This document shows positions 1-64,000 of a DNA stretch of 64,000 nucleotides, piece by piece. Made by a program: the position numbers and the translations under genes. Within the stretch, counting starts at the first letter, position 1. Each line of letters begins with the position of its first letter. The notes beneath the pieces are model-generated. The model was not told where the DNA came from. It did not search any database and worked only from the letters and a program-made list of their open reading frames with translations. Source of the DNA: Hyphomicrobiales bacterium (GTDB lineage Bacteria > Pseudomonadota > Alphaproteobacteria > Rhizobiales > Rhizobiaceae); the NCBI GenBank assembly GCA_900472295.1, contig UCIA01000007.1, forward strand, positions 189,686-253,685, read 5' to 3'.

Positions 1-433
1 GCGATCGGCCGCAGGGGTTTCACTGTAGAGGGAGCGAGTGGGGGCTGGATGATCGATCTTCTCAAGCCAGCGGCTTATGCAGATATTTAGGCCGCAGGGG
101 GCATCGAAACGAAGCCCTGCATCCCACACATACATCTTTCGAACAGCCCCGGAATTCAGACGGAACGTCCAGTTGCTCCCAGAATTAATCGAAAAGGTGC
201 AGCCTTCGGCATGGGAACCCCAGGTGCCTCCGACGAAGCTAAACTCGCGTCGGTACCTATCCTCCTGTACCAGGCGCTTACCGCGAAAACGCCTAAGTCC
301 CTCGCGGATACAATCGGCGCTACTGCGCAACGGCCTTCTCCACAGCAACTGAAGAGACAACACCGTTATCCAGAAATCCTGTACGATCTGTTTAGCGGGC
401 GAGACAGCCCTGCCTTTAGAAAACAGCCCTTCC
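1..433. other. No supported gene at left edge
   Basis: I see no convincing gene here. The short open frames have no recognisable domain, no good ribosome binding site and no fit to the neighbouring codon bias. Just downstream of the gcdH stop codon there is a short imperfect direct repeat (two copies around CAGCCCTgCCTT / CAGCCCTtCCTT, near 409-438). I cannot assign it a role. Confidence 0.5.
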
Positions 434-1630
434 TTAGAAGAACGCCTGTATCCCCGTCTGCGCCCGTCCGAGGATCAGCGCGTGCACGTCATGCGTGCCT
501 TCATAGGTGTTGACCGTCTCCAGGTTCTGCGCGTGGCGCATCACGTGGTAGCCGATCTGGATGCCGTTGCCGCCATGCATGTCGCGGGCCTGGCGGGCGA
601 TGTCGAGCGCCTTGCCGCAATTGTTGCGCTTGACAATCGAGATCATCTCCGGCGCCATCTTGCCCTCGTCCATCAGCCGTCCGACGCGCAGCGAGCCCTG
701 CAGGCCCAGAGCGATTTCCGTCTGCATGTCGGCGAGCTTCTTCTGGAACAACTGCGTGCCGGCGAGCGGCTTGCCGAACTGCTTGCGGTCGAGGCCATAT
801 TGCCGCGCGCGATGCCAGCAATCCTCTGCCGCACCCATGGCGCCCCAGGAAATGCCGTAGCGGGCGCGGTTGAGGCAGCCGAACGGACCGCCAAGGCCCT
901 TGGCGTTGGGCAGCAAGGCGTCTTCACCAACCTCGACGCCTTCCATCACCACCTCGCCGGTAATTGACGCACGCAGCGACAGCTTGCCGCCGATCTTGGG
1001 TGCCGAAAGCCCCTTCATGCCCTTCTCCAGCACGAAGCCACGGATTTCGTCCTTGCCGTTCTCACCCTTCAACTTCGCCCAGACGACGAAGACGTCGGCG
1101 ATCGGCGCGTTGGAAATCCACATTTTCGAGCCGGAGATTTTATAGCCGTTCGCCGTCTTCTCGGCTCGCGTCTTCATGCCGCCCGGATCGGAGCCGGCAT
1201 CCGGCTCGGTCAGACCGAAGCAGCCGATCCATTCGCCCGAAGCGAGCTTCGGCAGGTATTTCTTGCGCTGTTCTTCCGAGCCATAGGCATGGATCGGATA
1301 CATGACCAGCGACGACTGCACCGACATCATCGAGCGGTAGCCGGAATCGACCCGCTCGACCTCGCGCGCCACCAGCCCGTAGGTCACGTAATTGGCGCCA
1401 AGGCCGCCATATTCCTCGGGGATGGTGATGCCGAGCAGGCCGGCCTCGCCCATCTCGCGGAAAATGCCGGCATCGGTCTTTTCCTCGAGATAGGCCTCTT
1501 CGATGCGCGGCGCGAGCTTGTCGGCGGCGAAAGCGGCCGCGCCGTCGCGCACCATGCGCTCGTCCTCGGAAAGCTGGTTCTCGATCAGGAAAGGGTCTTC
1601 CCAGACGAACGCGTTCTTGTCGGCGGCCAT
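434..1630 (-). CDS. gcdH: Glutaryl-CoA dehydrogenase (acyl-CoA dehydrogenase family)
   Basis: FAD-dependent enzyme that oxidises and decarboxylates glutaryl-CoA to crotonyl-CoA in lysine, tryptophan and glutarate breakdown. The product is about 398 residues, the usual length. It carries the [12 protein letters not shown] segment of acyl-CoA dehydrogenases, a [17 protein letters not shown] stretch typical of glutaryl-CoA dehydrogenases, and near the C-terminus [16 protein letters not shown], whose Glu matches the family's catalytic base. I chose the ATG at 1630 because GGGAGAG lies just upstream; an ATG 29 codons earlier would add an unrelated tail. A LysR gene is divergent about 100 bases away, as is common for gcdH with its activator. 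Confidence 0.92.
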
Positions 1631-1736
1631 GGCTCGGTCTCTCCCAGCGAAATCTCGGATGCCGGGCTTATCCGCCTCCATCCCGAAAAAATCAAACGAA
1701 ATTGCGTCACCGATCAATGAGCGTTAGTAATAGATC

Positions 1737-2648
1737 ATGAACGTCCAACGTCGCCTCTTGCCCAGCACCAGCGCCCTTGCCGCCTTCGAGGCGGTGGCCC
1801 GCCTTGGCTCCTTCACCGCAGCTGCCCAGGAACTCGACCTGACCCAGGGCGCCATCAGCCGACAGATCGGCCTTTTGGAAGAACAGTTCGGCCGCCGACT
1901 GTTCGAACGCGACAGCCGTAATGTCCGGCTATCAGCAGCAGGCGAAACCTATGCAGAAGCGGTGCGCGCGGCACTCGGGCAATTGCGCGACGCGGCACTC
2001 GGATTGATGAGCAATCGGCATAGTGGTGTGCTGAACCTCGCCATACTGCCGACCTTCGGCACTCGCTGGCTGATGCCGCTGATCCCCGATTTCGTCACGA
2101 AGAACCCTGATATCACCATCAACTTCGTCACCCGCATCGGCCGTTTCGACTTCGCCCGCGAGCGGCTCGACGCCGCCATCCACCACGGCCTGCCCGACTG
2201 GCCGGACGCCGACTCCACACTGCTGATGCGCGAGACCGTGATGCCGGTGGTTTCACCCGAATTCCTGGCCAGCCGCGCCATCGCCACGGCATCAGACATC
2301 AGCCGCCTGCCGCTGCTGCACATGGCGACGCGCCCAGGAGCCTGGAGCGAGTGGTTCGATGCGCAAGGTATCAGCACGCCAACCGGGCCCGGCATGCAGT
2401 TCGAGCAATTCGGCACCGTCGCCCAGGCATGCATGGCCGGGCTTGGCGTTGCTCTCTTGCCGCAGGTCCTGATTGCGGGCGAATTGCAGCGTGGTCAGCT
2501 CGTGCCCACTCCCGGCCAGCCGATGCAGAGCCGCAGCGCCTACTACCTCGTCGTCCCGCACGACAAGCGCGGCCACCCGCCGGTCGCCAGTTTTCGCGAC
2601 TGGCTGCTGGGCCAGGTTGAGAAGGAGCCGGCCGTTCTGGCCTGGTAG
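1737..2648 (+). CDS. LysR-family regulator, GcvA-like, divergent from gcdH
   Basis: A 303-residue LysR-type transcription factor. The N-terminal winged helix-turn-helix (about residues 8-66) reads LAAFEAVARLGSFTAAAQEL and continues with the SRQIGLLEEQFGRRLFER recognition segment. The rest is the periplasmic-binding-protein-like effector domain. It is divergent from gcdH, so it probably controls that gene and itself from the 106-base region between them. Its stop codon (TAG) is immediately followed by the reverse-strand stop codon of tex, so the two genes converge with no gap. The effector is not evident from sequence; glutarate or glutaryl-CoA is an inference from the neighbour. Confidence 0.88.
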   Translation: MNVQRRLLPSTSALAAFEAVARLGSFTAAAQELDLTQGAISRQIGLLEEQFGRRLFERDSRNVRLSAAGETYAEAVRAALGQLRDAALGLMSNRHSGVLNLAILPTFGTRWLMPLIPDFVTKNPDITINFVTRIGRFDFARERLDAAIHHGLPDWPDADSTLLMRETVMPVVSPEFLASRAIATASDISRLPLLHMATRPGAWSEWFDAQGISTPTGPGMQFEQFGTVAQACMAGLGVALLPQVLIAGELQRGQLVPTPGQPMQSRSAYYLVVPHDKRGHPPVASFRDWLLGQVEKEPAVLAW

Positions 2649-4967
2649 CTACTTCCGCTTCATCGCATCGGCCAGTGCCGCACCGAACGCACCCTGCGAC
2701 GGCCGCTCTGGCTGGCGCTGTGGCGCCGGCCCACGCGGCGCCGGTTTACCGCCGCCATTGTCGCGCGGTCCTTTCGGGGCACCGCCTTCGCCGCCATCCT
2801 TGCGCATCGACAGCGCGATGCGCTTGCGCTTGATGTCGACATCGACGACCCGCACCTTGACCACGTCACCGGCCTTCACCACCTCATGCGCGTCCTTGAT
2901 GAAGCGATCGGCCAGTTGCGAGACATGCACCAGCCCGTCCTGATGCACGCCGATATCGACAAAGGCGCCGAAGGCGGCGACGTTGGTGACGGTCCCCTCC
3001 AGCAGCATGCCGGGCTTCAGATCCTTGATGTCGTCGACGCCGTCGGCGAAGGTCGCCGTCTTGAAACCAGGGCGCGGATCGCGGCCGGGCTTTTCCAGCT
3101 CGGCAATGATGTCGCGCACCGTCGGCAGACCAAAACGCTCGTCAACGAAGACGCGCGGGTCGAGCGCCTTGAGGGCGGCGCTGTCGCCCATCAGCGCACG
3201 CACATCGCGGCCGCAGGCAGCGACGATCTTCTTGGCCACGCCATAGGCTTCCGGATGCACGGAAGAGGCATCGAGCGGCTCGCTGCCATTGGCAATGCGC
3301 AGGAAGCCGGCACTTTGCTCGAAAGCGCGTGGCCCGAGCCGCGCCACCTTGAGCAGCTCCTTGCGGCTGGCGAACGGTCCGGCCGCATCGCGATGCGCGA
3401 CGATGGCGTCGGCAAGCGATGCGCCAAGTCCTGACACACGCGCCAAAAGCGGCGCCGAGGCGGTGTTGAGGTCGACGCCGACGGCATTGACCGCATCCTC
3501 CACCACCGCTTCCAGCGAACGGCCGAGCCGGTACTGGTCGACATCGTGCTGGTACTGGCCGACGCCGATCGACTTCGGCTCGATCTTGACCAGTTCAGCC
3601 AGCGGATCCTGCAGCCGCCTGGCGATCGACACCGCACCGCGCAGCGACACGTCGAGCCCGGGGAACTCGGCCGCTGCCGTCGCGGAAGCTGAATAGACCG
3701 AAGCGCCAGCTTCGCTGACGATCACCTTGAGCGGCTTCGGCCCACCATCCGAAGGCATGTCCGACAGCATGTCGGCGACCAGCTTCTCCGTCTCGCGGCT
3801 GCCGGTGCCATTGCCGATCGAGATCAGCTCGACCTTGTGCTGGCGGATAAGCGCAGCGAGTTCGGCCTGCGTGCCGCGCACATCGTTCCTCGGTGGAAAC
3901 GGATAGACGGTCGTCGTTGTCAGCACCTTGCCGGTCCCGTCGACCACCGCCACCTTGACGCCGGTACGGATGCCGGGGTCGAGCCCCATGGTCGGCCGCG
4001 ACCCGGCGGGCGCCGCCAGCAGCAAATCCTTCAAGTTGCGGGCAAAAACGTGGATTGCCTCTTCCTCGGCCCGCTCGCGCAGATCGCGCATCAGATCGAG
4101 CGTCAGATGCAGCGACAGTTTTATCCGCCAGGTCCAGCCGGCAACCTCCATCAGCCAGCGGTCGCCCGGCAGGCTGGAGCCGATGGCATAGGCATTGGCG
4201 ATCATCCGCTCGACCGGCTTTACAGGCGAGGTGTCGTCGGCATCGACCTCGATGTCGAGCGACAGCACCTCCTCGTTGCGGCCGCGCAGCATGGCCAGCG
4301 CGCGATGGCTCGGCACATTGGCCCAGCGCTCGACATGGTCGAAATAGTCGGAGAATTTCGCCCCGGCCTCCTGCTTGCCGTCGACCACCCTTGCGCGCAT
4401 GAAGGCGCGTTCTTTCATATAGCTCCGCAGCTTCCCGACGAGATCGGCATTCTCAGCGAATTGCTCCGACAGGATGTCGCGCGCGCCTTCGAGCGCCGCC
4501 TTGGCGTCTGCCACCTCCTCGGTGACATAGGCCAGCGCCGCCTCGGCAGGCACCAGCGAACGGTTGGCAAGGATCGCTTCCGCCAGCGGCCTCAGCCCGC
4601 GTTCCCTGGCGATCTCGGCCTTGGTGCGGCGCTTGGGCTTGTAGGGCAGATAGATATCTTCCAGCTCCGCCTTGGTGACGGCAACCGTGATTTTCTGCTC
4701 AAGCTCCTCGGTCAGCTTGCCCTGCTCGCGGATCGAGCCAAGGATGGTGTCGCGGCGCGCATCGAGCTCGCGCAGATAGGCCAGCCGCTCGGCAAGGTCG
4801 CGCAATTGCGTGTCGTCGAGCCCGCCGGTGACCTCCTTGCGGTAGCGGGCGACAAACGGCACTGTGGCGCCCTCATCGAGCAGCCCGATGGCCGCCGCCG
4901 CCTGTTCGGGCCGCGCGCCGATCTCGGCCGCGATGATTGCTGCGATGCGCTTGCTGTCCGATGCCAT
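2649..4967 (-). CDS. tex: Tex-family RNA-binding transcription accessory protein
   Basis: Cytoplasmic nucleic-acid-binding protein of the Tex family, implicated in transcription and in RNA and stress handling. About 772 residues, normal for Tex. The N-terminal Tex helical region includes [16 protein letters not shown]. The middle is a YqgF-like RNase H fold beginning at [16 protein letters not shown]. Helix-hairpin-helix repeats follow ([20 protein letters not shown]), and an S1 RNA-binding domain ([20 protein letters not shown]) precedes a Gly/Pro/Arg-rich basic tail. The ATG at 4967 has AAGGACC upstream; a start 24 codons earlier adds a non-family tail. Confidence 0.94.
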
Positions 4968-5092
4968 GCTGGTCCTTGTCGCAAAAAGAGCGGCGACCAT
5001 AGGCGCAGTCGTCCCCGCCGCCAACAGCGGTGTTTTCATAGGCGCGTCAGGTCCACAGGAAAGCGTGCGGCAGTTCGGATGGCGGAACTGGG

Positions 5093-6274
5093 CTAAACCA
5101 GCGTGCTCAGCGCCTCGAAGAAGGCAACGATCTCGCGTTCGAGCGCGGTGTCCTCCGGTACCGCCTGTGATGACATCTTGACGATCACCACCTCATTCCG
5201 CGGATCGATATAGAGCCATTGGCCGTGGATGCCGATGCCGCAATAGGCGCCGTTTTCGTGACCCGTCTGGTACCATTTGTTGCGATAGCGGCCCTTGGGA
5301 AACAACGACACCATGCTGCCACGCTGCCAGGCCTCCGCGCTGCCGCCTGCAACAGTCGTATCGCGCACCCAGGCCTCCGGCACGATGCGCCGGCCATTGG
5401 CCGTTCCGCCCTGCCGCATCATCTCGCCGATGCGTACGAGATCACGGGGCGTCACCGAAATGCCGCCGGCGGTGCGTGCGGTGCCTTCCATGTCGACGCC
5501 GATCGAGACGTCACTAACGGCGCCGAGCGGCAGCCACAGTTTTTCGCGCATCAGGTCGGGAAAGCGCTGTCCCGAAGCGCGCTCCAGCAGCAGGCCGAGC
5601 AGATCGGAATTGGGCGAACGGTAGCGGAAGGTTTCGCCATGCGGTTCTTCGAGCCGCTGCAAGGTCAGGATGAAGTCGCGCAGGCTTTCCGTACCGCCGC
5701 CCGGGTTCCACAGCGTGGCGCGGCGGTAGCGGGCAAAGGCGCTGTCGGGATCGAGATAGGCTTCTTCGAAATCGAGGCTGACGCTCATGTCGAGCACATG
5801 CCGGCAGTTCGCATCGGCATAGGCCGAACCGGCGGCTTCCGGAATGTAGGCCGTCACCGGTGCTTCCGGATCGAACGCGCCCTCAACTTCCAGTATGCCG
5901 GCGATGATGGCGGTGACCGACTTGCTGATCGAAAAGACGATGTGGCGAGCGCCGAACTCCATATGCGGCGCGAACCAGTCGCCGATGATCTTGCCGCCCT
6001 TCATCACCGTCAGCGCATCGCTACTCGACCGCGCCAGGAATTCGGCCACCGTCTCCGGCGCGCCGGCGATGGAGATTTTTTCACCGAGCAGGCCGCTCAT
6101 GTCCCGCGCCGGCGCCTCGACGCTTCCCGGCGTCGCCGCCACGGGAGCGGTCGGCACCATCTCGCCCAGGTTCTGGAACGACCAGCGATTGAATGGGCTT
6201 TCCCTCCAGTTGGAAAGCAGCACGTCCTTGCGGCGAAAGCCGTAGCGGGTCTCGAACGCGGTCTTGCCGGTCAT
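5093..6274 (-). CDS. NylB-like serine hydrolase (family S12, beta-lactamase fold), copy 1
   Basis: A 393-residue penicillin-recognising-enzyme-fold serine hydrolase. The length and several segments resemble 6-aminohexanoate-dimer hydrolase Nyl[17 protein letters not shown] near residue 26 and [13 protein letters not shown] near the C-terminus. The SxxK nucleophile motif is Ser115-Ile-Ser-Lys118, and the second motif is Tyr218-Arg-Ser220, matching NylB Ser112/Lys115/Tyr215 in spacing. No signal peptide, so it is likely cytoplasmic. The start has GAGGA seven bases upstream. It lies 33 bases after a paralogue and downstream of a polyamine-type importer, which suggests hydrolysis of an imported amide or ester. 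The true substrate is unknown; esterase activity is equally possible. Confidence 0.85.
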
Positions 6275-6307
6275 GAATTATTCCTCAAGGGGATGGTTGT
6301 TGTGGGA

Positions 6308-7513
6308 TCAGCCAAGCGCCTTGGCGATGGCGTGCACCGCCTTCAATGTCGCGACCGAGTAGGCAACATTGCTGAAATCCGGATAGGTCGAGAGCTTGAC
6401 CACGACCATGCTGGTGTCCCAGTCGATGTGGATCATTTGCCCGAACACGCCCCGGCATATCAGCGCGCGCGAGCGCGGGTTCTCGATCCAGAACTGGTTG
6501 TGGTAGCTGCCTTCCGGCAGGCTCGGATTGAAATCCGGCCCATGCCGGCCATTGCGCGTCGCCTCGATCCACTCGGCGGGCACGATGCCGCGGCCATTGT
6601 CGAGGATCAATTGCCCGAAGCGCCCGTAGTCGCGCAGCGTCGCGTTGAAGCCGCCATCGGCCAGCGCATAGCCGGCGCTGTCGACGGTGAAGCAGGCGCT
6701 TTCGTCGGCGCCGAGCTTTTGCCACAGCTCCTCGGACACCAGTCGCGCCAAGCGCTTGCCGGTCACTCGCTCCATGATGAAGGCAAGCACGTCGGTCTCG
6801 ATCGAGCGGTATTCGAATTCGGCGCCGTGTGGCCGCGCTCTGTCCTTCAAACCAAGGATCAGCTCAAACAGATGCGACGGCCATTGGAAGTTTGGATCGC
6901 TGTCCGGCGGCACCGGCTTCCAGCCCGTGGCGACATCAACCTGGCCGATATCGGAATAGCGATCCGTATATTCCTCGGAAAAGCGCACGCCGGTGGTCAT
7001 ATCCAGCACATGCTGCACGCTGGCGCCGGCCCAGCCGGTCTCGCCGAGTTCCGGCAGATAGGCGGTCACCGGTTTGGCCGGATCGATCAGCCCGCGCCCG
7101 ACCAGAATGCCGAACACGGTGCCGGTGACCGACTTCGCCATCGACTGCGAAAGATGCAGCGTGCGCTCGTCCATGCCGTTGAAGTAGCGCTCATAGGCGA
7201 TCTTGCCGTGCTTCAGCACCAGGAAGCCGTCCGTATAGGTCTCGTCGAGCAAGCCGGCGAGCGTCGTCGGACGGCCCTCGCTGTCTTCCACCGGCAGCGC
7301 GTCGAGATCGGTCTCGGCGCGCTCGAAACGGTGGCGATGGCCATTGCCGCGCCAGACTTCGATGGTCGGCAGGAATTCGCGGATGTGCAGGAAGGCCCAG
7401 CGGTTCCATGGCGGCCGATCCCAATCGAGCTTCGGCAGCGCCATCTGGGGCGGCGAGCCCTGCATGATCGGCGGCGGCGGATCGCTGTTGCGATAGGAAT
7501 CCATGAAAGCCAT
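6308..7513 (-). CDS. NylB-like serine hydrolase (family S12, beta-lactamase fold), copy 2
   Basis: A 401-residue paralogue of the next gene, with the same NylB-type N-terminal block (PPWNRWAFLHIREFLP). Its catalytic motifs are Ser124-Met-Ala-Lys127 and Tyr235-Arg-Ser237. It is divergent enough from its neighbour that this is not a recent duplication. No signal peptide. The start is uncertain between the ATG at 7513 and the one at 7504, which has GGAATGG before it. A hairpin with a T-run separates it from the upstream solute-binding protein gene, so the hydrolase pair may be expressed by readthrough or from its own promoter. The substrate cannot be read from sequence. Confidence 0.83.
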   Translation of the reverse strand: MAFMDSYRNSDPPPPIMQGSPPQMALPKLDWDRPPWNRWAFLHIREFLPTIEVWRGNGHRHRFERAETDLDALPVEDSEGRPTTLAGLLDETYTDGFLVLKHGKIAYERYFNGMDERTLHLSQSMAKSVTGTVFGILVGRGLIDPAKPVTAYLPELGETGWAGASVQHVLDMTTGVRFSEEYTDRYSDIGQVDVATGWKPVPPDSDPNFQWPSHLFELILGLKDRARPHGAEFEYRSIETDVLAFIMERVTGKRLARLVSEELWQKLGADESACFTVDSAGYALADGGFNATLRDYGRFGQLILDNGRGIVPAEWIEATRNGRHGPDFNPSLPEGSYHNQFWIENPRSRALICRGVFGQMIHIDWDTSMVVVKLSTYPDFSNVAYSVATLKAVHAIAKALG

Positions 7514-7524
7514 TCCGGAAAAGA

Positions 7525-7556
7525 AAAGACCCAGCGGTGAAGGCCGCCGGGTCTTT
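7525..7556 (-). terminator. Intrinsic terminator after the solute-binding protein gene
   Basis: An inverted repeat with 8-bp perfect outer arms (AAAGACCC / GGGTCTTT, 7525-7532 and 7549-7556) plus inner GCGG/CCGC pairing. Read on the minus strand it is followed by TTTTCTTTT. It sits 11 bases past the solute-binding protein stop codon and just before the NylB-like gene, so it probably attenuates transcription between them. Confidence 0.75.
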
Positions 7557-7566
7557 CAGGAAGCTA

Positions 7567-8601
7567 TTACTTCTGCAGTTCGGTCCAGATCTTGGTGTAG
7601 ATGTCCTGGATCTCAGGCGCGCACATCTTCTGGAATTCGCCTTGTGCCTTCGCAGCCTCCGGAATGACGACTTCCGGCGCGTCCTTCATATCGGCCGGCA
7701 TAAACTTGTCCGAGCCGGTGATTGCGTTGGCGTAGCGGTGGAAGGCCGAGAGACCAGCGGCGTTTTCCGGATCCATGATGAAGTTCTGGAACAGCTTGGC
7801 GTTCTCGACATTCTTGGCCTCCTTCAGGACGACGACGTTATCGCTCCACAGGCCATAGCCTTCCTTCGGATAGAAGTAGTGGATGGCCGGATTGGCCAGC
7901 CGCTGGCGCAGCGCCGAACCGTTCCAGTCGCTGGTCGCCTTGAAGTCGCCGGCGCCCATCTTTTCGATGGTGTTGTATTCCATGGCGATCCAGTTCGGCT
8001 TGGCCGCGACAAGCGTGTCGCGCACCTTCTTCAGCACCGTCTTGTCGTCGGTGCACTGCTGGCCGCCGACATATTTGATCGCCGCGAAGATAACGTCGTT
8101 CATCTCGGGAACGACATTGGTCTTGCCCTTGAGCTCGTCCGGCGTGTTGAAGATGATGCCCCACGAGTCGGCTGGTCCCTTGTAGGCATCGGTGTTGACG
8201 ACGACGCCGACCGTGCCCAGCGCCCACGGCACCGAATATTTGCGGCCGGGGTCGAAGTCGGGATTGGCCCATTCGGGCGCTACGTTCTTGAAGTTTTCCA
8301 TCTTGCCCGGATCGGTCTCCTGGACGAGGCCTTCCTTGATCCAGATCGGCACGTAGGTCTGCGACGGGACCGCAATATCAAAGCCCGTGCCGCCCTGGCG
8401 CACCTTGGCCAACGCGGTGTCGTTGGAATCGTAGTCGGTGATGGTCACCTTGACGTTGTATTTGGCTTCGAACTTCTTGATCACGTCGGGGCTGGTGTAG
8501 TTGCCCCAATTGTAGATGTTCAGTTCACCATCGGCACGGGCCAGGCTCGTCGTTGCGAGCAGCGCCAACCCCATGGCGGCTGTCGTTGTTTTCCAGTTCA
8601 T
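7567..8601 (-). CDS. Polyamine-type ABC transporter substrate-binding protein
   Basis: Periplasmic solute receptor of the PotD/PotF spermidine-putrescine class, about 344 residues. An N-terminal signal peptide (MNWKTTTAAMGLALLATTSLARA) precedes the mature start DGELNIYNWGNYTSPDVIKKF, the characteristic PotD-like opening. The ATG at 8601 is preferred because GGGAG lies about eight bases upstream; an ATG five codons earlier lacks a site. It is the fourth gene of an ATPase-permease-permease-receptor operon. Ligand specificity within polyamines and related amines cannot be settled by eye, but an acetylpolyamine amidohydrolase nearby fits a polyamine-like ligand. Confidence 0.9.
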   Translation of the reverse strand: MNWKTTTAAMGLALLATTSLARADGELNIYNWGNYTSPDVIKKFEAKYNVKVTITDYDSNDTALAKVRQGGTGFDIAVPSQTYVPIWIKEGLVQETDPGKMENFKNVAPEWANPDFDPGRKYSVPWALGTVGVVVNTDAYKGPADSWGIIFNTPDELKGKTNVVPEMNDVIFAAIKYVGGQQCTDDKTVLKKVRDTLVAAKPNWIAMEYNTIEKMGAGDFKATSDWNGSALRQRLANPAIHYFYPKEGYGLWSDNVVVLKEAKNVENAKLFQNFIMDPENAAGLSAFHRYANAITGSDKFMPADMKDAPEVVIPEAAKAQGEFQKMCAPEIQDIYTKIWTELQK

Positions 8602-8624
8602 GGTTTTAACTCCCATTTTTCGGT

Positions 8625-9425
8625 TCAGTCTCGTTTCCTGCTGACGAAGAAAAACAACGTGACGATCGCGACCGAAAGCAGCAGGAAGGCGGTCGATATC
8701 GCGTTGATCTCAGGTGTGATGCCGCGGCGGATCTGGCCGAGCATGTAGGTGGGCAGCGTGTCCTGGCCGCCCGATTTGACGAATTCGGTGATGACGACGT
8801 CATCGAGCGAGATGACGAAGGCCAGCATCAGTCCGGCCAGGATGCCGGGCCACAAAAGCGGCAGCGTGACACGGCGGAAGGTTTTCCACGGCGTCGCATA
8901 GAGATCGGCGGCGGCGCGTTCCAGCGTCAGGTCCATATTCTCCAGCCGCCCCCGGATCGGCAGATAGGCGAAGGGTATGCAGAACGCCGTATGCGCGGCG
9001 ATGAGATAGCCGAGGCCGGAATAGCCGGTGAAGATCTTGATGCGCGAGAAGAAGATCAGCAGCGCCACGCCGGTGACGATCTCGGGCACCATCAGCGGCT
9101 GGTTGATCGCCGCATATTTGAAGGTCAGACCCGGATAGGGCGCCGTGCGCGTGGTGGCAAGTGCCGCCATGGTGGCGAAGATCGTCGCCAGCACAGCTGC
9201 GATGGCGCCGATCTGGAACGAGCGCAGCGTTGCGTCGATAACTTGCGTATTCTGCCAAGCCGACTGGAACCAGCGCAGCGAAAAGCCGCCCCATTCGGAT
9301 GTCGAGTTCGCCGCGTTGAAGGCGTAGGCGACCAGCACGATGATCGGCAGATAAAGCACGACGAAACAGGTCGCGGCGATCGCCGTGAAGCCCGGCTGGT
9401 GCTTGATGGAAAAGTTGCTAGCCAT
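8625..9425 (-). CDS. Polyamine-type ABC transporter permease (PotC-like)
   Basis: Inner-membrane permease of about 266 residues with six predicted membrane segments and the binding-protein-dependent transport EAA-like loop near ERAAADLYATPWKTFRRVTLP. It would pair with the upstream permease to form the channel. The chosen ATG (9425) overlaps the end of the preceding permease gene by eight bases, consistent with translational coupling; an earlier ATG would extend deep into that gene. Confidence 0.9.
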   Translation of the reverse strand: MASNFSIKHQPGFTAIAATCFVVLYLPIIVLVAYAFNAANSTSEWGGFSLRWFQSAWQNTQVIDATLRSFQIGAIAAVLATIFATMAALATTRTAPYPGLTFKYAAINQPLMVPEIVTGVALLIFFSRIKIFTGYSGLGYLIAAHTAFCIPFAYLPIRGRLENMDLTLERAAADLYATPWKTFRRVTLPLLWPGILAGLMLAFVISLDDVVITEFVKSGGQDTLPTYMLGQIRRGITPEINAISTAFLLLSVAIVTLFFFVSRKRD

Positions 9426-10338
9426 GCCGCACCCCCGATTTGCCCGCATTGCGCACATAGGCAAGCAGCGCCACCATGACGATGATCATCACCGTGATCG
9501 ACAGCGCCGAACCAAGCGGCCAGTTGCGGCCTTGCCCGAACTGCAATTCGATCAAATTGGACAGCATCATATTCTTGCCGCCGCCCAGCACGCTCGGCGT
9601 CACATAGGCGCCAAGCGCCGGAATGAAGACCAGGATGGAGCCAGCAATGACGCCGGGTTTGACCAGCGGGAAAATGATCTTGCGCAGCACCTTGAAGCGT
9701 GTCGCGTAGAGATCGTAACCCGCCTCGACCAGGCGGAAATCGAGCTTCTCCATGCTGGCATAGACCGGCAGCACCATCAGCGGCAGGTAGACATAGGCCA
9801 TGCCGATCAGGATCGCCGTGTCGGTGTAAAGTATCTGCACCGGCGCCGAGACGATGCCGAGCTTGAGCAGGATGGTGTTGATGATGCCTTCGTTGCGGAT
9901 GATCTGCAGCACGGCGAAGGTGCGGATCAGAAGGTTTGTCCAGAACGGAATGGTGATCAGGAACAGCCAGAGATCCCTGGTCTTTTCGCTGCGCGTCGCC
10001 ATGAAATAGGCGGTCGGGAAACCGAGCGCCAAAGTGGCGAGCGTCGTCACCACCGCAAGCTTGATCGAGCGCCAGAAGATGGTGACATGCGCCCCCGCAA
10101 GCGAAAGCGTATCGTCGAAAATGTCGCGTTCCATGAATACCGACAGCCAGGCCTCGGGCGAAAACTGCCATTTCACGTCGCCATAGGCGCCGGGCGTCAG
10201 GAAGGAGTAGACCAGCACGATCAGCAAGGGGCCGGTCGCGGCGAGGAAAATCACCAGCAAAGCTGGCGCTGAAAGCAGCCAGCGGTCGCGCACATCGCGC
10301 CGCTCTGCTGCCTTGGCGACTTCTTCCGCGGTCGCCAT
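9418..10338 (-). CDS. Polyamine-type ABC transporter permease (PotB-like)
   Basis: A 306-residue inner-membrane permease. The first membrane helix (LLSAPALLVIFLAATGPLLI) follows a charged N-terminus, and the cytoplasmic EAA-like loop is in VEAGYDLYATRFKVLRKIIFP. It heterodimerises with the PotC-like permease encoded next, with which it overlaps by eight bases. It begins two bases after the ATPase gene ends, so all three are one operon. Confidence 0.9.
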   Translation of the reverse strand: MATAEEVAKAAERRDVRDRWLLSAPALLVIFLAATGPLLIVLVYSFLTPGAYGDVKWQFSPEAWLSVFMERDIFDDTLSLAGAHVTIFWRSIKLAVVTTLATLALGFPTAYFMATRSEKTRDLWLFLITIPFWTNLLIRTFAVLQIIRNEGIINTILLKLGIVSAPVQILYTDTAILIGMAYVYLPLMVLPVYASMEKLDFRLVEAGYDLYATRFKVLRKIIFPLVKPGVIAGSILVFIPALGAYVTPSVLGGGKNMMLSNLIELQFGQGRNWPLGSALSITVMIIVMVALLAYVRNAGKSGVRHG

Positions 10339-10340
10339 GA

Positions 10341-11435
10341 TCAGTCCTTCAGCACTTGCGCGGCGTCGTTGCCGATCGAGATGCCGACCTTGTCGCCGCG
10401 CTCGAAACCGCAGCCTGCGCTGCGTGTGTTCTGCTGGCGCACGGTGAAGGCCTCGCCGCTGTCGAGGTGCACATGGATATGCGTGTCGGTGCCGAAATAG
10501 ACGATGTTTTCCACCGTCCCCGACAGGTCGCCCTTGCCCTTGGTCAGCCTGGCATGCTCGGGCCTCACCACCACGGTGGCATTGTCCTTCGGTTGGAAGC
10601 CTTCAGCCACCGTCGCCTCGATCGTCGCGCCGGATTTGAACGTTGCCCGCGCCTTGCCGTTGCCCATGCCGGTGATGGCGGCGGTCAGGAAATTGCTCTC
10701 GCCGATGAAGTCGGCGACGAAACGTTCCGCCGGCTTGTCATAGATGTCCCACGGCGAACCGACTTGCAGAATCTTGCCCGACGACATCACCGCGATGCGG
10801 TCCGACATGGTCAACGCTTCTTCCTGGTCGTGGGTGACGAAGATGAAAGTGATGCCGGTCTCGTGCTGCAGCCGCTTCAGTTCGATCTGCATTTCCTTGC
10901 GCAGCTTGTAGTCGAGCGCCGAGAGCGGTTCGTCGAGCAGCAGCACCTTGGGCTGCGGCGCCAAAGCTCTGGCAAGCGCCACGCGTTGCTGCTGACCACC
11001 GGAGATCTGGCTGGTGCGACGACCCGCCAGCGCTTCCATCTTGACCAGTTTCAGCATCTCGGCGACGCGCGCCTTGATCTCGGCCTTCGGCTTGCCCAGC
11101 ATTTCGAGGCCAAAGCCGATATTGTCGGCGACGGTCATATGCGGGAACAGGGCGTAGGACTGGAAGACGGTGTTGACCGGCCGCTTGAATGGCGGCAATG
11201 GCGCAATGTCCTGGCCGTAGAGCAGGATTTCACCGGCGGTTGGAAAATCGAAGCCGGCAATCAGCCGCAGCAAGGTGGTCTTGCCGCAACCGGATGGACC
11301 CAGCAGGGTGAAGAACTCGTTCTCGCGGATGGATACCGAGACCGTGTCGAGGGCAGCGACCTGCCCTTCACCCGATCCGAAAATTTTACTGACGTTTACG
11401 ACTTCAATTGCATTCCGATCCGGTTTGTCCGGCAC
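10341..11435 (-). CDS. Polyamine-type ABC transporter ATP-binding protein (PotA-like)
   Basis: Energising ATPase of the importer, about 364 residues from the proposed GTG start at 11435 (GAGG six bases upstream). Walker A is GPSGCGKT at residues 46-53, the signature is [14 protein letters not shown], Walker B ends [11 protein letters not shown], and a C-terminal TOBE regulatory domain is present. An upstream ATG at 11534 would add 33 residues without family similarity and would include a strong hairpin, so I consider it unlikely. It is the first gene of the ATPase-permease-permease-receptor set. Confidence 0.9.
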
Positions 11436-11452
11436 GATACGCCTCACTGTTG

Positions 11453-11478
11453 ACCCCGCTCTTGTTGGCGGGGTTTTT
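11453..11478 (+). terminator. Terminator-like hairpin in the leader of the ABC operon
   Basis: A 7-bp GC-rich stem (ACCCCGC / GCGGGGT, 11453-11459 and 11468-11474) runs into TTTTT on the plus strand. No plus-strand gene ends here. It lies 18 bases upstream of the ATPase GTG start on the other strand, so it may stop antisense transcription or shape the mRNA leader of the importer operon. Confidence 0.5.
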
Positions 11479-11590
11479 CCCCTGTTCGATGTGACCACAC
11501 GGCCGGTATGTTGGCAAGTCCGGCATTGAATCACAGTTCAGTCAGTCATTTCGTCCTGCAAGCAACAATCTTGCAAGCCGCATGCCATTG

Positions 11591-13264
11591 TCAGGCCTGG
11601 TAGGTGACCTTGCCGCCGCAGATTGTCGTCACCGGCCGTATCTTGTGCAGATTGGCCGACGCCGCCTTCTCGACATCATCAGACAAAACCACCAGATCCG
11701 CCATGTAGCCCGGCTTCAGCACGCCTTTGCGATGCTCGGCGAATTCGGCATAGGCGCCCTCGACCGTGTAGGCGGCCAGCGCTTCCTGCAGCGAAAAGCT
11801 CTGGTCCGGGTCGCTTTCTGCCCATGGTTTGCGCAGCAACGCCGCCTGAATGCTCAGGATCGGGTCGATCGCCGCCACGGGCCAGTCCGAGGCGAACACG
11901 ACATGAGCGCCGGCATCCTTCAAAGTCCGCCAGGCATAGCTCAGTGGCCAGCGGGCCGGCCCGATGCGCGACACGGTCGGCTCGAGCGGAAAATCCATGG
12001 CGCCGGGCGGATGCGATGGCTGCATGGAGGCGATGACGCCGAGTTCGGCGAAACGCGGCAAGTCATCGGCGGTGGTCACCTCGATATGCTCGACCCGGTG
12101 CCGGCTGTCGCGCTTACCGTTTGCCTTTTGCGCTGCCTCGTAGCCATCAAGCACAGCGCGCACCGCGCCATCGCCGATCGAATGCACGGCGATCTGCAGG
12201 CCACGCTTGTCGATGGCCACAGCGAGATCGATAAACTGCTCCGGCGTGAACAGCGGCTCGCCGACCCAGTCGGGACGGTCGGCATAGGGCTCGACCATCA
12301 CCGCCGTCCAGGAATCGAGCACGCCGTCATAGAACACCTTGACCATGCTCGACGACAGCCACTCGCTGTCGTAGCGCTCCGCCATGACGGAGGCCTTCTC
12401 CAGCATGTCGAGCGTCATGAAATTCTTGTAGTGGAACGGGATTTTGACGCGGCAGGGCAGGCCTTCCTCGGCCTCGATCTCGGAAAGCAGTTCGAGCTGG
12501 TAGAGATTGCCATCCATGTTCTGGATCGAAGTGATGCCGTGGCGCGCGCACCAGGCAAGCCCGCGCCGCATGATGTCACGGTCGGCGGCGCGCTCGGCGA
12601 CCGACGGCATCGGATCGGGCTCGCCACCGGTCGACAGTCCCAGCCGCACCCGGCTTTCGCCGGCGAGGTCGAGCACCGGACCGAACGCCTCGCCCTCGCG
12701 CAATTCGCCGGCAGCCAGGCCGTCATCGCCCATGACGATCTCATTGCCCGGACCAAGCGTGCGCCCCTGCAGGATGCCGGCCATCTCCAGTGCTTTGGTG
12801 TTGGCCCACATCGTGTGATGGTCGGGCGCGGCCATGCAAAAGGGGCGGTCCGGCAAGATGGCGTCGAGATGGTGGCGCGTCACCCGCTCGTCGCCGAGCA
12901 CAGTGTAGTCGACACCCTGCCCGACCAGCATTTTCGCCTCGGGCAGTGTCGATGCGTAATCGCGGATCGCCTTTTGCAGGGCCTCGAAGCCATGAACGCC
13001 GCCAAGCTGAAGATGCGCGAGCTCGGCCCCTCCGGAGAAAAGATGCATATGGGCTTCGATGAAGCCGGGCAGGACCGAACCGCCCTTGGCGTCGATCACC
13101 TCCGTAGCCGTTCCCTTGAGCGCTTCGATGGCGGCGCGGCTGCCGATGGCTACGATGGCGCCGTCCTTGACGGCAATGGCCTCGGCGGCGGGATTGTCAT
13201 CGTCCATGGTCCGCACGCGACCATTGATGACGATCAGATCAGCACCCGCACCCGTGACAGACAT
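11591..13264 (-). CDS. Amidohydrolase, Amidohydro_3 (YtcJ-like) family
   Basis: Metal-dependent hydrolase of about 557 residues. The N-terminal composite beta domain starts ADLIVINGRVRTMDDDNPAAEA. GGSVLPGFIEAHMHLFSGG supplies the first metal-binding His pair, IAVHSIGDGAVRAVLDGYE a later His, and VFASDWPVAAIDPILSIQAA the conserved Asp region. Members cleave amide, carbamate or C-N bonds, and the actual substrate is rarely predictable. The start at 13264 has GGAG five bases upstream; an ATG 18 codons earlier is possible. It is divergent from the TetR gene and upstream of the polyamine-type importer on the same strand, so it likely acts on a compound the importer brings in. Confidence 0.86.
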   Translation of the reverse strand: MSVTGAGADLIVINGRVRTMDDDNPAAEAIAVKDGAIVAIGSRAAIEALKGTATEVIDAKGGSVLPGFIEAHMHLFSGGAELAHLQLGGVHGFEALQKAIRDYASTLPEAKMLVGQGVDYTVLGDERVTRHHLDAILPDRPFCMAAPDHHTMWANTKALEMAGILQGRTLGPGNEIVMGDDGLAAGELREGEAFGPVLDLAGESRVRLGLSTGGEPDPMPSVAERAADRDIMRRGLAWCARHGITSIQNMDGNLYQLELLSEIEAEEGLPCRVKIPFHYKNFMTLDMLEKASVMAERYDSEWLSSSMVKVFYDGVLDSWTAVMVEPYADRPDWVGEPLFTPEQFIDLAVAIDKRGLQIAVHSIGDGAVRAVLDGYEAAQKANGKRDSRHRVEHIEVTTADDLPRFAELGVIASMQPSHPPGAMDFPLEPTVSRIGPARWPLSYAWRTLKDAGAHVVFASDWPVAAIDPILSIQAALLRKPWAESDPDQSFSLQEALAAYTVEGAYAEFAEHRKGVLKPGYMADLVVLSDDVEKAASANLHKIRPVTTICGGKVTYQA

Positions 13265-13363
13265 CGCGACTCCGCGCTTTTGACGACTGACTGAGACCGA
13301 CATCCTCTTGTCCGACAAGCTGCCGCGTCACCGCAGCGCTATCGAGCGAAAATGATGCCAGTG

Positions 13364-13403
13364 CGCTGTTTTGAAATTCCCCTTGTGATCTCTCAAAACA
13401 GCG
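13364..13403. promoter_or_regulatory. Long inverted repeat, candidate operator
   Basis: Perfect 11-bp arms, CGCTGTTTTGA (13364-13374) and its complement (13393-13403), are separated by 18 bases. It is in the divergent region between the amidohydrolase and the TetR regulator, so it is a candidate binding site for that regulator. The spacing is wide for one TetR dimer. Confidence 0.55.
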
Positions 13404-13413
13404 TGGATAAAAG

Positions 13414-13435
13414 AATGCGACTAATTATTCGCGTT
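13414..13435. promoter_or_regulatory. Second inverted repeat, candidate TetR operator
   Basis: A 22-bp imperfect palindrome with 7-bp arms (AATGCGA / TCGCGTT, one mismatch) around an AT-rich 8-base centre, CTAATTAT. Its size fits a TetR-family operator. It is 11 bases from the longer repeat, in the same divergent promoter region. Confidence 0.45.
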
Positions 13436-13504
13436 TGTCAACGTGCCGAATTTCGAATGTATTGTGGACAGCTTGAGACCGGGTGGGAACGAGGACGTCG
13501 AGCC

Positions 13505-14158
13505 GTGAAGCGCAGTCTCAGCCGCGAAACCAGGATGGCGCTCGAACCGCGCAAGCAGCCGCGGCAGGAACGGTCGAGCAAGGTGGTCGACCGGATACTC
13601 GACGCGGCTCTGATCCTGACGCGGGAGCAGGGAACCAAGACGCCGACGACGCTGGCCATTGCCCGGCGCGCAGGCTTGTCGGTCGGGTCGGTCTACCAGT
13701 ACTTCCCCAACAAGGAAGCCATTCTCCTCGACCTCGCCCGGCGCTGGTTGTCATCCTTTCCCGAGGTGATCGCCAGGCGCATCAAGGTCCCCCCACCCAT
13801 CAACCGTGACGAATTTCGCCAGGAAGTGCGCAAGCTCTTCATCGATACCTCCAGGATATATCTCGAGAACGCCACGCTGATGCCGGTGATCGAGGCCATC
13901 TCGGGCAATGCCGACCTCAGGCCGATCCAGGACGAATATGACGAGCAGATCATCGCGCTCTACGCCGCATGGCTGCAGCATGTGAACCCGGCCCTTGAAG
14001 ACAAGATCGCCAGCCGGCTCGGTGTGCTGATGATGGATGTCGGGCACGCTTGCCGGCTCGTGGGGCTGAAAAGGGACCGCAAGACATACGACCTCATCGA
14101 GGACGATGTGGAAAGAATGTGGCTGGCGCTGGTGAGCCCCTATCTCAACCTTGACTGA
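13505..14158 (+). CDS. TetR/AcrR-family regulator
   Basis: About 217 residues from the proposed GTG at 13505. A TetR-type helix-turn-helix reads VVDRILDAALILTREQ, then TPTTLAIARRAGLSVGSVYQYFPNKEAIL. The remainder is an all-helical ligand domain. ATG codons far upstream (13352) are unlikely because they would place the operator-like repeats in the coding region; an ATG at 13535 is also possible. It is divergent from the amidohydrolase and ABC genes and 23 bases upstream of the acetylpolyamine amidohydrolase, so it probably represses both arms until an amine-type inducer is present. Confidence 0.88.
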   Translation: MKRSLSRETRMALEPRKQPRQERSSKVVDRILDAALILTREQGTKTPTTLAIARRAGLSVGSVYQYFPNKEAILLDLARRWLSSFPEVIARRIKVPPPINRDEFRQEVRKLFIDTSRIYLENATLMPVIEAISGNADLRPIQDEYDEQIIALYAAWLQHVNPALEDKIASRLGVLMMDVGHACRLVGLKRDRKTYDLIEDDVERMWLALVSPYLNLD

Positions 14159-14181
14159 TTGCGCACCGTGAGAGGACCCTT

Positions 14182-15213
14182 ATGAAAACTGTCTATTCGC
14201 CGCTTCACGCCGGCCATGCCGGCCAGATGGAACTGGTCACATCAGCCATCGTGCCAGGCTTCGAAAAGCCGTCGCGGGCCGAATTCATCAAGGCGCGGGT
14301 CGAGAGCGAGAAGCTTGGGCCGATCATCGGACCGGTCGAGCATGATCTGACGGCGGCCAAGCGCATCCACAAATCAGACTATATCGACTTCCTGCCCACC
14401 GTCTGGCCGGAATGGAAGGCCGCCGGCCTGAGCGGCACGGCCATGCCCTTCACCTGGCCGACGCGCGGCCTGCGCGGCGACGTGCCGCCGAAACGCGTCG
14501 ATGCGCTGCTCGGCTACTATTCCTTCGACGCCGGCGCCACCTTCGTCGAAGGCACCTGGACCGCCATCAAATCGTCCTATGACGTGGCGCTGACGGCGGC
14601 CGCTTTGGTCAAGGGCGGCGAACGGTCGGCCTTCGCCCTCTGCCGCCCGCCCGGCCATCACGCCGGCGCCGGTTTCATGGGCGGCTATTGCTACATCAAC
14701 AACGCGGCGGTGGCCGCGCAGTGGTTCCGCGACCAGGGCGCCAAACGCGTCTCGATCCTCGACGTCGACTACCACCATGGCAATGGCACGCAGGAGATCT
14801 TCTATGACCGCGCCGACGTGCAGGTTCTCAATCTGCATGGCGATCCGATGGTCGAGTATCCCTTCTTCCTCGGCCATGCCGACGAACGCGGCGCTGGCGC
14901 CGGTGAAGGCTTCAACATCAACTATCCGATGCCTTTCGGCACCGACTGGGATGCCTGGAACGCCTCGCTGGAAGACGCCTGCGCCAAGCTCTCCGCCTAC
15001 GCGCCCGACATCGTCATCGTCTCGCTCGGCGTCGATACGTTCGAGAAGGACCCGATCAGCCAGTTCAAGCTGAAGAGCCCCGACTATCCGAAGATCGGCC
15101 GCCGCATCGCCAAGCTCGGCCTGCCGACGCTGTTCGTCATGGAAGGCGGTTACGCCGTCGAGGAGATCGGCATCAACGCCGTCGGCGTGCTGTCCGGCTT
15201 CGAGGACCGATAG
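14182..15213 (+). CDS. Acetylpolyamine amidohydrolase (histone-deacetylase fold)
   Basis: Zinc-dependent deacetylase of 343 residues, essentially the length of the Mycoplana acetylpolyamine amidohydrolase. CRPPGHHAG holds the catalytic His159-His160 pair, ILDVDYHHGNGTQ gives zinc ligands Asp196 and His198, VDTFEKDP gives Asp285, and EGGYAVEEIG gives the transition-state Tyr324. Each is one position later than in the Mycoplana enzyme. It would remove acetyl groups from N-acetylputrescine, N-acetylcadaverine or N-acetylspermidine in the cytoplasm. GAGAGGA precedes the ATG, and the gene follows the TetR gene by 23 bases, apparently in one transcript. The nearby polyamine-type importer supports the call. 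Confidence 0.92.
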   Translation: MKTVYSPLHAGHAGQMELVTSAIVPGFEKPSRAEFIKARVESEKLGPIIGPVEHDLTAAKRIHKSDYIDFLPTVWPEWKAAGLSGTAMPFTWPTRGLRGDVPPKRVDALLGYYSFDAGATFVEGTWTAIKSSYDVALTAAALVKGGERSAFALCRPPGHHAGAGFMGGYCYINNAAVAAQWFRDQGAKRVSILDVDYHHGNGTQEIFYDRADVQVLNLHGDPMVEYPFFLGHADERGAGAGEGFNINYPMPFGTDWDAWNASLEDACAKLSAYAPDIVIVSLGVDTFEKDPISQFKLKSPDYPKIGRRIAKLGLPTLFVMEGGYAVEEIGINAVGVLSGFEDR

Positions 15214-15221
15214 AAAGCCGA

Positions 15222-15241
15222 GGGGCGGCCGCAGCCGCCCC
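15222..15241. terminator. Hairpin between convergent genes
   Basis: A perfect 8-bp GC stem (GGGGCGGC / GCCGCCCC) with a CGCA loop sits between the acetylpolyamine amidohydrolase and TMEM43-family stop codons. It lacks a T-run on either side, so a bidirectional terminator role is plausible but not certain. Confidence 0.5.
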
Positions 15242-15252
15242 CACACTTCAAC

Positions 15253-16446
15253 TTAGGCAGCAACGCCCGGGCTGGGAGCGACCACGGGAACGGCCGGCTC
15301 TCGCGACCGACCGATCCTGTAGACAATTACCGCCGCGATCACGCCTGCCGCCAGGATGGCCACCGCCAGCAACGGCCTGTACCAGAACCAGGCGATCGCA
15401 ATCGTCGTCGTGCCGACCAGGATCGCGAGCACGAAGGCGATGATGCCGGTGCCCATCCGCGCCATGCTGCCGAGGAAGGGAATGACGTCGAGGAGCACGC
15501 CGATCGGGCCGAAGAACAGCGCAAAGCCGATGGTCAGCAAAAGCAGGCCGGCGCCGCGCAGCAGCCAGGTGATCAGCGTGTTGGCGCTCACCGCATCGGC
15601 GAACATCTTGTCGGCCGGCACATTACCGGTATCGACCATCAGCAGCGCATCGCCGGCTTGCGTCTGATAAGGCTCGAAACGACTGCCGGCCTGGCGCGCG
15701 ACGATGCTGACCACGCCGAGCGGCGCCAGCTCATAGCCGATGCGATAGTCCCCAAGCGCCGGCGTCGTGGTGTTGAAGCCGAGATAGATCTTGCCGTCGA
15801 CGATGTTGACCCGCTTATTGCCGCTGTAGGCGGCGTCGATCGCCGCCGACTGGTCAGGCGACAGCGAAAATGCCTTGTCGCCTTCGACGCGATCAAGCAC
15901 GGGCGTGTCGAGCGTGAAGCCGCCGAGCTTACCCTCGGGAATCTGGAAGTGCCTGGTGTGGATTTCCATCGGCGGATTCTGGTGGCCGTCCGGCTTCTTG
16001 AAATCCGAGGAGTCGATCTGGCTGTCGTCCCACACGCGGGAATAGCTGTAGGTCGTCACCGTCTCTTCGCCGCCGCCGAGCTTCTTCGTCGTCTCCGACT
16101 TGGACTCTTCCTTCCATTGATACATCTCGACGTTGCGCGACAGCCGCAGCCCCTGCGCCGCAATGCCGAAATCCGGATCCGACAGGCCGCTATCCGCCGT
16201 CATCGGTCCGCTGACATGGACCAGTCTGCCGTCATTGGCGGCATCGACGCTGTCGGCGCCAACTGAGACGACCGCGCCCGACCCCTCAGCCAGAGAGCGC
16301 GCCGTCTGCACCGCACGGCCCTCGTTCCAGAACAGCCCGATCACCATCAGCACGATCAGGATGAGGCCGAAGATGACCCCGCCGACCGCGCGCTTGATCC
16401 GCCCGAACCATGAGACGGACGTGACTTCCCGAAATGAATCGCTCAT
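15253..16446 (-). CDS. TMEM43-family membrane protein
   Basis: About 397 residues. One membrane helix near the N-terminus (GVIFGLILIVLMVIGLFW) is followed by WNEGRA, a hallmark of TMEM43 proteins. Then comes a long extracytoplasmic domain and three to four closely packed membrane helices at the C-terminus (from about residue 285), the TMEM43 layout. The ATG at 16446 has GGGGGA upstream; the open frame extends 91 codons further but without family similarity. The molecular function in bacteria is not established. It follows the M16 peptidase gene by 64 bases on the same strand, so a shared role in envelope protein quality control is a guess. Confidence 0.85.
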   Translation of the reverse strand: MSDSFREVTSVSWFGRIKRAVGGVIFGLILIVLMVIGLFWNEGRAVQTARSLAEGSGAVVSVGADSVDAANDGRLVHVSGPMTADSGLSDPDFGIAAQGLRLSRNVEMYQWKEESKSETTKKLGGGEETVTTYSYSRVWDDSQIDSSDFKKPDGHQNPPMEIHTRHFQIPEGKLGGFTLDTPVLDRVEGDKAFSLSPDQSAAIDAAYSGNKRVNIVDGKIYLGFNTTTPALGDYRIGYELAPLGVVSIVARQAGSRFEPYQTQAGDALLMVDTGNVPADKMFADAVSANTLITWLLRGAGLLLLTIGFALFFGPIGVLLDVIPFLGSMARMGTGIIAFVLAILVGTTTIAIAWFWYRPLLAVAILAAGVIAAVIVYRIGRSREPAVPVVAPSPGVAA

Positions 16447-16510
16447 CGTTTCCCCCGAAACAAAGTTGCCCAAAGATTTCAACGCGGCCGGCGGCCGCGC
16501 GCTTAGCCCA

Positions 16511-19414
16511 TCAATCAGCGTGGATCTGCGCGCCGCAATCGCTGTCGCCGGCGCAAGAGTGCACCGCTCGTGTCGTGCCGCCGTCACCAATACGCCATGG
16601 CGATGCTGACAGCGGCGCTTGCCGCTTGTTGCCGAGGAGGTCAAGCGCCCGCATCGCCGTCTCTTCGCCGGCCTCGTCACGCTTGACGATCTCGACGTCC
16701 TTGAAACCGATGGCGGCAAGCTGGGGCATCACCACATCAGGATCGCCCGCCACCACGATCAGCGACGGATCGAGCGACGCCAGAGCCAGCGCCTGTTTCT
16801 GCACCGCATCGAGTGTCAATTGGGTGCGCGCCGCCATACGGCCTTGCTGGTCTTCCAGCGTCGAGCCGCTGCCAACCGCGGCAATCAGCGACGAGAACAG
16901 ACCGGCTGAAGTTTCGGCTGACCCAGCCAGCGCCCGGCGATAGACGGTCACAGTGCGGTCGACCTCGTCCTGCGCCACCGGCAAGGTGGTCAGGCCGGCA
17001 AATCCCTTGAGGATTTCCGTGATCGCCGGACCGGTGTTGGCGCGCTCGACGGTGGTGGCAACCACCAGTCCCGAGCCGGCCTTCATCGGGCTCATGAGAT
17101 AGCTCGACACGCCATAGGAATAGCCCTTTTCCTCGCGGATCACCGAATTCAACCGGCTGGAAAAATCGGCGCCGAGCAGATTGGAGACCGCCGTCGATTC
17201 GGCCCGCTCGCCTTCGTCTGTGCCGGGCGCCGGCCGGGCCACGAACAGTGCCGACTGGCTGGCGCCGGGTTCGGGCACCAGCAGCACCTTCTGGCCACCA
17301 CCAAAATGCGCTGCCGGCGCTTGCTCGACGACAAAGCCTGTGGCGTCGCTTGTCCAGGCGCCGAATGCTTTTTCGAGGCCGGCAGCGACGGTCGCGACCG
17401 GCATCGGCCCGACACTGTAGAAGGTCACAGCCTTCGGCGTGAACTCCGCCTTGAAGGCTGCTTTCGCTTCGTCGAGTGAGATCGAGGCCAGCGCCTTTGC
17501 CGACCAGTCGACCGCCGCCTTGCCCGGCACCTGCGGGATCAGCGTTGCCTTTGCCACGCGCCCGGCAACGCCCGGCAGGTCAGCCTCGCGGCCGTTCAGC
17601 CAGTCGACCGTCTGCGCCTTCAGCACCGTCCATTCGCTCTTGTCGAAACGCGGCCTCAGCACCGCATCGGCAAGCAGGCCAATGCCCTGGTTGAGCTTCT
17701 CCGGCGGCACGCCAAGCGTCATCATCGTGGTCAGCGTTCCCGCCTGGTGGCCGACACCGGCGCCGATGTCGCTGGCCGCCTTGGCGAAGTCGGCCGAGCC
17801 GCGATCGCCGGCCCCGCGTGTCGCCATGCTGGCGGCAAGCTCCAGCAACCCTTCCTTGCCTTCCGGCACGCTGTTCCAGCCACCGGCGGCACTGGCCGCG
17901 ACATAGACCATCGGCGCTTCCGGCATGGTGTAGTGGACGAGCTTGATGCCGTTGGACAGCGTCGCCGTTTCCATGACAGGCAATTTAGCCGAAGGCGCCT
18001 CACCGGCTGCATGCTTCGGTATGTCGATCGCTGCCCGCTCCGGCGCGGTGAATGGCTGCGGCGTGCCGGACGAGCCGATCAGCGCGTCGGGATAGCCGCC
18101 GCGCGGGCCGGGCTTCAGCACCAGCACGCTGGCGTCTTCCGGTTTCAACAGCCGCTTCATCGTCGCCTCGACATCGGCGGCGCTGGCATTCTTGATGCGC
18201 GGATCGTCGACAAGCGCGCTCTGCGCATCGCCGAGTATGTCGGCATTGTAAGAGACGATGCCGGCGCGATCCTTCAGCGCTTCGCTGCCGAGCCGTGCGG
18301 CCTGCAACAGGCCGGTGCGCGCGCGCTCGACATCGGCCGGATCGAGCGGCGTCTTCAGGAAATCCGCGAACGCCGCTCTCATCGCGCTTTCGAGCGCTTC
18401 CGGCGTAACGCCTTCGGCGGCACCCGCCTCGAAGGTGAAGCGGCCGCCGAGCAGGCCGGCGGTCCAGCTTGCGCTGGCATAGGTGGCGATGCCCTGCTCC
18501 GAGACCAGCCGGTTGCGCAGGAATCCATATTCACTGTTGCCCAACAGTTCGGCGGCAATGCTGAGCGCGCCATTGTCAGGCGACTGCGCCACCGGGCCGC
18601 TGAAGCCGACCACGACCACGGGGCTTGGCAAACGATCTTCGAGCACCAGTTTCAGCCGAGCCTGCGTCGGTTCCGGCACGGCCGGCCGCGCCACGTCGGC
18701 GCCGCGCGCCACCTTGCCGAACGTATCGGCAATCAGCGCCTTGGCGTCATCGATTTTCAGATCGCCGACCAGCACCAGCACCGCATTGTTGGGGAGGTAG
18801 TAGGTGTTGAAGAACCCCCTGACATCGTCGAGCGTCGCCGCATCGAGATCGGCGACCGAGCCGATGACCATGCGGCTGTAGGGATGAGGCTTCGGGAACA
18901 GGCCGGACCAGAAAGCTTCCCAGCCGGAGGCGCCGGCCTTGTCGAGCACGTTCTGGCGCATCTCGTTCTTGACCACCGAGCGCTGCAGGTCGAGCTTGGC
19001 CTGCGTCACCGAACGGCCGAGATTGGCCATGCGGTCGGCCTCCAGCGACAGGATCATCGGCAGCGACGACGACAGCCCGTCGACGTAGTAGACCGTGCCG
19101 TCCTCGGTGGTCCACGCATTGATCTCGTTGCCGAGGGCGGCATGCGCGCCGAACACGTTCGGCCAGGCCGGCGTGCCGGAAAACATCAGATGCTCGAACA
19201 GATGCGCAAAGCCCGAGCGGCCCGCCGGCTCGTTCATGGAGCCAACGCGGTAGCGCAGGTTCATCACCACCTTCGGCGCACGATGGTCGGGCACCAGCAC
19301 CACTTGCAGCCCGTTATCGAGCGCATAGGTGACGATCGGCTCGGCCTTGGCGGGCGCTCCCGCGCCGACAAAAACCGCAAGCACCACCGTGAATGCCAGG
19401 AAAACCTGCTTCAT
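16511..19414 (-). CDS. Double-length M16 zinc peptidase (pitrilysin/PqqL-like)
   Basis: A secreted or periplasmic peptidase of about 967 residues. The signal peptide (MKQVFLAFTVVLAVFVGAGAPAKA) is followed by the inverted zinc motif His71-Leu-Phe-Glu74-His75 in FAHLFEHLMFSGT, with the distal Glu in NEINAWTTEDGTVYYVD and downstream helices. The second half (from about residue 480, ETATLSNGIKLVHYTMPEAP) repeats the M16 fold without HxxEH, so it is the inactive partner. The two halves, often separate genes in rhizobia, are fused here. Two adjacent ATGs exist; 19414 has the better-spaced GGGGG. It is likely transcribed with the TMEM43-like gene. Confidence 0.9.
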   Translation of the reverse strand: MKQVFLAFTVVLAVFVGAGAPAKAEPIVTYALDNGLQVVLVPDHRAPKVVMNLRYRVGSMNEPAGRSGFAHLFEHLMFSGTPAWPNVFGAHAALGNEINAWTTEDGTVYYVDGLSSSLPMILSLEADRMANLGRSVTQAKLDLQRSVVKNEMRQNVLDKAGASGWEAFWSGLFPKPHPYSRMVIGSVADLDAATLDDVRGFFNTYYLPNNAVLVLVGDLKIDDAKALIADTFGKVARGADVARPAVPEPTQARLKLVLEDRLPSPVVVVGFSGPVAQSPDNGALSIAAELLGNSEYGFLRNRLVSEQGIATYASASWTAGLLGGRFTFEAGAAEGVTPEALESAMRAAFADFLKTPLDPADVERARTGLLQAARLGSEALKDRAGIVSYNADILGDAQSALVDDPRIKNASAADVEATMKRLLKPEDASVLVLKPGPRGGYPDALIGSSGTPQPFTAPERAAIDIPKHAAGEAPSAKLPVMETATLSNGIKLVHYTMPEAPMVYVAASAAGGWNSVPEGKEGLLELAASMATRGAGDRGSADFAKAASDIGAGVGHQAGTLTTMMTLGVPPEKLNQGIGLLADAVLRPRFDKSEWTVLKAQTVDWLNGREADLPGVAGRVAKATLIPQVPGKAAVDWSAKALASISLDEAKAAFKAEFTPKAVTFYSVGPMPVATVAAGLEKAFGAWTSDATGFVVEQAPAAHFGGGQKVLLVPEPGASQSALFVARPAPGTDEGERAESTAVSNLLGADFSSRLNSVIREEKGYSYGVSSYLMSPMKAGSGLVVATTVERANTGPAITEILKGFAGLTTLPVAQDEVDRTVTVYRRALAGSAETSAGLFSSLIAAVGSGSTLEDQQGRMAARTQLTLDAVQKQALALASLDPSLIVVAGDPDVVMPQLAAIGFKDVEIVKRDEAGEETAMRALDLLGNKRQAPLSASPWRIGDGGTTRAVHSCAGDSDCGAQIHAD

Positions 19415-19924
19415 CATGACCCCCGATGCTGATGGCCGCGAAGCAAGCGCCGCCAAATCCGCCATACGTCCGAAGGGATGCCCACCCCTGCCGGCTGCCG
19501 AGACCCTATCGGAATCAATCGGCCCTCGATACGGCAGTGTCGCAACACCCTCTGGCTTTTTCGTGTCGGCGTTTCAGGCCGTTCGAGGCCGGAAAAGGCC
19601 GCGAAAGCCGCCACTGAGTCGCCTGAGTCCAAAAATATCGATTTTGTCAAATCGCGTTTGATGTCGGATTCATCTGCGGGTAGATTAGACCCGAATCAGC
19701 CGGTCCTGGGGGGCGCGGCGACCACCCAAAGTCTCAAGTTCCGGGCCTTCCCGGCACCAGACGCGGACGGCTTCGCGTTCCCTGAATGGATTCGGTGATC
19801 AGCGCGACCACCGCGCCGTGTGAGTGCTTCGTAAACGTGATGCGTCTTCAAGTTCGGCCGCTGGTGACCCCAGCATCCGGGCTCAAGAAAAGATTCCGGC
19901 CATGACATACAACCAAAGCATCCA
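19415..19924. other. Divergent intergenic region between M16 peptidase and visN
   Basis: This 510-base non-coding stretch must hold the promoters for the leftward peptidase and rightward visN. Its most AT-rich part (19629-19690) contains overlapping small palindromes: CGATTT-TGTC-AAATCG at 19639-19654 and an imperfect TCAAA...TTTGA at 19647-19661. Either could be a regulator site. I see no gene, RNA or terminator. Confidence 0.5.
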
Positions 19925-20635
19925 ATGAGCAGTTCCGCCGCGCTTCTCCAATCCGATACGTTAGGCTCGCGCCTCGAATCGCGCGGCGATCTCACCTCCT
20001 TTTTCATGCAGCTTGTCGCCGAGATCGGCGCAGACAGCTACATGCTCGTCGCCATCGTCCACGACCAGGACCGCAACGACGCCCGCATCGTCTCATCCAA
20101 CTGGATCTTCGACGCCATCGAACTGATCGGCAAGCGGCTGATCGCCGGCCTTGCCCAGGGACCGCTGACCGTGGCGCCCGGCATCCGCCCGAAGCCGCTG
20201 GTCGCGGCCGAAGCGCCCAACGCCGGCGGACTGCTCACCGGCGAAGAGGCGCGCCTGCTCGACGTGCTTGGCCATGCCGAAGTTTATTCGCTGCGTCTCA
20301 ATGTCGGCCGCCAGCGGCTGTTCGCGCTGTTCTCGGCCGCCGAGGCCGGCAGTATCGACCAGCCGGCGCTGATGAAGGCGCAGTTGAAGTGCTGCTATGC
20401 GCTGTCCGCCATCCCGCAATTGATCGCCGCCGCCGCCATGCAGGACCCGCTGTCCGACCGCGAGCGCGAATGCCTGTTCTGGGTGTCGGAAGGCAAGACC
20501 ACCGACGAGGTCGCAGTGATCCTTGGCGTCTCGTCCAACACCGTCAACAGCTACATCACCCACGCCATCCAGAAATTCGCGGCCTCGAACCGCGCGATGG
20601 CCATCGCCACCGCGATCAGGAGCGGCATCATTTGA
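19925..20635 (+). CDS. visN: LuxR-type flagellar master regulator VisN
   Basis: A 236-residue regulator with an N-terminal sensing domain and a C-terminal LuxR helix-turn-helix: LSDRERECLFWVSEGKTTDE, then AVILGVSSNTVNSYITHAIQK. In Sinorhizobium meliloti VisN and VisR act as a heterodimer at the top of the flagellar and chemotaxis hierarchy, activating the second-tier regulator Rem/FtcR. The position immediately before visR and beside flhB-fliG-fliN-fliM-motA is the conserved rhizobial arrangement. The stop codon overlaps the visR start, ensuring co-translation. Confidence 0.93.
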   Translation: MSSSAALLQSDTLGSRLESRGDLTSFFMQLVAEIGADSYMLVAIVHDQDRNDARIVSSNWIFDAIELIGKRLIAGLAQGPLTVAPGIRPKPLVAAEAPNAGGLLTGEEARLLDVLGHAEVYSLRLNVGRQRLFALFSAAEAGSIDQPALMKAQLKCCYALSAIPQLIAAAAMQDPLSDRERECLFWVSEGKTTDEVAVILGVSSNTVNSYITHAIQKFAASNRAMAIATAIRSGII

Positions 20636-21402
20636 AACACGCTGATATCAAGGCGGCTGCCGAAGCCCTTTTCAACGAGCAGCGCAATCCGTTCGGCGCC
20701 TTCTCGATCGGCTCCGAGACGCACCATGCCGTCACCATCCCGGACGCGGTGCGCCGCTGCCGCTGGATCGCCGTCGACATCAACGCGTCGGCCTTTGGCC
20801 TCTATTTCGTCAGCCCCTCGCCGGAGCGGGCACGCCTGATGCCGAGCTTCGATTCCGACTATCCCGCTACCGCTGTAACAACCAAATTCATCTCCGGCGC
20901 CAATGGCGAGGAGATGGTGCGTCACAGCGGCGCTTCGACGGCGCCGCGCTGGTGGGCCGATGACGGCATTGCCGGCTCGGATGCCGTCTTCCAGAACCTC
21001 GCCTGGACGGAGCGCACCGCACCGCTGGCGCCGGGCACCAACGGCATCGCCTTTCCCGTCCATGCCGATCGCGGCCATTGCGGGCTGGTGGTCTTCCTCG
21101 GCTCCACGATCGCGCTACCGGAGGACACGCTCTACGAAATCCACGCCCGCTGTTTCTCGCTGTTCGCCGCCGTTGCGCGTATTCGTCCCAACGATGCCGG
21201 CCGGATGCGCTCGATCTCCAAGCGCGAGCTGGAATGCCTGAAGCTGACCGCCAACGGCAACACCAGCGAGGAGATCGCAAGGCTGCTGAAATTGTCGGTC
21301 CACACCGCCAACCAGTATCTCACCCAGTCGACGCAGAAGCTCAATGCGGTCAACCGCAACCAGGCGGTGGCCAAGGCGCTGCGGCTGGGGCTGATCGAGT
21401 GA
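20632..21402 (+). CDS. visR: LuxR-type flagellar master regulator VisR
   Basis: About 256 residues from a TTG start at 20632. TTG and the visN stop codon overlap as TTGA, and AGGAG lies about eight bases upstream; no ATG near this point gives the full protein. The C-terminal LuxR domain reads SKRELECLKLTANGNTSEE followed by IARLLKLSVHTANQYLTQS. It partners VisN to activate flagellar transcription through FtcR. The gene converges on the leftward flhB operon, with only 32 bases between stop codons. Confidence 0.93.
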   Translation: MKHADIKAAAEALFNEQRNPFGAFSIGSETHHAVTIPDAVRRCRWIAVDINASAFGLYFVSPSPERARLMPSFDSDYPATAVTTKFISGANGEEMVRHSGASTAPRWWADDGIAGSDAVFQNLAWTERTAPLAPGTNGIAFPVHADRGHCGLVVFLGSTIALPEDTLYEIHARCFSLFAAVARIRPNDAGRMRSISKRELECLKLTANGNTSEEIARLLKLSVHTANQYLTQSTQKLNAVNRNQAVAKALRLGLIE

Positions 21403-21434
21403 TCAGCGTCCAGCGATTGGGATAGGAAAGAAAA

Positions 21435-21872
21435 TCAGCGATAGGCGAGCGGCTCGGTCCGGCGGATGCGCGCTTCTTCGATCACTGTCTCCAGCAAGGC
21501 CGTGTTGTGCTCGGGATCCTCGCCAGGCTTTTCGAACGACACATAGTTGACGGCGACCGAAGACCTCTCCTCGCTCAGCGTCAGCTGGAAATAGACAGTA
21601 ACGCCGGGCGGCCTCAGCTCGAGATCGAGCACGATGCGCGGGCTGCCGCTCCAGTCGACATGCGCTTCGCCGCCATGGCCAAGCCGAAGCGTGCCCGGCA
21701 GGAAGAACAACTCCACCGCCGAATCCACCAGATCCGACAGGCAAGCGAAATGTTCGAGCCGGATGAAGGCGATGTAGTCGGCGACATCGATCAGCCGCAA
21801 CTCGTCCACCACCTGCTCGATGGCCTTGGCGACGATGAGTTCGCGGGATTTTGCGTGCGGTTGGCGGTTCAT
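21435..21872 (-). CDS. Uncharacterised 145-residue protein coupled to flhB
   Basis: I do not recognise a named family. The product is an acidic soluble protein with no signal peptide or membrane helix. It has a helical N-terminal half (ELIVAKAIEQVVDELRLIDV) and a beta-rich C-terminal half (HVDWSGSPRIVLDLELRPPG, then VTVYFQLTLSEE). Its ATG overlaps the flhB stop codon (ATGA), so it is translated with FlhB as the last gene of the motA-fliM-fliN-fliG-flhB operon. That strongly suggests a flagellar role, perhaps in export or motor assembly, but this is inferred from position only. Confidence 0.8.
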   Translation of the reverse strand: MNRQPHAKSRELIVAKAIEQVVDELRLIDVADYIAFIRLEHFACLSDLVDSAVELFFLPGTLRLGHGGEAHVDWSGSPRIVLDLELRPPGVTVYFQLTLSEERSSVAVNYVSFEKPGEDPEHNTALLETVIEEARIRRTEPLAYR

Positions 21873-22951
21873 GAAATTTGTCTCCGCTCAGCCTTTTTGG
21901 AGTAGACGATCCGCACCAGTTCGGCGACGGCCTGGTAGAATTGCGACGGGATGACGCTATCAACCGAAACTTGCTTGTACATGGAGCGGGCGAGCGCCAC
22001 GTCCTCGAAGACCGGGATGTTGTGCTCCTTGGCGATCTCGCGGATTTTGAGCGCCACCAGATCCTGGCCCTTGGCCAGCACTATGGGCGCTGAATCCTCG
22101 TCGCGAACATATTTCAGAGCGATGGAAAAGTGCGTCGGATTGGCGATGATCAGCGTCGCGCGCGGCACCGCCGTCATCATCCGCTTGCGCGCCCGGTCAC
22201 GCGCCAGCGAGCGCAGCCGCGACTTGACGATCGGATCGCCCTCGGACTGTTTGAACTCGTCCTTGACCTCCTGCTTGGTCATGCGCAGATCCTGCTTCCA
22301 GTGGAAGCGCGACCAGACGATGTCGACGGAAGCGATCAGGCCCATGACGAAGACGATCGCCACCAATATGTCGACGGTGATGCTTTTGATGACGAGGCCA
22401 AAAGCGACCGGGTTGGTGATCATGCCGGCCAGCAGCTGACGGTAATCCTGCGACAGCGTGAAGTAGAGGACGATGCTTGCGAAGCCGAGTTTGCCAAGCG
22501 ATTTCAGAAATTCGACCCAGCCCTGAATACCGAACATCCTGGTCCAGCCCTTGGCTATCGAAATGCGCGACAGTTGTGGCCGGATCCGCTCGCCAACGAA
22601 TTGCGGCATGTTCTGAAGCACCGAGGCGCCGATGCCGGCCACTACCAGCAGCACCAGCAAACTGACGACGGCGTTGCCTATTTCCATCATCACGGTCTTG
22701 TACAGCGCGATGACGTCTGTCTCGGTGTCCATCGGCCACGCCTCCGGCTTCTCCAGGAACATGGACAGGAACATGCCGAGATTGACGACCGCATCCTTGG
22801 CGTAGAAGACGGTGAACACCAGAATGGCGACGAAAGACGCCAGCAACGCCGTTTCCCTCGAATGGGGCAGCTTGCCCTGTTCGATGGTGTCGCGGATCTT
22901 CTTTTCTGTCGCGTCTTCGGTTTTGGAGTCTTTGTCTGCCGCGTCAGCCAT
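21869..22951 (-). CDS. flhB: Flagellar export-gate protein FlhB
   Basis: A 360-residue inner-membrane component of the flagellar type III export apparatus that switches substrate specificity from hook to filament. The charged N-terminus (TEDATEKKIRDTIEQG) is typical. Four membrane segments lie between about residues 35 and 210. The cytoplasmic domain carries the autocleavage motif Asn271-Pro-Thr-His274. It is followed by a coupled unknown gene and preceded by fliG (21 bases). Its partners FliP and FliQ are in this window; FlhA and FliR are not. Confidence 0.96.
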   Translation of the reverse strand: MADAADKDSKTEDATEKKIRDTIEQGKLPHSRETALLASFVAILVFTVFYAKDAVVNLGMFLSMFLEKPEAWPMDTETDVIALYKTVMMEIGNAVVSLLVLLVVAGIGASVLQNMPQFVGERIRPQLSRISIAKGWTRMFGIQGWVEFLKSLGKLGFASIVLYFTLSQDYRQLLAGMITNPVAFGLVIKSITVDILVAIVFVMGLIASVDIVWSRFHWKQDLRMTKQEVKDEFKQSEGDPIVKSRLRSLARDRARKRMMTAVPRATLIIANPTHFSIALKYVRDEDSAPIVLAKGQDLVALKIREIAKEHNIPVFEDVALARSMYKQVSVDSVIPSQFYQAVAELVRIVYSKKAERRQIS

Positions 22952-22972
22952 TGTGAGGTCAGCTGCTCAGCG

Positions 22973-23989
22973 TCAGGCCGCTTCGCTTTGCTGCGACGAG
23001 GGCAATTCGAAAGCCCCTTCGCGCGAAAGCCGGATTGTCGCCACCGCGATGTTCTTGCGCGCCGTCATGATGTCGGCAAGCTGGATGCCTTCCGATCCCT
23101 GTCCGAGTTCGGATTCGATCATGCGCCGCGACCGGGCGCCGATTGCCGACAGCACCGATTCCGTCAGTGCGGGCGGCGCGCCGCGCAGCGCCAACGTGAT
23201 CAGTTCGGTCGACAGCCCGTCGAACAGGAGCACCCGCGCCTTCTGCGTCAAAAGCGGCAGATCGTCGAAAGCAAACAGCCTGGAGCGGACACCGCCAAGG
23301 TCCGGCGTGCCGGCCTCCTCGAGCCCCTGCATGACCTCTTCCAGCTGCGGCTTGTCCATCTCGTTGAGCACGCTGGCGACGCGCGCCTGTCCGGCCGATA
23401 TGTCCTTGGTCGCGGTCTGCGCCAGCACGCTGGCCCGCAGCTGGTTCTCGATGATCCTGGTGGCTGCGTCCGGAATGGTCGCCATCGTCACCATGCGCTT
23501 GATGATCTCGCTGCGCATCGGCTTTTCCATGGTCAGCAGAATGTTGGCGGCCGCCTGCGGCGCAAGCTTCGTCAGCACCATGGCCGCCGTCTGCGGATGC
23601 TCGGCGGCAAGGAAGGTGCCGAGCCTTGACGGTTCGAGCTTTTCGAGCTCCGGCCAGATCGGCGGCGGTCCTTCCGGCGCAACCTCGAAGCGCTTGTCGC
23701 CCATGATGGCGCTCATCTCTTCAGGCGACAGCGACTCGTTGAGGATGGTGTCCATCCGGTCGGCGGAATCGAGCAGGCCCGCACCTTCCGTGAATTCGGC
23801 TTCGAATTCGGCGACGATGCGTTCGAGATCGCTCTGCGGAATGGTGCGCAGCAGCCGCGCGCCTTCGATCAGCGCCTTCAACTCTTCCTGCTTGAAGAAC
23901 TTCAACAGACGGCTGGCCGAAGGCTTGCCCATCGCCACCAGTATGGCGGCGGCCTTTTGCGGGCGCGTGAGCGTCACCGACGTCGTCAT
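22973..23989 (-). CDS. fliG: Flagellar motor switch protein FliG
   Basis: A 338-residue rotor protein that connects the MS ring (FliF) to FliM and meets the stator, generating torque. The middle-domain hallmark EHPQTAAMVLTKLAP is present. The N-terminal domain starts RPQKAAAILVAMGKPSA and the C-terminal charged domain contains MIESELGQGSEGIQLADIM. It lies between fliN and flhB in one leftward operon. Confidence 0.95.
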   Translation of the reverse strand: MTTSVTLTRPQKAAAILVAMGKPSASRLLKFFKQEELKALIEGARLLRTIPQSDLERIVAEFEAEFTEGAGLLDSADRMDTILNESLSPEEMSAIMGDKRFEVAPEGPPPIWPELEKLEPSRLGTFLAAEHPQTAAMVLTKLAPQAAANILLTMEKPMRSEIIKRMVTMATIPDAATRIIENQLRASVLAQTATKDISAGQARVASVLNEMDKPQLEEVMQGLEEAGTPDLGGVRSRLFAFDDLPLLTQKARVLLFDGLSTELITLALRGAPPALTESVLSAIGARSRRMIESELGQGSEGIQLADIMTARKNIAVATIRLSREGAFELPSSQQSEAA

Positions 23990-24027
23990 GACATAAGCTC
24001 CGACCGTGGCTGCATCTCGTTTGTCCC

Positions 24028-24411
24028 CTAGGCGGTCTTGGTGGCAGCGATGATTTCGGTCAGCCTGATGCCGAAGCGCGACGGATCGCTTTCGAGCACC
24101 GTGATTTCGCCGCGCGCGATCTTGCGGCCGTTGACCACGACATCGACCGGTTCGCCGATGCGCCGGTTCAGCGCCACCGTCGAACCCTTCTGCAGCGCCA
24201 TCAGCTCCGACACCGGCATCTCGGTGCTGCCGAGGATGATCTGGACGTCGACAGGGATGCTCATGATGACGTTCGAATTGGTGCCGGCCGCCCGAAAGAC
24301 GGCGTCAGGGCGCTTTTCCTCCTCCTGGAGGACGCCGCGCAATTCCTCGATGGCGCGGTCGAGCTGTTCGTCCGGCTGATCGAGATTGGCTTCCACCTTG
24401 GTCTTGGCCAT
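24028..24411 (-). CDS. fliN: Flagellar motor switch protein FliN
   Basis: A 127-residue C-ring protein consisting mainly of a SpoA domain: [18 protein letters not shown], then [16 protein letters not shown] and [20 protein letters not shown]. It forms the lower C ring with FliM and docks the export ATPase regulator FliH. Its ATG has GGAG about eight bases upstream. The operon neighbours are fliM upstream and fliG downstream. Confidence 0.94.
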
Positions 24412-24444
24412 AATTCGTCTCCAAATGCTTGAGCTTGCCCGGCG

Positions 24445-25374
24445 TCAGCCCGGCATAAGCCCATCGATAAAATCCTGACCGGCATCGTATGGATGCGTGA
24501 TCCGGACGGTGTAATTCTGCCCGAGTTTACCGAACTCGCACACGAACAGCGTCTTGTCGCGCGCGCTCAGCCTGGCCTGCGACTGCGCCGTTTCCTCGAA
24601 CTCGATGATCTGGCCCGCCTCGAAGCCGGCGAGGTCGCCAAGCGTCAGGCGGGCCAGCGGCATGGTCGCTTCGAGCGTCACCGTCGAGCGCATCACCTCT
24701 TCCGAGAAACGCGCCCGCCAGTCGGAATTCACGTCGGCCTCATGCGCATCGGGGATGCCGCGCGTGCCCAGCAGAATGCGCTGCGGAATCATTACCGTGA
24801 CCGTGCCGCTATCTGTCGGCGTCGAAATGCCGAAGACGATGCGCACCGCAGCGCCATCGCGCAGCACGCGGCGCTTGGCTTCATTGCCCGACAGCGCTCG
24901 CGGCCCCGGCAGCCGCAGCTCCAGCGAACGCCGGCCCGATCCGTTCAGCGCCTGCGCCACCTCCTGGAACACCGTGGTCGCAACATCGGTCTCGATCTGC
25001 GAAAACTCTCGTTCGATAGGCGAAACCGGCTGATCCGGATCGCCACCGAACAAAGCGCAGACCATCACGGCGATCGCCGGCGCATCGATCACCAGTGTCA
25101 TCGCATCCGAGGAGACCGGAGATGCGAGGATGGTCATGGCAAAGCTGTCGCCGGCATGCACGCGCGCATCCGGCACGCGGCTGACTTCGACCGCGCGCAA
25201 ATCGACGGTGACCGGTGCGCCGAGTTCTCCGGCCAGGCTCTTCTGCAGCAGCGGCAATGCGCGCTCGGCCATCGAACGGCCGGTGCCGATGACATGACCG
25301 GCTTCGCCGCTGTCACCGACCAGACGCTCGATGATCAGCGAGCGGGCTTGCGAGGGGCTGCCGGGACTTGTCAT
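24445..25374 (-). CDS. fliM: Flagellar motor switch protein FliM
   Basis: A 309-residue C-ring protein with a CheC-like middle domain and a C-terminal SpoA domain (MPLARLTLGDLAGFEAGQII). It couples CheY signalling to rotor behaviour. The N-terminus (MTSPGSPSQARSLIIERLVG) lacks the canonical LSQxEID CheY-binding peptide of enterobacterial FliM, consistent with the speed-modulated unidirectional motors of rhizobia. It sits between motA and fliN. Confidence 0.93.
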   Translation of the reverse strand: MTSPGSPSQARSLIIERLVGDSGEAGHVIGTGRSMAERALPLLQKSLAGELGAPVTVDLRAVEVSRVPDARVHAGDSFAMTILASPVSSDAMTLVIDAPAIAVMVCALFGGDPDQPVSPIEREFSQIETDVATTVFQEVAQALNGSGRRSLELRLPGPRALSGNEAKRRVLRDGAAVRIVFGISTPTDSGTVTVMIPQRILLGTRGIPDAHEADVNSDWRARFSEEVMRSTVTLEATMPLARLTLGDLAGFEAGQIIEFEETAQSQARLSARDKTLFVCEFGKLGQNYTVRITHPYDAGQDFIDGLMPG

Positions 25375-25408
25375 GACGGCGTGCGGTCCTGTCTGTCGTC
25401 ATGCATGC

Positions 25409-26284
25409 TCAGGCCGCTTTCTTTTCGGCTGAGGCGGTGTTCATCGTGCTCTGCTCGACCGCGTCGATCGTCGGCCGCTCATAGGACGAAATGGTCTTGC
25501 GGCCAAACTCGATCGCCACCTGCGGCAGGGCGCCGTTCATGTAGGCGAGCAGCGTCTGCTTGACGATGATGTAGAGGCGGTTCTTCTTCTCGCGCACCGT
25601 CTTGATCTTGGTGGCGACCGGCCCGACCACCGAATAAGACAGGAAGATTCCGAGGAAGGTTCCCACAAGGGCAGCGCCGATCAGCCCGCCGAGGATTTCC
25701 GGCGACTGGTCGAGCGCACCCATCGCCTTGACCACGCCAAGCACGGCGGCGACGATGCCAAGCGCCGGCAGGCCGTCGCCAACCGCCACCAGCGCATGAT
25801 AGGCCTTCATCTTGTCGGTCTTGATGGTCTGGATTTCTTCATCCATCAGCGCCTCGATCTCATGCGAGCGCGCATTGCCGATGATGATGATGCGGCAGTA
25901 GTCACAGATGAAATGCGTCAGATCGTGGTTCTTGAGCACGGTCGGGAATGCCTGGAAGATCGCCGATTCCTCGGGATTGTCGATATGCGCCTCGACCTCG
26001 CTGCGCGACTTCGAACGCAATTCGCGCATCAGGCTGTGCAGCACGCCGAGCGTTTCGAGATAGTCCTGCTCCTTCGGCACCGCCTGCTTGAAGGCTTCGA
26101 GTATGCCTTTGCCGGTGTCCTTGACCGTCTTCATCGGATTGGCGACGAGGAAGGTGCCAAGAGCCGCGCCGCAAATGATCACCGCTTCCCAGGGCTGTAT
26201 CAGCACATGCAAATGGCCGCCCATGGCCATGAAGCCGCCGAGAACACAGCCGAGCGTCACCACCAGTCCGATCAGAATGCCCAC
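25409..26284 (-). CDS. motA: Flagellar stator proton-channel subunit MotA
   Basis: A 291-residue inner-membrane stator protein with four membrane helices and a large cytoplasmic loop between helices 2 and 3. The ExbB/TolQ-type region includes [20 protein letters not shown] with its membrane prolines. It forms the proton channel with MotB, which is encoded about 16 kb away on the other strand. The start is GTG at 26284, with AGGA about six bases upstream. It is the first gene of the leftward operon and is divergent from the DUF1217 gene. Confidence 0.95.
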
Positions 26285-26339
26285 GCCAAATCCTTCCGCA
26301 TCACGTCAGGCCTAACCGATAGCCTCCGTGCCTTGTGTG

Positions 26340-26374
26340 AGGCTTGAATCGTACATGACGAACCGATTCAGCCT
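26340..26374. promoter_or_regulatory. Imperfect inverted repeat between divergent flagellar operons
   Basis: AGGCTTGAATCG (26340-26351) faces CGATTCAGCCT (26364-26374): an 11-bp pairing with a one-base bulge and a 12-base spacer. It is centred in the 144-base region between motA and the DUF1217 gene, so a shared operator for both operons (FtcR or VisNR) is plausible. Confidence 0.5.
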
Positions 26375-26428
26375 CGCGCAAGCAACCCGACATACTCTTG
26401 CCTTTGAAGCTGCGACCGGAGGCATGTC

Positions 26429-28240
26429 GTGTTGAGCACTTTTACCAGCTACCAGCTCATCGCCAGGGACATTCCCAAGGCGATCGACCGCATCGAGGCG
26501 GAGCCGGTCACCAAGCGCGAGACCGACTACTACCTCGCGAATATCGGCAACGTGAAATCGGTCGACGATTTCGTCAAGAATGACCGGCTGTTCAAATATG
26601 CCATGAAGGCCTTCGGTCTGGGCGACATGGCTTACGCCAAGGCCTTCATGGTCAAGGCGCTGAAGGAAGGCGTCTCCGACCCCGACAGCTTCGCCAACAA
26701 ATTGACCGACAAGCGCTATGCCGAGTTCGTCTCGGCCTTCAATTTCGCGGCCCTGGGCGCCGATGCCACGAGCTATAGCCCGGCCCAGCAGGGCGTGACC
26801 AAGAACTATGCCGCCCAAATCGGACTCGGCTCCTTGCAGAACGGTTTCAGCTACTACAAGGGCGAGACCTCCTATTTCATCAGCAACATCTCCAACGTCA
26901 AATCGATCGATGACCTGATGGGCAACGACCGGTTGCTTACCTACGCGATGGCCGCCTTCGGCCTCGACGCCGACGCCGAACCGCCTGCGACCGTGCGGGC
27001 AATGCTGGAAGGCGGCGTCACCGATCCGAACAGCCCGGCGAACACCTCGATCAACAAGGGTTATGCGGCCTTCGTCGCCGCTTTCGACTTCGCCCAATAT
27101 GGCGACCAGGCAACGGCGCGCGATGCCGTCCAGCAAGGGGTTCCAAAGGCCGTCATGGGCGGGACCGGACTGGTTCTGGTCAAGCCGACCGCGCAATACA
27201 TCAAGGGCGAGGCCGACTATTACGCGGCCAACATCTCCAAGGTGAAGTCGATCGACGACCTGCTCAAGGACAAGCGCCTGCTGACCTTCGCCATGGCTTC
27301 TTACGGGCTGGATGCATCGACACAGACCGCGAAGCAGATCCGCACCATGGTCAATGGCGGCGTCACCGACCCGCTGAGCCCCGCCAATCTGTTGGCCGAC
27401 AAGAGCTACGCCAACTTCGTCAGCGCCTTCAACTTCGCCCAATACGGCGATCAGACAACCACGCGCGACGCGGTGCTGAAGGATACGCCGAAGCTCTATA
27501 CGGGCCTGTCCACTCTCGGCCTCATCGCGCCGAACGCGGACGCAGCCCAGGCCGAGACAAACTACTACGCCGCCAACATCACCGAGGTGAAATCAATCGA
27601 CGATCTGATGGCCGACAGCCGGCTCTACAATTATGCGCTGTCCGCCAGCGGGATCGATCCGACAAGCGTCAGCAAGGATCTGATCCGCAGGGTCTTGGAG
27701 GGCGGCGTCCGCGACCCGGACAGCATCGCCAACAAGGCCACCAACAAGGCCTTTGTCAGGCTCGCTACCTCGCTGAACTTTGAGGCTTACGGAGAAGTGG
27801 CGACCACGCGCAGCGCCTCGCAGCAGCCGGTCGTCGACAAATACATGCGCCAGACGCTGGAAGAGGATGCCGGCAAGACCAATGAAGGCGTGCGGCTGGC
27901 GCTCTATTTCGAGCGCAAGGCGCCTGGTATCACCAACTGGTACGACGTGCTGGCCGACACGGCGCTCGCCAGTGTCGTGCGCACCGCGATCGGCCTGCCC
28001 GATTCCTTCGCCACCGCCGATATCGACAAGCAGGCGCAGGCCTTCGAGGCAAAGCTCGACCTCACCGACTTCACCGACCCGGCCAAGCTTGCGAAATTCC
28101 TGACCCGCTTCACCAGCCTGTGGGAAATCAACCATCCAACCTCGACCGCCCAGACATCGATCGGCGTGCTGTTTGCCCAACCGACCAGCGTGGGCATCTC
28201 GACCGATCTGATGATGGCCATGCAGAAACTGAAGTTCTGA
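26429..28240 (+). CDS. DUF1217-repeat flagellar-cluster protein
   Basis: A 603-residue protein with four repeats of a DUF1217-type unit of about 120 residues. Each contains a Y-Y/F-x-x-N-I-x-x-V-K-S-I-D-D core followed by R-L-x-x-Y/F-A and GGVxDPxSxAN. The repeats start near residues 32, 148, 266 and 371, and a degenerate fifth unit lies at about 485-570. No signal peptide or membrane helix is visible. The start is GTG with GGAGG six bases upstream. It ends seven bases before flgF. Homologues occur at this place in rhizobial flagellar clusters but the function is unknown; the repeats suggest a filamentous or hook-associated structural or scaffold part. Confidence 0.88.
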   Translation: MLSTFTSYQLIARDIPKAIDRIEAEPVTKRETDYYLANIGNVKSVDDFVKNDRLFKYAMKAFGLGDMAYAKAFMVKALKEGVSDPDSFANKLTDKRYAEFVSAFNFAALGADATSYSPAQQGVTKNYAAQIGLGSLQNGFSYYKGETSYFISNISNVKSIDDLMGNDRLLTYAMAAFGLDADAEPPATVRAMLEGGVTDPNSPANTSINKGYAAFVAAFDFAQYGDQATARDAVQQGVPKAVMGGTGLVLVKPTAQYIKGEADYYAANISKVKSIDDLLKDKRLLTFAMASYGLDASTQTAKQIRTMVNGGVTDPLSPANLLADKSYANFVSAFNFAQYGDQTTTRDAVLKDTPKLYTGLSTLGLIAPNADAAQAETNYYAANITEVKSIDDLMADSRLYNYALSASGIDPTSVSKDLIRRVLEGGVRDPDSIANKATNKAFVRLATSLNFEAYGEVATTRSASQQPVVDKYMRQTLEEDAGKTNEGVRLALYFERKAPGITNWYDVLADTALASVVRTAIGLPDSFATADIDKQAQAFEAKLDLTDFTDPAKLAKFLTRFTSLWEINHPTSTAQTSIGVLFAQPTSVGISTDLMMAMQKLKF

Positions 28241-28247
28241 GAGCACC

Positions 28248-28973
28248 ATGCAGGATAGCCTTTACGTCGCCCTTTCCTCGCAGATCGCGCTCGAGCGCCG
28301 TCTCGACACCATCGCCGACAACGTCGCCAACGCCTCGACCATCGGCTTTCGCGCCACCGGCGTGAAATTCGAGGATGTCGTTTCCGGCACAGGCCCCAAA
28401 TCCGTGTCCTTCGCGTCCACCGGCAAGACCTATTTGTCCGGCGCGCATGGCGCGATGACGCAGACCGGCAACCCGTTCGATTTCGCCGTCCAGGGCGACG
28501 CCTGGTTCGGCATCGATACGCCGGCCGGCACCGTGATGACGCGCGACGGACGTTTTTCGATGAACGAGAACGGCGAGCTGATGTCGCTCGAAGGCCATCC
28601 AGTGCTCGATGCCGGCGGCGCGCCGATCCAGCTCGACCCACGCGACGGACCGCCAAAGGCGGGCGCCGATGGATCGCTGCGCCAGGGCGACAAGCTTGTC
28701 GGCGCCATCGGCCTGTTCAATTTCGACCCCGGCCCGAATTTCGTCCGCTACGGCAATTCGGGCATCGTCCCGTCACGCGCGCCCGAGCCGGTCACCGACC
28801 GCTCCGATCTCGGCGTCGCGCAAGGCTTTGTCGAGGAATCCAACGTCAACCCGGTGCTGGAGATGACCCGCCTGATCATGGTCCAGCGCGCCTTCGAGAA
28901 CACGGCCGCACTGATGCGCCAGACCGATGCCACGACCGACGACGCCATCAAGACGCTCGGCTCCAAGTCGTAG
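28248..28973 (+). CDS. flgF: Flagellar basal-body rod protein FlgF
   Basis: A 241-residue proximal rod protein. It has the N-terminal rod motif (LDTIADNVANASTIGFRATG) and a C-terminal FlgE/FlgG-like segment (VEESNVNPVLEMTRLIMVQR then AFENTAAL). It is exported through the flagellar apparatus, so it has no Sec signal. It lies between the DUF1217 gene and fliI in one operon. Confidence 0.93.
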   Translation: MQDSLYVALSSQIALERRLDTIADNVANASTIGFRATGVKFEDVVSGTGPKSVSFASTGKTYLSGAHGAMTQTGNPFDFAVQGDAWFGIDTPAGTVMTRDGRFSMNENGELMSLEGHPVLDAGGAPIQLDPRDGPPKAGADGSLRQGDKLVGAIGLFNFDPGPNFVRYGNSGIVPSRAPEPVTDRSDLGVAQGFVEESNVNPVLEMTRLIMVQRAFENTAALMRQTDATTDDAIKTLGSKS

Positions 28974-28977
28974 CGGC

Positions 28978-30399
28978 ATGTCGGGCAGCAGATCATCGAT
29001 ACGCGCGCTTGAGCGGCAGCGGGAAGCAGCACCGGAAAACCGGCTGGCTGCGCTGGAGCGTATCTGGCGGCGCTTCGACGATACCGAGACGCTGCTACGG
29101 CGTGGTGGCCGCGTCGCCGAAATTTCGTCGACGCATTACACGGTGCGCGGCCTTTCTGAAATCGCCAGGCTGGGTGACCTTGTCGAGCAGCGCGGCCAGG
29201 CCGGCACGCGCCGCGGCGAGATCGTCAGGATCGGCCGCGACGAGGTCGTCATCGCGCCTTTCGAACGCAGCGCCGATGCCGGCATTGGCGACGCCGTGTT
29301 TCGCCGCGGCCCGTTGGTCGTGACGCCGCACGCTTCATGGCGCGGACGCGCCATCGATGCGCTGACCCGCGTCATCGACGGCGGTCCAGCCTTGATCCGA
29401 GACGGCGAAGCGGCAAGCGGCGACGGCACGACGCCGGGCGCCATGGCGCGGCAGCGCGTCGGCACCGCCTTCACCACCGGGGTCAAGGTCATCGACATCT
29501 TCACCCCGCTCTGCTTCGGCCAGCGCCTAGGTGTCTTTGCCGGTTCCGGCGTCGGCAAATCGACGCTGCTGGCCATGCTGGCAGGCGCCGATGCCTTCGA
29601 CACCGTCGTCGTGGCGCTGATCGGCGAACGCGGCCGCGAGGTGCGCGAATTCCTCGAAGACACGATCGGCGCAGAGAGCATGGCCAAGACCGTCGCCGTC
29701 GTGGCCACCAGCGACGAGAGCGCCATGATGCGCCGGCGCGCGCCCGACACCGCCATGCGCGTCGCCGAACATTTTCGCGACCAGGGCCACCGCGTGCTGC
29801 TGGTTCTGGATTCGATCACCCGCTTTGCCCATGCGCTGCGCGAAGTGGCGACCGGCACCGGCGAGCCGCCGGTGGCGCGCGGCTACCCCGCTTCGGTCTT
29901 CACCGACCTGCCCAAGCTGCTCGAGCGCGCCGGACCGGGCGCCGAAGGCCCTGGGGTCAAAGGACAGGGCTCGATCACCGCCATCATCTCCGTGCTGGTC
30001 GACGGCGACGACCACAACGATCCGGTCGCCGATTCGGTTCGCGGCATTCTCGACGGCCATGTCGTGCTCGACCGCGCCATTGCCGAACAGGGCCGCTATC
30101 CGCCAGTCAATCCGCTGTCATCGATCTCGCGCCTTGCCGACAAGGCATGGAGCCCCGAGCAGCGCATGCTGGTGACGAGGCTGAAGTCGATGATCTCGCG
30201 CTTCGAGGACACACGCGACATCCGCCTGCTCGGCGCCTATCAGGGCGGCGCCGATGCCGAACTCGACATTGCCGTGCGCCAGGTGCCGCTGATCTATGAA
30301 GCCCTGACGCAATCGCCCAGGGATCGCGCCTCGACTGATGCGTTCTCCGACCTCGCCCGTCATCTGAAAGGCAAGCAAAGTGTCGACGCCGGAGACTGA
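28978..30399 (+). CDS. fliI: Flagellum-specific export ATPase FliI
   Basis: A 473-residue F1-beta-like ATPase that drives flagellar protein export at the membrane with FliH. Walker A is GSGVGKS (residues 189-195), Walker B is VLLVLDSITRFAHALR, and the family signature is PPVARGYPASVFTDLPKLLE. I chose the ATG at 28978, four bases after flgF stops. The 3' end overlaps the next gene by 20 bases. No fliJ is evident nearby, although the N-terminal coiled coil of the next product is at that position. Confidence 0.95.
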   Translation: MSGSRSSIRALERQREAAPENRLAALERIWRRFDDTETLLRRGGRVAEISSTHYTVRGLSEIARLGDLVEQRGQAGTRRGEIVRIGRDEVVIAPFERSADAGIGDAVFRRGPLVVTPHASWRGRAIDALTRVIDGGPALIRDGEAASGDGTTPGAMARQRVGTAFTTGVKVIDIFTPLCFGQRLGVFAGSGVGKSTLLAMLAGADAFDTVVVALIGERGREVREFLEDTIGAESMAKTVAVVATSDESAMMRRRAPDTAMRVAEHFRDQGHRVLLVLDSITRFAHALREVATGTGEPPVARGYPASVFTDLPKLLERAGPGAEGPGVKGQGSITAIISVLVDGDDHNDPVADSVRGILDGHVVLDRAIAEQGRYPPVNPLSSISRLADKAWSPEQRMLVTRLKSMISRFEDTRDIRLLGAYQGGADAELDIAVRQVPLIYEALTQSPRDRASTDAFSDLARHLKGKQSVDAGD

Positions 30400-31549
30400 G
30401 CGCCAATACACCGAGCGGCTTTTGCGCGAGATGCTCGCCGAGGCCAGCGCTGCCGAGGAGGCCCGGGCCAACGAAGCAAGGGCAGCCAGGGCAAAGGTCG
30501 ATCGCGACAAGATCGCGAAGGCCGAAGCTATTCTGGCCAGGGCCGCGAGGCCATTCTTGCCGAGAGTTGCCACGCCTGCGTTGCGCAGCCTGCCCGAACC
30601 TGCCTTGCTCAGCTCGCCCGACTCTGCCCTGCCGAGCGTAGCCAGTCTTGCCTCGCCGGGCATGGGTGAGCCATCCACGCCCAGCGCGTTCAGGCTCGCC
30701 TTGGTCGGTGCGCCCAAGGTTGCCTTTCGCAGTCTGACCAGGCTTGCATCGCGAAGCGTGGCCAAGCGGGCCGCGCGCAAGGTAGCCAAACTTCCCTCTC
30801 GCGGCACAGACGACAGTCCTGCCTTGCAAAGCGAAGCCAATCCCGCGTCACGCAGACCAGTCGAACCTGCATTGCACAACGTCGCCAAGCCGGCCTTCCC
30901 CACAGCAGCCAGGCCCGCTCTTCCCAGCCTGGCCAGGCCGAGCGCTCCTTCTGCCGAACTCAATGAGGCGATCGCGGCCAGTCGTGACTCGCTTCTCGAC
31001 GGGCTCTTTCCCGACGTCGACTGGCCTCAGCCGCCAAGGGCGCAGTTTCCGAAGGTAAAAAAGAAAGATGACCGCCGCAGCGATATCGTCTTCGCCGCGC
31101 TGGGCATCACGCTCGGCCTGATCTGCGCGCTGTTTCCCTGGTACATCTTCTTCAATCAGGACCAGTTTGGCGTGCAGGCGATGAAGTTCGGCGGCAGCGG
31201 CACCAATGCCGGTCGGGTCAGCGGCGGCTCGCAGATGGAGAATACCAGCCAGCCGCTGACGGCAAACGATGTTCCCGATGTCGACCTGTTCGCCACCGGC
31301 ACGCTGCAGGACCCCGAGGACAAGACCCAGGCTCCAGGACTCGAAGAGCAGCCGTTCCCGGCCGATCCCAAATTCCGCATGGTTCATGTCGCCAACGGGC
31401 GCGCCATGATCCAGGACGATGCCGGCCTGTGGATCGTCCAGCGCGGTTCGAAGTTGCCCGACTCCAGCATTGTCTCATCGATCGAGCAGCGCGGCGGAAA
31501 GTGGGTCATGGTCACCAGCACCGACCAGGTCATCGAACTCTCCAAATAG
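30380..31549 (+). CDS. Membrane protein with 17-unit octapeptide repeat, in the fliI operon
   Basis: A 389-residue protein I cannot assign to a named family. From a GTG start overlapping fliI by 20 bases it has four parts. Residues 1-57 are a charged Ala/Glu/Lys helix, probably a coiled coil. Residues 58-194 are 17 degenerate octapeptides with rough consensus P-A-L-x-S-x-A-K/R, encoded by 24-base units at 30551-30961 with one extra codon after unit 11. A single membrane helix lies at about 235-258 (IVFAALGITLGLICALFPWY). The last part is an extracytoplasmic domain ending IVQRGSKLPDSSIVSSIEQR plus GGKWVMVTSTDQVIEL. The repeat lies on the cytoplasmic side if the N-terminus is inside. The position between fliI and flgB suggests a role in basal-body or motor assembly. 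Confidence 0.82.
   Translation: MSTPETERQYTERLLREMLAEASAAEEARANEARAARAKVDRDKIAKAEAILARAARPFLPRVATPALRSLPEPALLSSPDSALPSVASLASPGMGEPSTPSAFRLALVGAPKVAFRSLTRLASRSVAKRAARKVAKLPSRGTDDSPALQSEANPASRRPVEPALHNVAKPAFPTAARPALPSLARPSAPSAELNEAIAASRDSLLDGLFPDVDWPQPPRAQFPKVKKKDDRRSDIVFAALGITLGLICALFPWYIFFNQDQFGVQAMKFGGSGTNAGRVSGGSQMENTSQPLTANDVPDVDLFATGTLQDPEDKTQAPGLEEQPFPADPKFRMVHVANGRAMIQDDAGLWIVQRGSKLPDSSIVSSIEQRGGKWVMVTSTDQVIELSK
30551..30961 (+). repeat. Degenerate 24-bp tandem repeat (8-residue units)
   Basis: Eleven units start at 30551 and then every 24 bases, a 3-base insertion follows at 30815-30817, and six more units run from 30818 to 30961. The best-preserved units read PALRSLPE, PALHNVAK, PALPSLAR and PAFPTAAR. 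Proline or a hydrophobic residue opens each unit and Ala/Leu fill positions 2-3. The units diverge enough to indicate an old array. Confidence 0.8.
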
Positions 31550-31652
31550 CCGCGCTTGATCTGCCTGCCCGGTGCCGCGCACGTGCCCGGCCCGCGCAAG
31601 GTCCACGCAAGACTGGCGGCCTAGTCTGGTACCTACCAGCCTGGAGATTCCC

Positions 31653-32033
31653 ATGGAGCCCGTCAATCTTTTCGACCTTGCAGCCAAGCAGTCGCAATGG
31701 CTGTCGGTGCGCCAGTCGGCCATTGCCGGCAACATCGCCAACGTCAACACGCCGGGCTACACCGCCGGCGATGTCGAGCCGTTCGAAAAGGTGCTTGACC
31801 GCACGGCGGTGTCGCTGACCGCGACCCAGGCCGGCCACCTCGGCACCGCGGCCACCAATGCCGGCTTCACCGTCAAGCCCGAAGAGACCACCGGCGCCAT
31901 CATGCCGTCGAAGAACACGGTGGTGGTCGAGAACGAGCTGATGAAGGCCGGCGAGGTCCGCCGCTCCTTCGAGCTCAACACGGCGATCGTCAAAGCCTTC
32001 CATTCGATGATGATGATGGCGGTGAAAAGCTGA
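31653..32033 (+). CDS. flgB: Flagellar basal-body rod protein FlgB
   Basis: A 126-residue proximal rod protein with the rod motif [20 protein letters not shown]. The ATG at 31653 has GGAG six bases upstream; earlier ATGs would add an unrelated Arg/Pro tail. A 103-base gap separates it from the previous gene, so a separate promoter for flgB-flgC-fliE is possible. It stacks with FlgC, FlgF and FlgG. Confidence 0.93.
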
Positions 32034-32035
32034 CC

Positions 32036-32452
32036 ATGGACGCGTTGACCTCAGCCCTCAAGATCGCGGCATCCGGCCTCAGCGCCCAGTCCGACCGTTT
32101 GCGCGTCGTCTCGGAAAACCTTGCCAACGCGCAGTCGACCGGCAACACGCCGGGCGCCGATCCCTATCGCCGCAAGACCATCAGCTTCGTCTCCGAGCTC
32201 GACCGTGCCTCCGGTGGCACGATGGTCGAGGTCAACTCGATCGACCGCGATCCCAGCGACTTTCCCGTCGAGTTCCAGCCCGGCAACGAGGCCGCCGACG
32301 ACAAGGGCTACGTCAAGATGCCCAACGTCAACGTGCTGGTCGAGATGGCCGACATGAGCGAAGCCAACCGCTCCTACGAAGCCAACCTTCAGGTCATCAA
32401 GCAGGCGCGTGATCTGATCTCCATGACCATCGACCTGATGAGGAACCAGTAA
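32036..32452 (+). CDS. flgC: Flagellar basal-body rod protein FlgC
   Basis: A 138-residue rod protein with the N-terminal motif [20 protein letters not shown] and the C-terminal [20 protein letters not shown] typical of FlgC. The gap from flgB is two bases and the stop codon overlaps the fliE start by one base (TAATG). It is part of the proximal rod. Confidence 0.95.
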
Positions 32453-32787
32453 TGATCAGCGGCATTGGCGGTATCGGATCGCTTCCCCTCAAGCCGGAGA
32501 TCGGCGGCGCCGATGCCACGACCGACCTGTTCCAGGGCACCAAGGCGCCGATGGCCGGCACCGACATCGGCGGCACCTTCGCCGAGGCGCTGAGCCAGGC
32601 CGCCTCGAAGACGGTCAACACCTTGCAGAACGCCGAGCAGGTCTCGATCCAGGCGCTCAAGGGCGATGCCGACACCCGTCAGGTCGTCGACGCCGTCATG
32701 AGCGCCCAGCAGGCCCTGCAGACCACCATCGCCATCCGCGACAAGGTCGTCTCCGCCTATCTCGAAATCAGCCGTATGGGCATCTGA
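32452..32787 (+). CDS. fliE: Flagellar hook-basal body complex protein FliE
   Basis: A 111-residue protein joining the MS ring to the rod. The C-terminal half shows the FliE pattern: [20 protein letters not shown] followed by [20 protein letters not shown]. Its start overlaps the flgC stop codon by one base, so translation is coupled. Confidence 0.93.
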
Positions 32788-32798
32788 GGAGACTTGCC

Positions 32799-33587
32799 GT
32801 GAAAGCACTCGCCATTGCAGCGACCGGCATGAATGCCCAGCAGACAAATCTGGAAGTCATCGCCAACAACATCGCCAACATCAACACCACCGGCTACAAG
32901 CGCGCCCGCGCCGAATTCTCCGACCTGCTGTACCAGGTCGACCGCACGCAAGGCGTGCCCAACCGCTCCAACTCCTCGCTGGTGCCGGAAGGCGTCTCGA
33001 TCGGCCTCGGCGTCAAGACGACGGCGGTGCGCAACGTCCACACCCAGGGCGAACTGACCTCGACCGGCAACTCTTTCGACATGGCGCTGACCGGCCGCGG
33101 CTGGTTCCAGATCGAGGGCGCCGATGGCGGCACGCTGTACAGCCGCGCCGGCGCCTTCAACACCAACGCCACCGGCCAGTTGGTGACCGTCGACGGCGCC
33201 AATGTTATCCCGGCCATCACCGTGCCGGTCGATGCCATCGAGGTCATCGTCAACAAGACCGGCCAGGTCTTTGCCCGCATCGACGGCCAGACCGATCTCC
33301 AACTGCTCGGCCAGTTGCAGCTCGCCAACTTCGCCAACGAAGCGGGCCTGGCGCCCCTTGGCGACAATCTGTTCCAGGAAACGCCGGCATCCGGCCCGGC
33401 CAATGTCGGCGTGCCCGGCGATCCCGGCTTCGCCTCGGTCGAGCAAGGCTATCTCGAGGCCTCCAACGTCGATCCGGTCAAGGAAATCACCGAGCTGATC
33501 TCGGCGCAGCGCGCCTATGAGATGAACTCGAAGGTCATCCAGGCCGCCGACGACATGGCCTCGGTCGTGTCCAAGAACATCAGGTAA
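32799..33587 (+). CDS. flgG: Flagellar distal rod protein FlgG
   Basis: A 262-residue distal rod protein, the standard length. The N-terminal motif is [20 protein letters not shown], and the C-terminal [20 protein letters not shown] then [20 protein letters not shown] is classic FlgG. The start is GTG with GAGGAG upstream. It precedes flgA, the P-ring chaperone gene. Confidence 0.96.
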
Positions 33588-33593
33588 GATTTG

Positions 33594-34121
33594 ATGCTCT
33601 CTCCGGCCTCCCGCTTCGCGCTTTGCCGCACCGCGCTGATCCTGGCGCTGGTGGCTGGCGGCGTGCCGGCGTTTGCGCAAGAGACCGCAAACCAGGAGAA
33701 CAGCACCCAGCTTGCGAGCACTCAGGTGACCGGCGAAGTCGTGCTGATCCCCAACCGGGTCATCTATCCCGGCGAGATGATCGACGAAGGCGCGTTGAAA
33801 CCGGTGACGTTGCTCCCCGGCAAGCACAGGCCGGATGCGGTTGCCACGCAGGCGCAGGAACTCCAGGGCAAGGTCGCCAAGCGCACGCTGCTACCCGGCC
33901 GCTACATCCCGGTCGCCGCCATCCGCGATGCCTGGCTGGTCGAACAGGGTGCCGCCGTGCAGGTCTATTTCATCGCCGGCGACCTCACCATTTCGGCCAC
34001 GGCTGTGTCGCTGCAGCCGGGCGCCGCTGGCGACCTGATCAAGGTCCGCAACAGCGACAGCGGCAAGATCCTTTCCGGCACGGTGATGGCCGACGGCACC
34101 ATCCGGGTCAGCGCTTCATGA
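33594..34121 (+). CDS. flgA: P-ring assembly chaperone FlgA
   Basis: A 175-residue periplasmic protein with a signal peptide (SRFALCRTALILALVAGG...AFAQ) and a C-terminal SAF-like domain containing VVLIPNRVIYPGEMIDEGAL, then RTLLPGRYIPVAAIRDAWLV. It helps FlgI polymerise around the rod. ATG at 33594 is taken over the in-frame TTG just before it. The stop codon overlaps the flgI start (ATGA). Confidence 0.93.
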   Translation: MLSPASRFALCRTALILALVAGGVPAFAQETANQENSTQLASTQVTGEVVLIPNRVIYPGEMIDEGALKPVTLLPGKHRPDAVATQAQELQGKVAKRTLLPGRYIPVAAIRDAWLVEQGAAVQVYFIAGDLTISATAVSLQPGAAGDLIKVRNSDSGKILSGTVMADGTIRVSAS

Positions 34122-35359
34122 GACGCGTATCTGCCCTTCTGCTCGCGGCCCTTGTCGGGCTGCAGCCGGCGCTGGCCGACGGCCTGACGCCGAAGCAAAA
34201 GCGCGATCTTGCCGGCAAGAATGGCGGCGCCTTTGTCGATCCCGAATATGACCCGGCCACCACCAGCCGCATGTTCAGGGTGTCCAACGGGCCAAGCTCG
34301 CTGCCGCCCGGCCAGGTCGCCTCGCGCATCAAGGACATTGCACAGCTACAGGCCTCGCGCGACAACCAGCTTGTCGGCTACGGCCTCGTCATCGGCCTCG
34401 CCGGATCGGGCGACAGCCTGCGCAACTCGCCGTTCACCGAACAATCGATCCGCGCCATGCTCGAAAATCTCGGCATCGCCACCGAGGGTGGCAGCGCGCG
34501 GGCCAAGAACGTCGCCGCCGTCATCGTCACCGCCAACATGCCGCCTTACGTGCAGTCGGGCGCCCGCATCGACATCAATGTCTCCTCGATGGGCGACGCC
34601 ACTTCGCTTGCCGGCGGCACACTGGTGATGACGCCGTTGAAGGCGGCCGACGGCGAGATCTACGCCGTCGGACAGGGATCGGTCATCGTTTCCGGCTTCA
34701 CCGCGCAGGGCGATGCCGAACAGGTGACGCAAGGTGTGCCGACCGCCGGACGCGTGCCAAACGGCGCGATCGTCGAGCGCACGGTGCGCGCCGAGTTCGA
34801 AGACCAGTCGCTACTCACCTTGCAACTGCGCAATCCCGACTTCTCCACCGCCATTCGTATTGCCGATGCCATCAACGGCTACACATCGCAGCGCTTCGGC
34901 ATGCGCGTGGCGGCCGAGCGCGATGCGCGCACCGTGCAGATCAGGCGGCCGAAGAATGTTTCGGCGGCGCGCTTCTACGCCGAGATCGAGAATTTGGTGG
35001 TCGAGACCGACACGCCGGCGCGTGTGGTCATCGACGAACGCACCGGCACCATCGTCATCGGCAACGAGGTCAAGATCTCGCGCGTCGCCATCAGCCACGG
35101 CACGCTCACCGTGCGCATCACCGAACAGCCGAAAATCGTCCAGCCGGAACCGTTCTCCAAGGGCGTGACCGCGGAGGAGCCCTTCACCACCATCGAGGCC
35201 ACCCGGCCTGACGCCCGCGTCAATGTGCTCGATGGACCCAATCTCGAAACGCTGGTGTCCGGCCTCAACCGCCTCGGCGTCAAGCCCGACGGCATCATTG
35301 CCATCCTGCAAGGCATCAAATCGGCCGGCGCTTTGCAGGCCGATCTGGTTCTTCAATAG
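34118..35359 (+). CDS. flgI: Flagellar P-ring protein FlgI
   Basis: A periplasmic P-ring subunit of 413 residues beginning with a Sec signal (MRRVSALLLAALVGLQPALA). The conserved opening RIKDIAQLQASRDNQLVGYG leads to LVIGLAGSGDSLRNSPFTEQ, and the C-terminus LVSGLNRLGVKPDGIIAILQ then GIKSAGALQADLVLQ is diagnostic. The start is fixed by the ATGA overlap with flgA; the open frame continues upstream inside flgA but without similarity. Confidence 0.96.
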   Translation: MRRVSALLLAALVGLQPALADGLTPKQKRDLAGKNGGAFVDPEYDPATTSRMFRVSNGPSSLPPGQVASRIKDIAQLQASRDNQLVGYGLVIGLAGSGDSLRNSPFTEQSIRAMLENLGIATEGGSARAKNVAAVIVTANMPPYVQSGARIDINVSSMGDATSLAGGTLVMTPLKAADGEIYAVGQGSVIVSGFTAQGDAEQVTQGVPTAGRVPNGAIVERTVRAEFEDQSLLTLQLRNPDFSTAIRIADAINGYTSQRFGMRVAAERDARTVQIRRPKNVSAARFYAEIENLVVETDTPARVVIDERTGTIVIGNEVKISRVAISHGTLTVRITEQPKIVQPEPFSKGVTAEEPFTTIEATRPDARVNVLDGPNLETLVSGLNRLGVKPDGIIAILQGIKSAGALQADLVLQ

Positions 35360-35362
35360 GCC

Positions 35363-35938
35363 ATGAAGATGATCGATCGCCTTTCCCGAGAGCAACACCG
35401 CAACGCAGCCCTGGCAGCCTGTGCCATCGCCGCGCTTCTCGCAGTCATGCCGGCCCATGCCGAAGAAACGGTGCGGCAGGTTCTGCCCGGTGGGCAGCAG
35501 CCGGCGGCAGTTCAAGAACTGGTTCGCGAGAAGGCGCCGGATGAAAGCGAAATCCAGCGCTTCTGTTCCAACATTGCCGACGCCGCCCGCGACCGCCGCT
35601 ACGCGCTGCAGGCCGAAGAGCTGAAGCAGCTGCAGGCCGGCATCGACCAGCGCATGAAGGCGCTGGACGAAAAGCGCGCCGAATACGAGCAATGGCTGAA
35701 GCGGCGCGAAGTGTTCCTGGCCCGAGCCGAGGACGGTGTGGTCAACATCTATGCAGGCATGAAGCCCGATGCCGCGGCCGAACGCCTGGCGATGGTCAAT
35801 TCCGATCTCGCCGCCGCCATCCTGATGAAACTCGATTCGCGCAAGGCCGGCGTCATTCTCAACGAAATGGACCAGAAGGCGGCGGCCACGCTCACCGGCA
35901 TCATGGCCAGCGCGGCTCGAAGGGTAGATCCGTCATGA
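35363..35938 (+). CDS. motE: Motility protein MotE (MotC chaperone)
   Basis: A 191-residue periplasmic protein. The signal peptide (about residues 1-33, ending AVMPAHA) is followed by a coiled-coil helix (EELKQLQAGIDQRMKALDEK) and an MgtE-N-like helical domain (VNIYAGMKPDAAAERLAMVN then AAILMKLDSRKAGVILNEMD). In Sinorhizobium meliloti MotE stabilises and folds the periplasmic stator partner MotC; motC is also in this window. It lies between flgI and flgH and overlaps flgH by four bases. A start at the second ATG (35369) is possible. Confidence 0.9.
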   Translation: MKMIDRLSREQHRNAALAACAIAALLAVMPAHAEETVRQVLPGGQQPAAVQELVREKAPDESEIQRFCSNIADAARDRRYALQAEELKQLQAGIDQRMKALDEKRAEYEQWLKRREVFLARAEDGVVNIYAGMKPDAAAERLAMVNSDLAAAILMKLDSRKAGVILNEMDQKAAATLTGIMASAARRVDPS

Positions 35939-36639
35939 AGTTGCAGATCCTCGTCCTGGTCGCGGCCGCGTCACTTGCCGGCTGCGCCGTCGACCCCAAG
36001 GAGATCGGCAGGGAGCCGGCGATGTCGCCGGTCGGTACCGGCATCACCGGCAGTGTCAACGCGCCCTATTCCTACCCGGAACAGCCGCGGGCGCCGGTGA
36101 AGAAATTCTCGCTGTGGGACGACCGCCAGAGCCGGCTGTTCACCGATCCGCGCGCGCTGCGCGACGGCGACATCCTGACCGTCAGGATCAAGCTCAACGA
36201 CAAGGCCAACTTCAAGAACCAGAACGACCGCAGCCGCACCGCCGGGCGCAAACTCGGCTATGACGTCAACCTCGGATGGGAAGGTGCCAGCACCAGCGGC
36301 AAGGGCGACGCCGGCCTGAGCTCCACCACGGAAACCAATGCGGATGGCGAAATCAAGCGCTCGGAAAACCTTGAGCTCAACGTCGCCGCCGTCGTCACCG
36401 AAGTGCTGCCCAACGGCAATCTGATGATCCGCGGCTCGCAGGAGGTGCGCGTCAATTATGAGCTCAGGGTGCTGACCATTGCCGGCATGGTGCGTCCTTC
36501 CGACATCGGCGCCGAAAACACGATCTCATATGAACGGATCGCCGAGGCCCGCATCTCCTATGGCGGACGCGGCCGCGTCAGCGAAGTCCAGCAGCCCGCT
36601 TACGGTCAGCAGATCCTCGACCAAGTCCTCCCCTTCTAG
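35935..36639 (+). CDS. flgH: Flagellar L-ring lipoprotein FlgH
   Basis: An outer-membrane L-ring subunit of 234 residues. The lipobox Leu-Ala-Gly-Cys17 (MKLQILVLVAAASLAGC) is clear. Conserved FlgH features include SLWDDRQSRLFTDPRALRDG, then DILTVRIKLNDKANFKNQ and GNLMIRGSQEVRVNYELRVL. The start is set by the ATGA overlap with motE; the longer open frame upstream is out of register with motE and not real. Confidence 0.95.
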   Translation: MKLQILVLVAAASLAGCAVDPKEIGREPAMSPVGTGITGSVNAPYSYPEQPRAPVKKFSLWDDRQSRLFTDPRALRDGDILTVRIKLNDKANFKNQNDRSRTAGRKLGYDVNLGWEGASTSGKGDAGLSSTTETNADGEIKRSENLELNVAAVVTEVLPNGNLMIRGSQEVRVNYELRVLTIAGMVRPSDIGAENTISYERIAEARISYGGRGRVSEVQQPAYGQQILDQVLPF

Positions 36640-36656
36640 GCCAGGAGAGCGGCGCC

Positions 36657-37157
36657 ATGGCAAATGTCGAACAGGTTCAACCCAAAAAGGGTCCGTCGCT
36701 TGTCATTCAGCTCGCCATGCTGCTGGCTGTGACGGGCGCCGCTATCGGCATGGGCTGGATGTCCGGCGGCTACCTGAAGGGCGTCGGCGGGCCCGTACCG
36801 GTGCCGGTTGCGCCTGAGAACGAGTCCAACGCCGAGCAGTCGGGCAAGGCCGCGGAACACGCGCCTGGCACCGGGCCGACGCTGGTGCAATTGGCGCCGA
36901 TCACCACCAATCTGGCCTCCCCTGCCGATGTCTGGATAAGGCTGGAAGCATCGGTCGTCTACGACGTGCCGCAGCCGCCGGAGCTTTCCGAGAGCATTCA
37001 ACAGGATCTGCTGGCCATGGTCCGCACCCTGAAGATGCATCAGATCGAGGGCGCCAGCGGTTACCAGCATTTGAAAGCCGACCTCGAGGAGCGCGCCGCG
37101 ATCCGCAGCGGCGGCCACGCCAAACAGGTTCTGATCAGGACATTGCTGCTCGAATGA
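36657..37157 (+). CDS. fliL: Flagellar basal-body protein FliL
   Basis: A 166-residue single-pass inner-membrane protein near the stator. The N-terminal helix is LVIQLAMLLAVTGAAIGMGW. The periplasmic domain ends with the FliL-type DLEERAAIRSGGHAKQVLIR and TLLLE. FliL surrounds or supports stator units. It overlaps fliP by four bases (ATGA). Confidence 0.9.
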   Translation: MANVEQVQPKKGPSLVIQLAMLLAVTGAAIGMGWMSGGYLKGVGGPVPVPVAPENESNAEQSGKAAEHAPGTGPTLVQLAPITTNLASPADVWIRLEASVVYDVPQPPELSESIQQDLLAMVRTLKMHQIEGASGYQHLKADLEERAAIRSGGHAKQVLIRTLLLE

Positions 37158-37885
37158 GAAAACTGCTTCTCGCCGCCGCGATCGTCGTCGCCGCCACTTC
37201 TGTCGCTGCTGCCCAGCAGCTCGACCTCGGCGGCATCGGCAAGGCCGACGGCGCCACTGTCGGCTACATCATCCAGATGTTCGGCCTGCTCACCGTGCTG
37301 TCGGTGGCGCCGGGCCTGTTGATCATGGTGACCAGCTTCACCCGATTCGTCATCGCCTTCTCGATCCTGCGCGCCGGCATCGGCCTGCAGTCGACGCCGG
37401 CCAACCTGATCCTGATCTCGCTGTCGCTGTTCATGACCTTCTACGTCATGGCGCCGACCTTCGACCAGGCCTGGAACACCGGCGTCAAGCCGCTGATGGA
37501 CAACCAGATCAGTCAGACCGAGGCGTTCGAAAAGATCTCGGACCCGTTCCGCACCTTCATGCTGCACAATGTCCGCGACAAGGATTTCGACCTGTTCGCC
37601 GACCTCGCCCGCGAGCGCGGCCAGGTCGTTGCAAAGGAGACGGTCGACCTGCGCATCCTGGTGCCGGCCTTCATGATCTCGGAAATTCGGCGCGGCTTCG
37701 AGATCGGTTTCCTGATCGTGCTGCCGTTCCTCGTCATCGACCTGATCGTCGCCACCATCACCATGGCCATGGGCATGATGATGCTGCCGCCGACCGTCGT
37801 TTCGCTGCCCTTCAAGATCCTGTTCTTCGTCCTCATCGACGGCTGGAACCTGCTGGTCGGCAGCCTGGTGCGATCCTTCACCTGA
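37154..37885 (+). CDS. fliP: Flagellar export-gate protein FliP
   Basis: A 243-residue core gate protein of the flagellar type III secretion system. It has a cleavable signal peptide (ending SVAAAQQ), the family signatures SFTRFVIAFSILRAGIGLQS and then PANLILISLSLFMTF, and near the end FEIGFLIVLPFLVIDLIVAT with MGMMMLPPTVVSLPFKILFF. It assembles with FliQ and FliR; fliR is not in the window. It is the last gene before the flagellins. Confidence 0.96.
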   Translation: MRKLLLAAAIVVAATSVAAAQQLDLGGIGKADGATVGYIIQMFGLLTVLSVAPGLLIMVTSFTRFVIAFSILRAGIGLQSTPANLILISLSLFMTFYVMAPTFDQAWNTGVKPLMDNQISQTEAFEKISDPFRTFMLHNVRDKDFDLFADLARERGQVVAKETVDLRILVPAFMISEIRRGFEIGFLIVLPFLVIDLIVATITMAMGMMMLPPTVVSLPFKILFFVLIDGWNLLVGSLVRSFT

Positions 37886-38030
37886 CCGCCTGCAAACCGA
37901 CGTCGCGATTTTTTTGCAGTATCGCCCCCGTTAACCCTCTGGTTTAGCTGTTTGGTAGGGACTCGCCCTCATATTGCTCGCAGATGGCGGGTGATCGGGT
38001 CTCACGATCATTGGCATGATGCCGCTCCGT

Positions 38031-38051
38031 CATACCGGAAAAGCCGGTATG
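38031..38051 (+). promoter_or_regulatory. Hairpin in the 5' leader of flagellin 1
   Basis: Perfect 8-bp arms CATACCGG (38031-38038) and CCGGTATG (38044-38051) enclose AAAAG, 37 bases upstream of the flagellin ATG. There is no T-run, so it is not a terminator. It is well placed for post-transcriptional control, for example by FlbT, which is encoded in this window and binds flagellin leaders in Caulobacter. Confidence 0.5.
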
Positions 38052-38088
38052 TCAAAAACACCCTGTAAAAATCAAGGTACGAGTAGCC

Positions 38089-38973
38089 ATGTCCAGTATC
38101 ATGACGAACGCCTCGGCGCTGACCGCGCTGCAGAGCCTGAACAACACCAACAAGCAGCTTGAAACCACCCAGGCCCGCATTTCGACCGGCTACCGCGTCG
38201 CCACCGCCAGCGACAACGCCGCCTACTGGTCGATCGCGACCTCGATGAAGTCCGACAACAAGGCCAACTCGGCCGTGCAGGACGCGCTCGGCCTCGGCGC
38301 CGGCAAAGTCGACACCGCCTACACCGCCATCAATGACGTCAAGGACCAGGTCGATCTGATCAAGTCCAAGCTGGTCACCGCTCGCGGCGCCAGCCAGGAA
38401 GACCAGCAGAAGATCGCGACCGAAATCAATGCCATCCAGGCGCAGATCAAGTCGTCGGTCACCAACGCCAACTTCGCCGGCTCGAACCTCCTGCAGAACG
38501 ATGGCACCGCCGCGTCCGACCTGAAGATCGTTGCCTCCTACAACCGCACCGGCGCAGCCGTCACCATCGACACGATCGATGTCACGGCTGCCGACACGCA
38601 GGTTCTCGACGTGGCCGGCACGGGCGGCATCGTCGGCGGCCTGCTCGCCGCGGCGTTCTTCGATCCGAGCACCGCCCAGGTCACCGACGCGGCCATCGAC
38701 ACGGCACTGGGCAGCGTTGAAACCGCGCTTGCCAGCCTGTCCACCGGTGCTGCCTCGCTCGGCGCCGCCAAGTCGCGTATCGACACCCAGAAGAGCTTCC
38801 TGTCGAACCTGTCGGACTCGATCGACAAGGGCGTCGGCGCTCTGGTCGACGCCGACATGAACAAGGAATCGACCCGTCTGCAGGCCCTCCAGGTCCAGCA
38901 GCAGCTCGGCATCCAGGCGCTGTCGATCGCCAACGGCAACTCGCAGTCGATCCTGTCGCTGTTCCGCGGCTGA
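38089..38973 (+). CDS. fla: Flagellin (first tandem copy)
   Basis: A 294-residue filament protein. The conserved N-terminal D0/D1 region is SALTALQSLNNTNKQLETTQ with ARISTGYRVATASDNAAYWS. The C-terminal D1/D0 region is STRLQALQVQQQLGIQALSI with ANGNSQSILSLFRG. The central variable domain (about residues 140-215) is short, so the whole protein is much smaller than the roughly 400-residue flagellins of Sinorhizobium. It is nearly identical at both ends to the second copy, starts with ATG, and has its own terminator. Confidence 0.96.
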   Translation: MSSIMTNASALTALQSLNNTNKQLETTQARISTGYRVATASDNAAYWSIATSMKSDNKANSAVQDALGLGAGKVDTAYTAINDVKDQVDLIKSKLVTARGASQEDQQKIATEINAIQAQIKSSVTNANFAGSNLLQNDGTAASDLKIVASYNRTGAAVTIDTIDVTAADTQVLDVAGTGGIVGGLLAAAFFDPSTAQVTDAAIDTALGSVETALASLSTGAASLGAAKSRIDTQKSFLSNLSDSIDKGVGALVDADMNKESTRLQALQVQQQLGIQALSIANGNSQSILSLFRG

Positions 38974-39002
38974 TCTCTTCCCTTTACGACTGACAAAATC
39001 CG

Positions 39003-39039
39003 ATCGGGCCGCGCCATCAGCGCGGCCCGATTTCTTTTT
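39003..39039 (+). terminator. Intrinsic terminator of flagellin 1
   Basis: A perfect 12-bp stem (ATCGGGCCGCGC at 39003-39014, complement at 39020-39031) with a CATCA loop, followed by TTTCTTTTT. It ends the first flagellin transcript 30 bases past the stop codon. Confidence 0.9.
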
Positions 39040-39107
39040 GCGGCTGTTGATTTTCACTTCAAAAGCCGGCCGATTTTGCTTTTGGCCAACGCCCGGAATG
39101 GCCTGTT

Positions 39108-39124
39108 TTAACACGCCATTAACC
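39108..39124 (+). promoter_or_regulatory. CtrA-type box upstream of flagellin 2
   Basis: TTAA-N7-TTAACC (TTAA at 39108-39111, spacer CACGCCA, TTAACC at 39119-39124) matches the full CtrA consensus TTAA-N7-TTAAC. It is 130 bases upstream of the flagellin start. CtrA governs flagellar genes in many alphaproteobacteria, so direct control is plausible. No similarly complete box was seen upstream of flagellin 1, which has only a TTAACC half-site at 37931-37936. Confidence 0.5.
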
Positions 39125-39138
39125 ATATCTCGCTAGTC

Positions 39139-39150
39139 ATGGTTAACCAT
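39139..39150. promoter_or_regulatory. 12-bp perfect palindrome upstream of flagellin 2
   Basis: ATGGTTAACCAT is a perfect palindrome whose TTAACCAT half repeats the sequence at 39119-39126, 24 bases upstream. The phased TTAACCAT copies near the CtrA-type box suggest a regulatory array. Confidence 0.4.
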
Positions 39151-39253
39151 ACCATGGCGGGCAGGCCAGACGGTCGACGGGCTTGTGCCTACCCCCTGAT
39201 GAAGTTGATCCGGCATGTGCGGGACATGCCAGTTTTGAAGAGGGGTAAATATC

Positions 39254-40138
39254 TTGGCAAGCATCATGACGAACGCCTCGGCGCTGACCGCGCTGCAGAG
39301 CCTGAACAACACCAACAAGCAGCTTGAAACCACCCAGTCGCGCATTTCGACTGGCTACCGCGTCGCCACCGCCAGCGACAACGCCGCCTACTGGTCGATC
39401 GCCACCACGATGAAGTCCGACAACAAGGCGCTTTCTGCCGTGCAGGACGCGCTTGGCCTCGGCGCCGGCAAGGTCGACACCGCCTACACCGCCATCACCG
39501 ACATCAAGGACCAGGTCGACCTGATCAAGGCCAAGCTGGTCACGGCGCGCAGCGCCTCGAAGGACGACCAGCAGAAGATCGCCACCGAAATCAAGGCCAT
39601 CCAGGATCAGATCAAGTCGTCCGTCACCAACGCCTCCTATGCCGGCTCGAACCTGCTGCAGAACGACGCCGCCGCGACCTCCGACCTGAAGATCGTCGCC
39701 TCCTACAACCGCACCGGCACGACCGTCGCCATCGACACCATCGACGTCAAGGCTGCCGACACCCAGGTTCTCGATCTTCCCGGCACGGGCGGCATCGTTG
39801 GCGCTCTGCTGGCGGCGACCTTCTTCGATCCCAGCACCACCCAGGTTCTCCCGGCGGCTATCGACACAGCACTGGGGACCGTTGAAACGGCGCTCGCCAA
39901 ACTGTCCACCGGTGCCGCCTATCTCGGCGCCGCCAAGTCGCGTATCGACACCCAGAAGAGCTTCCTCTCGAACCTGTCGGACTCCATCGACAAGGGCGTC
40001 GGCGCGCTCGTCGATGCCGACATGAACAAGGAATCGACTCGTCTGCAGGCCCTGCAGGTCCAGCAGCAGCTCGGCATCCAGGCACTGTCGATCGCCAACG
40101 GCAACTCGCAGTCGATCCTGGCACTGTTCAAGCAGTAA
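39254..40138 (+). CDS. fla: Flagellin (second tandem copy)
   Basis: A 294-residue flagellin closely matching the first copy over the N-terminal 130 and C-terminal 100 residues, with more change in the centre (for example DLPGTGGIVGALLAATFFDP). The likely start is TTG at 39254: GAGGGG lies about eight bases upstream, and this gives the N-terminus MASIMTNASALT, which aligns with MSSIMTNASALT of copy 1. The ATG at 39266 would be badly spaced. It has its own leader and terminator, so the copies can be expressed independently and may differ in regulation. Confidence 0.95.
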   Translation: MASIMTNASALTALQSLNNTNKQLETTQSRISTGYRVATASDNAAYWSIATTMKSDNKALSAVQDALGLGAGKVDTAYTAITDIKDQVDLIKAKLVTARSASKDDQQKIATEIKAIQDQIKSSVTNASYAGSNLLQNDAAATSDLKIVASYNRTGTTVAIDTIDVKAADTQVLDLPGTGGIVGALLAATFFDPSTTQVLPAAIDTALGTVETALAKLSTGAAYLGAAKSRIDTQKSFLSNLSDSIDKGVGALVDADMNKESTRLQALQVQQQLGIQALSIANGNSQSILALFKQ

Positions 40139-40164
40139 GCGAAACCCGCTTTTCCCTTTAATTG

Positions 40165-40199
40165 AAGGGCCGCGCCGCCAGCGCGGCCCTTTCACTTTG
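40165..40199 (+). terminator. Intrinsic terminator of flagellin 2
   Basis: An 11-bp perfect stem (AAGGGCCGCGC at 40165-40175, complement at 40181-40191) with a CGCCA loop, followed by TCACTTTGT. It resembles the flagellin 1 terminator with a weaker T-run. Confidence 0.8.
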
Positions 40200-40212
40200 T
40201 GGCTGTGTCTTG

Positions 40213-40261
40213 AAGCATGTCGTCGGCCCGGAACCGCTGCACACTTCCGGGCTACATGCTT
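40213..40261. repeat. Mosaic palindromic intergenic repeat, copy A
   Basis: Outer arms AAGCATGT / ACATGCTT (40213-40220, 40254-40261) and inner arms GCCCGGAA / TTCCGGGC (40226-40233, 40245-40252) form a stepped hairpin. Its loop contains CCGCTGCACACTT, the core shared in reverse by the copy near 57951. It sits in the 189-base gap upstream of fliF and looks like a rhizobial intergenic mosaic palindrome. Confidence 0.7.
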
Positions 40262-40327
40262 ATCATCTTCGCACAAGCTTCGCGGTCTAGTGTTCCCACG
40301 GACTATCATGCTGGGAGCGCTTGAATC

Positions 40328-41971
40328 GTGCCGGAACAGATCCAGAGCATCATCTCGAATCTCAAGGCGTTTGGCGTCAGGCGCCTCGTCATGCTGGCCG
40401 GCATCGCCGCGCTGGTGATGGCCGTCATCGGCATCGGCTCGGTCTATCTTAACCGCCCGGCTTATGAGACGCTCTATGTCGGGCTCGACCGCGCCGACGT
40501 GAACCAGATCGGCATGGTGCTTGGCGAAGCCGGCATCGGCTTCGATGTCGGCCCCGACGGCGCCTCCGTGCTGGTGCCGGCCGGCACTACGGCGCAGGCA
40601 CGCATGCTGCTTGCCGAAAAGGGTCTTCCGACCAGCGCCAATGCCGGCTACGAGCTGTTCGATAATGTCGGCGCGATGGGCCTCACCTCCTTCATGCAGC
40701 AGATCACCCGTGTGCGGGCGCTGGAAGGCGAGATCGCCCGCACCATCCAGTCGATCGCTGGCATCAAGGCCGCACGCGTCCACATCGTCATGTCCGAGCG
40801 CGCCAATTTCCGCCGCGACGAACAGCAACCCTCGGCTTCGGTGGTCATCCGCTATTCAGGCATCGACGCGGAAAAGAGCGCCATGTCGATCCGCCATCTC
40901 GTCGCCGCCGCCGTCCCCGGCCTGTCGGCCGACAAGGTGACCGTGCTCGATTCCAACGGCAACCTTCTCGCCGCCGGCGACGATCCGTCCAACACCAGCG
41001 CTGCCCGCACGCTCGGTGTCGAGCAGACCGTCGAGGCGCAGATCGGCGACAACATCCGCCGCGCGCTGACGCCTTATCTCGGCCCCGACAATTTCCGCGC
41101 CAGCGTCAAGGCCGACGTCAACACCGACACCCGCCAGACCGAGGAGACGATCTTCGATCCGGAATCGCGTGTCGAGCGCTCGGTGCAGTCGGTGCGCGCC
41201 AATGAGAACAGCAATCAGAGGCAGGCTTCGACCCCGGCAACCGTCGAGCAGAACCTGCCGGAAACCCAGGCGACCAGCACCGACGGCCCGCAGACCTCAT
41301 CGGAGAATGATCGCAAGGAGGAGATCACCAATTACGAGATCAACTCCAAGAAGATCGCCACAGTCTCCAACGGCTATTCCGTCACCAAGATGTCGATCGC
41401 CGTCGTCGTCAACCAGCAGCGGCTGATGACCATCCTCGGCAAGGACGCAACGCCCGAGCAGATCGCCAAGCGCGTTGCCGACATCCAGAAGATGGTGGCT
41501 TCGGCCACCGGCTTCGACGACAAGCGCGGCGACATCATCGATGTTTCGGCAGTCGAGTTCATCGACGGGCTGGACGGCGAGGCGGTCGAGCAGCCGGGCA
41601 TAATGGCATCGATCGGAACCCATGTCGGCACGATGATCAATGCCGGCGCCTTCATCGTCGTAGTGTTCCTTGTCGCCTTCTTCGGATTGAAGCCGATGGC
41701 CACAGCGCTGACGGCACGGCCGACGCCGGCACTTGCCGGTCCGAGCTTCGACGATGTCCAGCGTTCGCTGCCGACACCTGAAACCACCGCCACCGCTGAA
41801 CCCCCACCGGCCGCGTTGCCCAATAGCCGCCCCGGCCCGACCCCGCTCGACGACCTGCGCCAGAAGATCAGGCCTGCGCCGCAGGACAGGCTTGCCCGCA
41901 TGGTCGACATCAATGAGGAGCGCACCGCGCAGATCCTGCGCAAATGGGCCGCCCAGGAAGCAGCAGTGTAG
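40328..41971 (+). CDS. fliF: Flagellar MS-ring protein FliF
   Basis: A 547-residue inner-membrane ring protein on which the flagellum is built. The first membrane helix is RLVMLAGIAALVMAVIGIGS. The secretin-like ring domains contain RPAYETLYVGLDRADVNQIG and MQQITRVRALEGEIARTIQS. A second membrane helix is at about 432-455 (AGAFIVVVFLVAFFGLKPMA), and the C-terminal cytoplasmic tail that binds FliG ends VDINEERTAQILRKWAAQEA. The start is GTG. It leads the fliF-fliH-like-motB-motC-fliK operon, whereas in Sinorhizobium fliF lies before visN. Confidence 0.95.
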   Translation: MPEQIQSIISNLKAFGVRRLVMLAGIAALVMAVIGIGSVYLNRPAYETLYVGLDRADVNQIGMVLGEAGIGFDVGPDGASVLVPAGTTAQARMLLAEKGLPTSANAGYELFDNVGAMGLTSFMQQITRVRALEGEIARTIQSIAGIKAARVHIVMSERANFRRDEQQPSASVVIRYSGIDAEKSAMSIRHLVAAAVPGLSADKVTVLDSNGNLLAAGDDPSNTSAARTLGVEQTVEAQIGDNIRRALTPYLGPDNFRASVKADVNTDTRQTEETIFDPESRVERSVQSVRANENSNQRQASTPATVEQNLPETQATSTDGPQTSSENDRKEEITNYEINSKKIATVSNGYSVTKMSIAVVVNQQRLMTILGKDATPEQIAKRVADIQKMVASATGFDDKRGDIIDVSAVEFIDGLDGEAVEQPGIMASIGTHVGTMINAGAFIVVVFLVAFFGLKPMATALTARPTPALAGPSFDDVQRSLPTPETTATAEPPPAALPNSRPGPTPLDDLRQKIRPAPQDRLARMVDINEERTAQILRKWAAQEAAV

Positions 41972-41974
41972 ACC

Positions 41975-42592
41975 ATGGCATCGGCAGCACTTTTCGACCT
42001 CTTGCCGGACTTCGGCGCACGCACGCAGCGCCCCGGCCAGTCGCCGCTCGCGGAGCCGAAGCAAGATACGCCGACGCCGCAAGCCGACATCGGCGCACTC
42101 ATCGCCGAAGCGGTAACCGACGCGGAAGCGGCCCTTGAGGCGCGCCTCGCCGTCGCCCATCAGGCCGAACTCGAAGCACAGCGTCAGGCCAGTGCAGACG
42201 AAGCAAAGGCTTTTCTGGAAAGTTTTGGTGGCGATGTTGGCGCAGCCGTTGCCGCGCGTATCGAAATTATGGAGGCGCAGGTCAGCGATCTCATCGGCGC
42301 CACCGTTGCTCGCATTATTGGCGGCATCGTCAGCGAGGATCTGCAGAAGCGCTCATTGCAGGCGCTCGCCGGCACGATCCGCGAAGCCATCGGCGACAGC
42401 GAGGCGGTGCGCATTGCCGTGCGCGGGCCGCTCTCCTTGTTCGAGACACTGAAGGCTTCGCTTGGCCCACGCGCGGCCAATCTCGACTTCGTCGAGGCGG
42501 CCGGCTTCGACCTCACTGTCGCCATCGACGAGACGGTGTTCGAAACCCGTATTGCCGAATGGTCTTCCGCCTTGTCGGAGGCCCTGTCATGA
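41975..42592 (+). CDS. FliH-like export-ATPase regulator
   Basis: A 205-residue soluble protein. A Pro/Gln-rich N-terminal region is followed by a long Ala/Glu helix (TDAEAALEARLAVAHQAELE) and an alpha/beta C-terminal domain with IREAIGDSEAVRIAVRGPLS and then AGFDLTVAIDETVFETRIAE. That layout matches FliH/YscL proteins, which link FliI to the C ring. It starts three bases after fliF and overlaps motB by four bases. Sequence similarity to FliH is weak by eye, so the name is tentative; the gene order supports it. Confidence 0.72.
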   Translation: MASAALFDLLPDFGARTQRPGQSPLAEPKQDTPTPQADIGALIAEAVTDAEAALEARLAVAHQAELEAQRQASADEAKAFLESFGGDVGAAVAARIEIMEAQVSDLIGATVARIIGGIVSEDLQKRSLQALAGTIREAIGDSEAVRIAVRGPLSLFETLKASLGPRAANLDFVEAAGFDLTVAIDETVFETRIAEWSSALSEALS

Positions 42593-43947
42593 GTGTTGTC
42601 GAGGCCGCAGACGCCAGACACGAGATCATCATCGTGCGGCGCAACCACGACGGCGACGACGAGGGCCATCATGGCGGCGTCTGGAAGATCGCCTTTGCCG
42701 ATTTCATGACCGCCATGATGTGCTTCTTCCTCGTCATGTGGCTGATCAACGCCGCCAACGAGCAGACCAAGGCCGCCGTTGCCAGTTACTTCAACCCGGT
42801 CAAGCTGGTCGACCGCAACGCCAGCCGCAAAGGCCTTGAAGACTTGGGCGACGGACCGAGCAAGGTCGCACTGACGGCCGACGACCCGCAGGACAAGACC
42901 AGCAAGGTCGGACAGGACGGCGGCGCCGCCGCCGGCACTTCGGACAGGACGAAGTCGAAGGAAGCAGCGCCGAAGACGGATCTTTCCGACGAGCATCTGT
43001 TTGCCGATCCCTATGCGGTGCTGTCGGAAATCGCCACCGACACCGGCGTCATGCAGAACGTCAGCGAGAAGGGCGATGGCGGCGCGCAGAATTCCGGCCC
43101 GGCCACCGGCGCATCGGGCGGCCAGTCCTATCGCGACCCGTTCGCGCCGGATTTCTGGTCGCAGCAGGTGGCAGCACCTGGCGCCGAAGCCACCGCCGAG
43201 CGCAGCAAGATTGAAGGCGATCCGCTGAAGCCCGGCGACAAGGCTGCGAAGGAGCAAGTGGCGCAGGTGAAGGCGGTGCCGCCCGCACCGCCGCTGACGG
43301 CGGCGCCGCTTGAGCCGCTGGCGAAATCCGCATCCGACAAGCCGCTGACCAAGGCCGAAGCAAAGGCTGAAGCGAAGGCTGAAGCGAAAAAGGCGGAGAT
43401 CGCAAAGGCTGAGGCCGGCGAGCCGCAAGACAGCGCCAAGCCTGAAGACAAGCCCGAGGTGGCGGAAAAGGCGCCGACGGCCGCTGCCGTCAAAGCCGCG
43501 GCTCAGGTCAAGCAGGAACTGGCCGACGCTTTCAAGCCCGGGGACAAATTGCACGACGGCGTCTCCGTTGAGGCCACCGACAAGGGTGTCGTCATCTCGA
43601 TCACCGACCAGCTCGATTTCGGCATGTTCGAGATCGGATCGGCGGTGCCGAGGCGTGAATTGGTGCTGGCGATGGAAAAGATCGGCCGCATCGTCAACGC
43701 CCAGAAAGGCACGATCAGCATCAACGGTCACACCGATGCGCGGCCGTTCCGCAGCGACACTTACGACAATTGGCGGCTGTCCACGGCGCGTGCGCATTCG
43801 GCCTATTACATGCTGGTGCGCGGCGGCGTCGACGAGCGCCGCATCACCGAGGTCGCCGGCTTCGCTGACCGCGAGCCGAAAATTGCAGCCGACCCGATGG
43901 CGGCCGCCAACCGCCGCATCGAGATCCTGATGGCGACCGACGGATGA
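42589..43947 (+). CDS. motB: Flagellar stator subunit MotB
   Basis: A 452-residue stator protein. A single membrane helix near residue 35 (FMTAMMCFFLVMWLINAANE) holds the proton-binding Asp in ADFMTA just before it. A long, low-complexity Ala/Lys/Glu linker includes a KAEA repeat at about 255-270. The C-terminal OmpA-like peptidoglycan-binding domain contains INGHTDARPFRSDTYDNWRL and then STARAHSAYYML. The start is the ATGA overlap with the FliH-like gene. It forms the channel with MotA and interacts with MotC in rhizobia. Confidence 0.95.
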   Translation: MSVVEAADARHEIIIVRRNHDGDDEGHHGGVWKIAFADFMTAMMCFFLVMWLINAANEQTKAAVASYFNPVKLVDRNASRKGLEDLGDGPSKVALTADDPQDKTSKVGQDGGAAAGTSDRTKSKEAAPKTDLSDEHLFADPYAVLSEIATDTGVMQNVSEKGDGGAQNSGPATGASGGQSYRDPFAPDFWSQQVAAPGAEATAERSKIEGDPLKPGDKAAKEQVAQVKAVPPAPPLTAAPLEPLAKSASDKPLTKAEAKAEAKAEAKKAEIAKAEAGEPQDSAKPEDKPEVAEKAPTAAAVKAAAQVKQELADAFKPGDKLHDGVSVEATDKGVVISITDQLDFGMFEIGSAVPRRELVLAMEKIGRIVNAQKGTISINGHTDARPFRSDTYDNWRLSTARAHSAYYMLVRGGVDERRITEVAGFADREPKIAADPMAAANRRIEILMATDG

Positions 43948-45356
43948 GGCCCGCCGCCATCATCGGCCGCGCCGTCGGCCTGCTGCTGCTGAGCGTTGCC
44001 TATCCATGGGCGGCTTCTGCCGAGGACGGCCTGCAGCCCTATCAATTGGTGCGCTCGCTGCAACTGGTCCAGGACCGCATCGCCGCCGGCGACCATGCAG
44101 CGCTGCCGATGCAGGCCAAGCTGCTGGAAATGACCGACACCAGGCTGCGCGCCGCGGACACCGAGGATTTCAGCGACCCCAAGAATTTTCGCGCGCTGCT
44201 GGTCTACGGCATGAGCGGCGGCAACCCCGTCACCGTCGAAGCAGCCGTTTCGCGCGCCAAGGCCGACGCGCAAGACCTCGCTATCGCCAAAGGCATTGTC
44301 GACTATCTCAGCGGCCGGCCGGCCGCTGCGATCGAGGCGCTGAAACCGATCGACCCGATGACGCTGCCCGCCGATCTCGGCGCCTTCCTGGCGCTGGTCA
44401 AGGGTTCTCTGCTCGCCACCGAGGAACCGGCGGCCGCACTTGCATTGCTTGACGATGCCCGCCTGCTCAGCCCCGGCACGCTTGTCGAGGAAGCAGCGTT
44501 GCGCCGCTCGGTCGCCATTGCCGCCGCGCAAGGCGATGGCGCGCGCTTCGCGCTGGCCTCGACCCAATATGTCGAGGACTACCTCTATTCGCCCTATGCC
44601 AGCCAGTTCGCCGACGCCTTCGTCTCGGGCGTCATCACGCTGCACATGGCGATCAGCCAGGACAAGCTCGCCGACATCACAGCCATGATGGATCCCGAGC
44701 GCGAGAAGGTGATCTACCTGCGCATCGCCCGCCGCGCCGCGATCGACGGCTTCGCCGATCTGTCAGCCTACGCCTCGGCCAGGGCCGAACAGGGCCGCGA
44801 CGGCATCCACAACCAGGATGACCCGCGCGCGCAACTCTATTCCAGCCTGTCCACGGTGACATCAGGCACCATCGATGAGGTCCGTGCCAAACTCTCCAGG
44901 ATCGATCGCAGCCAGCTTTCACAGAGCGACCGCGATTTGCTCGATGCCGCGCAGGCCGTGGCCGGCGAAGTGATCGCGCCGCCGGCGCCGCTGCCTGCCC
45001 AAAAACCCTCGCCGGCCGCGGCCAAACCGGAGCCGGTCAAGACAGTGGCCGCGGCAAGCCCCGATGAGCCTGAACTGCCGCTCGTCGAAGGCGCAATGCC
45101 GGAGCAGCCTGCCGCTGCATCCGACGGGACGGTCACGTCGGCACCCCAAGCGCCCAGCGAACCGCCCGTGAGGGCAAGCGCGCCCGAGACAAAGGCGCCG
45201 GAAGCACCGTCTGTCGCCGCTGCCAGCGATACCGCTGCTGTCGTGCCGGTATCGGCGCCCGCCGCTGAGCCAGCCGATCCCACCGACGCCGCCATGGCCA
45301 AGACGCGTCGCCAGCTCGATTTGATTGACCAGATGCTTGGAGCAGCTCCGAAATGA
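43944..45356 (+). CDS. motC: Periplasmic motility protein MotC
   Basis: A 470-residue rhizobial-type periplasmic stator partner with an N-terminal signal peptide (about residues 1-27, ending WAASAEDG). A helical repeat region holds VRSLQLVQDRIAAGDHAALP. The Pro/Ala-rich low-complexity C-terminus is followed by a short helix, AKTRRQLDLIDQMLG. In Sinorhizobium MotC binds MotB and is needed for motor torque. It overlaps motB and fliK by ATGA on each side. Confidence 0.92.
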   Translation: MRPAAIIGRAVGLLLLSVAYPWAASAEDGLQPYQLVRSLQLVQDRIAAGDHAALPMQAKLLEMTDTRLRAADTEDFSDPKNFRALLVYGMSGGNPVTVEAAVSRAKADAQDLAIAKGIVDYLSGRPAAAIEALKPIDPMTLPADLGAFLALVKGSLLATEEPAAALALLDDARLLSPGTLVEEAALRRSVAIAAAQGDGARFALASTQYVEDYLYSPYASQFADAFVSGVITLHMAISQDKLADITAMMDPEREKVIYLRIARRAAIDGFADLSAYASARAEQGRDGIHNQDDPRAQLYSSLSTVTSGTIDEVRAKLSRIDRSQLSQSDRDLLDAAQAVAGEVIAPPAPLPAQKPSPAAAKPEPVKTVAAASPDEPELPLVEGAMPEQPAAASDGTVTSAPQAPSEPPVRASAPETKAPEAPSVAAASDTAAVVPVSAPAAEPADPTDAAMAKTRRQLDLIDQMLGAAPK

Positions 45357-46738
45357 CCACCAATGTTGGCCAGGCCGCGCCGGGATTTGCTCCGACGAAT
45401 GCTGGAACGAAGCTGTCGGCGCCGAATGACAAAGGCGATGACAAAAGCTTCGGCGAGATGCTGCGCGGTGGTGAGAATTCGACGCCGAAAAGCCAGGGAG
45501 CGACCGAGACCGGTCCGCACAATCCGCGCTGGGCCAAACTCGTCCCGGTTGGTCCGGACAAAAACGAAACCGTACACACCGAGACGGGCAAGACGGCAGC
45601 GAAATCCGCTGCCGGAAAGGCCGCGAAAGATCACGCCGATGGTGGTCCGGACAAAGCATCCGCAGACGCCGAAATGATCGGAGAAGCCGCAGGCACACCG
45701 CCACTCCAGGATCATCTGCCATTGGTGTTGGCGCTGCATGATATCAGACATTTCTCGACGGTCAGGACAGGTGGGAACGGCGCACCAACGAATGAACAGA
45801 CCGGGCAACCGGCGCTCGACGGCGAAGCGGCTTCCGCGCAGACGCCGCCTTTGTCGCTGAAGAAATACCGCGCGGCATCGGGCGTCGAAAACAGCCTCGA
45901 CACGACGCCGCGATCCGAACGGGTCAAGGCCGCCGCGACCCAGGATAAAGGGCAAAAGCTGGACGCGATCGGACCCCAATCCGGCAAGCTGCCGCATCAG
46001 GACGGCGTGACGCTCTCTTTGCCGACGGACCAGACGGCAGGCGACGGCTCCGCGCCTGAGGCAAAGCGGTCCGCGCCAGTGTTGAAGGGCGTCGACGGCG
46101 CTCATTCCACCGCATCATCCACGCCCGGAAAACCGGCTCCGCCCGCCGGGCGCGTCGACATTGTCGCCGAGCAGAACTTCCCGACGCCGGCGCAAAGCCC
46201 GATGAGCCAGACGACTTCGGCTGTGATCGACGCGCTGGCTTCGGACAACGGCTTGCGGCAAGCGGTTTCGACACCCTCTGCGACCGCCCAGGCGGCCGGT
46301 TCTGTTGCCGTTCCGACACATATATTGAAGATCGAACTGCACCCGGCCGAACTCGGCATGGTCACCGCCAGCCTCAGGCTCGCCGGGGAGCAACTTTCGA
46401 TAGAGTTGAAGCCCGAAACCCATGAGGCGTATCGCCGTCTCGCCAGCGATAGCGAGGCCATCATCAAGTCGCTGCGCGGGCTCGGGTTCGACGTCGACAA
46501 GGTCACCATCATGCAACCCTCGATAGCAGCCCATGCGCCAGCGCGCAGTGATGCAAGCAACTCCCAGCCGATGCCGCAAGGCCGCGACCAGTCGGCTTTT
46601 CAGCCCGGGAACTCGAGCGGCAACAATGCAGGTTCGGGCGGTCAGCACTCGGGAAGAAACCGCAATGACGATGCACAGGAATTCGGCCGCCCCAGTGCGC
46701 CTGCTCGCGAGCGCGCTGGCGACGATATGTTTATCTAG
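45353..46738 (+). CDS. fliK: Flagellar hook-length control protein FliK (MotD)
   Basis: A 461-residue exported hook-length regulator, called MotD in early rhizobial work. The long disordered N-terminal part (residues 1-310) is rich in Ala, Pro, Lys and Ser. The C-terminal Flg_hook domain reads ILKIELHPAELGMVTASLRL, followed by GEQLSIELKPETHEAYRRLA and SLRGLGFDVDKVTIMQPS. It overlaps motC by four bases and the following transglycosylase gene by 74 bases. Identification rests on the Flg_hook domain and gene order. Confidence 0.9.
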   Translation: MTTNVGQAAPGFAPTNAGTKLSAPNDKGDDKSFGEMLRGGENSTPKSQGATETGPHNPRWAKLVPVGPDKNETVHTETGKTAAKSAAGKAAKDHADGGPDKASADAEMIGEAAGTPPLQDHLPLVLALHDIRHFSTVRTGGNGAPTNEQTGQPALDGEAASAQTPPLSLKKYRAASGVENSLDTTPRSERVKAAATQDKGQKLDAIGPQSGKLPHQDGVTLSLPTDQTAGDGSAPEAKRSAPVLKGVDGAHSTASSTPGKPAPPAGRVDIVAEQNFPTPAQSPMSQTTSAVIDALASDNGLRQAVSTPSATAQAAGSVAVPTHILKIELHPAELGMVTASLRLAGEQLSIELKPETHEAYRRLASDSEAIIKSLRGLGFDVDKVTIMQPSIAAHAPARSDASNSQPMPQGRDQSAFQPGNSSGNNAGSGGQHSGRNRNDDAQEFGRPSAPARERAGDDMFI

Positions 46739-47258
46739 CCTCATCATCCAGGCCGCCAGCGCCGCGACCAATCCTTGCGAGCCGGAGATCCTGCGCGCCG
46801 CCGACCGCTATGGCGTGCCTGCCGGCATCCTCTATGCCGTCGGCTTGACCGAGACCGGCAAGAAGGGAAGTCTTCAGCCTAATGCATTGAATATAGAGGG
46901 AAAAGCGGTTTTTCCAAGGAGTCGGAGTGAGGCCCTGGCTACCTTCGAAGCAGCTCGGCGCGAGGGCAAGACGCTCATCGATCTAGGCTGCATGCAGATC
47001 AACCATCACTATCACGCCTCACATTTTCGCAGCGTCGACGACATGCTCGACCCGCGCCAGAATGTCGACTACGCCGCACGCTTCCTGGCCAGCCTGCATG
47101 CCCGTCACGTCAGCTGGTCGATGGCTGTCGCCCGCTACCATGCCGGGCCCGACAATGATCCCGCGCAGAAGTTCTATGTCTGCCGCGTCATCGCCAATAT
47201 GGTCGCCACCGGCTTCGGCAAATGGACAGCAAACGCCCGCAGCTTCTGCAACCCATAG
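46665..47258 (+). CDS. Flagellar-cluster lytic transglycosylase
   Basis: About 197 residues. A signal peptide (ending IIQAASA) is followed by an SLT-type transglycosylase domain: ADRYGVPAGILYAVGLTETG with the likely catalytic Glu, then GCMQINHHYHASHF and YAARFLASLHARHVSWSMAV. It would locally open peptidoglycan so the rod can pass, the job of FlgJ-type enzymes, which are otherwise absent here. The ATG at 46665 lies inside the end of fliK and has GGAAG about nine bases upstream; the frame stays open further upstream without similarity. Confidence 0.85.
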   Translation: MTMHRNSAAPVRLLASALATICLSSLIIQAASAATNPCEPEILRAADRYGVPAGILYAVGLTETGKKGSLQPNALNIEGKAVFPRSRSEALATFEAARREGKTLIDLGCMQINHHYHASHFRSVDDMLDPRQNVDYAARFLASLHARHVSWSMAVARYHAGPDNDPAQKFYVCRVIANMVATGFGKWTANARSFCNP

Positions 47259-47356
47259 GCGCATCCGTCTTTCCTGGATGTGCGCAAGCCGCGTGCCCGC
47301 CGATGCCCCGGCGCGTCACCTCTATCGCCAGCCAACGATACAACCTCGTGACTGCC

Positions 47357-47379
47357 GTTATTTCGAAACTCGAAATAAC
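47357..47379. promoter_or_regulatory. Perfect dyad upstream of ftcR, candidate VisNR operator
   Basis: GTTATTTCGA (47357-47366) and its exact complement (47370-47379) flank AAC. It is the strongest inverted repeat in the 221-base ftcR leader, ending 100 bases before the ATG. VisN/VisR are LuxR-type regulators and activate rem/ftcR in Sinorhizobium, and this size fits a LuxR-type site. The match to VisNR is inference. Confidence 0.6.
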
Positions 47380-47479
47380 TCCCAAGAAAATAGCTACAAG
47401 AAATGATGGTTGTTCAGGATTCCCGGCACCGGTTACGCCTCTTCCCACGGGGCAGATGATCTGATTCGGAGGCGGGCCG

Positions 47480-48148
47480 ATGATTGTAATCGTTGACGAG
47501 CGTGAGCTCGTAACTGAGGGATACAATTCACTTTTCGATCGTGAGGGCGTTGCCTGTGCAGGCTTTGCTCCCGGAGAATTCGGCGAGTGGGTGACATCGG
47601 CCGCCGACACCGATTTGAAGTCGGTCCGCGCCTTCCTCATCGGCGACTGCCGCGAAGGCGCCATCTCGCCACGCCAGATCCGCGACCGCACCGGCGCTCC
47701 GGTCATTGCGCTCAGCGAACAGCACTCGCTCGAGAACACGCTGCGGCTGTTCGAGAGCGGCGTCGACGACGTCATTCGCAAGCCGGTCCACATCCGCGAG
47801 ATCCTTGCCCGCATCACCGCCATTCGCCGCCGCGCCCACGAAGACGTCAGCTATACCGAGATCGGCGCCATGCGCATCTTCATGGACGGTCGCGATCCCG
47901 AGATCGACGGCCAGCCGCTACCCTTGCCGCGCCGCGAGCGCCGCATTCTCGAATATCTGGCGAGCAACCGTGGACGCCGCGTCACCAAGACCCAGGTCTT
48001 CAATGCCATCTACGGCATCTTCGACGAAGAGGTCGAGGAGAACGTGGTCGAGAGCCACATCTCCAAATTGCGCAAGAAGCTGCGCGAGAAGCTCGGCCAT
48101 GACCCGATCGATTCCAAGCGCTTCCTCGGCTACCGGCTGGTCTACTGA
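47480..48148 (+). CDS. ftcR: Flagellar two-component-type regulator FtcR (Rem)
   Basis: A 222-residue OmpR-like activator of flagellar structural genes. The receiver domain starts [19 protein letters not shown] and has LIGDCREG at the phosphorylation strand and [14 protein letters not shown] with the conserved Lys101. The usual Asp context is altered (Gly-Asp56-Cys), so phosphorylation may not occur. The winged-helix domain reads [20 protein letters not shown], then [18 protein letters not shown]. No sensor kinase is adjacent. It is the orthologue of Brucella FtcR and Sinorhizobium Rem by position (before flgE) and domain order. Confidence 0.94.
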
Positions 48149-48242
48149 TGCCGGTCTGCGCCAGCCTCGCGCAAGACAGAAATCATACCCTCGTGGCCAC
48201 AGCCATGGGCCCAACGATCATGGGCATTGAGGAGACGTTTCG

Positions 48243-49496
48243 ATGAGCCTTTACGGAATGATGCGGACCGGTGTTTCCGGCATGAACGCTCAGGCCAACC
48301 GCCTGTCGACGACAGCCGACAACATCGCCAATTCCGACACCACCGGCTACAAGCGATCCTCGGCCGAGTTTTCCACGCTGATCATGCCGCAAGTCGGCGG
48401 CGCCTATAATTCCGGCGGCGTCAACACCACCATCCGCTCGGCGATCAGCGCCCAGGGCGTGCTGCAATACACGACCTCGGTCTCCGACCTTGCAGTCAAC
48501 GGCAACGGTTTCTTCGTCGTCCAGGATCCCAGCGGCACGCCTTTTCTCACCCGCGCCGGCGCGTTCGTTCCCGATGCCCAGGGCAGGCTGGTCAATGCGG
48601 CCGGCTACCAGCTGATGGCCTACAGCTACGCCAATGGCACGCCGGCGGCGACCGCCAACGGCTTTGAGGGCCTGGTGCCGGTCCAGATCTCCGACCAGGA
48701 AATGACGGCAACGCCGAGCACCACGGGCAACTTCAACGCCAATCTGCCGGCCGGCGCCACGCCGCCCGCCGGTCCGCTGCCGTCGACCAACAGCGCGACC
48801 GCGGAATACACATCGAAATCCTCGATGGTCACCTACGACAATCTCGGCAACAAGAAGCTGCTGGATGTCTATTTCACCAACACCGGCACCGGCACCTGGT
48901 CGGTCTCCGTGTTCGATCAGTCCAAGGCGACGCCCGGCACTTCCTTCCCTTATACGGGTGGCGCGCTGGCCACGACCAACCTGACTTTCGATACCACCAC
49001 CGGCAAGCTCACCGGCGCCGTCGACTCTATTACGATCCCCGTGCCCGGCGGTGCGTCACTCGATCTCGATCTGTCCAAGCTGACCCAGCTCGGCACCGGC
49101 TTCACCGTCTCCGAGGCCAAGGTCAACGGCAACGCTCCCAGCACCATCGAAAAGATCCAGATCGGCGAGGACGGCGTCATCTACGCCCAGTACCAGGATG
49201 GCTCGACCAAGCCGCTGTTCAAGATCCCGCTGGCCGACGTTCAGAGCGCCGACAACCTCACCGCACTGCCCGGCAATGTCTATGCGCAATCCACCGATTC
49301 CGGCACCGTGCGCATCGGCTTTGCCAATGAAGGCAAGCTCGGCAGCATCGTCTCCGGCGCGTTGGAAAACTCCAACGTCGATATCGCCGAGGAATTGACC
49401 AACATGATCGCGGCGCAGCGCAGCTACACCGCGAATTCGAAAGTATTCCAGACCGGTTCCGACCTCATGGACGTCCTTGTCAACCTGAAGAGATAA
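48243..49496 (+). CDS. flgE: Flagellar hook protein FlgE
   Basis: A 417-residue hook subunit. The N-terminal motif is RLSTTADNIANSDTTGYKRS. The central D2 domain has VPVQISDQEMTATPSTTGNF and KSSMVTYDNLGNKKLLDVYF. The C-terminus is ALENSNVDIAEELTNMIAAQ with RSYTANSKVFQTGSDLMDVL. GGAG lies upstream of the ATG. It follows ftcR by 94 bases and may be read from its own FtcR-controlled promoter. Confidence 0.96.
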   Translation: MSLYGMMRTGVSGMNAQANRLSTTADNIANSDTTGYKRSSAEFSTLIMPQVGGAYNSGGVNTTIRSAISAQGVLQYTTSVSDLAVNGNGFFVVQDPSGTPFLTRAGAFVPDAQGRLVNAAGYQLMAYSYANGTPAATANGFEGLVPVQISDQEMTATPSTTGNFNANLPAGATPPAGPLPSTNSATAEYTSKSSMVTYDNLGNKKLLDVYFTNTGTGTWSVSVFDQSKATPGTSFPYTGGALATTNLTFDTTTGKLTGAVDSITIPVPGGASLDLDLSKLTQLGTGFTVSEAKVNGNAPSTIEKIQIGEDGVIYAQYQDGSTKPLFKIPLADVQSADNLTALPGNVYAQSTDSGTVRIGFANEGKLGSIVSGALENSNVDIAEELTNMIAAQRSYTANSKVFQTGSDLMDVLVNLKR

Positions 49497-49550
49497 ACGA
49501 CGGGTGCTAGGGGGATGAACCCAAAACAGAGCGGCGCAGTGCGCGGATTT

Positions 49551-49598
49551 CAAATTCAAGGCCACACCGGCAGACCGGCTCGTGTGGTTTTGAATTGG
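49551..49598 (+). other. Long imperfect hairpin between flgE and flgK
   Basis: Arms 49551-49567 and 49582-49598 pair over 17 positions with three mismatches (core AATTCAA...CCACAC / GTGTGG...TTGAATT) around a CCGG-rich 14-base loop. It is 55 bases past the flgE stop codon and has no T-run. It could be an mRNA processing or stability element that sets flgE versus flgK levels, or a weak terminator. Confidence 0.5.
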
Positions 49599-49672
49599 AG
49601 GTTGCCGAACGCTGACGCCGCCGACAGGGCAGAAACGTCATCCCCTCCCCACTGGCCTCGTGAAAGACCCGC

Positions 49673-51127
49673 ATGTCGCTGACTTCCGCATTGACCATAG
49701 CCCAGCAGTCGCTTCAGACCACGTCGAAGCAGACCAGCGTCCTTTCCCGTAACATCGCCGACGCCAGCAACGCCGACTATGCCCGTCGCACGGCGGTCGT
49801 CGTCAGCACAGCGCCCGGCGCCCGCTCGGTCGAGATCCAGCGCGCCACCAACGCGCTGCTGTTTCGCCAGAACCTCGGCGCGCAGTCAGCGTGGAGCGGC
49901 CAGAGCACGCTTTACAGCGGCATTGACCGGCTCGCCGTTGCCGTCAACGGCGTCGACAATGCCTCCTCCGCCTCGACCGCGATCGGCAAGCTGCAGAACG
50001 CGCTGCAGCTTTATGCTGCCACGCCATCAAACCAGAATCTCGGCTCCAGCGTCATCGACGCGGCCCAGCAGGTGGTGCGCGCGCTGAACGACGGCACCAA
50101 CGCAATCCAGGATTTCCGCACTCAGGCCGATGGCGAGATCGCCACCGCTGTCGACGATCTAAACTCGCTGCTCAGCCAGTTCCAGAACGCCAACAAGGCC
50201 GTCATCTCCGCAACCCGATCGGGCACGGACGCATCCGACGCGCTCGACCAGCGCGACGCATTGCTGAAGAAGATCGCGGACTATGTGCCGGTGTCGACCT
50301 TCACGCGCGGCGACAACGACATGGTCATCACCACCAAGGACGGCACGACGCTGTTCGAGACCATTCCGCGCTCGGTCGCCTTCACGCCGTCGCCGGGCTA
50401 TACGGCCGGCACGCCCGGCAACACCATCTATATCGACAATGTTCCGGTCGGCGCCGGAAGCGGCGGCAACGCCAGCGCCGACGGCAAGCTCGCCGGACTG
50501 CTCACCTTGCGCGACGGCGTCGCCGCGACCATGCAGAGCCAGCTCGACGAAGTTGCGCGCGGCCTCATCACCGCCTTTGCCGAGACAGCACCTTCGCAGC
50601 CCGACCAAACCGGCCTGTTCACCTGGTCCGGGGCGCCGGCCATTCCTGCGGCCGGCACGCTGATCGACGGCCTTGCCGGCTCGATCAAGGTCAACGCCGC
50701 GATGGACCCAAGCGTCGGCGGCAATCCGGTGCTGCTGCGCGACGGCGGCGTCAATGGCGCTGCCTATGTCGCCAACACCGCCGGCAACGCTTCCTATTCG
50801 CAGCTGCTGATCGGCTATGGCGACAAGCTCGACAAGCCGATGCCTTTCGACGCTGCTGCCGGCATCACGGTCACCTCCAGCGTCTCCGACTACGCCGCCA
50901 ATGCCATTGGCTGGTTCGAGGGCCAGCGCCAGCAGGCCTCGAGCAACGCCGACGCCAAGGAGGCATTGGCCGCGCGCACCGCCGAGGCGCTGTCCAACGA
51001 CACCGGCGTCAATGTCGATCAGGAAATGTCGCTGCTGCTCGACCTCGAACACACCTACCAGGCGTCGGCGCGCATGATGAAAACCGTCGACGACATGCTG
51101 TCGGCCCTGCTCGATGCCGTGGGATAA
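49673..51127 (+). CDS. flgK: Hook-filament junction protein FlgK
   Basis: A 484-residue hook-associated protein 1. The N-terminus has the rod-like motif SVLSRNIADASNADYARRTA. The middle contains LQLYAATPSNQNLGSSVIDA and DALDQRDALLKKIADYVPVS, and the C-terminus has GVNVDQEMSLLLDLEHTYQA followed by SARMMKTVDDMLSALLDAVG. It joins hook to filament with FlgL, encoded three bases downstream. Confidence 0.94.
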   Translation: MSLTSALTIAQQSLQTTSKQTSVLSRNIADASNADYARRTAVVVSTAPGARSVEIQRATNALLFRQNLGAQSAWSGQSTLYSGIDRLAVAVNGVDNASSASTAIGKLQNALQLYAATPSNQNLGSSVIDAAQQVVRALNDGTNAIQDFRTQADGEIATAVDDLNSLLSQFQNANKAVISATRSGTDASDALDQRDALLKKIADYVPVSTFTRGDNDMVITTKDGTTLFETIPRSVAFTPSPGYTAGTPGNTIYIDNVPVGAGSGGNASADGKLAGLLTLRDGVAATMQSQLDEVARGLITAFAETAPSQPDQTGLFTWSGAPAIPAAGTLIDGLAGSIKVNAAMDPSVGGNPVLLRDGGVNGAAYVANTAGNASYSQLLIGYGDKLDKPMPFDAAAGITVTSSVSDYAANAIGWFEGQRQQASSNADAKEALAARTAEALSNDTGVNVDQEMSLLLDLEHTYQASARMMKTVDDMLSALLDAVG

Positions 51128-51130
51128 GCC

Positions 51131-52174
51131 ATGAAAGCCACATCCGTCTCCTCAGCCGCTCTTTCCAACGCCGCGCGCTATCAGCAGATGCGCATGCAGG
51201 CCGAACTGGTCAAAGCCACCAAGGAATCGACGACCGGCACGGTTGCCGATGTCGGTCTGGCGCTCGGCGCGCGCACCTCGCAGGCGGTGACCTTCTCGCG
51301 CGATCTCGATCGGCTGAACGTCATCATCGATTCCAATTCGCTGGTCACCGCCCGGCTGTCCTCGACGCAGGACGCGCTTGGCCAGCTCTCCGACACCGCG
51401 CAGAACCTGCTGACCGCGCTGACCGCCGCCGGCAATTCCTCGAGCACCATCACGCAGCAAGCCGGCAAGGCTGCCATGCAGCAGATGACCTCGATCCTCA
51501 ACGCCAGCGTCAACGGCGAATATCTGTTTGCCGGCACCAACACCGACGTCAAGCCGATCGACGACTTCACCGCCGCCGGCTCGCCTGCCAAGGCGGCGTT
51601 CGACGCTTCCTTCACCTCCTATTTCGGCTTTACCCAGAACGATCCGCTCGCCGCCAACATCACCGCCGCCCAGATGGACGGCTTCATCACCAGCAATGTC
51701 GTGCCGCAGTTCATGGGCGCGGGCTGGCAGGCCAACTGGTCGAATGCCACTGACCAGCAGATCGTCAGCCGCATCTCGCTCGGCGAAACCACCCAGACCT
51801 CGGCCAGCGCCAATGACGACAGCATCCGCAAGCTCGCCATGGCTTCGGCCATGGTCACCGGCCTGCTTTCCGGCAACCTCAGCCAGGCGGCGAAGACCAC
51901 CGTTGTCGGCCGCGCCCAGGCTATGGTCGGCGAGGCGCTCGGCGGGCTTGGTCAGCTGCAAGCCGAGACCGGCCTTGCCCAAAAGCGTGTGTCCGACGCC
52001 AGCGACCGTATGAAGACGCAGGTCGATTTGTTCGAACGCCACATTCTCGACCTGGAAGGCGTCGATCCGGCCGAAGCTGCCACCCGCGTCGCGGATCTGA
52101 CGCAGCATATCGAGACGTCCTTCGCGCTGACCGCCCGCCTGCAGCAGATGAGCCTGCTGAACTACCTGACCTGA
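51131..52174 (+). CDS. flgL: Hook-filament junction protein FlgL
   Basis: A 347-residue hook-associated protein 3 with flagellin-like ends. The N-terminus is SSAALSNAARYQQMRMQAEL, the middle GEYLFAGTNTDVKPIDDFTA is typical FlgL, and the C-terminus contains ASDRMKTQVDLFERHILDLE and then GVDPAEAATRVADLTQHIET. It sits between flgK and flaF. Confidence 0.93.
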   Translation: MKATSVSSAALSNAARYQQMRMQAELVKATKESTTGTVADVGLALGARTSQAVTFSRDLDRLNVIIDSNSLVTARLSSTQDALGQLSDTAQNLLTALTAAGNSSSTITQQAGKAAMQQMTSILNASVNGEYLFAGTNTDVKPIDDFTAAGSPAKAAFDASFTSYFGFTQNDPLAANITAAQMDGFITSNVVPQFMGAGWQANWSNATDQQIVSRISLGETTQTSASANDDSIRKLAMASAMVTGLLSGNLSQAAKTTVVGRAQAMVGEALGGLGQLQAETGLAQKRVSDASDRMKTQVDLFERHILDLEGVDPAEAATRVADLTQHIETSFALTARLQQMSLLNYLT

Positions 52175-52204
52175 ACACTCTCAACCGCACGGTAGAGCCA
52201 AACG

Positions 52205-52552
52205 ATGTACCAACTCTCCTACGCCGACATTCAGACCGACTCCGTTGCCGACGCGAAGGATCGCGAGCGGCAGCTGTTGACCCGCTCGATAGAAATGCTC
52301 GCGGCGGCGGCGGCTGTCGGCCACACTTCGATGGAGGCGGTCGAGGCGCTGCACTTCACCAACCGGGTCTGGACGACGTTTGTCGAGGATCTCGGTTCCA
52401 GCGACAATGTCCTGCCCAAGGAGCTGCGTGCCAATCTCATCTCCATCGGCATGTGGCTGCTGCGCGAGACCGAGGACATCCGCCAAGGCCGCACCGACAA
52501 TTTCGAAGGGCTGATCGAAGTGTCCCAGATCATCCGGGACGGCATTCAATGA
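52205..52552 (+). CDS. flaF: Flagellin biosynthesis regulator FlaF
   Basis: A 115-residue soluble helical protein with the FlaF pattern YADIQTDSVADAKDRERQLL, then LHFTNRVWTTFVEDLGSSDN and LISIGMWLLRETEDIRQGR. FlaF is required for flagellin synthesis or export and acts opposite FlbT. It overlaps flbT by four bases (ATGA). Confidence 0.94.
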   Translation: MYQLSYADIQTDSVADAKDRERQLLTRSIEMLAAAAAVGHTSMEAVEALHFTNRVWTTFVEDLGSSDNVLPKELRANLISIGMWLLRETEDIRQGRTDNFEGLIEVSQIIRDGIQ

Positions 52553-52992
52553 CCAACACGCTGAAGATATCGCTGAAGCCGAACGAGAAGATCTACATCA
52601 ACGGCGCCGTCATCCGCGTCGACCGCAAGGTCACCGTCGAATTGATGAACGACGTGCAGTTCCTGCTCGAGAACCACGTTATCCAGGCTGACGACGCCTC
52701 GACGCCGCTGAAGCAGCTCTATTTCATCCTGCAGGTGATGCTGATGAACCCGGCCGGCGCCGCCGAGGCGCGCGCCATGTTCCGCCGCTCGCTGCCTTTG
52801 CTTTTGGCAAGCTTCGAGGACGAGCAGATCAGCGGCGCGCTGAAGCAGATCGACCGCATGGTCGGCGAAGACCATATTTACGAAGCGCTGAAGGCAATCC
52901 GCGCGCTTTATCCGCTCGAGCGACGCGCGCTTGGCGGCAATGACGATGTTCAGGGTGCAAAGCGCCCGCAGGCCATGGGAGCACGATTCTGA
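52549..52992 (+). CDS. flbT: Flagellin mRNA regulator FlbT
   Basis: A 147-residue post-transcriptional repressor that binds flagellin mRNA leaders in Caulobacter and related bacteria. It shows the FlbT signature LKPNEKIYINGAVIRVDRKV, then FLLENHVIQADDASTPLKQL and YFILQVMLMNPAGAAEARAM. The start is fixed by the overlap with flaF, and the stop codon overlaps the flgD start by one base. Likely targets here are the two flagellin transcripts. Confidence 0.95.
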   Translation: MTNTLKISLKPNEKIYINGAVIRVDRKVTVELMNDVQFLLENHVIQADDASTPLKQLYFILQVMLMNPAGAAEARAMFRRSLPLLLASFEDEQISGALKQIDRMVGEDHIYEALKAIRALYPLERRALGGNDDVQGAKRPQAMGARF

Positions 52993-53399
52993 TGAATGTG
53001 GACATGACGACGCAGATTCCAACTGGCGCCAACCAGGCCACGGAGCAGAAATCGAAGACAGCGGTCGACTACCAGTCGTTCCTGAAACTGCTGATCGCCG
53101 AGATGAAGAACCAGGATCCGACGAAGCCGATGGATTCGACGCAGTATGTCGCCCAGCTCGCCACCTTCTCGCAGGTCGAGCAATCGGTGCAGACCAACAC
53201 CAAGCTCGACCAGATCATGCAGTCCTCGGCACTGTCCCAGGCGGACGCGCTGATCGGCCGCTCGATCACCTCGGCCGACGGCAAGACGACGGGTGTCGTG
53301 GCCTCCGTCAAGCTTGCCAGCAACGGCCTGATCGCAGTGCTGCAGAACGGCACCGAAGTGCCGGTCGGCGCCGGCGTTTCGATAAAGCCGGCCGCTTAG
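52992..53399 (+). CDS. flgD: Hook cap protein FlgD (short form)
   Basis: A 135-residue hook scaffolding protein that caps the growing hook and lets FlgE assemble. The conserved N-terminal segment YQSFLKLLIAEMKNQDPTKP with MDSTQYVAQLATFSQVEQSV is clear. The C-terminal FLG-D immunoglobulin-like part of enterobacterial FlgD is reduced, as in other rhizobia. Its start overlaps the flbT stop codon (TGATG). Confidence 0.93.
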   Translation: MNVDMTTQIPTGANQATEQKSKTAVDYQSFLKLLIAEMKNQDPTKPMDSTQYVAQLATFSQVEQSVQTNTKLDQIMQSSALSQADALIGRSITSADGKTTGVVASVKLASNGLIAVLQNGTEVPVGAGVSIKPAA

Positions 53400-53424
53400 G
53401 CCGGTTCCGTAGAGGCGCGCTCCT

Positions 53425-53691
53425 ATGAACGAGGCCGATGCACTCGACATCGTCCAGTACGCGGTGTGGACGGTGCTTGTCGCTTCGGCGCCGGTGGTGC
53501 TGGTCGCCATGGCGGTCGGCATCGGCATCGCGCTGATCCAGGCCCTGACCCAGATCCAGGAAATCACCCTCACCTTCGTGCCTAAGATCGTCGCCATAAT
53601 GCTGGTCGTGGCGCTGACCGGTCCGTTCATCGGCAGTCAGATCTCGGCCTTCACCAACGTCATCTTCGAGCGCATCCAGAACGGATTCTAG
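53425..53691 (+). CDS. fliQ: Flagellar export-gate protein FliQ
   Basis: An 88-residue inner-membrane protein with two membrane helices (VWTVLVASAPVVLVAMAVGI and KIVAIMLVVALTGPFIGSQI) and the connecting family motif GIALIQALTQIQEITLTFVP. It forms the export gate with FliP and FliR. It is the last flagellar gene of the window; flhA, which often follows in rhizobia, is absent. Confidence 0.95.
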   Translation: MNEADALDIVQYAVWTVLVASAPVVLVAMAVGIGIALIQALTQIQEITLTFVPKIVAIMLVVALTGPFIGSQISAFTNVIFERIQNGF

Positions 53692-53693
53692 AA

Positions 53694-53736
53694 GCAATTC
53701 CAGGAAAAGTGCGTAGCGCTTTCCCTGAGGAATTGC
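53694..53736. repeat. Mosaic palindromic intergenic repeat, copy B
   Basis: A 43-base imperfect palindrome bounded by GCAATTCC and GGAATTGC with inner GGAAAAG / CTTTCC pairing and core AAGTGCGTAGCG. It lies directly behind the fliQ stop codon. Its outer arms match the copy at 57951. Confidence 0.75.
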
Positions 53737-53817
53737 GGAACAACGAGACACGCTTGCAGCCTGCTTGGTTCCGGCTAGATTGCGAACCATGACCCAGGCA
53801 ACACCGACCGGCAGGCC

Positions 53818-55686
53818 ATGTGCGGAATAGCCGGCGTCTGGCGCAAGCGAAACCCGATCGACGCCAACGACCTGTCGGATGTCGCCGGCATGATGCAGGC
53901 GCTGGTGCATCGCGGCCCCGACGATCACGACAGCTGGCACAACAAGCGGCTGGCCCTCGGACACCGCCGGCTGAGCATCATCGACCCCTCGCCCGCCGCC
54001 CGCGAACCGATGCTGACCGCATCCGGCGAGGGTGTCCTCGTCTATAATGGCGAGGTATACAATTACCGCGCGTTGCGCGAAACGCTGCAAGCGCAAGGCG
54101 TCGCCTTTCGCACCGTCTGCGATGCCGAAGTGGTGCTCGAAGCCCTGCACCATTGGGGTCCTGAGAAGGCGGTGCCGCTGTTCGACGGCATGTTTTCCTT
54201 CGCCTATTTCGACGCCCGCAACAATGCGCTGTGGCTCGCCCGCGATCGTCTCGGCATCAAGCCGATGTCGGTGGCCGATACGCCGGAGCGGATCGTGTTT
54301 GCCTCGGAAGACAAGGCGATCCTTGTCTGCAACGGTTTTCCACGCGACATCGACAGGCGCGAGATGACCTTGCGACTGGCCTGGCAAAGCCGTGATTCCA
54401 GCTACAGCCTGTTCGACCGCATCGAGCGGCTGCCGCCCGCCGGCCTGTGGAAGATCACCGATGACGGCATCGAGAAGCGCCGCTTCTGGCATGTGCTGGA
54501 CGTGCTGGACACCGCACGCATCACCGGCGACGTATCCTCGGACGCACAGCATATGGCGACGCTGGAGGCGCTGCTCGTGGACAGCGTCGGGCTTCACTGC
54601 ATCGCCGATGCCGGCGTTGCCACGGCTTGCAGCAGCGGCGTCGATTCCGGCTTGATCACCGCGCTGGCTAAGCGGTTCAGGCCGGAGCTCCACGGCTATG
54701 TCGTCGACCCCCAGCTCGGCCACAGCGAGGTCGAGGACGCCGAACGCACCGGCCGCCATGTCGGCGTGCCCTTGCGCCGGGTGCCGGTCGACAGGAACCG
54801 GTTCTTCGAACTTTGGCCGAAGGTCATCTGGCATCTGGAGAGCGATGGCTGGCACGCCAGCCATGTCGCGCTGCTGGCGCTTGCCGAACAATGCCGGGCC
54901 GACGGCATTAAGGTGCTGCTGACCGGTGAAGGCGCCGATGAATTGTTTGGCGGCTATGCCTTGCAGGCCTCGAGCATGAAGATGTGGCGCGACTGGTCTT
55001 GGCCCCGGCGGCTGTTGCATTCGAAGCGCTCGCTCGACCGGAGATTCGAACATCAGCGCCGTGCCCCCTACAGGCTCTCGGCCGGAGCCGGGTCGACGAA
55101 GGACCGCAGCATGGTCCTCCGCGCTTTGTCGCCGGAGCTGAACTTCCTGCAGACCGAGATCTTCGATCGCCTCGACCCGGTGACCCCGCCTGGCGATCGC
55201 GCGTTCCTCGGAAGCTGCCTCTATGATCTCTATTCGCATCTGCAGGACCTGCTGCACCGGCACGACCGGCTGAGCATGGCGGCGTCCGTGGAGCTCCGGG
55301 TGCCGTTTCTGGAAAACCGGCTGATCGACTTTGCGATCCATCTCCCGAGGCGGCAGAAATACCGCGACAAGACTGGAAAGTGGCTTTTGCGGCAGGTCGC
55401 GCAAAAGCATATCCCGCGCCAGAATGTCCAGGCGCGCAAGATCGGTTTCGCTATGTCGTCGCAATTCTCGGCCGGCACGGAGACCTTGCTGCGCGGCGGG
55501 CTGCTGCGCGACGCGCTGAAATGGCCCGCCGCGAATGTGGAGGACATGATCCAGTTCGCGCGGCGCGAGGAACCGTCCAGGCTGCGGCTTGTCGGTATGG
55601 AGCTCTTCCTGCGCCTTCACGCTGGCGGCGAGACCATGGGCACGCTCACCGAAGCGTTGTATGCCGCCGCCCAGGACAGAAGCTGA
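53818..55686 (+). CDS. asnB: Asparagine synthase (glutamine-hydrolysing)
   Basis: A 622-residue two-domain enzyme. The N-terminal class II glutaminase has nucleophile Cys2 (MCGIAGVW), ALVHRGPDDHDSW, LGHRRLSIIDPS and YNGEVYNYRALR. The synthetase domain carries the PP-loop CSSGVDSGLITAL and later RHDRLSMAASVELRVPFLEN. It converts aspartate and glutamine to asparagine, or amidates another carboxylate. It lies between fliQ and an MFS exporter, with no exosortase, NAGGN or other specialised partner gene visible, so the general role is preferred. Confidence 0.88.
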   Translation: MCGIAGVWRKRNPIDANDLSDVAGMMQALVHRGPDDHDSWHNKRLALGHRRLSIIDPSPAAREPMLTASGEGVLVYNGEVYNYRALRETLQAQGVAFRTVCDAEVVLEALHHWGPEKAVPLFDGMFSFAYFDARNNALWLARDRLGIKPMSVADTPERIVFASEDKAILVCNGFPRDIDRREMTLRLAWQSRDSSYSLFDRIERLPPAGLWKITDDGIEKRRFWHVLDVLDTARITGDVSSDAQHMATLEALLVDSVGLHCIADAGVATACSSGVDSGLITALAKRFRPELHGYVVDPQLGHSEVEDAERTGRHVGVPLRRVPVDRNRFFELWPKVIWHLESDGWHASHVALLALAEQCRADGIKVLLTGEGADELFGGYALQASSMKMWRDWSWPRRLLHSKRSLDRRFEHQRRAPYRLSAGAGSTKDRSMVLRALSPELNFLQTEIFDRLDPVTPPGDRAFLGSCLYDLYSHLQDLLHRHDRLSMAASVELRVPFLENRLIDFAIHLPRRQKYRDKTGKWLLRQVAQKHIPRQNVQARKIGFAMSSQFSAGTETLLRGGLLRDALKWPAANVEDMIQFARREEPSRLRLVGMELFLRLHAGGETMGTLTEALYAAAQDRS

Positions 55687-55905
55687 CCTCCACCGCAAGG
55701 CAGCTCGCGCGTGGACCAACGAGAACCTTGCTCTGGGTAGCGGACCCTTGCCGGCTGACGTATTTTCGCCTTGCTATCCTGTTGTTGGACCATGATGTTT
55801 TTCGAAGGCGCGTTCGCCCTTTTGGATGTCGTGCTCTATTTCAAGCGGATGCCCTGATTGTCGTCTCGGCGGACGAAACCAGCGCATGAAAATGGGACAG
55901 GTCTG

Positions 55906-57549
55906 ATGATCGATGACGAGCCGGACAGCGAACGCGTTTCGGCGCTGGCGCCGTTTCGGCACGGCATTTTCCGCGCCGTCTGGTCGGCCAGCCTGGTGTC
56001 GAATTTCGGTGGCCTGATCCAGGGCGTCGGCGCCGCCTGGATGATGACCACCATCGCCACCTCGCCCTATCAGGTGGCGCTGGTCCAGGCTTCGGCCACT
56101 TTGCCGATCATGCTGTTTGCGCTCGTTGCCGGCGCCATTGCCGACAGCTTCAACCGGCGCAAGGTGATGCTGATCGCCCAGATCTTCATGCTGGTCATCT
56201 CGGCGCTTCTAACGCTGTTCACCTGGAACGGCTGGATGACGCCGTGGACGCTGCTTGCCTTCACCTTCCTGATCGACAGCGGCACGGCGCTCAACAACCC
56301 GTCCTGGCAGGCATCGGTCGGCGACATGGTGCCGCGCAACAAGCTGCCGGCGGCCGTTGCGCTCAATTCGCTCGGCTTCAACCTGACCCGCAGCGTCGGC
56401 CCGGCGATCGGCGGCATAATCGTTGCCGCCGCGGGTGCGGCGGCAGCTTTTGCCGCCAATGCGCTGAGCTATATCGGCCTCATCATCGTGCTCTTCCGCT
56501 GGAAGCCGGAGCTGCCGGTCTCGACACTGCCGCGCGAGACGCTGGGAGCGGCGATGGGCGCCGGCCTGCGCTATGTCGCCATGTCGCCCAACATCGGCAA
56601 GGTGCTGGTCAGAGGCCTGGCCTTCGGCTTCAGCGCCGGCGCTGTGCTGGCGCTGCTGCCACTGGTGGCGCGCGACGTCGTCAAGGGTGACGCCTTGACC
56701 TACGGCATCATGCTTGGTGCCTTCGGCATCGGCGCCGTTGGCGGCGCGCTGATCAGTGTGCGTCTGCGGCAATTGCTGTCCAGCGAGACGATGGTGCGCA
56801 TGGCCTTTGCCGGCTTCGCTGTCTGCGCCTTCAACGCCGCCATCAGCCACAATGCCTGGCAGACGTCGGCGGGCCTGCTCATCGGCGGCGCCTGCTGGGT
56901 GATCGCGCTGTCGCATTTCAACGTCACCGTGCAGTTGTCGACGCCGCGCTGGGTGGTCGGCCGGGTGCTGTCGGTCTACCAGACGGCGACCTTCGGCGGC
57001 ATCGCGCTGGGCAGCTGGATCTGGGGCGTCGTCGCCGATGCGCACGGCGCCGAAACCGCGCTGATCGCGGCAGCCATCGCGATGCTCATCGGCGGCGCCA
57101 TCGGCTTCCTCCTGCCGCTGCCGCAGCAGGCTACGCTCAACCTCGATCCGCTCAACCGCTTCAAGGAGCCGCATCTCGGCCTCGATCTCAAGCCGCGCAG
57201 CGGCCCGATCGCCATCATGATCGAGTATGTCATTCGCGACGAGGACGTGCCCGAATTCCTCGCCACAATGGCCGAGCGCGGCCGCATCCGCCGCCGCGAC
57301 GGCGCCCGCAACTGGACGCTTGCGCGCGACCTCGAAAACCCATCCGTCTGGATCGAGCACTACCACACGCCGACATGGCTGGAGTACATCCGCCACAACC
57401 GGCGCGCCACCCATGCCGACGCCTTCGTCACCGAGCGGGTGCGGGCGCTGCACAGCGGCGACGAGCCGCCGCGCGTGCGCCGCCTGATCGAACGCCCGAC
57501 GACCGCCGGCACCGCGCTGGTCTCACCGAAGGGGCCGATCGACCACTGA
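55906..57549 (+). CDS. MFS exporter with C-terminal extension (MFS_3, EntS-like)
   Basis: About 547 residues. Ten to twelve membrane helices cover residues 15-410, starting FRAVWSASLVSNFGGLIQGV, and the family loop ADSFNRRKVMLIAQ follows helix 2-3. A soluble C-terminal region of about 120 residues (IMIEYVIRDEDVPEFLATMA; WIEHYHTPTWLEYIRHNRRA) resembles the appended domain of MFS_3 'transmembrane secretion effector' proteins. Substrates of such exporters include siderophores and drugs; none can be assigned here. An ATG at 55906 with GGGACAGG upstream is preferred to an in-frame TTG at 55858. Confidence 0.86.
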   Translation: MIDDEPDSERVSALAPFRHGIFRAVWSASLVSNFGGLIQGVGAAWMMTTIATSPYQVALVQASATLPIMLFALVAGAIADSFNRRKVMLIAQIFMLVISALLTLFTWNGWMTPWTLLAFTFLIDSGTALNNPSWQASVGDMVPRNKLPAAVALNSLGFNLTRSVGPAIGGIIVAAAGAAAAFAANALSYIGLIIVLFRWKPELPVSTLPRETLGAAMGAGLRYVAMSPNIGKVLVRGLAFGFSAGAVLALLPLVARDVVKGDALTYGIMLGAFGIGAVGGALISVRLRQLLSSETMVRMAFAGFAVCAFNAAISHNAWQTSAGLLIGGACWVIALSHFNVTVQLSTPRWVVGRVLSVYQTATFGGIALGSWIWGVVADAHGAETALIAAAIAMLIGGAIGFLLPLPQQATLNLDPLNRFKEPHLGLDLKPRSGPIAIMIEYVIRDEDVPEFLATMAERGRIRRRDGARNWTLARDLENPSVWIEHYHTPTWLEYIRHNRRATHADAFVTERVRALHSGDEPPRVRRLIERPTTAGTALVSPKGPIDH

Positions 57550-57573
57550 CTTCGTCAGGCCTGGTGACGCCTG

Positions 57574-57942
57574 TCAGCCGGCGCTCTGGATCATGTAGAG
57601 CTTGCGCGTCGTCTCGTGAATCCGCCATTCACCCTTCCAGCCCTGCGGCAGAACCAGCAAATCGCCCGGACCGAGTTCGCGCACCTCGCCATCAGCACGG
57701 CTCAGTTCCACCCGCCCCGAAATGATGTGGCAGATCTCTGAGGAGTCCGAACGATCGGCGGTGAAACGGCCGGGCGTGCATTCCCAGATGCCGATGTCGA
57801 CGGTTCCGTCCGGCGACTGGAAGAACGAGCGCACGGCCTCGACCTGATCTCCTTCGATGGAGGTCGGCTTGGGTGAGAATGCGCCGATCTCGGCCTTGGC
57901 GAGATCGTGGAAAGTCGAAAGGTCGATCAAGTCGGGCTCCAT
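57574..57942 (-). CDS. Small cupin protein (EutQ/DUF861-like)
   Basis: A 122-residue single-domain cupin. The beta-barrel motifs are around SSEICHIISGRVELSRADG and LGPGDLLVLPQGWKGEWRI, matching the Cupin_3 pattern, and a preceding strand reads GIWECTPGRFTADRSD. No signal peptide. It is the last gene of the leftward amine-uptake operon, about 100 bases behind the FAD oxidoreductase with an intergenic palindrome between them. A role in handling an amine or its oxidation product is inferred from context. Confidence 0.82.
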   Translation of the reverse strand: MEPDLIDLSTFHDLAKAEIGAFSPKPTSIEGDQVEAVRSFFQSPDGTVDIGIWECTPGRFTADRSDSSEICHIISGRVELSRADGEVRELGPGDLLVLPQGWKGEWRIHETTRKLYMIQSAG

Positions 57943-57950
57943 GGATGAGA

Positions 57951-57995
57951 GCAATTCCAGGAAAAAGTGTGCAGCGGTTTTCCGTCCGGAATTGC
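57951..57995. repeat. Mosaic palindromic intergenic repeat, copy C
   Basis: A 45-base imperfect palindrome bounded by GCAATTCC and GGAATTGC, with inner GGAAAA / TTTTCC and core AAGTGTGCAGCGG. It lies between the FAD oxidoreductase and the cupin gene, within the presumed operon. It shares its arms with copy B and its core with copy A. Confidence 0.8.
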
Positions 57996-58040
57996 GTGAA
58001 ACAAAACAAACTAGAGTGGTTCGGCAAACGCCGAGCCGCT

Positions 58041-59426
58041 CTAGTGGCCGGTGATGCTGTCGGCAATGGCCGCCAGCTTCGATGTGTGTGCAAGCCCTGC
58101 CGCCTCGCGGCGGTCGGCGACACTGTAAAGCTGGTACATCGAGTGCACGCCGAGCCAGCGGAAAGGTTCCGGTTCCCATGGCCGGACCTTGCGGTTGACC
58201 CAGGGCAGCTGCGTCAACTCGGTTTTTGCTCCGAGAACAAGATCGGCAAGCGTCCGCCCCGACAAGTTGGAGCTGGACACGCCGAGCCCGACATAGCCGC
58301 CGGCCCAGCCGATGCGGGTTGCGGGATCGAGGCCGACCGTCGTGCACCAGTCGCGCGGCACGCCGAGCACGCCGCACCAGGCATGGTCGATGCGGCATCC
58401 CTTGGTCTGCGGCAACAGCGTCGTCAGGATCGTGTGCAGCTGGTCGATCGTGGCTTGCTGCGTCTGGCCGTTGACGTCGGTGCGCGAGCCATAGCGGTAA
58501 GGCACGCCGCGTCCGCCCATGGTGATGCGGCCTTCGCGCGTGCGCTGCGCATAGCAATAGGCATGCGCGGCATTGCCGAGCAGCTCGTGCCCTTCCCAGC
58601 CGATATCGCGCCAGAGTTCAGGCGACAGCGGCTCGGTCACGATCTGGGCGCTGTTGAGCGCCAGCCAGGTCCGCTCCTCGCCGGGAATACCGGCTGTGAA
58701 CCCTTCAGTCGCGCGGATGATCGTCTCGGCCCGCACCGTGCCGCGGTCCGTCGTCACGCTGCCCGTGGCGATCGTGGTCACCGTCGTCTTCTCATAGATC
58801 GGCACGCCCAGCCGCTCGACGGCATCGGCCAGTCCGCGCACCAGCTTGGCCGGCTGCACCCGCGCCTGGCCATGGACGACGAAGCCGCCCATGACATTGC
58901 GGATGTTGATACGCGCGCGCGTCGCGGCTTCATCCAGCATCTCGACGCGGTTCGGATCGACATCCCACGAGCGGATCGTCTCGCATTCCTCGCGCACCCG
59001 TTCCATCTGCGCCGGATTGGTCGCCACCGTCAGATTGTCGACGCGGCGAATGTCTGCGTCGATGCCTTCCTCGGTCGCCACACGGATCACCTCATCGACG
59101 CAACCAGCCATCGCCGCCTGCATCGCCATCACGCCTTGCCGGCTCGATGTCTTGAGGTACTTTTCGCGCGACCAGCTGAAGCCGCCCGACAGCCAGCCGC
59201 CATTGCGGCCCGAGGCGCCGAAGCCAGCGAACTCGCGCTCGATGATGACGACCCGCAGCGATGGCCGCGCCTTCTTGAGATAGTAGGCGGTCCACAGGCC
59301 GGTATAGCCGGCGCCGACAATGGCGACATCGGCTTCGGTGTCGCCGGGCAAGGGCGGCCGAGGTGCAGGGATCGCCCCCAAATCCGCATACCAGAACGAT
59401 ATGTCGCCGTTGCGCTTGGCTTGCAT
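58041..59426 (-). CDS. FAD-dependent amine oxidoreductase (PuuB-like)
   Basis: A 461-residue DAO-family flavoenzyme. The dinucleotide motif is GAGYTG (residues 38-43) in DVAIVGAGYTGLWTAYYLKK. GFGASGRNGGWLSGGFSW is characteristic of gamma-glutamylputrescine oxidase-like proteins. A C-terminal FAD-contact region is GWAGGYVGLGVSSSNLSGRT. It probably oxidises an imported amine or its gamma-glutamyl derivative, giving aldehyde, ammonia and peroxide. It follows the ABC ATPase gene by 33 bases. No gamma-glutamylputrescine synthetase gene is visible in the window. Confidence 0.88.
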   Translation of the reverse strand: MQAKRNGDISFWYADLGAIPAPRPPLPGDTEADVAIVGAGYTGLWTAYYLKKARPSLRVVIIEREFAGFGASGRNGGWLSGGFSWSREKYLKTSSRQGVMAMQAAMAGCVDEVIRVATEEGIDADIRRVDNLTVATNPAQMERVREECETIRSWDVDPNRVEMLDEAATRARINIRNVMGGFVVHGQARVQPAKLVRGLADAVERLGVPIYEKTTVTTIATGSVTTDRGTVRAETIIRATEGFTAGIPGEERTWLALNSAQIVTEPLSPELWRDIGWEGHELLGNAAHAYCYAQRTREGRITMGGRGVPYRYGSRTDVNGQTQQATIDQLHTILTTLLPQTKGCRIDHAWCGVLGVPRDWCTTVGLDPATRIGWAGGYVGLGVSSSNLSGRTLADLVLGAKTELTQLPWVNRKVRPWEPEPFRWLGVHSMYQLYSVADRREAAGLAHTSKLAAIADSITGH

Positions 59427-59459
59427 GGAAATGACTTTCAGATGGATCAGGCCAGAGGG

Positions 59460-60572
59460 TCAGGTAAGGGTTGTGTCGGCGCTTGCGTCGTCGGCGAGCA
59501 ACGTGGCGTCGCTGCCGTCGAAACAAAGCTCGACCTTGTCGCCGAGGCCAAAACTTTCGCCGGTCAGCGGCGAGCGCACGATTGCCGCGGAACCGTCGGC
59601 AAGCTTTACTTCGTATTTCGATTCCGAGCCGAGATAGATGGCCTCCCCGATCGTCCCCGACAGGCGGTTACCGCCCGAAGCACTTTGGCCGGGCCGGCGC
59701 AGACTGAGCTTTTCGGGACGCAGCAGCATTACCGGGCTGGCCTCGCCCGATAGCTTGCGCGGCGCCGTCACCGTCTCGCCGGCGATGCTCAGCGCGGTGC
59801 TGTTGCCATCGCTTCGCGCCTCGCCGCGCAGCACGGTGGAATCGCCGATGAAGCGGCCGACGAAAAGCGTCGCCGGCTCGTCATAGAGCTGGCGGCCGGT
59901 GCCAACCTGCTCGATGCGCCCGCGATTGAACACGGCGATGCGGTCCGACAGCATCAGCGCCTCTTCCTGATCGTGCGTGACATAGACGAAGGTGGTGCCG
60001 AGTTCGCGGTGGATGCGCTTGATCTCGAGCTGCAGCCATTCGCGCAGCTTCTTGTCAAGCGCGCCGAGGGGCTCGTCCATCAGAAGCAGCGGCGGGTCGA
60101 AAACAATGGCGCGGGCGAGCGCCACGCGCTGCTGCTGGCCGCCCGACAATTCGCTGGGATAGCGGTGTGCGAAGTCGCCCATCTTGACCATGTCGAGCGC
60201 CCGCGCCACACGCGCTTCTCGCGTCGCCTTGTCGACGCCGCGCAATGTGAGCGGATAGGCGACATTGCGGCCGACGCTCATATGCGGGAACAGCGCATAG
60301 TGCTGGAAGACGACGCCGATGTTGCGTTTGTGCGCCGGCACGCCGACGACGCTTTTCTCTCCGACCAGCAGCTTGCCGCTGGTCACGTCGGTGAAACCGG
60401 CGATGACATTGAGCGTCGTCGTCTTGCCCGAGCCGCTCGGCCCGAGCAACGTCATGAACTCACCGGGCTCGATGCGCAGCGACACGCCGTCCAGCGCCTT
60501 GAAGCCGCCATAGGCCTTGCTGATCGCTTCCAGATCGATCGCCGCGCCCCTGCTCGCCTGCACCGGATTCAT
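59460..60572 (-). CDS. Polyamine-type ABC transporter ATPase, second system
   Basis: A 370-residue PotA-like ATPase: Walker A GPSGSGKTT, signature [20 protein letters not shown], Walker B LLLMDEPLGALDKKLRE and a C-terminal TOBE domain. The start overlaps the stop codon of the upstream permease (ATGA). It is distinct from the ATPase of the first polyamine-type system at 10341. It powers the importer encoded by the next three upstream genes. Confidence 0.92.
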   Translation of the reverse strand: MNPVQASRGAAIDLEAISKAYGGFKALDGVSLRIEPGEFMTLLGPSGSGKTTTLNVIAGFTDVTSGKLLVGEKSVVGVPAHKRNIGVVFQHYALFPHMSVGRNVAYPLTLRGVDKATREARVARALDMVKMGDFAHRYPSELSGGQQQRVALARAIVFDPPLLLMDEPLGALDKKLREWLQLEIKRIHRELGTTFVYVTHDQEEALMLSDRIAVFNRGRIEQVGTGRQLYDEPATLFVGRFIGDSTVLRGEARSDGNSTALSIAGETVTAPRKLSGEASPVMLLRPEKLSLRRPGQSASGGNRLSGTIGEAIYLGSESKYEVKLADGSAAIVRSPLTGESFGLGDKVELCFDGSDATLLADDASADTTLT

Positions 60573-61366
60573 GGACGTCCTTTCCGCTCACGGCCAAGAA
60601 GAAGCATGCCGCCGCCGATCAGGATCGTGGTGGCGAAAAGCAGGATGGTGCCGACAGCCGCGACCGTCGGGTCGGCGTCGCGCGTGATCGAGGCAAAAAT
60701 CTGCACCGGCAATGTCTTGAGATAGGGGTTGGTGATGAACAGCGACACGACGATTTCGTCGAAGGACGTGGCGAAGGCAAACAGCAGGCCGGACAACACG
60801 CCGGGCGCAATCAGCGGCAGCGTCACCGTGCGAAACGTGGTCAGTGCTCCGGCGCCCAGGCTCGCAGCGGCCGTCTCCAGCCGGCGGTCGAACACTTCGA
60901 GACTGGCCGAGACGGCGATCAGCACGAAGGGCAGCGCAAGGATGGTGTGGGCAAGCACGAAGCCGATCAGCGTGCCGACAAGCTGGGTGTCGAGATAGAC
61001 GGCGTAGATGCCGATCGCCAGCACCACACCCGGCACCACCATCGGCGTCAGCATCAGCATGCGCAAAAGGTTGGCCGGGCGCGCCTTCATGCGGTCGAGG
61101 CCGAACGCGGCAAGCGTGCCGAGCACCGTCGCCAGCACCGCCACGATCGAAGCGACCTTCAGCGAATTGAGGAAGGCGTTCGACCAGTCCGGATTGGTGG
61201 CGAAATTCTGGTACCACTGCCAGGAGAAGCCCTGCGGCGGAAACGCCAGCGACTTGTTCTCGTTGAACGACATTGGCACCACGACCAGCGTCGGCGCCAC
61301 CAGCCATATCGCCACCAGCAGGCAGACGAGGCCGAGAAGAACGCGGGTGAGCGGCTTCATTTCCAT
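60569..61366 (-). CDS. Polyamine-type ABC transporter permease (PotC-like), second system
   Basis: A 265-residue permease with six membrane helices and an EAA-like loop in ETAAASLGAGALTTFRTVTL. I chose the ATG at 61366, which overlaps the stop codon of the preceding permease gene by one base (TGATG). It overlaps the ATPase gene by four bases. Confidence 0.9.
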   Translation of the reverse strand: MEMKPLTRVLLGLVCLLVAIWLVAPTLVVVPMSFNENKSLAFPPQGFSWQWYQNFATNPDWSNAFLNSLKVASIVAVLATVLGTLAAFGLDRMKARPANLLRMLMLTPMVVPGVVLAIGIYAVYLDTQLVGTLIGFVLAHTILALPFVLIAVSASLEVFDRRLETAAASLGAGALTTFRTVTLPLIAPGVLSGLLFAFATSFDEIVVSLFITNPYLKTLPVQIFASITRDADPTVAAVGTILLFATTILIGGGMLLLGRERKGRP

Positions 61367-62238
61367 CAGTGCCGCCCCGCTTCCCGATGCCTGGACCGCA
61401 TCACCGGTGCAGCCAGCGCCAAGAGCACGAAGGTAGTGACCAGCAGCACCACGCCCATGGCGCCGCCCCTGCCCCATTGCAGCAGGCTCAGCACCTGCGT
61501 CTGCACCAGCGTCGACAGCATGGTCGAGCGCGGTCCGCCAAGCAGCGCCGGCGTGATGTAGAAGCCGAGCGACAGGATGAAGACGATGATCGCGCCGGCA
61601 TAGACACCGGGCAATGACAGCGGCAGATAGACGGTCAAGAACGCGCGCGACGGCCGAGCGCCCAAGCTCTGCGCCGCGCGCATCAGCCTCAGATCAATAC
61701 CCTTCATGACGGAGTAGAGCGGCAGGATCATGAACGGCAACAGCACCTGCGCCATGCCGATGACGACGCCCGTCTGGGTGCGGATCAGCTTGACGCCGCT
61801 GAACCCGACCCCGCGCAGCAGCGAATTGATGACGCCGGAATCCTGCAGCAGGATCACCCAGGACAGCGTGCGCACCACGCCGCTGACCCAGAACGGGATC
61901 AGCACGCAAAGCACCAGCACCAGTCGCACGCGCGGCCCGACCGCGGTCATCAGATAGGCATAGGGATAGGCCGCAATGACGCAGACCAGCGTCACCCAGG
62001 CCGAAATGACAAAAGTCCGCTGCAGCACCGTCAGGTTCACCGGCGCGCCGAAGAACCAGGCATAGTTCTGCAGGCCCCATTCAGGCTCCGACAGGCTGCG
62101 CAGCACAATGGTGAGCAGCGGATAGCCTATCACCGCGACAAGCAGGATGAGCGCCGGCGCCGTGAGCGCGAACGGCCGCCATGCCTTGCCCGGCCGCTGA
62201 TCGGCGGCGGGTGGGGCGATGGGGTCGGACGCGCTCAC
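61366..62238 (-). CDS. Polyamine-type ABC transporter permease (PotB-like), second system
   Basis: A 290-residue permease starting at GTG (62238). The first helix is FALTAPALILLVAVIGYPLL and the EAA-like loop is AAQSLGARPSRAFLTVYLPL. It pairs with the PotC-like permease encoded next and sits 22 bases behind the solute-binding protein gene. Confidence 0.9.
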   Translation of the reverse strand: MSASDPIAPPAADQRPGKAWRPFALTAPALILLVAVIGYPLLTIVLRSLSEPEWGLQNYAWFFGAPVNLTVLQRTFVISAWVTLVCVIAAYPYAYLMTAVGPRVRLVLVLCVLIPFWVSGVVRTLSWVILLQDSGVINSLLRGVGFSGVKLIRTQTGVVIGMAQVLLPFMILPLYSVMKGIDLRLMRAAQSLGARPSRAFLTVYLPLSLPGVYAGAIIVFILSLGFYITPALLGGPRSTMLSTLVQTQVLSLLQWGRGGAMGVVLLVTTFVLLALAAPVMRSRHREAGRH

Positions 62239-62260
62239 GGTCGGCCTCTCACTTGGCTGT

Positions 62261-63337
62261 TCAGTTGCCGGCCATCAGCGCCGACCACTTCTCCTGCGCC
62301 ACCGGGAAGTTCTCGACCCAGAACTTGATGTTCTGCTGGTAGCCCTGTTTCTGGCGCTCGGGCGTGTTGGTCAGGAAGGCGGTGACGGAAGCATCGACCT
62401 TGGGCTGCGCGTCATTGTTGATCGGCGTATAAGAAGTCTGCTGCGCCAGGATTTCCTGTGCGCCCTTGCCGAGATAGGCATTGAGCAGCGCATAGGCGGC
62501 ATCCGTATCCTTGACGCCGACTGGAATGGTCATCTGGTCCATCACCACCAGCCAGTCCTGCCAGGCCGGGGTGTATTTGGCGCCGTTCTTCACCGCCGTC
62601 ATGGCGCGGCCCGTCCACATCATCACCATGTCGGCTTCGCCGGACTCGGCGAGCTGCTGCGATTCAGCGCCGGTCTTCCAGTAGATCGTATCGGGACCGA
62701 GCTTGCGGATCACGTCGATGGCCTTGTCGATGTCGGCCACCGTCATCGCCTTCGGGTCGCCGCCCGACACCTTCAACGCCTGCTCCAGCAGGCCGCCGGT
62801 CGGATCGCCCGAACCGTCGAGCGCGCGTGTGCCGGGGAACTTTTCCGTGTTGAAGAAGTCGGCCCAGTCCTTCGGCGGATTGTCCTTGTACTTCTCGGTG
62901 TTGTACATCAGCACGACGCCGTAATTCATCGCCGGCACCGAGCATTCGCCGACCTGGCCCTCGGGCACTTTCGAGATGTCGAGCTTGGTAAAATCGAGCT
63001 TCTGGAACAGCTTGCCGCAATAGACGTAGGGCGGCAAATCGGCGGTGTCGACGACATCCCAGGTGACGTTGCCGGATTCGACCTGCGCCTGCAGCTTGGC
63101 GATCTCGGTCGGGCCGTCATTGAGCAGCGTGACGCCGGACTTCTCGACGAACTCTTTCAGCGCGGCGGCCTGGCCGTCCTGGTAGATGCCGCCATAGGAG
63201 ACGAGCGTCAGCGTCTTGCCCTTGAGCGAGCCTTCCTTGACCTCGCCGGCGATTGGCTTTTCCTGCGCCATCGCAGCGGTTGCCATAACGCCGAGCGCCA
63301 GCACGGCGCCAAGGCCCAGATGTCTTGATTTCAGCAT
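62261..63337 (-). CDS. Polyamine-type solute-binding protein, second system
   Basis: A periplasmic receptor of about 358 residues. The signal peptide (ending MATAAMAQ) precedes KGKTLTLVSYGGIYQDGQAA, a PotD/PotF-like opening. GVVLMYNTEKYKDNPPKDWA and AALYQ-type acidic patches are found further in. The ATG at 63337 has GGGAG ten bases upstream; an ATG 10 codons earlier is less likely. It is the first transporter gene of the operon behind the XRE-cupin regulator. The ligand is probably putrescine-like, but other small cations are possible. Confidence 0.88.
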   Translation of the reverse strand: MLKSRHLGLGAVLALGVMATAAMAQEKPIAGEVKEGSLKGKTLTLVSYGGIYQDGQAAALKEFVEKSGVTLLNDGPTEIAKLQAQVESGNVTWDVVDTADLPPYVYCGKLFQKLDFTKLDISKVPEGQVGECSVPAMNYGVVLMYNTEKYKDNPPKDWADFFNTEKFPGTRALDGSGDPTGGLLEQALKVSGGDPKAMTVADIDKAIDVIRKLGPDTIYWKTGAESQQLAESGEADMVMMWTGRAMTAVKNGAKYTPAWQDWLVVMDQMTIPVGVKDTDAAYALLNAYLGKGAQEILAQQTSYTPINNDAQPKVDASVTAFLTNTPERQKQGYQQNIKFWVENFPVAQEKWSALMAGN

Positions 63338-63376
63338 GATTGTTGTTCTCCCATTTGTGACCCGCATGGATTGAAC

Positions 63377-63967
63377 CTACCTGGCTGCGAGCGGTTTCCA
63401 GGCCCTGTATTGATCGAGTTCGGCGCGCACCGAAGTCGGCGGCGCAATGATCCACATCACCTCGGCCCGGCCACTGCCGATGTTCTCTGAGCGATGTGCT
63501 GTCGATGTCGCGTATTCGATGCTGTCGCCCTCTTCCAGCACATGCCTGACATCACCGAGCGAAACCTCGACGATGCCGCGCAGCACGACGAGCATCTCGT
63601 GCGCGTCGCCATGTGTGTAGAGCGCCGGGCCGGTCGAGCCGCCGATGTCGAACTCGCCGACATAGACTTCCATGTCGCTCAAGGGAGGACGCGAGAGCAG
63701 CATCTTGCGGCAGCCGTCGCTGGGCGGCAGGCTTGGACGCTCGCTGCGCCGCAGCACGCCGTGTTGTCCGGCCGCGCTGTCTTCGAACAGCATCGCCACG
63801 CTCACGCCAAGCGCCGAGGCCATCTGGTTGAGCGAAGCGGTGCTGGCGCCGGTCAGGCCGCGCTCGAGCTGGCTGATGAAGCTGGCGCTGGTTCCGGTCA
63901 TTTCGGCAAGTTCGCGCAGCGAAAGCCGGCGGCCGAGACGCAGGCTCTTCAGCCGCTGGCCCAGCAT
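63377..63967 (-). CDS. XRE-cupin transcriptional regulator (PuuR-like), possibly incomplete
   Basis: At least 196 residues: an N-terminal helix-turn-helix (RLSLRELAEMTGTSASFISQ) and a C-terminal cupin (MEVYVGEFDIGGSTGPALYT, then HEMLVVLRGIVEVSLGDVRH). This is the architecture of PuuR-type repressors of putrescine use. The reading frame remains open to the window edge, so the true start may lie outside. It precedes the solute-binding protein gene by 39 bases on the same strand and probably controls the operon. Confidence 0.85.
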   Translation of the reverse strand: MLGQRLKSLRLGRRLSLRELAEMTGTSASFISQLERGLTGASTASLNQMASALGVSVAMLFEDSAAGQHGVLRRSERPSLPPSDGCRKMLLSRPPLSDMEVYVGEFDIGGSTGPALYTHGDAHEMLVVLRGIVEVSLGDVRHVLEEGDSIEYATSTAHRSENIGSGRAEVMWIIAPPTSVRAELDQYRAWKPLAAR

Positions 63968-64000
63968 CTGATGCGCATGCGTCGCTGTCGAAGCGACGCC

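Follow-up and report, generated by a model that had tools for sequence, protein, structure and literature searches.

An unnamed gene of a rhizobial flagellar operon with a labile 24-bp repeat array and a predicted PilP/GspC/DotF-like periplasmic domain

Introduction

The described systems closest to the locus of this study are FliH, PilP and GspC, DotF, the flagellar motor of Campylobacter and the TonB/TolA-like proteins. FliH is a soluble protein. GspC possesses a single transmembrane (TM) helix and a short cytoplasmic N-terminus, as does the protein described here, and both PilP and GspC dock on secretins (GspC on GspD). TonB/TolA-like bitopic proteins likewise have one TM helix, together with a variable proline-rich or extended periplasmic spacer that joins two binding ends.

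The GxxxG repeat of FliH is variable in length, with m ranging from 0 to 12 (PMC2674601). DotF residues 207-269, which are GspC- and PilP-like, are modelled in structure 7MUC, and the C-terminal domain of DotF packs against DotH of the periplasmic ring and against Dis3 of the outer-membrane cap (PMC8486379). PilP is described without a TM motif, and the flagellar motor of Campylobacter contains the T4P-derived PflD and FcpMNO, with pieces like PilQ, PilP and PilMNO (PMC11870540). A motility screen in Agrobacterium has FliI and FlgB among its 37 proteins, none of which is recognisable, in the parts covered, as the protein of this study (PMC9812332). In Brucella, a 15-kb insert lies between fliI and flgB (PMC2743711), and the excerpted table of another Brucella study lists no such gene (PMC7410920). 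No description of the gene, or of a PilP/GspC-like flagellar protein of rhizobia, was found in a limited literature collection. The tag SMc03026, which we take to be the one of this gene position in S. meliloti, was encountered in one paper, as the label of a fliI primer.

The locus analyzed here is part of a window of 64,000 nucleotides (the whole stretch of DNA under study) and encodes a protein of 389 aa with a repeat array. A sequence-only reading of the window, which we followed up, had held that no repeat of this type is described in flagellar assembly. As worded this did not stand, since FliH, an export protein of the flagellum, has a repeat of variable length (PMC2674601), albeit one of another kind: its glycines are spaced by four and it is thought to be helical, whereas the family of the 389-aa protein gave no FliH match. 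With GspC and PilP the protein shares a predicted periplasmic fold and the anchoring in the inner membrane. However, Pfam returned no PilP or T2SSC match for 29 family members, the gene is located between fliI and flgB, and no secretin-type match was found among the 30 cluster proteins scanned (E 1e-4). DotF resembles the predicted model insofar as 7muc takes Foldseek rank 1 and VIA-align rank 2, but it belongs to another machine, where it is present in 31 copies, and the likeness is drawn from predicted structure. The Campylobacter motor shows that parts of pilus type can work in a flagellum (PMC11870540). Besides PilMNO, that motor employs a PilQ-N1 domain and a PilP-like loop, whereas the present case concerns a predicted PilP/GspC-HR-like beta domain in another phylum, and the parallel is one by description. 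The TonB/TolA-like proteins, which may serve as an analogy, differ in that their spacer is periplasmic while the array is predicted to be cytoplasmic.

Results

Gene and operon setting

The gene starts within fliI, the 3' end of which it overlaps by 20 bp, and flgB is the next gene (Table 1; the start of flgB was chosen from sequence). This agrees with the flagellar operon context given in the sequence-only reading, which had also called the protein uncharacterized, and indeed neither Pfam nor NCBIfam names it at their cut-offs. Weak Pfam names such as Cornifin (E 0.033, window protein) and TmoB (best E 0.009, 8 members), among others, were held to be chance matches. Beyond the gene itself, the Pfam scan covered 30 further cluster proteins, a subset of the ORFs of the window.

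Table 1. Positions of the features discussed (window coordinates); residue numbers refer to the 389-aa protein.
Feature	Position	Strand	Evidence or remark
fliI (export ATPase, FliI clade 3)	28927-30399	+	TIGR03498, E 2.4e-185, 616.2 bits, above cut-off
Unnamed gene of the flagellar operon	30380-31549	+	GTG start, 389 aa
Predicted cytoplasmic N-terminal helix, residues 4-55, Ala/Glu/Arg rich	30389-30544	+	AlphaFold2, mean pLDDT 93-95 for residues 11-50
Array block 1, 11 units x 24 bp	30551-30814	+	
Extra codon separating the blocks	30815-30817	+	
Array block 2, 6 units x 24 bp	30818-30961	+	
Predicted short juxtamembrane helix, residues 192-206	30953-30997	+	AlphaFold2
TM helix, residues 232-258	31073-31153	+	AlphaFold2
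Predicted periplasmic linker, residues 259-332, conserved QPFP	31154-31375	+	mostly low confidence
Predicted periplasmic beta domain, residues 333-388, six strands	31376-31543	+	PilP/GspC-HR/DotF-like predicted fold
flgB (proximal rod), directly after the 389-aa gene	31653-32033	+	PF00460 on ORF 31572-32030
fliK (hook-length control)	45353-46738	+	PF02120, E 5.4e-11

The repeat array and its descent at the DNA level

The stretch 30551-30961 consists of 17 degenerate 24-bp units, with one codon inserted after the eleventh. A strict 24-base period over these 411 bases had been proposed, and the layout of 11 units, a codon and 6 units is borne out, even though the units are degenerate: lag-24 identity amounts to 0.525 versus 0.289 +/- 0.023 (maximum 0.375) when the codons of this stretch were shuffled 10,000 times. 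Across the 64 kb, the best ten lag-24 windows listed all start at 30517-30547. From first to eighth position of the unit, the most frequent residues are P (10/17), A (13/17), L (8/17), P (7/17), S (9/17), V (5/17), A (8/17) and R (4/17). Tandem Repeats Finder detected the 24-bp period at 30575-30632 only, with 2.4 copies.

If composition is controlled for, the register is kept at codon positions 1, 2 and 3 (z 20.3, 13.4 and 8.2, respectively), and between units positions 1 and 2 are more conserved than position 3. The Leu at unit position 3 is encoded by TTG in six of eight cases, whereas TTG makes up 8 of the 99 Leu codons of the flagellar coding stretches counted. Since silent positions stay in register and TTG is favoured, the units descend from one DNA unit. 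Thus, the array is a product of tandem DNA duplication, and amino-acid bias is not its sole cause. A search of the rest of the genome for the array gave two more matches, both weak (E 0.048 and 0.148), and consequently there is no sign of a multi-locus repeat.

Weak constraint on the array

Ratios of dN/dS were obtained from seven pairs in all. In the five pairs with full arrays, the array evolves faster (0.41-0.79) than the TM helix and periplasmic part (0.05-0.18), while the N-terminal helix reached 0-0.24 and the juxtamembrane segment 0-0.40. In the two pairs that involve genome G102, the values were 0.24 and 0.33 for the array (34 and 38 array codons) versus 0.10 and 0.20 for the TM helix and periplasmic part. 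Constraint on the array is thus weak, yet above zero. Between the window and Mesorhizobium sp. WSM4306, the first 64 array residues hold 17 differences, which are spread over all eight register positions. Such weak constraint fits a disordered tether for which composition and frame carry more weight than sequence, and it is compatible with weak binding as well.

Gain, growth and loss of the array

Judged by the length of the open frame, long arrays occur in 5 of the 122 gene-bearing genomes of the genus, one of them with a broken frame. Named bearers, whose genome names were matched to our G handles through sequences, include Mesorhizobium sp. WSM4306, M. caraganae LMG 24397 and M. neociceri CCANP35. 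In G000, G064, G008 and G158, the frame is open over 393-413 residues; the other listed frames have at most 306 residues, apart from that of G090 with 309. In the draft genome of M. neociceri CCANP35 (G090/L034 and L096), the array of the orthologue contains a break of the reading frame, either through a real change or through a sequencing error.

The sequence-only reading had made its case depend on the 8-residue period being retained in close relatives. This was confirmed for the array-bearing relatives, in which lag-24 identity is 0.50-0.53, and even for the short linker of G102 (0.459 versus 0.211 at lag 21 and 0.167 at lag 27). However, the long array itself is missing from G102, although its protein is 89% identical to that of the window over the C-terminal part, and from L101, which has neither linker nor array. 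Both keep fliI and flgC. The other linkers of the genus that were read contain 0-3 unit-like segments, such as AAKPxLPR. Array length is therefore labile: with G102 short, L101 without an array and long arrays in 5 of 122 genomes, close relatives do not share a similar number of units.

Quick trees without bootstrap were calculated from upstream fliI and from the gene end plus downstream sequence (L139 and L152 were omitted for their short flanks). In both, the window, WSM4306, M. caraganae, M. neociceri and G102 form one clade (SH-aLRT 99 and 100). The downstream tree joins G158 with L101 (93) and all seven together (90), whereas the placement of G158 and L101 is not settled in the upstream tree. 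An ungapped offset comparison was ambiguous for the array of G158 (best offset 35% identity versus 31% for the next), and consequently the order of units was compared with shuffled orders. The window and G158 scored 302 versus 133 +/- 22, the window and WSM4306 382 versus 118 +/- 23, and in neither comparison did any of 2000 unit-order shuffles score as high. The common order of units indicates that the array has one origin. A single gain, followed by contraction in G102 and in the line of L101, is the simplest history, in which the direction of the length changes is inferred; transfer of the array between lines could account for the pattern instead.

Outside the array clade, M. sophorae possesses two adjacent units that are identical at 23 of 24 positions, and in M. 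sangaii two adjacent units agree at 21 of 24 positions. Such pairs capture how one unit becomes two. Other genera were found to carry insertions of their own at the linker position: a nine-residue Lys/Ala/Leu repeat of the LAELKAPLA type in G339 (L088), and more than 200 residues ahead of the TM helix in G272 and G343 (L081 and L082). Such varied insertions across genera suggest that the site tolerates changes in length.

Predicted architecture

An AlphaFold2 model of the full protein was built from 55 sequences of the Mesorhizobium group, 4 of which hold all or part of the array. With a mean pLDDT of 61 and a pTM of 0.26, its confidence is low overall. Block means of pLDDT are 81-95 for residues 1-50 and 38-50 for residues 61-190, the array region, and the array is thus predicted to be disordered. 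The juxtamembrane helix is followed by a W-P-x-P-P motif, which is conserved in the aligned rows of the genus. A coiled-coil N-terminus and a single membrane helix had been claimed to flank the array, and AlphaFold2 backs both a helical N-terminus and one TM helix. The N side of the TM helix is rich in Lys and Arg and, following the positive-inside rule, points to an N-in, C-out orientation. The N-terminal helix and the array would then be cytoplasmic and the beta domain periplasmic. If the last 100 residues were modelled alone, the same six strands were obtained (mean pLDDT 69, pTM 0.49).

Comparisons of the beta domain

With the full model, Foldseek placed 7muc_Af at rank 1 (probability 1.00, E 8.1e-3; the TM-score, scaled to the target of 59 residues, is 0.69). 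In the rows below it, Tudor domains are mixed with PilP and the HR domain of PulC/GspC. With the domain alone, 7muc was again at rank 1, most of the next ranks were Tudor domains, and these stood above all PilP rows except one pilus model. In both listings, Tudor domains are placed between 7muc and the PilP/GspC rows, and no match reached E < 0.001 with the full model or the domain alone. In VIA-align, ranks 1-9 (Z 7.0-5.3) are occupied by PilP, DotF, the HR domain of GspC/PulC and two pilus-machine chains, 3jc8_Pa and 4av2_M, which we take to be PilP. Examples are 2y4y (Z 7.0), 7muc (Z 6.9, 29% identity over 59 residues), 3oss (Z 6.2) and 6hcg (Z 5.3), although the tool itself rates a Z of 7 as middling. 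GspB at rank 10 (Z 4.3) is tied with DNMT1 at rank 11, the first unrelated row, and aligned lengths in the first ten rows, all of which we assign to the PilP/GspC-HR/DotF group, are 57-73 residues. Everything from rank 11 onwards (DNMT1 with Z 4.3, Tudor, KOW and other small barrels) was taken as generic; LspC, a GspC relative, appears at rank 17 (Z 3.7) and FlgD (3c12) at rank 35 (Z 3.2).

Profiles were made from family alignments of 19 rows (A1), 55 rows each (A2 and A3) and 29 rows (A4). In hhalign, the family gave P 1.1e-4 (probability 57%) against PilP and P 1.4e-3 (probability 17%) against T2SSC, compared with P 1.1e-5 (probability 82%) for the control of PilP versus T2SSC; 4 of the 30 T2SSC loci were left out of this test for their short flanks. 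None of 200 column shuffles scored as high for PilP, and none of 200 for T2SSC, with the best PilP shuffle (28.24) close to the real score (29.89). The PilP and T2SSC models found no match in the whole genome of the window, and PDB sequence searches with A2 and A3 returned no PilP or GspC and nothing else of relevance. On predicted models, the domain shares the small beta fold of the PilP/GspC-HR/DotF superfamily. It may be related to these proteins, for which the profile comparison gives weak support.

Distribution with flagellar genes

In the genus, the gene is present in 122 of 146 genomes and flgC in 121 of 146. The listed genomes without the gene and those without flgC were compared by name and agree except for G007, a draft of 630 contigs and 86% completeness, which has the gene and no flgC match; the remainder (4 and 5 genomes) fits by arithmetic. 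The 24 genomes without the gene and the 25 without flgC are thus nearly one set, from which loss of flagella seems to be common in the genus.

In a sample of the family, profile A1 detected the gene in 197 of 297 genomes, or 69 of 109 genera, and the broader A4 in 200 of 297, while 238 of 297 gave a FliI match (E 1e-100). A comparison of the lists by eye yielded FliI carriers without a match to the gene, namely 42 of the 238 for A1 and 39 for A4. The gene accompanies flagellar genes, although some FliI carriers of the family lack a copy that could be recognised. Co-occurrence in genus and family thus speaks for a protein dedicated to the flagellum, whereas the 42 carriers without an A1 match run against it, as does G250. 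In this genome, the gene was found by two profiles without a FliI match at E 1e-100, possibly as a relic or through an assembly gap.

In a sample of the order, 14 of 150 genomes gave a match. Five of them are from the family, and the other nine match in the C-terminal part only. The loci of seven of these nine (L245-L251) were read: in their frames of 300-400 aa, the N-terminus is of low complexity, there is an apparent TM helix as well as a coiled-coil-like stretch, and the same C-terminal domain stands at the end. Their short flanking loci gave no fliI or flgB match, and they apparently represent a second, non-adjacent use of the domain.

Discussion

On balance, we lean toward the reading that the gene encodes a flagellum-dedicated, PilP/GspC/DotF-like bitopic scaffold whose disordered cytoplasmic linker is labile in length and acts as a loosely constrained tether. 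Judging from the predicted model, such a protein would reside in the inner membrane as part of the Rhizobiaceae flagellum and comprise, in this order, a cytoplasmic helix, a variable linker, the TM helix, a flexible linker and the periplasmic beta domain. Most probably it would be a scaffold subunit that links the export side, contacted by its helix and with FliI encoded next to it in the operon, to some part of the basal body in the periplasm; function and partners are suggested by this arrangement. For the beta domain, a ring or rod protein might serve as docking site, in the way that DotH and Dis3 do for DotF. The array would then be a lengthening of the cytoplasmic linker that is peculiar to one lineage, a small group within Mesorhizobium. 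It would have grown as a 24-bp unit, present in one or two copies in related species, slipped or was duplicated, and would later have shrunk or been lost in some members; the exact length of the tether would matter little. One might speculate further that Rhizobiaceae flagella in general hold an unrecognised trans-envelope subunit of PilP/GspC/DotF type, which extends from the FliI side to a periplasmic ring and whose reach is tuned by an expandable repeat. We consider this wider claim conceivable, but rather doubtful.

The sequence-only reading had offered a spacer, a ruler or a scaffold that binds export components as possible roles of the array. Some kind of spacer is retained here, since close relatives manage with few or no units and the array thus looks like a stretchable linker. 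A ruler, or a spacer of fixed length, that sets the dimensions of hook, rod or export apparatus would suit a regular period within a protein of the flagellar operon. However, close kin range from about 17 units to none, and FliK is encoded separately (Table 1). Given the varying length and the presence of FliK, this role is very improbable, and the same observations speak against a scaffold for which the array is needed. Identity with FliK, FliH, FliJ or FliO was rejected too, as the 11 Pfam families to which 29 members gave matches (E up to 1) include none of these models and FliK is another gene. Alternatively, with the consensus P-A-L-x-S-x-A-K/R as binding motif, the units might attach to a specific partner, be it nucleic acid, membrane lipid or a component of the export apparatus, with avidity arising from many weak copies. 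The recurrence of P, A, L and S positions, the net positive charge (18 K+R versus 8 D+E in 137 residues) and a dN/dS below 1 would agree with this. Yet G102 and L101 have few or no units, other genera have unrelated linkers or a different repeat, and the differences between the window and WSM4306 strike every register position, which leaves such a function improbable.

More serious is the idea that the array has no role at all and is a near-neutral expansion, tolerated in a disordered linker until it is deleted. Its high dN/dS relative to the rest of the protein, its shortness or absence in G102 and L101, its rarity in the genus and the frame break within the array of M. neociceri all point in this direction. 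On the other hand, dN/dS stays under 1, frame and register have been retained in four genomes across substantial divergence, and codon positions 1 and 2 are more conserved between units than position 3. We hold a roleless array to be possible, but the less likely case. With a dN/dS below 1 and its register retained, the array may also have a role that depends on its sequence, a point against the loosely constrained tether. Finally, the opposite strand might be the coding one, because antisense frames are open across the array, one of them with 281 aa (30118-30963) and an 8-residue period. However, 24 bp is a multiple of three, so that every frame across the array must be periodic. Furthermore, the plus-strand frame has orthologues, a conserved TM helix and beta domain and a dN/dS below 1, whereas the antisense ORF extends into fliI and gives no Pfam match above cut-off. 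Its being the true gene is next to impossible, and we do not propose an antisense gene.

The array itself is of modest interest, being a familiar kind of linker growth and loss by unit duplication, here documented down to a pair of near-identical units. The conserved remainder of the protein weighs more: an unannotated gene tracks the flagellar genes through the genus and much of the family, and its predicted beta fold is otherwise known from inner-membrane partners of secretins. If this holds true, a new component would be added to the parts list of the alphaproteobacterial flagellum, along with a further case of building blocks common to flagella, pili and secretion systems. Since strains with and without the array exist in nature, its function is directly testable.

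Elsewhere in the window, a protein with four DUF1217-matching stretches is encoded between motA and flgF at 26429-28240, and two ORFs of the flagellar cluster at 41975-42592 and 43944-45356, located beside fliF and motB, gave no Pfam match (E 1e-4).
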